Part shown: positions 1 through 64,000 of the stretch, in pieces
Numbering within the stretch: position 1 is the first letter of the stretch
How the letters are laid out: every line of letters starts with the position of its first letter
Origin: Tubiluchus corallicola
Lineage: Eukaryota > Priapulida > Priapulimorpha > Priapulimorphida > Tubiluchidae
Direction of reading: 5' to 3'
DNA: 64,000 nt
NCBI GenBank assembly: GCA_030141605.1
Contig: JAQGDQ010000128.1
Location: 1-64,000 of the forward strand
Position numbers and translations under genes: made by a program
Notes under the pieces: model-generated
Told to the model about the DNA's origin: nothing
Seen by the model: the letters and a program-made list of their open reading frames with translations, nothing else
Database searches by the model: none

Positions 1-283
1 AGTGTTTAGATAAGCAGCTAAAGCCAGAGCTGCGCAATCAAAATTTTCTGAAAATAAACAGCAGCCATTGATCGAAATATTTATGTTGAAATTTGCATTT
101 ATTGTCAATTAATTTCAATTCAGTTCAATAGTTTCTGTATTTCTTTGATTACATTTTAAAGATTACTTGATTTATCACTAGTGTGCGAGATTCTAGGACT
201 ATATAGTGAAGGCAGTTTCCGCACTATCAATACTGCATGATAATAATAAGTGATATTCAGTTAATACATACACGTTTTTATAG
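1..283 (+). other. Intron 2 (3' part) of P450 copy 1
   Basis: No exon is visible here. The stretch ends with the acceptor TTTTTATAG just before exon 3 at 284. Exon 2 must lie further upstream. Confidence 0.8.
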
Positions 284-5026
<4,743 letters not shown>

Positions 5027-5275
5027 AACATTAATATGTGACTTGTAAGCACTTATGAAGAAAAAATGTAGGATGTAACTTTTTCTGTGTTTTTTAAGAG
5101 TGATTTATATTGTGTCAGATGACTTATCTTATGAACTTATTGTATTTCGAACAAATTTGTGGTACCAGAATGGTTTCTTACATGCACAACCATAGCATGT
5201 GCTTGCTAAGATATCAGATGTCACATGCCACATCTACTGTATTTTGATTTTTATTATGACAAGAAAAAAGCATTT

Positions 5276-5281
5276 AATAAA
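5276..5281 (+). promoter_or_regulatory. Possible polyadenylation signal, P450 copy 1
   Basis: AATAAA lies 250 bases after the stop codon. It is the first canonical hexamer noticed downstream of the stop. Cleavage would be expected within a few tens of bases. Confidence 0.45.
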
Positions 5282-7571
5282 TTTTCTATAATGCGTGTAC
5301 ATGTATTGTATATAGTGCAATAACTTACATAACAAAATGTATTATGTAGCACTGGTTTTTGATTATGATATAATATATCGTATGCAGTGTGCATTATCTA
5401 GGTGCTGTTGATGAATAACAGTTTTCTAACAGAATCGAAAAAATTATAAGCTGCTCGAACTGTTGCCTGCAGATGACTTTACCTGGAGGCCAAAATCAAG
5501 AGTTGAATGAACATTTTTAATCTTCATCTCCCTCCCTTATTAGGAGTTTAACCTATATTGTCTAATTGGTACAAAGCAGACTGTTATCATCATGAAATTA
5601 CCTGGTGAAATTAATTAGCAGTTGCATTTCCAAGTGCATAATTCGATAAGTAAGTTGAAGCCGATCTATGTTTTAACATATTAAAATATTTTACCTGAAC
5701 GTTTATGTGCATACAGCATTGAGGACTTAGATTAAAATTACTTACAGAGAAATATAAATCTACTTTTAATGTAATGATGGTGTTAATTAAATGCTGTGAC
5801 TAAAAATTAATTAAAAAACTCTTTTTCATTCTATTAAATGTCCTGCAAGTTAATTATTTAAATTTCATTACAAAAATTTATGTACATTTCATCGGACAGC
5901 AATATTTTTTTATGTAGTAAAAGTTGTAAAGACACTTGGTTGGCAGCTTTTATGCATGCAGATGTTCGTTTAGAATTTCAAAATGTTGTTTGGGATTTTC
6001 GTTAAAAGAAGACAGGATGATTTTTTATACACTATCCCATTTTCAAGTACGGTAAAAAGTATCCATTTTAACACCAATAGTACTATAAACGCATTTTGCT
6101 TTGCGGAAGCGAAAATGAAGCTACTGTAAGAGATTCAGTTTGTTGTTATAAAACTCGGCAAGTTTTAAGACAAAAATTCAAATATCAACGCAGTGTTCAC
6201 GCATTAGCGGTCGAACGTATGCAGTACGTCAGAAACGAACACATTTGAACTGAGAGGACAGCGCCGGTTTTTTTGCAATGCAGAATGGCGAATGCATGTA
6301 ACAGCGACGGGTAAGTGGCGCGAACGCCAAATTGCGTTTATGCGGTAACAATTCTTTCACGCAAGGCATTCTGGAAAAAATAATTTAAATACTGCTTTAA
6401 GTATTTTAAAGAATAAATTATTTTGACTTGCAGTTTAAGATGCGCCCGGTTTTGCTTTAAATTATAACTTTCGTTCACATTAAGTCTACTGCTTTTTCAA
6501 ACATTTGTCTCTAAATGTTTCTTTAACATTCTAAGTCATTTTGCCAGATGTAAATTCGTAACAGGTAATTAACGGTAACAATCGATACATTTTCAACAGT
6601 TTTCCCGCAAGTTGTCCAACCTTTGAAAAAATCTACATATTATTGTACTATTATGTGTACTTGTATTATTGAAAACATAATCTTGCTGTCACTTGTTCCT
6701 CTTTACTTGTGAAAATCAGTTTGTGACTTAAATGAGTCAAATGCGGTTAATTAGATTCTTAGCGCAATGAATAAAATCCTACATCTAGCACCAGTTTCTT
6801 TTATTTTCAATATAGCCAAATGATCTCAACCTTCCGAATCACCCGATATCTCATTCACTGTTAGTTTAGGCCCTATTCTATGTATTTAACTCAATCAAAG
6901 TACACAACCTATGATCACGAGCTTTAACGCCTCACGTTATTATTGGCTAGAAAAACTTTGCCGACAAGGTCATGTGTGATTTGCTCTCAATTTTCGGTGA
7001 TATGTTTACAAAATTTTAGGCAGTATATTTACCATTTTGCATGTATTTGGAAAAGTTTGGGTAAGTGGAATTTAAGGAATAGATGTCTATATTTTTTTCT
7101 TAAAACTTATTATACTTTTGATGATGATTGGCAGTGCGCTACTTTCCTTCAAGACGAATTACGTCGCTGGAAGAAGAATGGACATTGAAAATACGAGCGC
7201 CCAAGCATGAAGTGATAGTGACATTAAAATTATTTTACTCGTTAAACAAGTTCGTTGTTGCAATTTTATTACCAGATCAACATTTTTCGCAAACATTGAA
7301 ATAAGCCTAACTTCCTAGAAAGCTCAGCTTTTCCTTTAATTTACCACTTTCTTAACCAGAAAATATATAATCGTCTAGTACTTTTAGTATAATGCATTCT
7401 AATAGAAATTGTTACTATTCACGATTACAATATAATGACCTTAAAAATTGTACCCATAAACGTTTGTACGCACACATAGTGTTTGTGTGACTCATAACTT
7501 GTATCTATGGGTTGCTATAATAACTTACATACTAGGTTAAACAGAAATAAAACTCTGGTTTTTTCAGATTG
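5282..7571. other. Intergenic region between P450 copies 1 and 2
   Basis: No convincing coding exon. It contains repeat R1 (6001-6468) and a short shared motif at 7296-7345 that recurs at about 58670-58722. The last bases before the copy 2 start form an acceptor-like TTTTTTCAG. The promoter of copy 2 is expected in this region but no core element can be assigned. Confidence 0.6.
6001..6468 (+). repeat. Interspersed repeat family R1, copy 1
   Basis: Collinear with 12833-13446 in the same orientation. Shared marks in order are GTTAAAAGA, CCATTTTCAAGT, TTTAACAC, GAAAATGAAG / GAAAATTGAAG, GGCAAGTTTTAA, GTTCACGCATTAG / GCTCACGCATGAG, GCATGTAACAGCGA and GCAGTTTAAGAT. No coding potential seen. Confidence 0.75.
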
Positions 7572-7970
7572 ATGATGGCAAATTTGAGGCTTATGGACGT
7601 GCTTCTGCACTTAGATGCTGCAACTGTATTACTGTTATCATTACTAAGCCTTCTCACTGTTTATTGGTTAAGTTTTCCGCGAGGACTTCCGCCTGGACCT
7701 ACCGGAGTACCACTAATGGGATATATACCATTTGTAACCAATGTGCCATACATAAAATTTGCAGGTATGCTATCGACCCCATTTTCTCGATCAAGCAAGT
7801 GGTGCTGACAACTCGTATAGCAGCGTCTAGTTTTTTGTTATATTTACTTATTTACTGCTGTGTTTACCTATCTTGAGGGCAGATTTCCTTTATATGTTTA
7901 GAATTCCGAATTCCAGATGTCTGGAACAGACATAATTGGCATAATGATGATGACGAAGCTAGTGCTGTTG

Positions 7971-8056
7971 CTGCTGATGATGATGATGACGGTGGCGGTG
8001 GCGGTAGTGACGATGATGACGATGACGACGATGATTATGATAATGATGATAATGAT
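7971..8056. repeat. Imperfect (GAT/GAC)n tract in intron 1 of P450 copy 2
   Basis: Trinucleotide repeat of GATGAT and GACGAT with a GGTGGC insert. It is intronic and short. Confidence 0.85.
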
Positions 8057-9515
8057 CTCATTTTGCTACTTTGAGACTCACAGATTTTAACTATTGGTGA
8101 TGGCAACAGCAATGGCGAGACTGCCTCAGTTGGAAATAGAAAAATACTCTTTCTCGAATAACAGCAAAATAGTTTATATTTAATTGACGTTTAAAATCAT
8201 GTCATAAATGCAATCAGAGCTGAAAATAGCCCACTTCATTCAGGCGACTTTGGGCCAAGCTTTGACCAACTTGTCCTATGCCTAAAATGAGCTCATCTTA
8301 TAGCTAACATTACCTTTACGCAGATAAACCAAATAGACCCTGATTTTAATTTTATTGTGTAGCATTTACACAAATATTTATTTTTCGTGAAACTTTTGTA
8401 TTCCTTATAGGTCTATAATGTCGAATTATGTATAATATAGTCATGAACAGCAATATATATACAGTTTAATTTTCCATATAAATAAGGGATCCTTATTTCT
8501 TTCACTATGTTAGAAATCTCATTTCAAATGAATTTTTTACAGAACTTGGCAAGAAATATGGACCAGTGTTTACTGTCTGGTTTGGAAATATACCCGTGGT
8601 TGTCTTTCATGGTTTTGACGCAGTGAAGGAAGCTTTTGTAGACAGAGAAGCAGATTTTATGAATAGACCTACTCATTACTTTTATTTGCTTCATAAGATT
8701 TCTGGCGTTGATAAAGGTAACTATAGTTATTGCGCAATTTATGTGGATCCGAATATCACTGTAGATAACAGTTTTTTAGCTGGTGTGTGTATGTGTGCTG
8801 CGCTAAAAGCGCACTACTATCTAAATGACTATTGCATTGGATTCATAATGCTGATAGAAGATGGCGCCCACACTAAAATCGAAATTAAAGAACGCAGATA
8901 AGAAGTGACTAGCTAGTTCTCAACTAGTTCACAAATATAAATATTGCACAGAAATAATTTTACAATTGATAGACCAGTATAACAAGCCAAACTAACTACT
9001 ACAGAAACTGTGGCCTATGCGTTCTAAGGTTTACGTACCTGTACATTAATGAATCATAAAACGTCAATGCCAAGTTACTGTATCATAATTACACTTAACG
9101 TGAACGTAATATGAACTTGAAATTAAGTCAATGCATACCTAAAATCAATGCTTCACGATAGTTATAAATTTAAAAAACCTCAATTAACATATGGTTTGTT
9201 ACTCGCACGTGTGCACGCAAACATATGCGAGCACACGTCCACACGCATGAGCCTATAATTTATAATTAATTTTTTGCGTTACTTTAAAACATTTTTTCAG
9301 GGTTATTTTTCACTGAATTTGGAGAGCACTGGAAAAACACCCGAAAATTTACCCAAACGGCACTTAAAGATTTCGGCGTTGGCAAAGTATCTTTGGAAAA
9401 TCGAATTCTCAGCGAACTAGAAGCTGTGTCTACAGAATTCGCAAACCTGGAAGAAAAACCTTTCAACCCTCGAAAAATCCTTATGATGGCAGCATCAAAT
9501 ATAATAGCTTCTATA

Positions 9516-9518
9516 TAA
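9516..9518 (+). other. In-frame stop made by an 8-bp deletion, exon 3 of P450 copy 2
   Basis: The reading frame entering exon 3 gives ...SNIIASI then TAA. Copies 1 and 3 read on through NFGKR or NFGAR here. The difference is exactly the eight bases AACTTTGG when compared with copy 1. The donor AAG|GTAGGT follows at 9522. Confidence 0.9.
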
Positions 9519-11868
9519 AAGGTAGGTGCATCACGCTTTTCGTCTCTGACCAACGTATTTTAAAATCAATATTGACTTTCTGTACAAAATATTACACCTA
9601 TCCTACCTTCCTTTTTCAAACAAAAGGTTTGATCTAGTGTCGTCTCGTTGATGGTTTATTTTTCGAATCAGGCCCGAAGAAAGGGGGCTCGAAAAAACTG
9701 ACCGTTTTTCGCACGACTTTTACTCCTTATTTCTAGAGAAAGGGAACCTGCTGCATGGAGAAGTGTTTATAGTGGCATATTGGTTGGATAGACCGTACAA
9801 TGCTGGGAGTAGTACTCATATTTAAAATTCGCCGGAGACATACTGTTTTCAGTAACGAGTGTTTTCCGGGACCCATACGCGCAAATTTTACGAAAAATTG
9901 TACAAGCGGCCTCCAAAGAAAATCGATTTGTGCAACTGTTTGGGCATGTAGGAAAAAATAGGCTCACCATGGAAAGACGTTAAACATCGTTCACAATACT
10001 ATTGAATTTGGAAGTTGTTGAATTTTGGTTGACATGGAAAGAGCCCCTTGATCTTACAAGGTAATGCAGCTTGGAAAGGTTTTGGCTTTTTTACTTTTTT
10101 TCTGTCATGTTCTATGCGAGAATGAGAAACAAACGCGCGTTAGGGCCTATAGGTCTACCCGTTCTTTGAAACATTCAGCCGTTGGGACAGGCGGCCTGCA
10201 AAAAATCTTAAAATGAGCCTGAACTTGTTTAGCAAAACCGGCGCGTCAAATCAACCGTCTAACCGTTCATTGAAATGTAAACCTGCATGCACTTCATTTT
10301 GGATGAACAGGCTTCATGCGTAACTCATTCAATTAGCAGCCAGATCTATTAACGGGATCCATTAGCGGGCTTTGTGTATATTTGAGAGGCGGGGCTATCT
10401 GTATTCTTGATGGTACCCTCGATGAAAACTCCGTCAATGTGCCAAGTTTCAGCTCCGAATATGCAATACCGGAAGCGTGCATAAAGAAACAGATACCATA
10501 TACGCATTCACGCATGCACACACGCGCACACATGCACGTGCGCAGACACATCCTATGTAATATTTTATATTAGCATGATAACTGTGATATTATTGTGGTT
10601 ACTTTAGGATGGATTATACCGACGAAAAATTTATAAAGCTGGTTGGAATAAATGAGGAATTCTTTCAACTCCCTCTTTCTTCCTCGCCAGTCAATATTTA
10701 TCCTTGGCTGCGGTTTATTCCCGGATTTAGCACCACTCCCAAAAAGGCTTTTGCAGCTAACGATCGCATAAATTCTTATATCGCAGAGGTATGTAAAGCG
10801 GAGATTACCCTATTATTGTTAACCAATATGTGTAAGATTTTTTGCATAATTAAATTATCAAGATAATTATCCATAAAAATAAGAATTTTATCCGAGATAA
10901 AACCACGATTTCCACAATGAGTAATTTTTCGAAATGGGATTTTTTTAGTTATCTATGGAGTCCTCGTTCATAGTATTTACATATTTTTCAAAAGTGTTTT
11001 TATTGTTTTTCAACAATGCACAGAAATGGCGAATGAGTTTTTTTTAATTTGATGGAATTAATTGAAAATATAAGCTTTAATGAGAAAAGCGGAATTTTTA
11101 TTGTTTAGGCATCAATTAGAAATTTGTTCTCAATAATCATTATAACCACCATCGTTATGTTCATCCTTCAGCTCCTCCACTTTGTATTTATCATTATAAT
11201 GCTCTGCTTCCACCTCGTCATTGCCATTATCACCATCTGTCATAGCCCTACTACCAATATCGCCATCGTCTTTCTCACCTTCGTCCTTATCTTCCTCTCT
11301 ATCCTTCTCATCTTGTTGTCGTTGTCGTCATGAAAATATTAGTTTTTTGAGTAAAATGTCTTATTTTTCTCAGACGCACAGTAGCTTCATTATCAAAGCA
11401 AGGTCTGGATTCAAGTGCGTATTCAAAACTGTCGAGTTTCAGTGTAATGCTGGATGTTACTAAGACCTATCGCATTTTTTCACTCTTTTTGGACGTCTTA
11501 GACATTCAGAACACTCCGCTACAAGACCTATTCTGAGTTGAATTAGCACCTTGACTGGCACCTATTTAAGTAACGACGTTAATCCTTTGAGTTGTGGGTG
11601 TATAGATTAAGTACACTCACTATTTCTTACAGAACTCTGTTAGTGTCAATTTTCTTTCTGAAAAATGTAAGCACCTCGTTATAATGCAATAACTATCTCA
11701 TTATTCTCATCATAACGACTTACTGATTCGAGCTACTACCTCTCATTATAACGAGGCAGCTATGTCGCAATAACGAGATAATTATATTTTTTCAAAAAAA
11801 AAGTTGACACCAATGGAGCTCGGTTGCTTGTTGCCTATGCCTTGTTTAGACGGTTGTTGGATGTTGTT

Positions 11869-11935
11869 GGATGCAGTCGGGCTGACGTCGGAAGATGTCG
11901 GACGTGTCAACTTACACGATCCGATTTCTATCCGA
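11869..11935. repeat. GTCGGA-rich module in intron 4 of P450 copy 2
   Basis: Short degenerate direct repeats of GTCGG/GTTGG(A), ending with TTACACGATCCGATTTC. It mirrors the TCCGAC-rich module at 13447-13585 in inverted sense, so the two may be ends or relics of one mobile element about 1.7 kb long. Confidence 0.4.
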
Positions 11936-12025
11936 ATAAACTTATGGTTCTAATTATCCGCAAAATAAACAGTATGAAGAAATAAAATATAATTGTTCTG
12001 TTCATTGTTAAATGCTGTAGCCCCG

Positions 12026-12170
<145 letters not shown>

Positions 12171-12282
12171 CCTCCTCTCTCTTTCTGTCTTTATAAATAT
12201 CTATCTATCTGTTTTTGCAAATAGATGGTGTGCGTATATATGTAAATATTGCATACGTGTGTGTAATTTACATATTAACAAA

Positions 12283-12428
<146 letters not shown>

Positions 12429-12517
12429 TTATTCTCTCTCACCCTCTCTCCCTCTTTCTCCCCTTCCATCTCACCCTTTTTCTCCCATCTATCGATCTTA
12501 CCATCTTCCCCTCTTCC

Positions 12518-12520
<3 letters not shown>

Positions 12521-12574
<54 letters not shown>
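12521..12574. repeat. (TC)n microsatellite, intron 4 of P450 copy 2
   Basis: About 54 bases of TC, preceded by a pyrimidine-rich stretch from 12429. Confidence 0.95.
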
Positions 12575-12576
<2 letters not shown>

Positions 12577-12832
12577 CTACGCTACTTGTAAATAGTTTAA
12601 TGTGCGCATAATATATTTAAAGTATTTAAATATATGCGTAATAATGAACAGCTGTAATTTGCCTTATTTACACTATTTAATATTGTTTTTCATATTCATA
12701 ATAGTCAACATGATGTCACGTGAACGCAAGAAGTGTTGTTATTGGCTGTCATCCCAGAAGTCGGAAGGCAGGTGGAAAAAAAGTTGAGCAACTTCTGACT
12801 TTCATCCCACATCAATGTTGGATGTTAAAAGA

Positions 12833-13446
12833 CAACAGGACGATTTTTCATATGCTACCTCATTTTCAAGTCAGATAAAAAGTATACATTTTAACACAAT
12901 TAATACTGCAAAAGCGTTTCTGATAATTAAATAATAGATTAAAAACTTAATTAACAGCGGGCGAGCCCAACTATTCACAAACTAACATAATTTTCAACAG
13001 TAAAAAATATTCCACGAGCGTGTTGCACGTGTTTGCGAAAGCGAAAATTGAAGTACAGTGCTACTGCAAGACATTCAGTGTGTTGTTCAAAAACTGGGCA
13101 AGTTTTAAAATAAAAAAATCAAATTTCAAATTACTGCTGTGCTCACGCATGAGCTGTCGAACGTGTGTAGTTCGTCACAGACTAACACATCTAAACAGAG
13201 AAGTAGGTGAAGCACCTGTTTTTGTGCAATGCGTTTCCGAAATGCAGGCATTAGTGCCCGTCTAACCACCGAGTGGCGAAATGCATGTAACAGCGAAGAA
13301 CTGGCGCGAATTTGCAATTGTGTTTGTGCGGTAATAATATTTTCACGTTTGTCATTTTTGAAAAAATAGTATACTTCCTTTCAATATTTTAAAGAGTAGA
13401 TTGTTTTGTCCTGCAGTTTAAGATTGAGTCCGACTTTGCTTTAAAT
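12833..13446 (+). repeat. Interspersed repeat family R1, copy 2, in intron 4 of P450 copy 2
   Basis: Same family and orientation as 6001-6468, with about 115 extra bases near 12905-13020. Its right edge runs straight into a TCCGAC-rich module (13447-13585). Confidence 0.75.
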
Positions 13447-13585
13447 TTTCTCGTTTACACGACGTTTGACAAAATCTGTCCGACATTTTGTCGGATGACT
13501 TTGTCCGATCGCGTAAACGATTTATCCGACCTCGTCCGACTTCATCCGACAATCCGACTTTGTCAGATCGTCTGTCGGGCATTAT
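13447..13585. repeat. TCCGAC-rich module in intron 4 of P450 copy 2
   Basis: Carries eight or more degenerate TCCGAC/TCCGAT units, plus GTTTACACGACG and CGTAAACGA arranged as an inverted pair. The look is that of subterminal repeats of a DNA transposon, but no clean ends or target duplication could be fixed. Confidence 0.45.
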
Positions 13586-15235
13586 ATAACTAGCTATGGT
13601 CATAATTTCAGTTCATTGAAGAACATCGTGCTAGTTTTGACAAGAACAATGTCAGAGATTTCATTGATTATTACCTGAAAGGCTCATCAGAAATGCAAGA
13701 AGGCCGAAATGAGAAATGTAAGAACATTTGCTGAGTGTATAGGGTTTAGGAAATCATTGTATATCTATTATTTTTCGCATTTCACTTTATTTGAATTAAC
13801 GTATCATTTTCTTTTAACTCATTACAATTCATTACCGCAATATCCAGTCTTACGAGTTCATTATAGTCATGTTCCGATACATAAAAGGCAAACTGTACAA
13901 AAATTATGTTACGTGTATTAAGTAAAAAAAACAGCCAGTCACTGAGTTAAAAAATAACTACAAATTTGATAATTCATTACACGTTAATACTGACGGGAAT
14001 ATTTATTAGTACGGTCATATAGCAAATATCATATCATTAAACAAGCAAAATTATGCAGGCACAAATTTGTAGTAATAATTACTTACAACATTTCTTTTTT
14101 ATGCAGGGACAGACGAACATTTGTTCTCGATCATAACGGATTTGTTTAGTGCTGGGACAGAGACAACTGCTGCAAGTCTTTGTTGGTTATTTCTGTATTT
14201 ACTTAAGCATCCAGAAATACAGATAAAAGTACAAGCAGAAATTGACAAGGTATTCTTTATAGTAAACTGGCTGAAATACTCGATGTTAATGGGATTGTAA
14301 GTTTTTTTACGCACTGCAGCTCTCTTGAATTTATGTAAAGATGCATATTGCACGTGCCAGATTGCTTAACCTAAGAATACAGCGGTTGTTAATGTCTGCC
14401 CTTGTTTTTTATAATTTGTCCATATTTCAGCAAGTTTATGTAAGAAAAGGTGTGTAAGTAAGGTTAGGTTATATAATATAACACAACCTCTCTCCAGTTT
14501 AGGTGACACTGTGTCCATTAGCTTATTTGAATTTCGTAAATTCACGAAAATTAATGAATTTTCTAGTTTGCAAAAGGGCCTAGCTCGGCTTGAATGTGAA
14601 TGAGTGACACAATCCTTCAGATTTCAGATATAGCTTCTTTAAAAATCCTATGTTCATCAGTAAAATGACAGTCGATCATAAAATGAGCTAAAAATTTTCC
14701 ATTCTCTTTGCACATGACTGTGTAATCGAATGAAGGGAGGGATGGACAAACGAACAGGCAGAGGAAGGGACGACGCGGACGAATAGTGGGACGAGTGGAT
14801 GTACAGAGAAGCTCAAGTACCGCTGAGCATGTGAATAAACAAACTAACAAACAGACAGACAAACATGAATGAGCGATCTAAGCTAGCAAATGAACAAATT
14901 TAGAAATTGAACAAACGAATGAACAAATAAATAATCAAATAAATTGACATTAGGATTAAAACCCACATACATTTACTTTTCTATATTTCTACATTGTTTC
15001 AGCGTGTTGCTAAAAATAGTCTAGTAATACTTGTGATTCTGTATTTAAATTTTCTTGTGCAGGTTATTGGTGACAGGTATCCTAGATTTAGTGATCGCAA
15101 TGACATGCCCTATGTTAATGCAGTTATCAGTGAAATGCAACGTCATGCTAATATCGCTCCACTTGTAGCTCCGCACTCACCTATAAAGGATACGACATTC
15201 CGAGGATATAATATTCCACGGTAAATAGATTCAAA

Positions 15236-15720
15236 TAGGAAGAAAAGGAAATTTTAAAGTACATCTCAAAGAACTTTCCATACAAAGTTATATTACTTAG
15301 CCTTACGCTTATCTGTTTGAAAGACTTATGATACTGGAAAAGAAAAATCTTCATAATTTAAAATGTTCAGCCCAGCTGGTAAAATGGCACAGCATCACCA
15401 TCCCAGTGTGCAACCATGATTCACCAAAAATACATTATTGATCTTATCGACAACATAAGTTAATTTATTCTTCTGGTTAGTTAGCGAAGAGTGAGCCACG
15501 AATGCTCTGATTATTTTTTCAAACTTTATGCTATGTTATCTAAACTTGTTTTAAACGACTTATCGTCAAAATAGCTGTGCTTAACGGTCATCGTGGGAGT
15601 TTAATTTACAAGTTTCATAAACTGCTGACACAAACTTTGTATGCAATAAGACAGCATATAAGTGATACAAAATTTCAAGACGAACTTTTTAAGCGTTATT
15701 TATGAAAAACGTTTTCTTGG
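15236..15720 (+). repeat. Interspersed repeat family R2, copy in intron 7 of P450 copy 2
   Basis: Begins about 15 bases after the exon 7 donor. Marks in order: GAAGAAAAGG, ACTTTCCATACAAAGTTATA, CCATCCCAGTGTGCA, ATGCTCTGATTATTTTTTC and GCAATAAGACAGCA. The same order is found at 28163-28650, 42170-42640 and, inverted, 43640-44035. Confidence 0.85.
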
Positions 15721-17104
15721 GTTTCGGGGGTTAAGAACTATGAATTAACCAAACAGTTTGTATTTAGCTAGATTGTAAGTGAACAGTTCTCAAACGGCAA
15801 TTTTTATCCGAAAAATTTACAAACAAATGAACAGTTTTTTGAGACTCAATTGGAGCGTATCACTGTCATTGCAGAGTCGGACAATTGAGATAATCACTTG
15901 ACAATTGTTACGGTCAACTGAGATTATGCGATTTCTTGTAGACTTACAAAAATTCACTTGTTTATTTGAGCACTTTAAGCATAATATGACGCGCTTTTGT
16001 TAACATAAGATTATTGTCATTTTAGCAATTTCAATTTATAAATTTTCTTAACTGTGCCTGTCTGTAGTGAAACTGTGTGTAATTGATTAGAACTTTATAT
16101 TAATATTACCGAAGTTATAGATAGGAACTGGTTTACTTTTACTGTAGTATCGTTGCATATGTTAAACTAAGATTCGTTACATATAATATATATAATGCAA
16201 TGATGTTATAAAATATTATTTTATTCACAAAGCAGAATGTGATGATGACCCTCTTGCGAAAAACGTTCCAATTTTCAAAGGCCGCATGACAAAAATATGT
16301 ATGAAAAAAATGTGAAAACAACCCATTCATATGTAAATTACCATTTAAGAATTGTTTTTCGTCCATTTCAGTCGTAGCCTTGTATTTGCAAATTTGTATT
16401 CAGTACATCGGGACCCAAAATACTGGACAAGCCCTGATGAATTTAATCCGAACCGCTTTCTAGACGAGTCTGGCAATTACGTGAAACATGAAGCGTTCAT
16501 GCCTTTTTCCATTGGTAAAAAACTTATATAAGTTTTTCAACGCGCGGAAGAGCATTTTTTTATTTAATAATGCTAATGCTTGTATAAAATGTTGTTTTTT
16601 AAATAGTTCACGTAATTTTTTTAAATTTTGATGCCGGATTGTGTTCCGCCTTTTAGCACTTACCTAAACTTCGTGCGCTTTCCATAAAAATGACATTTTT
16701 GTGGAGGTTACCAAAAAATATATTTCATGCCGCAAAGTAACTATACTTAAACGTGTTACGTTGTCCCGTACCAGCATGTATTTTAAATAGCGTGGTTTTT
16801 ACCTTTATAGGTCGCCGTATATGTCTAGGAAAGCAACTTGCAACTATGGAACTTTTCATGTTTTTCACTTTCCTGTTACAAAGGTTCCACATAAAAGCAG
16901 CGGATGATTCTGAAGTCAGTTTTGAGTCCATTTATGGGATCACAAGATCTGCGAAGCCCTACGAAATTGTTGCAGAGCCAAGACAGTATTAGCTGTTGAG
17001 ATGAATTGTTATCTCATAAGAATGAAAAAGCTGTGTTAACATGTAATTTTGTCCTGTTAAGGGATTTAAAAAGTCACTTTTCTTTGCTCGTAAATATCCA
17101 CAGA

Positions 17105-17110
17105 ATTAAA
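17105..17110 (+). promoter_or_regulatory. Possible polyadenylation signal, P450 copy 2
   Basis: ATTAAA, the common variant hexamer, 113 bases after the stop codon. No AATAAA is closer. Confidence 0.35.
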
Positions 17111-17304
17111 TAATCATGTGCATTTACGTTTGCTTGATTGAGATTATGTTCTGTGCTATCGCTACAAGAAATATATCTAATTTATCAATCATTGTTGAGC
17201 CACTTTTCTAAATTTCAAGAGGCCTCTCAGTACTCCTGCATGATAGCTTGTGCCTTAAGGCTGCAAAGTCGATGCACGCAAGTTGCTGGATTGTCAAAAT
17301 TAAT

Positions 17305-17530
17305 GAATGTAGGTAAAAATGGCGCAGGTAAAAATGGCACATGGAAAAATGGAGCAGGCAATAATGCAACAGCACAAGTGGCACCAATGGAAAAGTACGA
17401 AAAAATGGCACAAATAATTTATATAATAGAACTAGAATGCATTCAGTAGAAGAGCAACTCCACCAAGGTCAAAAAGTACTAAACATGTTCGTCTGATTAT
17501 TTTAATTAGAAAAAACATAAAACAAAGAAT
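17305..17530 (+). repeat. Repeat module R4: AAAATGGCAC minisatellite plus tail, copy 1
   Basis: About eight degenerate units of AAAAATGGCRCAGG are followed by a unique tail (ACTAGAATGCATTCAGTAG, then TCGTCTGATTATTTT). Both the array and the tail recur at 40320-40640 in the same orientation, so array and tail travel together. The open frame at 17138-17449 is made by this array. Confidence 0.75.
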
Positions 17531-19780
17531 AAGTATAAATACTGACTAGCCAAACACTCATAAAATATTTAGTTCATTAGAGAAAGTTATAATCAACAAT
17601 GCTTGAAGATTCTACGTAGTGTTTGTCTACATTTCCTTAACCATTTGGCGATGGTAATGGACTAACAGATAGACGTATTTGCATACAAAGTCATCTTACA
17701 AAACAATACATGCATAAAAAATAGTTATTGACCGGCTATTTCCACGTGAGAAATTCTTGAATTGGAATCTGCAACTAACTCTTTGTTGTTTGTCCTGAAG
17801 GAGATAATAAAAAACAATTACCCTTTCTTGTAGCCAAGTCCTCCTCCAAATACCTACATTGTACTATAGTAAATACCAAATACCAAAAAGTACTGTTTTC
17901 CTACATCGAATAATTCGTAGATTAAAAATGAAAATTTTGGAAAAAATTAAAAATTAAAAATTTAAATCTTTAAACACTTTTAAGATATATAAAAAATACA
18001 AGTTTAACATTATCAGTTTAACAAAACAGCTTGGAAATAATACATTGATAAGAATGATGTGATCCGTAAAACCATTTCTTATTTTTAACTGGCCTTTGTT
18101 CAGCAGTTAACATTAGATAAAAAAGCAGCAGTTGTTTGGAGCCAAGGTGTTACCAAAACAACAAAGAAATCGCATCCACGGAGGAGCACACACCAAAGTT
18201 TGTTTTTTAGATATTCATGTTGATGTGTCAATGTAAATATTAGTCATAGTTAATATTTTAATAAACTGCCAATCTTTCAATGTCAAAACTGACATTTTTA
18301 CGTAACTGTGCATTGTAAATGTCTGTTAAATTGATGCATTTTTTCTCCTTTTTTATATTGTGTGTTTCGTTGTAAGTGTTTCAGTAAACTGCGCTTTCTT
18401 CGTTTAATTTGATATATTTGCCTAACTCTTCGTTGTACATATTAGTTAAATTTTCACATAGATCTGTTTGTTTTTCGCCTACTTTAATCATTTAAATCTA
18501 AACCCTTTAACGTTTAAGGTTCAATACTTCGTTGCAAATATCTTGCTAAACCTTCGATATTTAAATTGATAATTTTGCGAAAATCTTTAATATAAATATA
18601 TGTCATCGTAAATATTATGTTAAATTTGCTATTTGTTGTGTAATACTTCATTATAAATGTTTGTTATTACGTCTAAAAAGAAACGTATTTACTTTTACTC
18701 ATTTTACTCATTTTTCTAGCGTGTTGTAAATTTTATTCGCAGATCAATTCGCACTATGCTTTAAAAATTTTGACAAAATTATGTTTGCTTGAAAAACTGT
18801 ATAAAATGAAAATGTGTACTAAGAAATCAAAGGAATGGGCACGTAGTTGATGATGTTGTATACAGAAAGTAAAAAAGTAATAAAATACTCCTCATTTGTG
18901 CTATGCAGAGAGCAAAATCAATGTCAAAAGATGAACTTTAAGTGAAGTTGCTCGCTTATTTCCATTCAGGTGCAACCACAAAATTTAGATCAACCATTTA
19001 AATAATTATATTGTGGACCTAGTTTACTACAGGTAAGCTTAGTCAGGAAAGATCTACGAAAAACAGTTTGTAACAGGACCCTCGAGATAATTATTGTGGA
19101 TTAAATGCATATCAGTGATCATAAGTTTAAACTCATGTCATCTGGTCAATTATTAAAGTTGACTTTCTTTGTTGACAGGTCTTGGTTGACAGTTTCTTAC
19201 AAAGAATGACGGTTTTTATATTCGTAAGGATGTGCATAAGTAATGCAATAATTAATAATTAATAATAAGCATTCATAACGTAAGGCATATATATCCGTCT
19301 ATATGTCCGAGATTTCACGGTAAAGCAATCGAGATTTATTATTCAGTTAGTATGAAGCAGCTAGATATAATATCCGGTGCTTTTATGCATTTTGTTAGCA
19401 AGCCATATGGTACACTTAAATAATACTTCTGCACAACAACAGTGACAGCTATGCTATTGGCTTCATTGGCATTGTGATGTCACCGTAAAAAGGCATGTAC
19501 ATTAAGACTAAAAACCATAGATAACATAAAGCGCAAAAGTTTTATTAAACTGGACTACGTCCAACACCCGGAGTTTTGATTACATACACTCCTATGGTAT
19601 ATGACACACCTCACATCTGACAACAAGACTACTGCGTCTTAGAAAATTAATGGTAAGATTTTCTTCTTACGAGTTTAGATCTTGTTAGACGCCTTTACTT
19701 GCCAGAACTAGCAAGTAATGCGAACTGGTGTTTAAGCACTATTAATATAACTTTGCATAATGCACTAAATGTGCTGTAGC

Positions 19781-20615
19781 CAAGGCTGACAGTACGGGAC
19801 GGTGCGAAAAAATACCGTCCTTCGTACCTCTAAAAATAACGTACTGTAATTCTGTACCGTACCTACAAAATCGAATCGTACCGTACTAGTACGATAAAAT
19901 GTCGTACCGTAATTTCGTACCAAGTTCATGTAGGATCTACTATAAAAAGATAAAGAGTGACATAAAAATTAAATGTAAAACGATAAGTTTATCAATTATT
20001 GTTATGAATTTATGCGTACTATAAAAACAGAATTGCAGTTTGAACTTCCATACTATTTATTTTAGATTACAAAAGCTACACAATACAGGCTATGCTATTA
20101 TTTTATATACAAAAGCAGTCTGATGATATTTTGCACAGATCGGCAAAGTTCTAAGCATTCCTCATTAACGAGCATACATTTTGAAATATTTTTGCTGCAA
20201 CAAAATCTGCATAGCTTGAGATGTGCAGTAAATTACTACACAATAGCTAGAAATGACAGTTAACACAAGGGTGTTACATGAATTGGTGTCAGGCCTGGGA
20301 AGCAATCTGTAAACAAATATAATCTTAATTTACAAGAAATGACAACTCCAGCTTCAAAAACAACTTCTGGCTTTCCAGTTTGCACTCAAAAGGAACCAGT
20401 TTAGCGGGTTTGTTTAAGTGTGCTCTATGTTAATTAGGGGAGAACAGTAAGTTCCACACATTAACAAAATAAGTCAGCACAATGAGTTGCTGACCAATAG
20501 ACACCTTAGAAGAAACTGGGGATAAATGGTACGGAAAAGGTACGATAAAGGTACGAAAAGGGTACGAAATAAATACCGCTATTTCGAGCAGTACCGTACT
20601 GTACTGCCAGCCTTG
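19781..20615. mobile_element. hAT-like non-autonomous DNA transposon, 835 bp
   Basis: Left end CAAGGCTGACAGTACGGGAC and the reverse complement of the right end, CAAGGCTGGCAGTACAGTAC, form terminal inverted repeats that match at 17 of the first 20 bases. The flanks GCTGTAGC (19773-19780) and GTTGTAGT (20616-20623) agree at 6 of 8 bases, fitting a worn 8-bp target duplication as made by hAT transposases. Subterminal GTACC/GGTACG motifs are repeated many times inside both ends. No transposase frame is present. Confidence 0.75.
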
Positions 20616-22290
20616 GTTGTAGTCCTTGAGTCCTAAGGAGTATGGCACTTCTAAAAGCGTAGTCGTACGTTAATGGTACCACTCAGCATTCGTTTCAAAA
20701 TGCGAACACCAGGACCAGATTAGCTCTGAGATAACTTTAGGCGAGCGATATAAACTCCCTTATTGGACCTTCAATTATAGGATTTGGAACAGTGTCGGAA
20801 CAGCAGTTTGTTAATTCAAAAAATGCTTGACAGCCTTAATGAGGCATTTTATAATTTCGGGGCGTCAACTTACAATTTCAAAAATTGCTTGTGTTATCCA
20901 AAAGGGAAGCTGATTTACTATACTTGTCCTATCATCACAGAGTCCTATATGCACTTGCGTTTTTGGTATAGGGTAAAAGTTTTGTTTTTCGTCCCTTTTT
21001 ATAAATCATTCACTATGTGGTTGGAGATAAACATCATGATGATTAATATTTAGATAAGATCAACAATTTTTTAAATCGTGTTTTTTTTTAAATGATGCCA
21101 ACTTACACTCAGAAAAGTGATAATTCAGCTGAAACTGGCTGTTACTGTTTAGTGAAAGAATGTAGCTTTGCCAAGACAGATTTGTTTTCATTTTTTCTGT
21201 AAACTTTAACACTGTTCCCTTGTACTAGTAATACTACTTGGCTAGTTTGTCTGCAAAAATACCGCACGACGTAAGAAACCCACGTGCATGCTTCTTTGTG
21301 AAGTTGAAATTGTTTGCTTCATATTAGTAGAACAAGTTTAATTGTTGCTGTAACAATTTTCTTCGTAGCCGTCGCTTGCCCTTGCATAGACAAGCCTTCA
21401 GTGTACGCCAAGAACGAAACAAGTAAATAAGCCTATTTACATCGCATACAGTAAACGACTTATGTTTGGATTGGCGACAACTACATATTTGGCTTGGACT
21501 GGCTGCATGTTTTCGAATGATCACACCATTAATTTTTTTCTTTCTACTGATATGCCTATAATGCAAACAAAAAAGAATGAACATGGACAAGATAGCCTTG
21601 GCTCTATTTACAGAGAACCTGTTGCTTATAAGAGGTACCACGACTCCCTTCTATAGTCTGCACGGATCAGCAGAACTAGCAATGATGGCATATACTTATG
21701 TTTTTTTAAAAGCTTTTTCCGATATATTGAAAAGTGCGAACTTCTCAATTTAGAAGAGGCAGGAAGACTACGTTTGTTTTAATTCGTTTTATTTTTTTTC
21801 GGACCTAAAGCTAACTTGGTGTGATACAAATTCAGCGATGCATTCCGGGATACAAATTCAGTGATGCGTTTCGGGTGGTGACCTTTGATCAATCTAGGCA
21901 CGCAAATCAAACGTAACTTAGACCTCTGATCCTAAGCTCATTTCATCACGTTGTTAGAATAATCATTAAAAGTGGTTAATCGAAATAATTATTGTTAATA
22001 GCTGGACCTGAAAAATTTTGCGAGCCGCACTATATTACTTAACCAGTTAGTACTTAATAAATTTGTAGGGGAAACAACTAGCCTTTTGCAAGTGCCGGAA
22101 TCGAAATTGGGTAAGTGTTACTCTACTATTCGAGCTGTTATGAAATTGGCGTACTCTGTGTTAGCTTGAAGTATTGCGTTTTGGTCCTGTTAAGTATACT
22201 TTGTCAAGTGTTTTATTTGCAGTCTATGAGATATGCAAATACACAAAAGTATAAACGACATTATATCGCTTTTTATTTGACAGAATAGCG

Positions 22291-25200
22291 ATGGCAAGTC
22301 TACAGCTTTTAGACATGTTACATTTGGATCTAGGAACAGTACTAATAGTCGTTGCAGTGTTCATTATCACCCTCTACTGGTTGAGTGTTCCGCGGGGACT
22401 TCCACCTGGACCTTTTGGGCTACCATTGTTGGGATATATACCGTTTCTAACCAAAGAGCCATACATACAATATGCAGGTAGGTTTGCCTCCAACTGTTGC
22501 ACAATTCGGTTTCGAAAGTTGTTCCTGTACATTAAAATGTACCACATTCAGTATATTAGAATTATATCAACGCACCATGTGAAAAGGCACGATGTTATTT
22601 GGGAGAAAATGTCTGACATCTAGTGAATAACAATTCTAGAAGTACATGTTTCGCTGCCTACCATGTATAATACATCGCATCGTTATGTGACGTAAATGGT
22701 TACTGGCATTTGCCCCGCTGTTGTCGATGAAAACGATATACATTTACCTGGCATACACATATCAAGTGGCGCAAAAAATATGCCAAGGTTTTCATCATGA
22801 TATTATAAGAAGAAAATAACGGAATTGCTCGAGAATTATCACACTGATATTACGCTGATATATAAACACCAGAAATTTTATGTCACTCCCTCAGACTTTG
22901 TTATATTTAACTAGAATTTTATATTAACTAGTTCACGAAATAAATGCCGGAAAAAATTTTGTGCGTTACTGTTGATAAAATATACAACCAGTGCTCTATG
23001 TGTCACCATTTCAATAGAAACTAGACGAAGGCATTTCTTTCAACAACTGACAGTTTCTCAATTGGGGTGTTTGGTGTTCAACCATTTTTGCTTTAGTTCC
23101 TTTGCATCTAACGGCTCTGTGCGAGCCTTATACATTTTCTCTTTATACCGAATCCAGAGGATTAAAGTATCATTTTTTCTTGACAACAAATCTTTAGCAG
23201 TTATTTATTTCCTGTATTGAAGATTACAATGCAAGCTAGTTGATTTCATTATTGTTTTGCAGTCGTGTATTGTGAATGCTTTATACGTCAACATAATTAT
23301 TCCTCGGTTGTTGATGATTAGATGACATCATTCCGGCATTTAAATTTTTAACATGTAGAAGTTTTTCGGCCGTAAGTTACAAATTAGGGGAAAGCGGGGC
23401 AAGGTGGAAGGGGCTAAGCAGTTTTACTTATATGTAATTAATGTTAAGGTGTACAACATTGTCCCCTTCTGTTTTTTAGTGACGTTGTCTTTCCTACTTC
23501 TTACAGAAAAATGTTAATTAGTCACATGGACCATTATAGCAGTACTTCTTTGCCGTAGTAAGCGTTTTAAAAATGCCATATGAACTTTTTAATTATCAAT
23601 AGGTTTTTTCGTCGTAAATTATTGTCTTTTTAATGTAATGTAATTTAATTGTGTTTTAACTTCAGTGTATCTTAATTAATGTAATGTAATGTCTTAGAGT
23701 AATGTAGTTTAATTGCATTTCAAACCTCAGTTTCACTCAATTAATGCAATGAAATTTAACCTTCGCGTTACAAGATTTTTTAAATAAACTTATATATATA
23801 CTTGGGACCATTATAGTAGCACTTCAGATCATTATTTTAAACCTTATTTTTATCTCGCTGCCAAAGTAAAGGTTAAAATGAAAAATGTCATTGGAGTAAA
23901 ATTAAATGAATGATTCCAAACAAAACGTTATTTAATAGGTGATCGTGATAAATTCTTTTACAGAAACAATTGATACTGAACGGAGAAAGGTATACATTTT
24001 CCTGTTTAGTTTACAATTCTACCTGACTTCCCTAATTCTCATGGATTCGTGTAACTAAAAATGATGCTTACTTATACGCCTGTAAACCCTGATCATGTCT
24101 CTGTGCAAAATAACATTTGGAGTACATTTGGAGTAACATTTGGAGATTACATATATGACAGGCTTGACCATGTCTACGTGTTAACGGTTCTCCAGCAATT
24201 TTAGTGTCAGTGACAGCATATTTTAATTTTGCATATTGTGACATAAATGTATTCGAACTTAGTAAAACAGATTAGCTGTCTATATGTCAGAGTTTCGCAG
24301 GGGCAAAGCCAAATATTTTCTCTTTGTCCCACGTTATGGTCGCTCTGACAATCCTTTATCATTGATCCACACAAAAGCAAACTGGTTTCAAAATTAGCAC
24401 AAAATTTCGCTAAATACTTTTTCGGCGTCTGAAATCCTTTGCAGTACTATCACTTCCTACACATAATTATAGCAGTTACTACAAATTTTTCTGCAGACGC
24501 ATACGTGAAAAAACAATGGCATTTGCAGAGACGTCTGTTGGGAATTGTTCAAAGCATAAACTGATTTCACGTGTGACAAATGCTTGAAATCCCAGGCCGT
24601 TCCTTTTTACCCCATTTTCCGCTACCAAACTTATAAACTTGTAACTTTCACTTTCATGCACACACGCACGCACGCACGCACACACACACACACACACACA
24701 CATATTGTTATAATATAATTGCTAAATATAATCACTTTGTTTTTTTCTTATATATGTGGTCTTTTCAGAGCTAAGCAAGAAATATGGACCAGTGATGTCT
24801 GTTTATTACGGATCTGTGCCAGTTATTATTTTGAATGGTTATGATGCCGTGAAGGAAGCCTTTGTAGACCGAGAAGTTGATTTTATGAGCAGACCGCTAA
24901 GTATCTTTTACGTACCCCAAAAGATATTTGGCAGGCATAGAGGTAAAAAAATAATACCGAAATTCAAACATGTAAATTTTATTATATATACAAATATGAA
25001 ACTCTATATATATAAAACTATATAATATAGAGTTAGCTAACTATGTTGGAGATCCCTATTAATTACACGAGTGATCAATAGCAGCCAGTAAGCTTTTTCT
25101 TTCTATTTTATAGGACTAATTTTTAACGAGTTTGGACAACACTGGAAAGCTACTCGGAAATTTGCCCAGACAGCTTTGAAGGACTTTGGAGTTGGCAAAG

Positions 25201-28200
25201 TGTCGCTAGAAACCCGAATTCTGAGCGAATTGGAAGCAGTGTCGAAAGAGTTTGTCAAGCAGAAAGAGAGTCCCTTTAATCCACGTCGAGTTCTTAAGAT
25301 GGCAGCGTCGAATATAGTAGCATCTATAAACTTTGGAGCCAGGCAAGTAAATTGCAATGATATTATTAACATGCATTAAGTATTCAGTAATTCCAACACA
25401 CTAGTGGTCTTCTAGGAATTTTTGGGGCAAATGAGGGTTACAATTTGGAAACTCTTGACTCATCAGCCATTAGTAACACTAATCATGACAGAAAATATAA
25501 AAACGAGATATAAAAGTTTAGAGGTGGTCTACTTGAACATATTTTTATCTTTTTCGTACATTTGTAGGATGGAGTACACAGACGAAAAATTCGGAAAACT
25601 TCTAGACATGAATGACGAATTTTTTAAGCTCCCTATTCCTGTCTCGCCAGTGAATTCTTATCCATTGTTGCGATTTGTTCCTGGTGTTGGCGATGTAGTA
25701 AATAAAGCTCTTGGATGTATTGCACGTATTAAGGAATTCACCAAAGAAGTAAGTAGTGATTGACCATGATAGTTCATCTTAGCCTCATAATTTGCTCTTT
25801 AATGCACTCCTAGTAAGACAGTGGATTTTAGTTGACGCATCCATGTCATCAAAACTGGCAATACACTCTATACCATTAGATGTATTAAGAACTTGACGCT
25901 TTATAGATTACGGTAAAAACACGGGATAATGATGAAAATATAATCATAATCTTCTGATCGTGATTCACATATTCTCATAACATCTGTTTACTTAACAGTA
26001 CATAGATGAACATCGTGCTAGCTTTGACAAGGATAACATCAGAGACTTTATAGATTATTATCTGAAAGGTTCAAAAGAAATGCAAGAGGCTGGAAATGAG
26101 AAGTGTGAGTAATAGTAATTTTTCCTAGTGTGCCATTATGTTTCCAACTTATCACTCATTATGTTTATCATATCATTCATATGTTTCACACGTGAATTAA
26201 TGTTCTCTTCTCTTTCGCTTTTGCTCATATCACAAGCGTATATATATATATATAGCCAGATTATAAACTGCACTACCGAGAGATGCAAGCGTTTTCACAT
26301 TGTCTTACAACTTGACGTGGATTTCCAGTGACCTGTACTATCTACCGAAGCATCTACGCTTCACTTTAATTTAGATGCATATACAACAGACGGTTCTTTA
26401 ATATGAATGCAACCGTTGCTATGCCCTCTCTTATTCTGTTTTCATGTATATATGTGTGTGTGTATATAATAGTAGGGTCAATTTACTGACTTACCCCTAA
26501 AAAGTGTAGAAAATGTTTTTTGGTGTTTTCTTGTAGTATTTGGTCCAGAGAATAGCGTACCCAAAATAGGCCGAAATTTGAGCACCACAAAGGGTCTAAT
26601 TATGACGTCAAAAAGATGACTCCCATTTGACGAAAACGAATAGGTATTTAGTCTGCCAGAATGGTGATTTTGACTCAAAGACATAAAACTTTGCGCAGTG
26701 CTAACCAATTTTTCGTTGTTAAAGAGTTTTCGTGTGCCGTGTAGGCGGTTGTATCATCTGCATATTGTGTTAAGCGTGAATTATGTAAAATTAAATGATT
26801 TATTAACATGCAAACAAAAGAGTGAATGACCTAATATGGCACCTTGAGGGTTCCCTCTCTGTGGCGTATCCAATAAGAAAGTGTGTTTGTTCAGGTTGGC
26901 TCTTTGTTTTCTATGAAATAGGTATGAAGCTTTTATAATCATCTTTAGCATCTTTCCTGTGTATTGGAGTTATTTTGCTTGTTTATATATATATATTCAG
27001 TAACGTTAGTAAATGACACAGTAGATTTTGTTACTCGAATCTCGTTTGGCCTATGTTATTCGCTTCTCTTCCTCTTTAGCGCGGACTTGGACTACTAGCG
27101 CGTTACTACATAAAAGAACTTCACGTGAATAAAACTACATTGAAGTACCATTTTTACGCGAGTAAAACTAACCACACGTTCGTTTTGCAATGTCTGTCTC
27201 AAACGAAATCTGCTGTCCCCCCAATAATCAGTAGAAGTAAAGTATTTTTCTCATTTTTGCTATTTTGTTATTAGAACAGTTACATGGACTACATTACATT
27301 ACATGCTTTACATTACCAAACATCATGAAAGAAGCAATAACAAGTTGATAATTTCAGTGACAATGAAAGCAACTGCTACAGCTATGTGGCCAGCAGTGGC
27401 AATTCGTTTAACAGCAGCTCTTTACAACGAAAACAGAGATTTAACTCACCAAATTTTGGTGTTATATTTACTGGAGAAATACATTAAAAAGGCTGTGAGT
27501 TTACTTATTTAAAGCTTGTTTTTCTTTACTATTTTATGCTGCTATGGCAAGCTAAATAAATATGTTATTTAGCTATTTAAATAAGCACTTTCTTACATAG
27601 GGACAGATGAGCATTTGTTCCAAATTATAGTCGACTTGTTTAATGCTGGAACGGAGACAACTGCAACAAGTCTCGGCTGGATGTTTCTGTATTTAATCAA
27701 ATTCCCAGATGTACAGAAAAAAGTACAAGCAGAAATTGATAAGGTATTGTCACAAAAATTGTTTGCTAATTGCTAATTGTAATAGAAAACGACCATATAA
27801 CAATTGAGCTAAAGTTGTTTTAAGTTATTTATGATTTTTTAAGTTATCACAAAATATAAGAACTTTTAGTATCATGGCTTGTTACACATGCTGCTTACAG
27901 GAATTGTTCTTCTTTATGTGCTTGTAGGTTATCGGAGAAAGATATCCTAAGTTTAGTGATCGCAATAATATGCCCTATGTGCAAGCAGCGATCAGTGAAA
28001 TGCAACGTCATGCGAATATTACTCCATTTGCTATACCTCACTCGCCCATAAAAGATACAACACTTCGAGGATACAACATCCCTAGGTAGGTTACAGCCAG
28101 CCTGTACTAACCAATCAAACAATTACACATTGAAGAGATAACTATTGTGTTATAAAAGTAATTAAATTAAAGGGAAGAAAAGGGAATTTTAAAGTATATG

Positions 28201-30325
28201 CCAAAAAACTTTCTATACAAAGTTATATTACTTAACATTACGTTTACCTGTTTAAAAGACGGATGTAATTGGAAAAGCAAATTCTTACTTATTTAAAATA
28301 TTTGAGCTATCAGGTAAAACGGCGCTACATCGCCATCCCAGTGTGCACCACTGATTCATCAAAACACACAGTGGTCTTATTGACAGTATAAAGTAATTTA
28401 AACTTTTGCTTAGCGAAGTGCTCTGCGAATGCGCTGATTATTTTTTCAAAGTTGTGCGCAATGTTATCCAAACTTGCTTCAAAAGACTTACCGTTAAAAT
28501 GACTGCGCCTAACGATCATCGCGTGAGTTTAAATTTGCAAGTTTTATCCAGCATTACTGCTAACGCAAGCCGCGTATGCAATAAGACAGCACGAAAGTGA
28601 TATAAAATTTCAAAACAAATTTTTAAACTTTTTTGCGAAGAGAATTTTTTGTACTTAACTTTATAGCAATCCTTATTCGTATTACGAACTATTTTAGTTT
28701 AGGTAATAATTTCCCGGTGAAATCATAAAATGATGAAAATGGCTTTTGTTAAGTTAAACCGTTAAACTAACTCCTTAATTAAACTATTAACATGCGTAGG
28801 TGGCTGTCAACCATCTGTAACTAGCAAAGGGTTCAGACAGTTAGCCGAATTCAGCACATGCGAAAGTTCCTTTTAAGAAAAATACTTCAGTAAAACAAAT
28901 CTAAAGCAGCCCGGTCTTGTATTATTATGGTAAATGCATAACAAATGATAGTAGACTATGGAAAAATATGTACATGTGAAAATAACACATGCTCATCATT
29001 GCAAAAATTCTATGCCCTTAAAATTGTAAGCCTAATTCAGAATTATATGTAAATTTCTGTTATGTAGCTATTTTCTAGGCCAATTGGAGTAGTAATTGTT
29101 ATTATGGTTTCTCATACTGCCAGGCCTTGACAAGAAAAACAGATGATCTGAGGTGTCGTGGCCTAGAATGACTAGGCAGTAAAAAACAAAACCGCGATAA
29201 CACAGATGTTAAGAACCATATTATTAATAATAACATGAACTATTTTATCTAAAATATAACATCCATCTTTTTAAAGTATTTTATATCCATCACTCAATTC
29301 ACTGTTAAAAGATCATCATTGACGACCATCGAATCATTATTGATCCCACCCGCCCCAAAATTCCATAACAGAAAATATAAAATCCAAATACTTTATATCA
29401 TCACATTGCAAAAGTTGTTTATGCACTTAAAGGTACCGAACTTCGTTGAAGGAAACTTAAGGAACTAATTAACTACAACTTGTTTTAATTCTCGTCAAGT
29501 ATAGCTGTCTGAAAGTTAGAAAAAGTTTCAATTCTTACAGACGCAGTATTATGTTTGCTAACCTGTATTCAGTACATCGAGATCCGAAATACTGGACAAA
29601 CCCCGATGAATACGATCCAAACCGCTTTCTAGATGAGTCCGGGAATTACGTGAAACCGGAAGCCTTTATTCCTTTCTCCATAGGTAAGAACCTGATCTGT
29701 CTTTCCAAGCGCTCCGCGGTAAGACACATAATTAACGCAGTGCAATCTCCACTTTAACTCTCTTGCATTTATATTTTTGTGCCTATGTATGGTGTGCGTT
29801 TAAAATGTGAACAATGTATCGTCATTGAGCAATAGGTTTTTTAACAGAAATCACTTTGTCTTGAAAAAATATGAGAGGCATGGACTGAACATTCAGTCTA
29901 CGAGTATTTTATTATTTGTATACAATACACAGAACAAATATATGGCACAAGCTTTCGTAAAGAGTTCTTTAAAAATGGAAGAGAATTTCAAGTTTTAATT
30001 ATATTATAGATCATCAGTAATGAGTCATTTTCAGTTTCGATGACAGTTGTTTACTCTTGAGCAACTGAGCATTTGAGCATCTAAGATTTTCAAATAATTG
30101 TGCTATCTACTTTTTAATTAGAAAGCATTCTACTTTCATATAGGTCGTCGCATTTGCCTGGGTATGCCTCTAGCGAATATGGAGCTTTTCATGTTTTTCA
30201 CGTTCCTTCTGCAAAGATTCAACATAAAGGCACCGGAGGGCGCTAAGGTTACCCTCGAGCCCATATTTGGCGTAACTAGGTCCGCTGCACCTTACGACAT
30301 TATTGCAAAGCCAAGAACTCATTGA
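22291..30325 (+). CDS. Cytochrome P450, CYP2-clan, tandem copy 3 (complete, 500 residues)
   Basis: Complete nine-exon P450: 22291-22477, 24769-24942, 25114-25342, 25568-25748, 25999-26104, 27601-27743, 27928-28085, 29541-29683, 30144-30325 (TGA). Summed length is 1503 bases, 500 residues, normal for the family. Residues about 12-34 form a hydrophobic anchor followed by PRGLPPGP, so it should be ER-bound facing the cytosol. I-helix AGTETT is at about 308-313, the ExxR pair at E364/R367, PNRFLD at 419-424, and haem loop [10 protein letters not shown] at 438-447 with C445 as the expected haem ligand. This is a monooxygenase working with NADPH-P450 reductase; substrate unknown. The start is chosen because ATGGCA directly precedes the anchor and aligns with copy 2. 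An acceptor-like CAG ends 7 bases before it, so a non-coding first exon is possible. Intron 3 has a GC donor (AG|GCAAGT). Introns run from 171 to 2291 bases. Confidence 0.96.
23631..23756. repeat. Two-unit tandem repeat of about 62 bp, intron 1 of P450 copy 3
   Basis: Two diverged units rich in TTAATGTAATG, each followed by a TTTAATTG...CTCAGT / TTCAGT step. In addition ACCATTATAG(C/T)AG recurs at about 23530 and 23810. Confidence 0.5.
24658..24702. repeat. (ACGC)n-(AC)n microsatellite, intron 1 of P450 copy 3
   Basis: Short ACGC units turning into AC, about 66 bases before the exon 2 acceptor. Confidence 0.95.
25343..25348 (+). other. GC-AG intron donor, intron 3 of P450 copy 3
   Basis: Exon 3 ends GCCAG, followed by GCAAGT. 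Joining AG to GATGGAG at 25568 gives ...[13 protein letters not shown] in frame. Using the nearby GTAAAT at 25347 would put exon 4 out of frame. Confidence 0.88.
28163..28650 (+). repeat. Interspersed repeat family R2, copy in intron 7 of P450 copy 3
   Basis: Same family, orientation and intron as the copy at 15236-15720, starting about 78 bases after the exon 7 donor. A shared insertion before the copy 2 / copy 3 duplication is the simplest reading. Confidence 0.85.
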
Positions 30326-30657
30326 AAACTATTTGCTGCATGATAGAATGAATCATTAGTTATTAAATTTTTGAAACAAAGCTTGACAAGTCCGGACTGA
30401 GCTTGGCTTTGAATCAGAGTTTTGGATTACAAGTCCGGATTAGATTCCCATTTTTCGCATTTTCTTTTTCCGTAAACTTTGCTTCAAAAATTCGATAGTT
30501 ACGCGTTCATTTTAGGGTTACCCGATAATGTTAGAATGAAAATTATAGTTATTTACCAAATGCCTAGACATAATTTGCTTTTATTTTACTTTTTAAATAC
30601 ATGTGTTTATTAAATGCACGTGTTTATTTAAATTGAGTTTACTTTTTGAATAAGAAT

Positions 30658-30663
30658 AATAAA
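30658..30663 (+). promoter_or_regulatory. Possible polyadenylation signal, P450 copy 3
   Basis: AATAAA 333 bases after the stop, followed by a T-rich stretch. Confidence 0.4.
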
Positions 30664-32238
30664 GAAGTTGTTTGTTTATTTGTTTTTCTCTCGATTTAAT
30701 TTATTATGCAGTACATGGATGGGTGAGATTTGAATATTTGTGTTCACAGCTGTTCATTGTACAAGAAGCTATGTAAGCAATGTGGTGAATTACGAAAAAT
30801 TAAATATATGTTATAAACACTATGCTAGCCTGGAACCAGCTCTTAGCAATAGGGCTTCTGTTTGAAAAGGGGGTGGTTTTGTGGTAATGTATCAATTTAT
30901 CAACCTGACTCAACGTTGTTTAATTTTAGCTGTTATGCACCTAGTCGAACCATGGCCACGTAAATCCCCAACAAAAACTACTCTTAAAAGACATCATTGC
31001 CTCAAGAAGAGGCGATGAAGAATGTACAATTTTCCTGAACAAATAGGTGAGCAAAGAGGAGTATGAATAGATGCGTGAACAACCAAACAAAAGAATAAAA
31101 GAGGAAATGTACGAAAAAAACAAAAGCAGCAAACAATGAACAGATAACGCAATTGCCTGTAAATACATGTATAGCAAATATGCTGAGCAGGGACTTTTGA
31201 AACCAAAAGTTCTAAAATATCAGACTTTTCGAATAAGCAGTACTACTTTATCAAACCGTGCCTTATACACGCATGCTGTAAAGCAAATCAATCTTGCAAC
31301 AGTTATTTACATGTCAATAGACCACCCAATAGGTTAGTTATCTTGTCTCACTGACTTCTCATTTAGAGTTACAATTAGACATACAGGGTCAAAGAACGAT
31401 GTGGGGTGCGAGTCCTCGATTTCCAATTTCCTTCATAATAGAAACCAAATCAGTTCCAAAAGGAAAGACGCTGAAACCAATTTTAGATGCCGTGAGAAGC
31501 CAACAACTAGTTAATCAACTCCTTCGACAAGTAACCTCCTCAAAGATCGTCAGTGCTTTGATGAGAGATTGCATGCACCACAAGAACACCGTATCATTTG
31601 CGGCTGCTGCAGAGTAGTACGGGTTTGAATCGATAAGTCGTGCTCAACCACTGTGTATCGTCGAAAAACTTGCAGCCCGCAGTTGGTCGTGATGCTGCGC
31701 AGAACCTTGCACACGCGCTGCAGCTGTTGATGGTAAAATGTGACGTTGGAAACTTAATAAAACACAGAGAGTGAAAAAGTCAGGGAAATATTTTGCTCAA
31801 AGTTGAAACAGGTTAACTAAAGCTCGACGAAGTGTGTTATTATTTATTGTTCATTGTCATGAGTCGCTGAATCATCTCAAAAGTTTTTTTACTACGTCTG
31901 TAACACCTTCGGCAATGTTACACCAGGACAGATGACTTGATTTCAATGCTTTAAAGTTGGCACTAACAATTAATAAGTAATAACAAGACTATTACGCGTT
32001 GATTGCACGTGCGTAAGAGTATTAAAAGCCACGATGTGCTAATGATTGCGATATTCTGCTGTTGCAAGTTGTTGTTTACGTAAGTGAACTTGCACGAATA
32101 GCAAACTTTGAAGCAACGCAGGGACCAAAAATGAAATCTCATATATTGTACGCAACAAAAAACGTCTGTGCAAGCGGTTGAGGATAGTTTAAAACAAAGC
32201 TCTTAGTTAATTGCCTTATCAAATTATCTTTTGTCAGA
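30664..32238. other. Intergenic region between P450 copy 3 and the GPCR
   Basis: No convincing exon. Short open frames at 30941-31206 (minus) and 31399-31617 (plus) show no domain. The stretch ends with an acceptor-like TTTTGTCAG directly before AATGGATTC at the GPCR start, so a non-coding upstream exon is possible. Confidence 0.55.
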
Positions 32239-33100
32239 ATGGATTCAATAGAAGTCGACGAGGTTAAAATCGCCAACTATCCAAATGGAGCGATCACTGC
32301 TAACGAGAATCTAGCAGTGAAGGCGAACAATACGGACAACCACAGCGATATTGCTCAAATTTTAGAAAGTGAGCTTGGACCGAAAAGAGGCCCCATGACT
32401 GTAGTTTTACCAATCACTGTTTTATTTTTAATGATTCTGGTTTCGGGTGTCATAGGCAACCTATCTACTTGCGTAGTGATAGCTAGGAACCGTTATATGA
32501 GAACTGCAACTAATTATTATCTATTCAGCCTAGCCGTGTCAGATTTGTTGCTTCTGGTGCTTGGACTGCCTCAAGAATTGGTGCAATATTGGCAAGAGTA
32601 TCCATACATGTTTGGACATGTGTTCTGCATTGTACGAGGCATGGCTTCCGAGACATCAATATACGCTAGTATCATGTCAATATCTGCATTTACTGTTGAA
32701 AGATACTTGGCAATTTGTCATCCTGAGCAAAAACACGAAGCATCCAAGCTCTCCAGAGTTGTGAAGATCATTGTAGCTATATGGATCGTGGCAGCTTTGT
32801 GCAGTGTCCCAATTATTATACAATTTGGTATTGTCCACGTACCTCATCCAAGAACTGGTTTACCTATCCCAGAGTCGGCTCAATGTACTATTCGAAACTT
32901 CATTCCAATTGTTTTTGAAGTGTCAATGGCGTTGTTCTTTTTTGCACCCATGTGCGTTATAACAATTCTGTATCTTCTTATCGGCTACGAACTCCGGAAA
33001 ATGCAACTATCTAGGACGTCTTCGGATGCGTCTTCCGACAGCAACGAAGTAGCAGCACGGTTGCAGGTCTGTGCTCGCCGTGCCGTACTTAAAATGCTAC
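32239..33100 (+). CDS. Class A GPCR, neuromedin U / CAPA / pyrokinin receptor type, first coding exon only (N-terminus to loop 3)
   Basis: Plasma-membrane peptide receptor, partial. The N-terminal tail (1-52) has possible N-glycosylation sites at N30 and N34. TM1 spans about 54-80 with G73-N74; TM2 follows with LAVSDLL (D102). TM3 starts near C130 and ends in the DRY-equivalent E154-R155-Y156 with AICHP. TM4 is about 173-193, loop-2 cysteine C216, TM5 about 221-250, then a loop 3 rich in serine. The run ALCSVP...PESAQC resembles vertebrate NMU receptors, while YASIMSISAFTVERYLAICHP also fits insect CAPA and pyrokinin receptors, so the ligand class is inferred and the exact peptide unknown. 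The open frame continues to 33138, but the coding exon should end at 33100, where ATGCTAC|GTGAGT gives a strong phase-1 donor just after RRAVLKML, the usual place before TM6. No TM6-TM7 exon was recognised downstream, so the gene is incomplete here. Start ATG follows a CAG acceptor-like site. Confidence 0.85.
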
Positions 33101-36100
33101 GTGAGTATGCCAAATTACCTGTATTAGAAGAGAATTAACTTACTCAATTGAATTGCATAAAAATTGCTAACTGTGTCTGTTGAAGCTTGTACTTTCAAGC
33201 TCAGCAAATTGTCACACTCTAGAGTTAGCAAGTGGGACAGGGCGGATTTGGAAATGCAAATCGAGAGATAGAGCCTATAGATAAGCACCTTAAATGTATA
33301 AAACCACATTTGCTAAATCCCAGTACCTTACCCTGAATAATTTTAGCCCAATCGATCTACTTCTTCTACATTTGTAGAGTGCAGGCGCCTGCTTAAAACG
33401 GGGCTTATATCGTCAAAACCGTTGGTGATCAAGAATAATATTATTGCATTAAACGCATGAGAATTATGTTAGAATTAACGTAAAAATGAAAGGTTGCTCG
33501 TTTCTCCAATTTGTTTATGTCGCTCCGTTTTCCAAACATGCACGCACAATTTGATGTTCTGCCAAACAGCCTAGAAATAACTTTTAAAAACTTGAATGCT
33601 GTGTGAAAGCAGCGTCGCTGGAGTTGCTTATTGAACCTTGAATCTTAAGTATTGTAGTAGGGAATTATAATCCATTGTTGTTAGTCAACATTCAAGATTC
33701 ATGATGCGCAGCAATAGCAGAATTAACTTCAAACAAATCTTCACAGAATGTTGTGTGCGCGCAATATAATATACATGGCTATACATGATTACGATTGCAC
33801 GTTTTTAGCGCTTTTAGTGTGTGTATTTCGCACCAGCTCAGCAAACGGTATGATACAAACGTTGGTCACCTTAAAATTCTCCCATCTCGATACACAACCA
33901 ATCGTTAACTGTTCAGGACATATAACTATATAGTAACGAAAACTTCGTTTGTTAATAGTAAATACATGTACATGGATCAATTCCACATCAAAAATTTTAA
34001 TACGAATTTCAGCGAGCTTTAAATTTTTTCAAAATTTCGTACAACTTGGTTTGCGATTCAGAATCAGTAGATTATTGACTATTGATAAAGTGAATCCAGA
34101 TGTATTATAAATTAAACTTAATTTAATGTGTTACTGTATCTTGATTATAAGTTCCTAATGGTGATGGATGTAAGTACGGCACCACCTGACCATCAACTAC
34201 TAACGCTACCTACCCGCTGGGTAATCAACCACTAACACTACATGGTGCGGGCGCTTACCACGTAGTGTTATTCCCTCATAACACTGATATGAATTTCTTA
34301 GGTGCAAGCAGTTTAGTAAGTCTGTCGCTGCGTGGTGACTGTTGCCTTGCCTGACCAACCGATTTCAGATTCACAATAATGTTTGATAACTTATATTTTA
34401 ATTACTGCTATACAATTTGTCTCACTCGAATGTATGTCACTTCGCCAGTGGTACAGTTAACCAGTGGTACAGTATAGCCAGTGGTACATTTCGACAGTGC
34501 TACAGTTCGGCAGTGGAACAGTATAGCCAGCGGTAGGTACATTTCGACAGTGGTACAGTTCAACAATGGTACAGTTCGCCACTTTGCTACTTTCTTGATT
34601 ATTGATGCTGCTATTGTTGCTGTTGCTGCTACTGACGTTGTTCTTCTTGTTGCTCTGAGTTTCCTAGAATTGATATTTGACAGTTGACGTTGAAATTCTC
34701 GTCCTCTCACGTCGCTCGTCCTTCGAAAACGCCGAAGTGTATAAATGTAGTAAGATGGGTTGTGTCTGCTATTTGTTTTAAATAAAATCATTTGACACCT
34801 GTCTCAAAAATATGTTTGATCTTTAATCTGTTTGATCACAATAAACTGGTTTGATTTATAGCAAATGCTTAGCAAATTATAAAATCAGATACGAGTTCAC
34901 TTTTCCTAAAACACAGCTTTGTTCGCCGTATCCTTCTTTAAACATGTTTTTGATGTGCCAGATATCACTCTTGCATTTCTAAGAATCGTAATCGGTCATT
35001 TCTATTAGCACTAACCTAATTGGCTTCGATTTTTCTGCTTCAAGTTGAATAAGAGAAGGACGTGAGAACACTCTGGCCTTTATTTCCCATTCACTCGATG
35101 CAGCTCGCAACATCTGGCTGCAATTTACCATCATTGCTTTTCCCAAAGAAATGTTGAAAATGTTGTTTGGTTTCGAACGCGCTCATGCAAAAACTGTTAC
35201 TCCTTGTCAAGTGAAAGTAAAAAACACAAACTGCATCCTTCGAGATGTAATCTGTCCTATTTTTGAATGGCAGAGCAGCTTTCACTACCTGACTCATTTC
35301 ATGTATGCTCGGCAAATTTTTCCGAGAGCCTACTTGCGCAGACATAAAACTTTAATGGGTTGTTTTTCCACTTTCCATCGGGTCATGGAAAAAGGAGATG
35401 TGTCAAATGCTTTTTGCTGAAAAGCTGTTTCAGTAGTATCCAGTTTAGTAATGGTCGAATTTGTTAAATTAATATTAGAACATTTTGAAATCAAGTTTTG
35501 AAATCAAATTTTTCCCATTTAATTTGCACATGTGTGCAAAACCACTGGAAATCATACTGTGGGAAGTCCTGTAAAACATGTTTAGCCTATACATAACACT
35601 ATGTGCCTAATATTACAACGGTGTCAAGTTACTGGCGTGATTGACGAGAATGTTTTGGTTGTTAGCTTATAATTGTAAGAGTTGTGCCACATATTTTCAT
35701 TAAGAAAATGATCTATACAATACAAACAAAAAATCTATGAAACGCGTCATCTTCACAGCCATGCCCTTTATGCACAGTGCTCACAACATGAATCACTGAG
35801 AAACCGATAATTATTGTAACATTGACGTACTTGACAAGTTAAGTGAGCATTTATTGGCTAGCTCCTATCGGAATTGCAATATTAGCCTAGGAACTGTATT
35901 TTCGAAAGTGCATCACCGTGATTAGTCCGAGGCTAAGGCAACTTAGCCTAGCTTTTAAATCGCCGATTTCGCCATGATCCTGCGTGCAAATTACTGTGTA
36001 GACATTTAGCAATTTGTTGATTAGGTACAGAGCTCAGTGGCAAACCGACCGGCACTGTACTTTAGTACTGAGATGGTGAAAATATAGAACATTATAGTAC

Positions 36101-37029
36101 ATATTTTATTAATGGCCTACATATTTTATTAATGCTACAAAACATGCAGTTTCCCATTCTATTATACATTACTCTTTAAATCTGCTAAATATATCCAACT
36201 TAGTACAATAGAAGACATACAAAGTCGCTTCGTTGTGTGAAAAGACGGTAATTTGCTTAAATTGATGTTATTATGACCCTGGCAAAAATTTGGGTCCTGT
36301 TTTTTCAGTTGACACTATTCCAAAGTTGCCATTTGATTATCTCAAGCTTCCTGGCTCTGAATTCACCTGTACCAGAATTTTCGAAGTATCAACATTTCTG
36401 TCAAAAATTTTATACACTACCCCTGTTGTTTTCTTTAGTATGCTACTTTTTAAAAAAAATTCTTTAGATATACCACCTTACAGCTAAGCCAAGCGTAATC
36501 AAAACTTTCAAATGCCCCATCAGATCTAGTAGTAAGTTCTTGTTAAGTTTATTTTGCTACTATTAGCACAAATAACTGCTACTTTTTTGCTGTTTTTTCT
36601 TTCTCTTTGTTGTTTCTGATGAGCTGAAGATACATATTGCTAATGTTACATCGCCATTCAATAGGAAAAAAACAGAGAAAAATGCAAATAGGAGATGCAG
36701 CAGGTTATTTCACCTACTCACACTTTTAAATGCCAAATGTACCTGTGCAAATAATGAGTACATGGCATACAAGAATCCCTCCTTCAGTTCTGATAATTAA
36801 GGATACAATGATGACCGTAATGATCATGTGATAAATTTTTGACTTGCTTTGATAAACGTTAGAGGAAGTGAGCTTTCAATATGCCACCTACGTTTTTTGT
36901 TTGTGGCGGAAGCAAAGTTGGTCTCTGCTTGTTAACTTAATCATCTAATGAAGCTTTTACAAACTTTAGCCAGCACCCTTTACATACGCAGAACATCACA
37001 TGCCATATATATGTTACAGACTATGTGTA
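33101..37029. other. GPCR intron or flank; no exon recognised
   Basis: Begins with donor GTGAGT. It was read for a TM6-TM7 exon (CWxPFH and NPxxY) without success. It contains a minisatellite at 34444-34578. Open frames at 35151-35420 and 36290-36487 have no recognisable content. Confidence 0.5.
34444..34578. repeat. Minisatellite, unit about CAGTGGTACAGTTCG
   Basis: Roughly nine degenerate units of GCCAGTGGTACA-GT(T/A)(C/T) in tandem. The open frames crossing it on both strands are by-products. Confidence 0.9.
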
Positions 37030-37350
37030 AAAATCAGTCGTTTTATAAAATCCCTAAGCATTTCTTATAATACCTAGGCTGTGTGTCTTGGGAAAAATGT
37101 GAAAGAAATGTTTTAGCGGAAGCATTATTACACTTTACGTAGCTATACATTTTGTATAACAGCTAGGATCTATATAGAATGCGCAAAGTGACTGCAGAAA
37201 AGTGTAAAGTGAACATAATTCGTGTTGAATCCAACATTTCCTAGATTTTTATACAATATCTATGCATTGTATAGAAGGCATAAAATGACTTAGCCAATGC
37301 ATTGATTAAGTGAGCAATTCAACTAAGTAAGCAGTTCAACTTAGCTCGTG
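37030..37350 (-). repeat. Interspersed repeat family R3, copy 2 (inverted)
   Basis: Reverse complement of the copy in intron 3 of P450 copy 1 (1450-1750), collinear over about 300 bases with substitutions and small indels. It shows that P450 introns have been seeded by a dispersed family. Confidence 0.7.
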
Positions 37351-40080
37351 AGTTATTATTTTCCGGTGAGACATCTAATATTGAAAAGACACATATAACT
37401 GAATGGCAACAAGTAAGTAGCTGTCAAAATGTAGTACAACTGCATTTGTACAACATTTAGTACAATGACTTTGTACAACTGCGAATTATATATAAAAAAT
37501 TTAATTCCAAAAATTGTTTATTAACTAACACAGCTTGTTTATTAATATAATTATTATAATTATTGACTAGGAAGGTGACACTTATGATTACTGATTATTG
37601 ATTATGTACTAGGAACACATTGCAAACGATAACTTTGCCATTAATTAGAAACAGTTTATAGCTAAGACTATTAGCTAAAAAGGAAACAGCGAAATATAAT
37701 ATCAAGAAAATGATATGGTAGCGCTTTTGTAAAAAAAAAGAGTTAAAGAGTTATTTGCGTAATAAGTAGAAAAATGCAGAAACATGTATATATCTGATAA
37801 ATATTGTGCAAAAAGGAACTCATTAATAGAAAATGTTTACTTGTTACAAGTGTCCCTACAGCATTTGGAATTACATATTATATTATATTCATACACAAAA
37901 ACATTTCGTCAAATGTAACATCTTCTGCTTGCCACCAAAGGCGTCTTACATTTAGTAACACCTTGCGCATAGTCGTTTCAAAACACTGTTGGTTATTTCC
38001 AGCTTATAAAAGCCATCACTCGTCACATCAACCACGACAGCTAAAATATTTTGTGCTTTTCTATCAACGTCAATTGTGCCTCTCAATAGGTGGGAACTTC
38101 TTATTTGGTAACTCTTTTATTTTCTTTGCTGGATGTCTTTCTCTTTCTATTCTCTTTCTTTAGACAAGCTTTTGTAATTAATTATAATTAATTATATAAA
38201 CCGAGAATCCGGGCAGCTTTTAATTAACATTTTTATTTTTTATTTAAATTCACTTTTAAAAGGATGATTTTAATTTCACTGTGTGTGATGCTAATAAGTA
38301 ATAAGTACAACGACACCAACTTTTGCTCAGTTCTGACACTGCATGAAGGAATTGCCAATGGGTGAAGCAAACAGCATTCATGAAAAGCTGTCAAAGATAT
38401 TAAATGAGGTAATAGTTTTGGGAAAAGTAAAAAGGAAATAAATAATAAAATAATAGAACTAACCGAGAAAATAAAGTTCAAACCGAAGCGGCTTTTCAAC
38501 GCCAAATGTGTATGGAAAAAAGAGTATTAAAAGAAGGCGAAGTATCTAATCGCCCTAGGTGTCTCTACTGAATGTACAAGAGAATGCGATAAAAACGGAT
38601 AAAAAGAAAATTGGAAGCCATCTTGGAGTCCACAATTCACATTGCTGACTTTATGCGAATGGGTAAACATGGCAATATAACATTCGCTCTATTCAAGTAA
38701 CATTAGGCAACAGGAAAGCGAGAAAATACTGTTAGAGAGTAGCAAGAAACGGAAAAATGCCGACGTCGTATTGAAGAGGATTTATTTGAACAAGAATGTT
38801 CATCCGGGAATTCCTAAAGCAATCCGGAAGTTTCGTGAGCACAAGAAAAACGAGGAAGAAAGACCAGAAAATGAATGAAGTACTGTTGTTTACGATTCGA
38901 AATCCATGTGTTTGTGGACGATGTAGTAGCAAGTAGATTCAAACCGACTTTTGTAAAATGCCGGCGAAACAATGCATTAAGATAATACCTTTAAATATTA
39001 ATAGAATTGGTAACGTATTTTCATTTCCTAATATTAATTTAAATTTCACCACTGCTTGTATCTGGGAAATTGTGAAATAGTCTCGAAATTTTTACTTTTC
39101 ACAAAGTAATACTATATCTTCCTCATTTTCAATATATAAATTATTACATTATATAGATGCTCTTTAAAGAACAGGTAACTTAATAGGATTATGATGTCGT
39201 CCAGTTTCTACAGCAAGAGAATGCGAGCTTATACGCAATTTAGCAAATGCAATTTTTGCTTCTAGATACAGAATTACATAATAAATAGTTTTCCATCGAG
39301 CAGTTATTCTTAAGTATTCTTCCCTGTTTACATGCATTGTGATTAAACTAGTGTGTACTTTCCATTTAGTAAAATAATAATTTTGCACTTTAGTTTTAGT
39401 TTATTTAACAAGCATTTTCTACTCAGTGCAGTTTGATTGTCCCTGATATGACTGAAGCTTGTGCAGTTTACAATGTCACGGACAAATTTGACCCAACTGT
39501 TTGCATTTGACGGATGTGGGATGAGACGTAAGGACTCCCTGGAGGTTACTTTGGCCAGTGATATTACAGGTAGGCTAATTATGTGCAACCAATGACTTAC
39601 TGCTGTACATACTAATATTGATTCCTAGAAGGTACTGTCCTAATTCTCCTCTTACAGCGTGTTTAACAGATACAATCCCAAATATACATATATACATATA
39701 CATTATAATTAGAGTGGTGTAAGGCACGGCTAAAGTTGGTGCAAAATCCTTTATCTGTTAACATATTCACAAACTGCCTGAATGAGTTATAGAAGTTTAC
39801 ACCTAGGTATTAGTAATCTTTCATGGCGTTTTCTGTAATCATTTCTAATGGGCAACTATGGTTTTCAGGATATTCAAGAAAGGTGAACGTTTAAACTCCT
39901 CTAATTACAGGGTATTAGTATCCTCTCCGTACTTCCTACGATATATGATGGTGTTTTAAATAAAATATTTATAATGTGGTTTACTCTAGAGTAGAGCAAG
40001 CAAGAGGGCTGCAGCGCCGCGGTTATGTTGAACAGATTCCGCAGTACGCACACCATGTCCAGTTGACGTGTATGTTTCAC
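37351..40080. other. Non-coding stretch
   Basis: AT-rich with long runs of simple composition. The open frame at 37804-38163 begins without context and ends in a pyrimidine tract; no exon could be supported. Confidence 0.5.
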
Positions 40081-40224
40081 GAAGTATGTCAAACAGTTTA
40101 CTTTTTGGCACGTCGAACTACACAACAGCTTTTCCTTCTTGCACACTGCACAGGGACTAAATAAGTTTGTTTTGTTTTTTGTTGGACAACCAACACATCG
40201 TAATTCTTCAATAGCCAGTAACAA
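40081..40224 (-). mobile_element. Cys-rich transposase-tail-like remnant
   Basis: The minus-strand frame shows LRCVGCPTKNKT, then SPCAVCKKEKLLC and further Cys, spaced like the zinc-binding C-terminal tail of piggyBac-type transposases (RCxxCP...C..C...LC...C). No catalytic domain is visible upstream on that strand, where module R4 begins. Probably a relic, and chance is possible. Confidence 0.25.
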
Positions 40225-40319
40225 TGAGGCTGCTTTTTGTCCCTGATTTTTGAATCATTCACATCGTTGCTAATATTTTCGTCTTGTAGACAGACAATGT
40301 TCTTAGCTGTCTTTGCTGG

Positions 40320-40640
40320 TGCCCGGTAAAAATCGCACATGAAAAAATGACAATGTAAAAGTGGAGCGAGAAAAATGGCACAAATGTAAAAGTAGGTAAA
40401 AATGTCACAGAAAAAAAATGACACAGGAAAACATGGCACAGGAAAAAATGGCACAGGAAAACATGACACAAATTGAAAAGTTGGAAAATATGGCACATGT
40501 GTTACTTTGATGCAAATGATTTCTATAACAAAACTAGAATGCGCTCAGTAGGCAGTAGATCTCTGCCAAAGCCGTACATCCGAAACTTATTCGTTTGATT
40601 CTTTTGACAAAAAATTTAACAAAAATTAGCAAACATACAA
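40320..40640 (+). repeat. Repeat module R4, copy 2
   Basis: Degenerate units of AAAAAATGGCACAGG to about 40498, then the tail with ACTAGAATGCGCTCAGTAGG and TTCGTTTGATTCTTTTGA. The phenylalanine- and cysteine-rich minus-strand frames across it are artefacts. Confidence 0.75.
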
Positions 40641-40925
40641 AATTGTACCTAGGAAAATTATATTAGGACAACTACCAATCGATTTTATTTTTACATAGAC
40701 TAAATTCTATTCAACATCCTATAAAATGCCTAGAAAAAAGTACATCTAAAACTTGAGAATTACATACTTTGCCAAAACAAATTTTGAGTTATAAGTAATG
40801 CCTAAGGAAACTGCAAAAGAAATTTTTAGACCCTTTACTTGGTTTATTTTGGTACTTCACAAAATGCCTAGGCATTTTATAGCATACGCGATTTTATACT
40901 TTGCTTGTAGAATTTACAAAACACA
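40640..40925 (+). repeat. Interspersed repeat family R3, diverged copy 3
   Basis: Shares spaced motifs CCTATAAAATGCCTAGAAAA, TTGCCAAA and AAATGCCTAGGCATTTTATA with family R3. The last motif is itself a near-perfect palindrome. It follows directly on the R4 minisatellite module. The open frame at 40798-40998 is part of this repeat and not a gene. Confidence 0.5.
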
Positions 40926-42169
40926 GCGATTGCGTGATCTGAAGCACTTTCTTGCCTACACATATTGCCCACCAGATCAATTAGCCTGTCGCGGATAAAC
41001 ACGTTTAATAAACCTTAATTTATAACAAATTAGACAATGTTTACTTTCGGTCACCTTTGCTTGTTCAAAATAAAAAATTAAAGGGCGGGTCATTGATATT
41101 TTTTCGTGTTTGTAAATTATTAAGCGCGCTCATGGGCTTCAGTTGTTCATTGTAACATCTATATATTGTAGGTACTGTTAACAAAACACCTAAACTGCCC
41201 CATAACACGGGCCTTTCACTTCAGAATCCTGTTTACAGCTTTTTCTATACAGCCCGGTACCTCTCCGACAGAGCTTACTTAATATATATGACAGGATTGA
41301 TATTCATCTAATCACAAAGGCTATCATTTAAAATCGGCAAATATGACTTAGCCACTTTCGAAAGCCGGTACATCTTCTCCCAACGATAAAAACTAATTTG
41401 ATTAATTCATTTCTACTTAACATGCAAAACTTCACGATTTCCCGTAAAAGACGTTTTGATCTTGGCGATTACATAATCGTACGTGTTTGCAAAACAAAAT
41501 TAATTATCATGCTAAATTTTGAGCATTAGTCATTGAAATATGTAAAAAAGATTACTGGATGCTTTGTAATATTGAGTCATTGATTTCTGTTTTCCAATTC
41601 AAATGATAAAGCAGTTCTAAGCTAATGGTTGAACAATATGCACGATATATCTTGAAAATTAAGTAACAGTTATACGGTTGTTTCTCTTCAAGCACTAGTA
41701 AATGCAAAAGAAATTGTTCGAAACGATTCTTCTAAGAACAGACAAAAGCAAACAAGCAAATGATCTGGCATTGTAATGCTTTGTAAATGATGATGCATTA
41801 TCCCTATTACAATCGATACTAAAGTAGTATTCTTTCAGCCTTGTCGTTACGCTATGATTTTACGTTCAATCCAAAACATTACCCTTTGTAATTCTGTAGC
41901 TCTCCACTTTTATGTTATCATTCATGTCAAGTTGAAAAGAATTGACAATGGACAAAATGATGGAAAATAAACTGACTGTTAGACAGCCAACGACCGTTTT
42001 TAGGTCGTAAAGCAGCATTATGGTGGCTATAACGTGCATGTAACTAAAACCTTAAACATTTTTGACGTAAAAGCAAAATACCTGAAATACATACTCTAAA
42101 AGATCAAAACTAATAACACCGCATTGAGCCACTGTAGCCATCGTAGCTTTTGGCATAATTTCCAAATTT

Positions 42170-44035
42170 TAGAAGGGAAGAAAAAGCATTTTCAAAGTAT
42201 GCCCCAAAGAACTTTCCATACAAAATTTTAGTACTTAACATTACACTTACCTGCTTGAAAGACTCATGTAACTAGAAAATTAGTAATTTAAATGTTCACC
42301 CCAACTGGTAATATGTCACAAACTCACCTTCCCAGTAGATATCACAGACTCACCAAAAACGCATTTTTATTGATAACACACAATACTTTATACTTTGCTT
42401 AGTTAGTGAAGTGTGCGCTACGAATGCTCTGATTATTTATTCAAATTTTACTCAATGTTATCTAAACTTATTTCAAACTACTTACCGTCAAAATGGCTGC
42501 ACCTAATGGTCATCGCGGGAGTACAGCGTTGCAAGCTCTTAATGCAAGCTCCGTGCGCAATAAGATAGTATGTAAGTGACAAAATTTCAAGACTAATTTT
42601 TTAACTTTATGTAAGTAGGCGTAAAGGGTTTTCTTGTGTTTTAATAAACTCAAAGCTTTTTTACTATAAGTTTCAAAAACGTAGTAGGAAAGGCAACCTG
42701 GTTCATGTCAGACTAAGTACAGCTTTCAAAATTTACTGATTTTTGACATTATATTTTATGTAAGTCATGTAGAAAGTTACGGCAAATTAGAGTTATTACG
42801 CTTATACATCGAAAATACTAATAACATCGAAATTACATCGCAATTATGTGACTTAATTAATAGCAGCAGGTTTCCTCGACAATGATTTCTTTTAACAGGG
42901 TTCACAAAAATTTATAGATTCATCAATCACTAAATTAATAAAAGCACTTAATAGTTTTGAGACCTAGAAAGAAGGCCAGACGGCATAGACGTGCAGTATC
43001 AGAAATTGGTTGGTTTTTCACAACTTACCTCACATTCTCAAATTTATAGCCACTTCAGTTTTCGCTTCAACATTCTTTCGTCGACATGGAGAAGGTGATC
43101 ACCCAAAACGGACCTCCACATAACTTTTTTCCATCAAACTACAAGAAACATGCCACTTCAAAGAGTAGTAATGTGAGGGTCAGAGCTGGCTCCTGGTGAG
43201 CACATAAAGCACACCCCAAAGCGGCAGTTTATTGACACTCATCAACCCTGGCACCGACAGGAAGCCCATTTCTTCTTTCATGCTAAATGACCTGAAGTAT
43301 GAGGAGTACAATAAGACACAATGCATGCCTTATAATCGTTATAAAATGACCAAAGATGCATGCAAACTCGCCAACATTCGGGAGCGGGTTCATGACATAA
43401 CACGCTTTAAGTGTGAGAATAAACACATTTCGCCATTGGAGTTCTTCAGTGGTTGACCATTTGAGACGAACGAGCTTTATGTTGATGGAGAGACGGCAGA
43501 CATTTTCTCAGCGCCTTGGGTAGTAGCCTACGCAAAACTTTAATCTAAATGAGATTATAACAGTTTGGTGGCTCCTTTCGCATGGCATTGTCTTGGATTA
43601 CATTATATGATGGAAACCGTAGCGCTTAAAAGGTTCGCTAAATGACAAGAAAACGCTTTTCATAAATAAAGCTTAGAAATTCGTCTTGAAATTTTATATC
43701 ACTTATATGCTTTTTTACTGCGCACAAAGCTTGTATTAGCAGTAACGCAGTAAAACTTGTAAATTTAAACTCCACCATGAACCTAAAGGATACCTAACTT
43801 TATGTTGTCAATAAGACCAATAATGTGCTTTTTAATGAGTCAGTGATACTCACTATGATAATGTTACAGAGACGTTTTACCAATTGGCGCAGACGTTTTA
43901 ATTTATTAAAAATTTTCTTTTCCAATTACACATGTTTTACAAACAAGTAAAAGTATCGCTAAGTAATATAACTTTACATGGAAAGGTTTTTGGGTCATAC
44001 TTTAAAATTTACTTTTCTTAAAAGAAAATTTATCA
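42170..44035. mobile_element. Possible fold-back element: two inverted R2 repeats around a 1 kb core
   Basis: R2 lies in + sense at about 42170-42640 and in - sense at about 43640-44035, so the pair forms long inverted repeats of roughly 400-470 bases. The core, 42641-43639, contains a short open frame (43232-43456) with no recognised domain and a patch near 43080-43190 faintly like a retroelement integrase. No target duplication was identified. Single R2 copies in the P450 introns could be solo ends of such an element. Two chance insertions in opposite orientation would look the same. Confidence 0.5.
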
Positions 44036-44360
44036 CTGTTGTGAAACAAGAAATGAAAAGTAAAACAATTGTTAAATCAGCCTGCATATAGGTTTTGACA
44101 GAAGAATAGCTCTAGTGCTTAACGAAATCTTGAGCACTTCGGATCTGCTTGGAATCTTCTTGTAGCCCAACATACACAGTAGGACAGTCCTTTTAGGAGG
44201 CATATAATGGAAAGAAAATGTTTAAAAATATATCAATATCAGTAATATTAATAATAATATTAATAATTTAAGGCAGTACCAATATGACCAGCATTTTCAA
44301 AATAGCCGAAATGGTAGCTGTTGCTGGCTTATAAAAACATATCTTACGCCATACGAAAAT

Positions 44361-44750
44361 GTGAACGCAATTGATTCAGAAAAAAACAGCTCTATAAGCA
44401 ATCCACGCCAATACTGTTTGAGACCAGACTTCAGACTTTTACAGAAAGAAAAAAAGCATGGCTTGGCCAACATAACAGAAGCATCTTTAACATTTTTATC
44501 TTTAAGAAACACTACTAGAGCAGAACTATTGACTGAACTCATGCCTGTGCTGGAACGTTTCGTTGTACTCCTGTATCACAAAGCTGGCACATTGACGTCA
44601 GTTTGCAAAGCATGCAAAGGCTTGTTCACTAGAAAGGAAAGGTTTTTTTGTGACAAATTCTACAACATATACCACACTGTTGGGACACATCAGAGGAGTT
44701 GTACAATATCAGGCAGATATTGTTGGTCCACGCATTGATCACTGGTCTAG
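44361..44750 (+). mobile_element. Decayed transposon-type coding fragment
   Basis: The + frame contains LLTELMPVLERFVVLLYHKAG, VCKACKGLFTRKERF and, near the end, HQRSCTISGRYCWSTH before a stop. This order (LERFVVLLY, a K-LF-K step, then an R-Q-G-x-x-W step) is one I associate with repeated invertebrate transposon-linked proteins. The frame has no clear start or splice sites and stops early. It is read as a relic, not a host gene. Confidence 0.35.
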
Positions 44751-45309
44751 CACCTGATGTGGATTCCTTGACCTTGAAAAACTAAATTTACACACTAAAA
44801 TCATCATCTTGTCTGCTCTGACAACTGTGATTTCGTCTTTATCTGATGCTGGAGATAGGAATCTTGTTAGCTATCTCGAAGTGGCGGCCTCATTGAACAC
44901 TAATCTATAGCTTTTACTTTTGAAACCCTATGTCTAGTACAAAAATTATCATCCTATATGTCTTAGAACATGCAATATAGCTAATGTATTACACTAGCTG
45001 CAAAACCATCTTGGCAGTCACCTTGAAATTGATCTTGTTCTCAAAATGATAGTCTCTTGTAGAACGACAAAAAACCCTGCTCACTTCGTCTAAAAGTTAC
45101 AATACTTTGTATAAAGCTAAAACCCGTCAAAGTGATTAATTTTGGGTTTCAGGCCAAACGAAAATCATCCAATATTGCCGCCATTTCAAAATGGTCTAAA
45201 AGATGGAAGTCTGTTGCTAGTTTTTTAGGCCGTGTTTTAGCTGCTAGAGCACATGTTCTTATTTTTATAATAAATCTTTAGGTAAGCAGATAATATAATT
45301 GATTGGCAT

Positions 45310-45840
45310 AATTTCTTTTTGTGTGGCGGCGATCTTGAAAACCGCGACCATTGTTGTAACGAAAGTAAAGAAATGGATTGCAAAGGCCTTGGAATAGATG
45401 TCGTCATCGCTTTATAGCAATATTTTTCTGTGAAGGGAACTTGTTTTAATTTACATTGTGTGCGCAAAAACGTTGCAGAAAATTTTGATTTTTTGCGTTT
45501 TTGACCATTTTCCGTTAATTTCTCAAGCCGACAACTGTTTTCTTTCGGATTCAGCAAGGTCACATTGATAAGACTGGCTATGTTGTTCACTTTTAGAAAA
45601 AATGCCCCTAGAACTTCATAGAAGTACCTTTTTATGATTTTCTTCTAGTAGCAGCCATTTTGAAAACACTCGTCATTTTTGAAATGAAAATTACAGAAAT
45701 GGTTCCATTAGTCCAACTACCCTGACATAGATGTCATAATGGCTCTTTAATGCAACAGTTTTTTCGGATTCAGCATAGTCAAATTAATAAGACTGGCCAT
45801 GTTGCCCACTTTTAGAAAAACGCTCCTAGAACTTTGTTGC
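45310..45840. repeat. Degenerate tandem duplication
   Basis: The block TTTCGGATTCAGCA(A/T)(G)GTCA...AATGAAGACTGGC-like at 45541-45620 recurs at 45761-45840 (AAGACTGGC(T/C)ATGTTG, CACTTTTAGAAAAA, CCTAGAACTT). An earlier matching piece, ATAGATGTC(G/A)T, is at 45391 and 45727, so the two copies differ by indels. Confidence 0.7.
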
Positions 45841-48800
45841 ACATATATACTATTCATGTTTATATATTTTTATATATGTATTTGTTCCTGAAGTGTAAGA
45901 GAGAAAAACGAACTTGATTTGATTTGATTTGACAATTTTGATTTTATCTTAATGCTGTAACTATTCTTACAATGTTTCTTGCTTAATGGTTTCAGTTCCT
46001 TCCGATCTGCTCTTATTGGAAATCTACATTTTTTTCTTTTTCTAATTTAGTTTGTTTGTGATCCCGATATCGTAAACAACTGGCAGTTTCAAATGACACG
46101 TAATCAGGAGGCAGATTTTAGGCGTGTCTGATATTAATAACATAGCAATAGTGAATACTGTGGCTACAGTTTAATTCCTGCATGCATGGTTTGTTTACGT
46201 TATGTGACTACTTACCCTGCTCTAATGTGAATAAGTCTAACAGCTTTTCTTGAGTTTTCTTATATAAAGATTTATATATAGACGGCTGGCAGCAATACGT
46301 TGAGCGCACTTAGGCCTGTTAAGTTCATTAAGATTATAAATGACTCTAGTATTACTAGTACGTTTCATGCAGCATGAAACTTAAGTAATGAGAATAGAGT
46401 AATGTGATCTATTTAGAGTAATTTAATGTTACAGAATATTATGACATTAATGCGATTCAGAAACTATGTCTTCGTTATTCGTTATTATAAAAAGAACTTG
46501 TTTACTAATTTTCTTAGTGTATCCTTCATTTTAGTCAATAACAAGGTAACTGGTAGATAACTAGTATTATACCAGTATTATTACCAGTCGTCGTAGTAAC
46601 CAGTAAGTCGTAGATAAGTAGCATTATATATCATTTTTATATGATATATATGATTCTATATCATGATATATCATTTTTGTCACTTTTCTAAGCATAGATT
46701 CGATTAAACAGCACCTGTTAATATGTGGCAAAATTCGTTTGTGTTCCACGAGACGTAAACATTTCTACGTCTACATCGTTTAATCGTTTTATTGATGAAT
46801 TTGAAAAAATCTCTGTCTTACTTCCATTTCCCTACTCACAATAGCACTTACAAGTGGTAGAAGTACAAAGAATGCCCACCAAAAAAGCTAAAGTTAAAGA
46901 GCAGTTTGCAGATTGCCGCTTAAACTGACAGAATCAGTAGAAGTCCACAAATTTATTTTGCACGACGTGATGTAACCAATTGCTAGGATGACATGTTTTA
47001 ATCTGGGGTCCGGTATTTCACGATTGCAAGCCTCAAAAAATATCTGAAAAAATAAGTCCGTAGGTTGAAATTTTTGAGACTTGCTCATGATGCTAATTTC
47101 TTGGCCACAAATAGTTTATGAATAATTTTTTGAATCCAAAAAAAAAAACAGGTTGCTCATGTGCAAGAACGGAATTCTCATGAAAGAAACATTTCTACCT
47201 GCATTATGTAGCCTAACTCCCAATTTTGATTCAAAAGTCTCTCTAGTGAATCAGTAATAACTGTCACTTCATTCCATCATTCACTTCTCCACTGTAAAGC
47301 ATTATATTGTAACACGCAAACAGAATTTTATTGCAAACTTTCTATTACGTTCAAAAAACACCAAAACAGACTTTATGGCAAAGATAGCCTTTGTCATGTA
47401 CTCGGTAAATTTTTAAATGTACACGGAGTAGCAGTATTGCGTGACTGGCTTTACGACAAACCCACAAAAAACAAACAAACAAGTAAACAACTTGTGACGT
47501 CGATTCGATCGGGGACGCTGAACCAACAACTATAGTACGATTTTTTACAAGTAACGTTCTTCCATTTACTGATTATCGATACTCGATACTTTTTTCTGAC
47601 GTCATTAAACACACGTCAATAATGTTTACATCAGGTACTTGGTGGCACAGGTGTTATTTTGACGTGATTGTGATTATTTCGCATTTGTGATCGTGACGTA
47701 AGATCCAACCATAAGTACATGCGCTTAATTTGTTTACAAAATGCAGTCGTCTCCTAGGACAACGCAACGCACTACTAAACAACGCAAAAGTTGTGAAGAC
47801 ACATAATATAATGAGACAAATACAGAAAGGTTAGGAATTGCACGTCACAGATCACATGATTGGTGATCATTATGAGTAATCCTATTCCTCAGCGGATAGA
47901 AAGACGTTTTAAAAGTGGAAGAAGCAAGTGCATGTGGTTGACAGTGTGCTCAGCTTAGTCTACCTTGGGCTGGAGACATTGCTGCTGCAAATTTAATAGA
48001 TTTTTATTAAAACGCCAAGAAACTTGCTTTCAAAAGCGAGGTGGTTCCTTGCTAGAACGCCTTCAGGTGACATAAATGTTTATAATTGTGATTTCAGAAA
48101 TACAATGTACTGCTCAGTTACGTAGGCGGGGATGCCTAATCGAAATAAAGGTTCGTAATTGAGAGCTTTTATCTGCAACTTGATCTACATTTTCTTCTCG
48201 TCTCGATCATCAATCAAGCTGCTTGTCAAAGTCCGGCACAGCCTCTTCCAATTGCCTTTTAATTTTCTTATAAAATGAAAATGAATGCTTTGCTTTAATG
48301 TCTTATGCTCGCTATGGAACAAATGGAAATCTATTAAATATTTGAAACAAAGAGGAGTGAAAATAAAGAAATAGAAAAAATCATAAGTGAGGGGCTAGAT
48401 TTGAATCAGGAAACTTGGATTACAAATCGACTATACCTCGCATAACCTATAGTGATTACGAAGGATCTTAATTCAATATTTATATTTCGTCAACCGATCC
48501 AACATTTCCCAGTGTTAGTATCTCGACCAGGAATAATTACCGGATAATAAAATTATATCAAGTTTTACTTGCGTTATTATATAATCTTCCACATTTTTGC
48601 TGCCGTTGCAATTTCCTTTGTAATAATTTAATTATTAAGAATTGCATTGTTTCGGCAAGACAGTGCTAAAATATGTTGCGCCATACAGTTTTTAGGTGAA
48701 ACTTAATTGCACAACTCATTTCACGCGGCATATGTCGCCTACAATTACATTAATTACCTTAGGGATGTGGGACGTGCAAATAATTATACACGTACACGCA

Positions 48801-51254
48801 TCGATGTCCCTTACAGGAAATATACACGTGCTGAATTGGCTGTATAATTCTCGAATAATTACTTGACCACCTCCTCAGTAACAGGTCAAGCTGTATGTAT
48901 GCGACTTTAATTACCCAGAAGACGTGTTATTTGCTTTTATGATGTTGGATGTTAAAGGTTATAACGACTTGTGTAAATTATGGAATCAACTATACGGATT
49001 AATAACTAAACGATAAGGCTCTTGTATGACGTTCTGCTGATACAAGTCCCTACGGACAATTGACTCAGAGTCATTAGTCAGTCACTGTGACTCGAAACGT
49101 CAAATCGTCGAAATTACTATCGAGGTTGGCTTCAATATCAAAAGCAGCTGTTTTGCGCTTTTTAACATTGTGAATGAGGATTTACAAAAACATTGCTATA
49201 TCATTACAAAAAATAATATTCCACCTCAGTCTGCTACAGTCAGCGAAGAAAACGAAGCAGAACTTCAAATAATGACAAAAAACCTCTCAGTTGCTGAGTA
49301 AGAATTTACCACAAACGAACTTCGTTGGTTAGTTGAGTGCAACGAAAATTAAAAATCAAATTAGTGAGAGATTATGGCTATAGTAGGGATCTACATGAAT
49401 CCATGATGCATATATACAACTGGACCCAATACTGAATGTACACATCCAGGCATATTATTGTTCCATCTGATCTGTGTTTCAAAGCAATTCTGATTCTGCC
49501 GCAAATTGAAAATTATTCATAAAAACGTTTCCCTGTGAATGTAAATTTCAGTGAATGTAGCAGCTGCGGAAAACCCATAGCATGGGCTACATATTTCAAA
49601 CAGTAAAAAATGGCAGTAAAATACAAAAACGAACTAGATAAAGCACGTCTACTTACTATCATGATGCTGTGGGTAAAAACGCATGAAAACTTACTCTGTT
49701 CTAATATTTCGAGCCTCCTCCAAGATTTCTGATAAAATGCTTCAGCAGGGTGTAATTAAACATACATGCAAAATACGTCAACGACTGTAAAAATAATCAT
49801 AATTGAAAACAATGGCATTTCCCTTTTCTTTAATCTTAACGTTGGCAGGTATTTTTTAACTTTCTGGCTTTAGCAAGGGTGTAGCTATGCTTTCTTTGCT
49901 AATAAAACTCACGTCGTAGCTTGGTGAATTTTGAGTTCTGTCCTGTGATAACAAATGCGATTCATCCCGCGAAAGGTGGTGTTGAATGTGCATTTATTAA
50001 ATAAAAGTAAACAAAAACACTGTTGTGCGCCAATTTTTAGATGTCGTTCATAATTTATGACACGCACATATTCCTTGTTTGTACCGAAGTCCATGATCGA
50101 GCTGCGGACTTTAGATTAATGTAGTGTTGTTATAATCCTGAGATTACTGCTGTTTCTAGAGTTTTACGGTATCTATTCATTATTTTTATTGTATTTTACT
50201 TTTTACTGTATTTCGTTTTACTTATTTTTTAGTTTTAAGCCAAGATACAGCCACGAGCTGTGAATTTGTGATGTTTTTATTAGTTTTGATCATCATGGCG
50301 TTCCTGCTTTTCATGACAAGAAATGGTATCATTTTTTCCTGAGAACACACGGTCGAAGAGATGAAGGCAATATTGCCTAAAAAAACTTTTAGAACAGATT
50401 TGGCAGTTGGGATCTGCTAAAATAACAGTGTTTAACAACCGTGCAGGGCTATTTTGTTACCAGAGAACAAACGAAATTTGGTATAATATTACACTGGCTA
50501 GTACACTGTATTGGACCAACATTAATAAAATTTTCAGTTACAGGCAGAGTCAACTGTCCACCAGCAATGTGCAAACCAAATAATAATTTTGCCTTCGAAG
50601 TGACTTTTATTTAGCATCCGAATGCGGATGCTTTTTCCACTACGGAACAGTGCGGAATAGCTGCGGAAAAATCAATAGGAATAGCCTCAGAAGAATAACG
50701 CATACGCAGGGTGCATAAACGCTTGCATTGAAAACAATAATAACCGATTTTATCTATTCCGTACCACTCACAACGCATCCGCATCCGGATGCTACATAAA
50801 CCACTAGGTCACTTAAATGTGATAAACAAAGTAGATTATTATAACTCTACTGACATAGCATTGTTGTTGCGTTGGTAGCGATCACAGTCTATTGTACAAC
50901 TGTGTGGCATTGTGGCATATTTCATTAAATACAGTAAAACTGCCTTTTATAATGGCTGTTACAGTTGGGACACTGTTCACAGTTATTCCAATTATTCTTG
51001 ATAATGTCGGCTAGGTTCACGAAACTCACAGAGCACTCTCCTCAGGCAGGGGGATTTATGTTAATACGTGACTCGTCATCCTTGGGTCAAAGATCACGGA
51101 GCGGACAAGGCTAATTGCCTTTTTCGTTATGCTGGGTCTCCTCCTAAAGTTTTTAAGCTAGGGTCGCAATTTTTTGGATAATGCTAGGTTGGATCGAGAT
51201 ATTGTTCAAGACTGAATATGGGCATTTGTGTATATGAAAATTTTTCGCTAGGAG
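45841..51254. other. Long non-coding stretch
   Basis: No supported gene. A TTGATTTGATTTGATTTG tail at about 45913-45931 after a plausible 3' end could be the end of a truncated LINE. A stop-free + frame of about 88 codons ends in TAA near 49300 without an ATG or clear splice sites. AT-palindromic sequence lies near 46625-46680. Confidence 0.5.
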
Positions 51255-51506
51255 TAGTGACGGCTCGTAGCTAAAATTAGTGGGGGTGCTGCAAAATAGA
51301 AAAATTTTAGCCATTGTTTTAATACCGTGTATCAAACAACAAAACCTTGATAAACTCGTGAACAAAAAATATCGTTTTCTTGCGAATAGCCTAGATTGTC
51401 GCAGTTCAAGAATATACACGGCTTTTAAACACGTGACAACTGACAACACTAATATTATCGGTAATAATGAGTGAAAACAGGGGATGCTATACACGAGCCG
51501 CCACTG
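51255..51506. mobile_element. hAT-type MITE, 252 bp, with a perfect 8-bp target duplication
   Basis: Ends TAGTGACGGCTCGT and, in reverse complement, CAGTGGCGGCTCGT match at 12 of 14 bases. The flanking 8-mers are identical: GCTAGGAG at 51247-51254 and at 51507-51514. An 8-bp duplication plus a CAGTG-type end is diagnostic of hAT insertion. No transposase; the minus-strand open frame through it (51153-51548) is therefore not a gene. Confidence 0.9.
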
Positions 51507-51559
51507 GCTAGGAGACAAATGCCGAAATCGGGAGGTTAGGACACGCATGCTTCCAATGT

Positions 51560-52080
51560 CGGGTAACAGTGCCTTTTAGTACGTCAAATGAAAGGTCTTG
51601 ATGAGCAGAATGGAATGATATGGGCTAGGACCAGATTATTTGACTCTTGTCCCCACTAGACCGAGGGTAAAACCAAAACTGAGGGTCGGGGAGATAAATG
51701 CTGTCAGTGTCAAGCAGCAGCAGGTTGTAATAGGCTATATCAAATGAAATATACCAGTGTAACTAACTGACTGGTATAAGTCGCACCCGCGCTTGTTGAC
51801 CCTTGATCCCGATCGAGGTAAAGTGACAAGTTGCAACTTTAATATCTTATAATGCATCAAATGAAACGTCTTGATAAGACGAATTGAATGGTATGACCGG
51901 TATGAATGGTATAAGCCTAGACTGGTCAACCACTGACCCTACTGCAGGATAAAAAGTGAAATTGCAATGCAGTCGTATTATACAAATGCCTCGTATGTCG
52001 AGCAACATTAGGTTGTAGTACATCAAATGAAAGGTCTCGACGAGACAAATTGAATGTGGAGCACTGGTCAAAAAGTGACA
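51560..52080. repeat. Degenerate tandem repeat, unit about 130-160 bp
   Basis: A core like CATCAAATGAAAGGTCTTGA followed by a GAATTGAATG-like step recurs at about 51578, 51740, 51853 and 52020. Between the cores lie related GACCC...AGGGTAAA / AGGATAAAAAGTGA steps. No coding frame spans it. Confidence 0.8.
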
Positions 52081-52735
52081 AGCTCTGATTTCATTGAAAC
52101 TGTTAATCGAGTCAAACACAACCGTACTTATGTGCAGTATTACTTATTATTTTGAAAACATTTTTTGTTTGTAAATACAAAACAAAAGCTGAAATTTACA
52201 GCACTACCTGTCACAGAGGCCGAATCTTACCACAGTTTTTTGACGCAGTCAAAAATGTCCACTAGTTTTCATTAAATTTATTTTTAGAGACACTTTAATT
52301 GCTTCAACATATCTTTGATATTCACATCGATCTGGCGAAAGAACCTGGCATCAAAATTAATTAACGAAAATCAGTTTATATCAATAAAGCCAAACTTTAT
52401 GAAAAGCTTCCAAATCCCTTGTTTCTGGGGAATCGGTAAGTGTTAAAAGCGTTCAGTAAGTTACGAAATATACCCTGGTCGCCACCATATGCCGATGGTA
52501 GAATTTTTAAGAATACTGATAATGAAATACATCACGTAATAGTGCTTCTACTTTAGATTGCAATTTGTAGTGAGATTCATCGGGCAACAACATTATTATG
52601 TGTTATGTATATCTACTACTTAATTTTGTTTATTACATTCGCCGGGAGACAAGACCGTTATTACAGTTGCACTTTGCTGAGGTACTTACTGCTGAATAGC
52701 TGATTACTTCGTGATTGAAAATTTTATCAATATAG

Positions 52736-53091
52736 GTTCAATACTGAGATCGGCAGCGTGCGTTAAAACCCCGTCTATGCGGCCCAGTCTCACAAATGCT
52801 TGCTTGCTGATAGCGGCTACAATACAAAATATATGGACAAACGGGGAAAACGTAACGAATGTGTGCACGTTTAGTGGCAATTTGTCAGTTATTCCAGAAA
52901 ACGTATCACTTTCATGCACTTATCAGACTAAAAGAAATTGTCAAGAAAATCATTGCAAGAAATACCCAACTGACGTCAAGCATATTGGTCTATCGCACCA
53001 CCTCCGGTGTAACGTAAGCGCGCTCAACGGCATTCGGGATAGCAGCTCACGCTGGATAACAACTGTCTTTAGTAACCAATATGACAACTAA
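52736..53091 (+). CDS. Open frame behind a possible acceptor; possible terminal exon (uncertain)
   Basis: A frame stays open for 118 codons after a TATAG acceptor-like site at 52731-52735 and ends in TAA at 53089. Its base composition is clearly less AT-rich than the flanks. It is rich in Cys, Ser and Asn (ENVT, GNLS, ENVS and CNVS sequon-like sites) and has no recognised domain. If spliced at 52736 the entry phase is 1, which equals the exit phase of the GPCR exon at 33100, but a direct join would skip TM6-TM7, so at least one unseen phase 1-1 exon would be needed. The sequon-like sites argue against an intracellular tail. It may equally be a piece of a secreted or repeat-derived protein, or chance. 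Confidence 0.18.
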
Positions 53092-54911
53092 TGTCTAATC
53101 AGCAGATAAACTGGTTGTATTTTTTATACTCACAAATTTGCAGAGCAGCAGTTATTTTCACACGAAATTAACACTTCAAGTAGCAAAAAACTGACTTTTC
53201 AGTTTAAACAGATTATGGAGACGAAGTCTCAAAGTACTATAAAATGCAGAAACATAACTATAATAAAGAAACTAAGCCAGTTAGCCTTGCTTTGAAATAA
53301 ATGAACAACAAAAATATTATGTCCCTCTTGTCTTTGAACATACGAACATAATATGCCTGCGACGTATGTTTTCTATATAACTGTCCATGTGCTCGCTTGC
53401 AAGATTTATCCAGTTTTTGTATTTTTCCGTTTGTCAGACTACGGAAATGGAATAAATTTGATTGTTCTGTTCCATAGACGACCCTTATATCGACTCCCCG
53501 AGTTACATAAGTCCCAATGGTACCTTTTAACCATGATTATAACCAGAAAAATGGTGTAAAATTAACGAATATTACGTTGATATATAATATAAATTTTGAC
53601 TACATTTGAATTAATTCTACTTAGAGCATGACTATTTTCACAGCAAAACGGTTTAGTCATCAACTCCTAGACGTAAGTGTTGTGCATTTCTTCCTATAAT
53701 TAACGAAACTAGATTATATATTTCCACTAATTCACTCGCATTTTCAATCGAAAATAATAAAATCCAGAACCAGGCCAATATTTCCCCGCTAACTAATGAA
53801 AAGTTGGCATTTTTCATAACTGTATTAGACGCAGCTGCAGCTAAATGTCACGAACGTAACTGCATTAATTAAACTCTGCAGGGGTGTGAAAAATCTTGCA
53901 CGCCGATTGGACAGTCAAAAAGAGAATGTTTGACATGCTTGACGTCAATTATTTCACTTAAGGATATGTGTGTTGTATCAATATGCTGGGCGTTTATGAA
54001 AATGTCAATCGCTGCGCTAACTTTGTTATAAATTTATAGTTTTTTTAGTTATACTTCTGTAAAATTAGTTTCCAGTGCCTTTGTATGTACATAATCAGTC
54101 TAAAAAACTGATGTAAGCAATAATATGGGTTTACACAACACAAGTTACCTCTGACAAACTTTGCGAATAATAATTAAGAAGTATACCATACACTGGACGT
54201 TCAACCTTAGTAATCATTAATGCTATTTTATGGAGTAGCGTAATAAGTGGTAACCTCTTGTATGTGTAGTGCATAAAAAGTGCAGAACTGCATGCCAGTC
54301 TTGCATGTAACCAACAGTGAACAGAAACAGCATAAAAACTTAAATGAAAAAATAGAAAACTAATTAATGGGAGCAAATAGCTTATTTATTAATTTGAAAG
54401 GGTCAGTTTGAGATGTTTGACCCAGCAGCACCTTTGTCTAAGTCTTTTTAGCTTGGCGAACCTTATAATCTGACTCTTTCTAACCTTTCTAACGTCTGCA
54501 TTGCTAGCACCCAAGCACTGTATTTCATCATTTGAACGTCTCTGATTTGCTGCTAAACAAATTTTTATTGCAGAAATTTTGTATGGCTGAAAAAATAAAA
54601 GTAATAACAGTAATACTCCCTTGACATTGGCTCTTGCAGGATATATTTCAATGCGTTATAATTCACGTCTGTATGTGAGCAGCTTTTGTGATGAACTAAT
54701 TACGTGATATTACAGCAGCCCGTCAGCTGAGAAGATGAAAGAAGCAACAACTGTAATCAACTGCAAAAACGTCCTTTTTGCTTTGGAAGTAGTCAACTGA
54801 CAGAGCATTCTCGTATAAAAGGACTTTTTGTTTGCCATGCACCACACTTCTTTGATTGTGGTCTATAGTTACTGTGGTCTAACCATTATTAGAGCAGCTT
54901 TCTTAATCTAA
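53092..54911. other. Non-coding stretch
   Basis: AT-rich; nothing supportable as a gene was seen. Open frames at 53353-53559 and 54131-54376 lack context. Confidence 0.5.
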
Positions 54912-55210
54912 TGGTGCGTTCAGACTAGCGATGATAGCAGTTCAGACTCTGAGAGCAGACTCGCAAGTGTGAAGCGTTTTGCGAGTTACTGTCGCAAAGA
55001 AATTGCAAACTCTTCCACAGTTGCTGCGAGTTGATTTACACATGGACGAATTATTCTCGACGCCTCACGCGCCGAATAGAAAAGTGGGTGTCAGCTCTCG
55101 GTTACTGTCAGAGAGTAACTCGCGGCAAGTTTTTCTCTCTAGTCTGAACACGCTTGTGAGTGATATGGCGATTTTACTTGACGAGAAAACTCGGTAGTCT
55201 GAACTCGCCG
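54912..55210. mobile_element. PIF/Harbinger-type MITE, 299 bp, flanked by TAA
   Basis: Left end TGGTGCGTTCAGACTAGCGA and reverse-complemented right end CGGCGAGTTCAGACTACCGA match at 16 of 20 bases. TAA lies directly outside both ends (54909-54911 and 55211-55213), as expected for the TWA target of PIF/Harbinger elements. A third AGTCTGAACACGC copy lies inside at 55141. The open frame at 54979-55197 is part of the element. Confidence 0.75.
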
Positions 55211-55451
55211 TAAAAGTGGTGTATAATTAATGTATCCGCAAATCTTTTGATAAGCCTTATTGTTCAGCTGAACAATGTCCATTGAATATGACACCCATAT
55301 TTTGAAATTATTACAGTTTTATCATTAAGCAATAAAATTTTAAACAGTACGAACGATATTTTATTCATAATACAGTCACAATGATGGGCTCGTTCCAGGA
55401 CGTCTCCACTGAGGTATGTTACATTATTTTTTATACACTTTATATATATAC

Positions 55452-55544
55452 GTACATACATACATACATACATACATACATACATACATACATACATACA
55501 TACATACATACATACATACATACATACATACATACATACATACA

Positions 55545-55572
<28 letters not shown>
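55452..55572. repeat. (CATA)n microsatellite
   Basis: About 120 bases of CATA/TACA, turning into TA at the right edge. Confidence 0.97.
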
Positions 55573-55580
<8 letters not shown>

Positions 55581-57058
55581 TATATGTATATATATATGCG
55601 CCTGCGTGGCATTTAAATCTATGACAAATTATAACTGCCGAGATATAGGCTAAACGTTTGCAGTGCTGCGCATTATGACAAATAGAAAAGTACACTTTTG
55701 TGTTTTTGTTTTTTTTGCAATTGGTTTTAGCTAATTAGAATGGTAGAACTCTTTGCAGGATTGTAATTATGAGACGACACCAAAATCACTCGAAACCCTG
55801 AATGAAACACAGTCTAATTCAAGTGTCGTTCAGCGCCTGACAAATTGGATTTTTGTGAAAGTTTGATTGGTAACTTTGATTCAAGGTAAAATTGAATCAC
55901 GTCAAACGTCGTCTAAAGTTAACTCTTCTTTTTAGACAAGGCCGAGCACAAATAGAAGGTTTTCAAAGCATAACTTCTTAAAATTCAAAAACATGGAATT
56001 TAACCAACAATTATGCTCTTCAGGGAAACAACATTATACCAAGCAACAGCCAAAACAACAAAATAATTAAAAATATGCTCTATAGAAAGTCCATTTTGAA
56101 ACAATTATTTTTCAAGTCGAAATGCCCGTATTTGTTGCTATTGGGTTAAGAGCAATCACTTGCTCATGTTTTTAGAGTTCTGTTAAAATCAACACAAAGT
56201 GGTTTGAAAAGACCCACGTAGCTCCTGCAAGCTGTGCAGAGCGCCTTACTAAGCCGACATTTCCTACTTTCTTTGTTACAATAATCAGTAATTCCACAAA
56301 ACTGATTGATACGCTGGGTAACACGGTTCTGGAATAAGAGCATACATGAAAAGAATAATTATAGGGTTTAGGTCCTACTATGAAAATAATAAAAAAAACT
56401 CACTGAAACAATGGCGACGGACCACTATGAACGTAGATTTGTTCCTGGCTTGCTGGTCGTGTAGATACTATTTGTTTGTAAAATGGCCAAGTTATTTATG
56501 TCGAAAATTAACTTTTTTACTCCGCGACAATGTTTTACGAACAACGTTCATTGGAAACTTACCTTTAAAAATGGCTGCATGATTCATTCCCGCTACTTGT
56601 ATTAATTCAGGCGAATAGAAAAGAATTATTAGTCTTGTTACTAGTGGCAGATTACATCATTTCAAGGGGAAAATGTGTTTGAGACCTTTTTTTTTATTGG
56701 TTAGAATACAAGTTTGTTCTTATGTGCCACTTCGTTCGTAGGCATCTAACGAAAGTGGGGAAAGGAAAATTAAAATGCGAAATGGCAGCTTTATTTTGAT
56801 ATAAACATCGACACTGTGACTTATACAGGACTGCATTATTGATTCACTAATTGATTGCATCTCACGTTGGATTGTGTAGAAGACGTTTAACTGTTATTTG
56901 ATCGCTTTGCGCGTAGTCTTTTGCTGCGAGTAAAAACCCTTTGCAAAAGGAAAAAGCGAGATCCGGTAATGCAAAATGGCAGCTTTTTCGTGAGAGAAAC
57001 GCATTTATCTGCTTTGCGATTGATTTGTCATTCTGCTTTTTGAAATGATCTGTAATTG

Positions 57059-57102
<44 letters not shown>

Positions 57103-59550
57103 GATTCACTGAAATGAACTATTTTACAAGTTATTTCATTCTTGTTTGCTAGTTATTTCTGTTTTTTTGGTTATAACTAACTTGTAACTAACTAACAAAT
57201 AACTTGTGCCACAAAATGAGAAATAACCAGCAGTTGTTAAAACTTAAGACTAAATAACTGTTAAACATGAAAATAAAAGGGGTTAACAGTGTACAGAAAG
57301 TTGTGAGCAAGCTTCAGTAAGCATGTTAGACACTGTCACACTGAACTCATTAATTAATTAATCAGTTGCTGTATAGATTCGACTTTAATTTTGCTTTCAG
57401 TATTCTACTTCAAGTGCTAACAGTTTTACCCCGGGACACAACCGATTCTGTTTGTTCCTACTCTTCTGTGTAGCTTATTTTGTCGTGAGCTGTCTTCAGG
57501 ATAGTCACTAATAAATTAAAACGCGTTATTTGCAGTTCAGGAATTGCAAACTAAGTTCCGAATGTTTCTCACCTTTTGGCAACATAATGTATGGTGATCA
57601 GAGGCTGATAAACAATTAATTGTACGAGAATAAATTTTTAAGACAATTCGTCTGCAAACTGGAATGCAGCACTCAGTGGCGGGGCCTACTAATGTGAATG
57701 CGACTTGGTTGCGACAGGACCGAATAACAACGATTTATTATAAGAAAGTGCTGCTCAATCAGTAGAGAACGTATCATGCCCTCAATACTTGGTGGAGAAG
57801 TCACGTGCGTCTCGCACAGTTTACAGTACCACACTTGAAGGATATGACTGGAACGGCCCTTGGAATGAATTGAATTTATTGACTAACATATAACAAATAG
57901 CATAAAGGGATAAAGCATATTAATAATACGTCACATACAAAGTTGTAAAGAGTAAATCCGGAATTTAGCTCCGGATTTCTCGACCCGCCAGGATTTGTGG
58001 CCATCTAGTCAAAAATCATGCTCAAGCCTATACGTTTGAAGTCAAAAATAAAAGTACACTTTCCCGAAAAATTAAGAAGCAATATAGAGATTCAAAAATA
58101 TAGCTAATTACTTAGCCTAACCTAACCCACATCTACTCTAAAGCTAACGGAGGTGAAAATTGCGAAAACAAAATGAGCGTCCACTCTATTAATAAACCTA
58201 CTCTGGCTAATTTATGAACAGGTCCTTTTTCATGATCATAAATAGAAAAAAAGATGAATGACTTATCTTAGGGAGTTTACCACCTCTCTATATTGTATTT
58301 GTCTTGTAATGCATCTAGAGTAGTTCTGATGGAAGCCAAAGTATGGGTGGTTGGAAGCAGACAGTTCGCCAGGCCAGCAGTATATCTGCAACCCACTGCA
58401 TGTGATCAGTAGACAGTGAGCGAGGTTCTTCAACTTCATATATGCAATCTTCTGATTAGTGATTAACCTTTATTATTCAAAGACAAGTCATTTTGGATAG
58501 CTAGCTTGTACTACCGCTGAATAGAAATTTTCAGGCGCGGTAGCGGCTATCATTCACTTGAAAATTATGGCGTAACTGGTAGACGTGTGACTTTTGTAAG
58601 CACATCGTGGCTTCTGTAAACTCGAGCTGCTTAAACTAATTCAAACAAACTTCTGAAGCTAATTACACGGAAATTGAAATAAGCCTAACTTCCCAGAACG
58701 CTTGGCCTTTCTATTTAATTTTGTTAGTAACAATCGTTACAATTTAGCTTATTAATAATTTATTAAATTCGTTGCAGCATTTCGTTCTAAATAGTGGTTT
58801 GGCGTACAGCTGCATGCCGGGCTTATAAAGATGGACGCTACGGCAGTAAAGTCGCATTGTCAACAGGAGCTACAGGGCCACAATGGGCACTATAGTTAGA
58901 AGAAAGTTCTACCTCTGCGGCGTTTGAGACAAAAAACTCAACGTAAAAAAAATATTTTAGTCGGCATACTAAGTGTGGGCAACCTAATATGCATTTTGTA
59001 GAAATTTAACGTGCCATGTGAAACTTGTGGATGTTTGACACCGAAAATTGATCCGTGCTAGTATTTGAAATAGACAAACGCCAATTTCAAGTTTTGCAAT
59101 GTAATAGTACTGTAGTTATTGAACGCCTTTCGTTGACAAACTCGTGAGCAAATTTCATAACTGCTTTAGCTGTGTTAAATGCTTGCGAGCTGCAGAAGCT
59201 GAAACATATAAAGATGAAATTAGGCGTATTATAGTTTGTGCTTATTATTAATGCAAATTGTTGAGATGGCTACATGCTTGTCAGTAAGATATGAATGAAG
59301 TAACTAAGCCAGCTTAGCAAAAGTAACTGTAATCGCATTCATCCTGTCATCCTAATACTTTATGCATAAAGCAATATTTTATTTAATTTGCTTAATAATT
59401 TATTCATGATCGGTAGCATGCACCGCAGTTTCAATGTAGAAGCTTGCAGCGCGAGCTCTCGGACACTAAATGTGTACCTATCACCTAACCTATAAGACAT
59501 TATAATAACGCCAGTTGATACAAGCTGAGCCGAAACATGCTGTCATCGAA
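55573..59550. other. Non-coding stretch
   Basis: No supported exon. It contains the (AT)n tract and, near 58670-58722, a 50-base sequence (GAAATAAGCCTAACTTCC...) also present at 7296-7345 upstream of P450 copy 2. Confidence 0.5.
57062..57099. repeat. (AT)n microsatellite
   Basis: 38 bases of pure AT. Confidence 0.95.
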
Positions 59551-59574
59551 TGCCCTATAACCAATTTTTCTTTC

Positions 59575-59700
59575 GTTTTCAGTCCGATTATAAAAAAAAT
59601 CTGGTTATAACAAAATTTTTTGCCATCCGATTGTAAAAAAATCTGGTTATGTATTTTGGCGTGTGTTCTGTTATAGACAGATTTTTTATAATCGGATAAC
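59575..59700. repeat. Short inverted-repeat cluster
   Basis: CCGATTATAAAAAAAATCTG at 59582 is mirrored by CAGATTTTTTATAATCGG near 59680, with a further direct copy, CCGATTGTAAAAAAATCTG, at about 59627. A stem-forming MITE relic is likely. Confidence 0.55.
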
Positions 59701-59939
59701 ATGGCCATAATACGCGTTCGTAGTTATCACTTGCAGAACCTGTATTCTTGTATAAGTTGACATTTTTCAGTTAAATACGACATTACGTGTAAGGTATTAT
59801 TAATTGTATAAATCCTATTTTTCATTGAAAAGAATTTTTCGATATTTTGTTGCAGCATTAAGTTGTACTATTGTACACATACCTGCTTTGTATTTTCTTT
59901 AAGAGTTCACTGGACTAAAAAGGTTTTTATTCTGGTACT

Positions 59940-60000
59940 GTTTCGCCAGCATTGTGTAATTGTTTTTAGTCAATAAACGATCAATCAATCAATCAATCAT
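59940..60000. repeat. (AATC)n tail, possible 3' end of a truncated LINE
   Basis: GTCAATAAACGATCAATCAA followed by further AATC units looks like the microsatellite-type 3' tail of some non-LTR retrotransposons. No reverse-transcriptase frame lies upstream. Confidence 0.35.
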
Positions 60001-60208
60001 CACAGGATTCTCCAGTTACTACAGCATTTCACCAGACACTAATATCTGGGAAGAAACCAAGAGGAGATCACATATTTAGATGTTCTGAAGAAAGACTTAT
60101 TAAATACTCCATTTGACTTAAATAACGTGAATACTTGGCATGTGGCAGCAGATCGAGGAACATGACATCAAATTATGAGTGGTACTGTGTTGCATAACGG
60201 AGCGAAAA

Positions 60209-60502
60209 CATAGGCGTACGAGCCGGTGGGGGGAGAGGGGCGTATTCGAGCAAATATATTTTTTCGAGGCAATCAAATTTTTCGATCACCGGCCAAGTGG
60301 TGAAAAAAATAAAATAATATTTTTCATAAAAAGAAATCTCGAAATTTCTCCGTGCCGTCAAATCAAGTGCCGGAAATCCCGGCAATTTTTGATCATGGTG
60401 TGGGGTGAGGTAATTGCCGACTCGAAGTTTTTCGGGTTGGCATTGGATTTTTCGGGCAAAAGTGTCTCAACCTCACTGGAAAAACCGGCCCGCACGCCTG
60501 TG
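60209..60502. mobile_element. Inverted-repeat element, about 294 bp, superfamily unclear
   Basis: Left end CATAGGCGTACGAGCCGGT and reverse-complemented right end CACAGGCGTGCGGGCCGGT match at 16 of 19 bases. The interior is rich in TTTTTCG and CCGG steps. No clear target duplication. The overlapping open frames (60179-60520 plus, 60393-60674 minus) belong to it or its flank. Confidence 0.65.
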
Positions 60503-62380
60503 AGTTACGGAAGTACCTGAGATGAGAATGAATTGTCTTGGAGTAACATAACTTTATTCTTTTTCTCATTTGCCATTGTATCACACAAGCTGTAAATTTA
60601 GTATTTGTCTTTAGACAATTTAGTATTTGTCTTGTTTGCTTTTCACAATGTCGAGTTTTGTAATTTCCATACACTGTAATTTCATTTGGGAGGATTGAAA
60701 CGTTGCAGATGTTTGTGTTTGAATAAACACCATGCCTTTGCTGGTTGTAATTTTCATTTTAAGAATTATTTATAATGTTGAATAATAGAGTAAGAACGTT
60801 TAAAAATCTTCAGTTTGGTTGAATCGTTCGGGTGTTGTTTAGCTGCAACTGCAACATGTATCCTTTTTATGCGGCTGCAGTATCATCTTAAATTAAAAAT
60901 CATTTTTCTTTAAAAGAGCATTCGTATTTGAAATATTAATGATTTTCAACTTGGCTAGGTTGTTAGTAGTAGTGGGCGTACAATAGTTTAAACTGGCTTA
61001 ATTAAACTTTATGTCGCACATGTTTTACACGTGTACTTCAGAGCTATGCCTATCCACTTATGATAAAATTTATTACCATTTAGGTATGTTGAAGCTATTA
61101 GCCATATATGCCATTCTCTTTAATTGACTGTCATTTTTCATGGGCGCCGTTATTATTGCAAGTTGTAATTCACCACAGGAAATACGTTAGCAAAATGTTT
61201 CGCAATTTTTGGAAAAATGCGTGGTAGGGACGCTTCTCACGTTAGATGAAAACTAAATATTTTACTGTAATAGCATATTATACTTAGTACTAACTGAAAT
61301 AAGCAGTTTTGTAAATTGTGCGCAGAATATCTGGAACATAGTTTTATCTCACCTTTTATCTTACACTTAGCAACACCCAGTTTCAGAAATTTCTCAGCTG
61401 GACATTGGCTTGACAATGAACACTGTAAATTCAATCGCTTTGATTACTGACTTTGGGACTCAGGTTCTAGGAACAGGAGCCATACCAAGTAGACTTCTGA
61501 AAATAACTCAGTAGCAAATAATTGGTTTATGATTACGATTAGACTAAAAGCTTTTATTGGCTTAACTAACTCATTTTTTCCAACGGTGTTGGTCCTATAA
61601 CACAGCCTTACTTTTGTTCCTGAGATATAGAAACTCAGTACGTTTTTACTCATTGTCGACCAGTGAGATTACTGATTATTTTTTGTTATTCGAAAAAGTC
61701 GAAAGCCCGTTTCTTGCTCTTACAGGCGAGGCAATCCAATTATTTGCGACGCGAAAAGGGAGGGGGAAAGGGGGCAAAAAATCCGCCCTTCACATACCTT
61801 GATTTCTCCTGAAGCGAGGTAATTAATGATGATTGCCATATTGGTTAAAATCTTAAATGTATTAACATGCTCTTTGTAATTAAATGACGCGTGTCTTCAT
61901 CAGATGCCAGGTTCTGCAATATGTTTTAAATGCAAGAAACGATTTTTGTCTTTTTTTACTTTCGTGGCAAAGCGCTCTATTGAGAAATAAAAACTGCCAA
62001 TGTCTAACGAGAAAAATACCCGGAAGGCGTTAAGAAACGTTACAGGGCTTTTCTCAAAAAATCTGCGTGGTTTAAGGCATTTACATGTAATTGGTAAATT
62101 TCTTATTGTTCATTTTAAATAAACATAGTTTAGGACAGATGATTAGTAGGATCACCACATTTGCTCATCTCTGCAATCCAGAAACCATCCAAGCTACACT
62201 TAACTTATACTTTACTTATTTTCTGTTACAATAGGTTTACATTTCCTTGTTTAGAAGCAACAAAAAACAAAATACTGAAAGTAAAATACTTATTAATATT
62301 ACTGGAAATGTAATGCACATCTGTATGTTTTATAAGTTAATGTAATAAAGTGGCTTGCAACTATATCGCCTTAATTTCAG
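60503..62380. other. Non-coding flank or intron upstream of the right-edge candidate exons
   Basis: A possible further exon at 61730-61818 (acceptor CTTACAG, donor GTAATT, one frame open) is too weak to call. Otherwise nothing supportable. Confidence 0.4.
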
Positions 62381-63666
62381 CCCGCCAAAGATTGCTACAA
62401 TTAAGGATGCAAATTTCACAGTCTGCTGAATGCCACCAAGCATATCAAATAAGCCAAGAAATCTTGATTAGCACTTACAACAATATCTTTAATGAGCTTC
62501 AGGCGAGACGTGTAAGTAGCGAATCAATCAAATATAATTTTTAGCTGGTAAACAGGATCTGTTTACGTCGCTCATGTTTCCGAGTGACAAAAATCTTCGA
62601 TACGTAATACTCGGCCTAGACTTAGTAGAAGTTCATTTGCAGAAATGACATTCGCAATACAGAATTAATGGCGTGGGAAGCAGGCCTATATTAACGTAAT
62701 TATAGCTTTGCCAAAGAAGTGAGTTGATCTTTTTCTGGCAGAAACAAACAGTTGTAGAACGTATACAGACGAACATAATAGAATTGACCTCCTGGTGGAA
62801 CACTAGTTTGAGAAGAAAGTTGGTGCTGTTAATAACTAAAAAATCATTTGTTGTAGTTGAGGTGTTCTGGTGTTCAGTTTTGTCTGAACCTCTTGCGACA
62901 CATACTATAGAAATGATCCTTTTGTCCCGTCTATAACCTGCACAATACTTTCAAAGCTACTATCGCTAATGATGGCTAATATGGGTATTATTTAGCGCAG
63001 CTGTGCAATATTTTGCTATGTTAAGTGATCATTATGATCATTTATTACTTTCAGGGTGAAGATGGGTTGCTACCTCGACCCAAAAGGTTAATGTGTGTAC
63101 CTGTTTGTATTTGCCAGAATGAATTGTTGAAGAAAAATTACGTCACAGGAAATCAACCTACTTAGTTCAAGGCTGTATAAATTTAGTAGAGGACAAGTAT
63201 TTTTAAATGTTAAAACATTTGTCAGTGAAATGCAGCTTTGTGAGCTTGTGAGTTGTGCGTGGCAACTTTGTGAAACCTACGCTTACGATTACGCCGTCTT
63301 TTAACTCTACTAAACTTCTGCGATTACTTGTTAAATATTGACGCGTTCATTTTCCTCGACATAAACCAACCAGACATCATGGTCTTCAAAAATGTTTAGT
63401 TTGTGTCTATATATAATTTTAATATCAAAAAATAAATATCTAATAGTGTGCTAGTAAGACTGCAGGGGGAAATTCTTGCGTGCACATCCAAATGAGTTAT
63501 GAGAACATGTTATATCTTAAATACTCGTTGCAGAAAAAAAGGTGTTGAACTGGTCAGAATATTTTATATCCAGCGAGCAGCCGAAAGACCACTCACGCTG
63601 TCTTTTGAGGATCGCTCACCTGATATAGGATACAGTGTACGTCTTGTAGTAGCTGTCAAAGTATAG
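62381..63666 (+). CDS. Candidate 3' exons of an unrecognised gene
   Basis: Four candidate exons join in one frame: 62381-62511 (acceptor TTTCAG, donor GTAAGT), 62742-62822 (acceptor TGGCAG, weak donor GTGCTG), 63055-63086 (acceptor TTTCAG, donor GTTAAT) and 63534-63666 (acceptor TTGCAG, stop TAG at 63664). The phases (1-0, 0-0, 0-2, 2-stop) fit without forcing. The first exon must join an unseen upstream exon. The joined peptide has a long polar helix-like part with ARQRLLQLRMQIS and NELQARRKQTVVERIQ, then ELTSWWNTSLRRKLGEDG, then VRIFYIQRAAERPLTLSFED and GYSVRLVVAV. I do not recognise the family. There is a faint, ordered likeness to the coiled-coil to DNA-binding junction of STAT proteins (an ELxxW...RR step, then F-hydrophobic-x-R...RPL), but the spacing is far too short, so this is only a lead. 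The last exon could also end at a donor near 63646 instead of at the stop. Confidence 0.35.
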
Positions 63667-64000
63667 AAATGCGTCTTTCCTGTTATTTATATTTTGCTAA
63701 CTGTTTCTATGAGGCCTTAGTGGCTCAATCAAACAAAACTTCTAGTTCAAAATCAACAACAAACCTGTAATAGATTCGTCTGATATATTAACTGCCTTCT
63801 GAGCTGCAAAACCGCTTTAAATGCACTTTCCGCTGTTTAGGTTCTAGCAAATAGATTTACCAATTCTTTCATCTCTAGTCTTCAGTTTTAAACTGACACA
63901 GCAGAAAATTAGTTTTGCCTTCCAATTAAACGCGCTTCTTTGAAGACAACAGATCTCCTAACTAAATAAATCATGTAAATATATCGACTGTTTCCTAATT

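Follow-up and report, generated by a model that had tools for sequence, protein, structure and literature searches.

In the human genome, CYP2D7 adjoins CYP2D6. As described in the excerpts of the reports cited here, CYP2D7 is a CYP2 pseudogene in which a one-base insertion in exon 1 is a hallmark of nonfunction (PMC4709848), and CYP21A1P is a P450 pseudogene that shares a gene block with its working partner and has lost 8 bp of its exon 3 (PMC11795198). The excerpts on human polymorphic pseudogenes describe null alleles segregating alongside coding ones, many of them in multigene families (PMC11576641, PMC2864566), with drug metabolism among the most affected systems (PMC11576641). A literature search for segregating P450 loss alleles returned two papers under broader keywords and none under narrower ones, which is not proof of absence.

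The window analyzed here spans bases 1-64,000 of contig C2128 (566,795 bases), which belongs to an assembly of 343.5 Mb in 2344 contigs. It contains three P450 genes that are arranged in tandem, all on the plus strand, and it carries copy 1 from exon 3 onward; exons 1 and 2 of this gene were found on another contig, C817. The features of the three genes are as follows.

284..5026, plus strand: P450 copy 1, exons 3-9, no lesion seen
7572-16992, plus strand: P450 copy 2, nine exons
7572..7764, plus strand: copy 2 exon 1, with the start codon
8543..8716, plus strand: copy 2 exon 2
9301..9521, plus strand: copy 2 exon 3, 221 nt against 229, bearing the deletion
between 9515..9516, plus strand: junction of the 8-nt deletion, from the alignment with copy 1, the C817 version of copy 1 and copy 3
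9516..9518, plus strand: premature in-frame TAA made by the deletion
10608..10788, plus strand: copy 2 exon 4, orthologous frame open
13612..13717, plus strand: copy 2 exon 5
14107..14249, plus strand: copy 2 exon 6, encoding AGTETT
15063..15220, plus strand: copy 2 exon 7, encoding EMQR
16372..16514, plus strand: copy 2 exon 8
16811..16992, plus strand: copy 2 exon 9, encoding GRRICLG and the normal stop
22291..30325, plus strand: P450 copy 3, nine exons, no lesion seen

By sequence comparison, copy 2 is assigned as a nine-exon CYP2-like P450 gene. The PF00067 model matches it as two pieces, one before the stop (194 aa, E 2.7e-24) and the other in exons 4-9 alone (E 4.8e-88); the matches to copy 3 and to copy 1 from exon 3 on have E values of 4.8e-118 and 2e-101, respectively. 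All 8 introns of copy 2 have GT-AG boundaries, and the translation of exons 6-9, read by eye, contains AGTETT, EMQR and GRRICLG, which we take to be the I-helix, ExxR and heme-binding motifs. With copy 3 as the query, the solved structures nearest in sequence are CYP2C8, 2C9, 2D6 and 2B (among the best 60 of 317 matches).

Exons 3-9 are 229, 181, 106, 143, 158, 143 and 182 nt long in copies 1 and 3, lengths from which copy 2 departs in exon 3 only; exon 3 is also 229 nt long in the C817 version of copy 1, which covers exons 1-7. In the exon-by-exon alignment, which includes four sequences for exons 3-7 and three for exons 8-9, the sole gap across exons 3-9 consists of 8 columns in copy 2 facing AACTTTGG of copy 1 (window 499-506). 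The initial annotation described a gene that keeps nine exons, its splice sites and the P450 motifs, lacks exactly eight bases in exon 3, and thereby acquires an immediate TAA and a frameshift; this description is borne out by the gene models, the PF00067 matches on both sides of the stop, the shortened exon with its lone gap, and the stop codon at 9516-9518. The predicted product, 194 aa long, includes neither the I helix nor the ExxR motif nor the heme-ligand cysteine. Because the motifs lie 3' of the premature stop, the allele as assembled would be unable to make them. No second stop was detected in the orthologous frame of exons 4-9. The retention of the sister-gene introns together with a disabling lesion is characteristic of an unprocessed (duplicated) pseudogene.

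The deleted stretch falls in the INFG segment, which is present in copies 1 and 3 as well as in L044, a paralogue on contig C467 with 60% identity over exon 3, and is only partly kept in more distant paralogues. If the ancestral sequence resembled copy 1, no microhomology is apparent by eye at the deletion junction, and DNA searches with copy 2 exons 1-3 gave no sign of gene conversion from another broken copy. A tblastn search with the copy 3 protein, run over the window, the 10 kb that follow it and 40 kb of C817, detected one exon 3 per copy and no alternative exon 3.

The loss of copy 2 appears to be an ordinary case of P450 birth and death with human precedents. The match with CYP21A1P in deletion size and exon number is taken as a coincidence: in the excerpted description (PMC11795198), CYP21A1P belongs to another P450 family, its deletion is at another position, and it has accumulated further lesions (an intron 2 splice variant, an exon 7 frameshift, an exon 8 nonsense mutation and seven missense changes), compared to only one lesion in copy 2. 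Furthermore, CYP21A1P and its partner have 98% of exon sequence in common according to the same source, whereas the P450 copies in the window are far more diverged. The lesion described for CYP2D7 is located in exon 1 rather than in exon 3. In the human polymorphic pseudogenes, as the excerpts present them, both alleles have been observed, whereas for copy 2 only the null was seen.

Could splicing rescue copy 2? Given that the TAA precedes the exon 3 donor, only a donor further upstream could avoid the stop. A scan of copy 2 exon 3 with a matrix built from 29 donors of these same genes, and hence including the scored sites, yielded three in-frame GT or GC sites before the stop with scores of 2.76, -3.9 and -4.7, none of them a plausible donor, compared to 11.63 for the normal exon 3 donor, the top score among the 29. 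Skipping of exon 3 breaks the frame (221 nt now, 229 nt in the sisters), and the residues lost belong to the INFG segment that copies 1 and 3 and L044 retain. Thus, although the splice sites of copy 2 are intact, including the best-scoring exon 3 donor, it is extremely improbable that the gene still functions, either through splicing around the stop, a bypass considered in the initial annotation for which donor scoring offers no plausible in-frame route within exon 3, or through a role of the truncated product. Nonsense-mediated decay is expected where exon junctions lie downstream of a stop; with six exon junctions 3' of the TAA, the copy 2 transcript would be predicted to undergo such decay.

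The donors of intron 3 vary among the copies, with GC in copy 1 (513-514; both contig versions) and copy 3 (25343-25344), and GT in copy 2 and, apparently, in L044. Copy 1 additionally contains an out-of-frame GT 7 nt upstream of its GC donor, with a low score of 2.8.

To estimate the selective pressure on the three genes, we fitted a codon model, implemented in our own script rather than a standard package, to 374 codons of exons 3-9 (damaged codons excluded) on three branches. A single omega for all branches is 0.133, and free omegas for copies 1, 2 and 3 are 0.186, 0.144 and 0.098, respectively; the value for the copy 2 branch (0.155) does not differ significantly from that for the others (0.123), and omega = 1 on this branch is rejected (2dlnL of 25.7; profile of approximately 0.10-0.26). 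For exons 4-9 (303 codons), omega of copy 2 is 0.196 vs 0.138 for the others, with 2dlnL of 17.2 against 1 and 1.05 against one omega; the corresponding values for copies 1 and 3 are 0.227 and 0.108. Exon 3 alone (71 codons) gives 0.057 for copy 2, not significantly below 1 (2dlnL of 2.9). For exons 1-2 (120 codons, with the C817 version of copy 1), omega of copy 2 is 0.41, which is not significantly different either from 1 (2dlnL of 1.6) or from the other branches (1.9), so that these exons may be compatible with a slightly older relaxation of selection. Over exons 3-9, the codon model indicates for copy 2 a history of purifying selection much like that of the other two copies. The low omega can mean either that too little time has passed since the loss to leave a trace, or that no loss took place. 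The synonymous distances between the copies range from 0.94 to 1.73 (Nei-Gojobori), and therefore the P450 copies are old, whereas the lesion itself looks young. The comparison of dN/dS for copy 2 (omega of 0.155) with that for copies 1 and 3 supports a recent loss, which the initial annotation had read from the single lesion in an otherwise clean gene.

The age of the lesion can be bounded from the number of disabling changes that would be expected to accumulate after the loss. In the 497 codons of copy 2, stop-creating changes account for 3.4% of substitutions; we took an indel rate of 0.10-0.20 per substitution, assumed that 0.8 of the indels are frameshifting, and included 35 splice-site and start-codon bases. 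In the introns of the copy 1 overlap between contigs described below, 19 gap events were counted vs 119 substitutions, with 16 of the 19 lengths not a multiple of three. Under these parameters, one unit of neutral divergence should bring 205-324 disabling changes, and the 95% upper bound on the time since loss is 0.009-0.015 substitutions per site. Thus, with no second lesion in copy 2, the neutral time since loss would be bounded at roughly 0.01 substitutions per site.

The ends of two contigs overlap across copy 1 (window 1-4140 vs C817 1-4306). With a GA repeat (680-1030) and everything past 4085 excluded, mismatches between C817 and C2128 number 119 in 2841 intron positions (4.2%) and 8 in 817 exon positions (1.0%); the codon changes are 6 synonymous and 2 nonsynonymous in 271 codons. 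The two contigs probably represent two unmerged haplotypes, the simplest reading of an overlap that stops at the contig ends. They could instead carry two tandem paralogues, in which case the population argument set out below no longer holds, and fixation and segregation of the null become about equally likely.

C817 also contains a 432-base insert, opposite window position ~3062 in copy 1 intron 6 and absent from the window, which is flanked by an 8-base direct repeat and has inverted ends; we assume that it resembles a hAT-type short element, and its presence on one contig only suggests a likely insertion polymorphism. The 8-base direct repeat brought up a hAT footprint as a candidate origin of the copy 2 deletion, which we set aside because the missing bases appear to be unlike the hAT target consensus.

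If C817 and C2128 are haplotypes, the lesion would be younger than the typical coalescence of alleles. Given an allele divergence of about 4% (0.02 per lineage) and a null younger than 0.015, a neutral null usually would not have become fixed yet. Of the three options raised in the initial annotation (a recent pseudogene, a segregating null allele or an assembly error), all reasonable readings of the locus, this population argument favors the second one. With slightly better than even confidence, we therefore propose that copy 2 is a recently functional gene with a null allele that is most likely still segregating. Under this scenario, a CYP2-like P450 that was working until very recently would have been turned into a null allele by one 8-nt deletion near the end of exon 3; translation would halt after 194 residues, the transcript would be degraded by nonsense-mediated decay, and the null would coexist with an intact version of the gene in a species of high heterozygosity, its loss being tolerated presumably because two sister genes adjoin.

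The sequence evidence would be identical if copy 2 were a young pseudogene already fixed via drift, a bottleneck or selection, with the sister copies covering the function, and DNA searches with exons 1-3 indeed recovered from the assembly only the lesion-bearing copy 2. A second version of copy 2 was not detected with exon 3 DNA (three matches: the window itself, and copy 1 and C817, both at 78%), with exons 1-3 DNA (57 matches, 40 out of 1787 candidates being scored: 100% identity to the window itself, 78-81% to copy 1 and C817, and many partial intron 1 matches on other contigs at 69-81%), or by protein search (86 scored out of 473 candidates). A G-protein-coupled receptor fragment at 32239-33138 likewise has no second version in the assembly. 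With copy 2 and the receptor fragment each present in a single version, the assembly appears to hold one haplotype at both places. The presumed haplotypes are 4.2% diverged, some three- to fourfold more than the bound on the time since loss (~0.01), and neutral fixation usually takes longer, so that we view a fixed pseudogene as unlikely although a serious contender. It is very improbable that the null, in a gene long under purifying selection, was favored as a response to altered diet or toxins, having either swept recently or been maintained as a balanced presence/absence polymorphism.

The assembly itself is a potential source of the lesion. Stretches of 9.9-10 kb are 100% identical across contigs C1787, C2264 and C2138 and across C457 and C2 (two sets compared), and protein search showed the same pattern on further contigs, a sign of redundant assembly paths and of an assembly that is not a clean haploid reference. 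A lone lesion in a strongly constrained gene is what would be seen if the gene were intact in the animal but the assembly or its consensus were in error or mixed two haplotypes, and in the excerpted human survey, reference sequence errors accounted for 4 of 15 likely segregating pseudogenes (PMC2864566). However, the eight bases deleted from copy 2 do not form a repeat, and no lesion was seen in the 23 exons of copy 1, its C817 version and copy 3. The usual homopolymer or short-read errors do not take the form of eight bases lost from non-repetitive sequence. We consider an error rather unlikely.

Under the favored reading, that of a segregating null, copy 2 would be a clean example of how gene death begins in a tandem P450 cluster, and the deletion can be used as a genotyping marker. 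The case leaves the known picture of P450 evolution unchanged. It is also a warning to automated annotation pipelines, in which copy 2 may end up as two separate genes.

Several other features of the window were observed. No match to Rfam was detected in it at the gathering thresholds. Among solved structures, the G-protein-coupled receptor start at 32239-33138 is nearest to neuromedin U receptors. A diverged repeat is present at 6001-6463, upstream of copy 2, and at 12824-13447, in copy 2 intron 4, with pieces at 69% and 80% identity. The region at ~7797-8069 in copy 2 intron 1 resembles many other contigs (69-81%), and simple GAT-type repeats are abundant; this region could be a dispersed element or low-complexity sequence. 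Finally, a CAG resembling a splice acceptor is located 4 bases before the start of copy 2 (7565-7567) and 7 bases before the start of copy 3 (22281-22283), and on C817, a TAG ends 7 bases ahead of the copy 1 start codon; such acceptor-like triplets near start codons might reflect a 5' UTR intron or trans-splicing.
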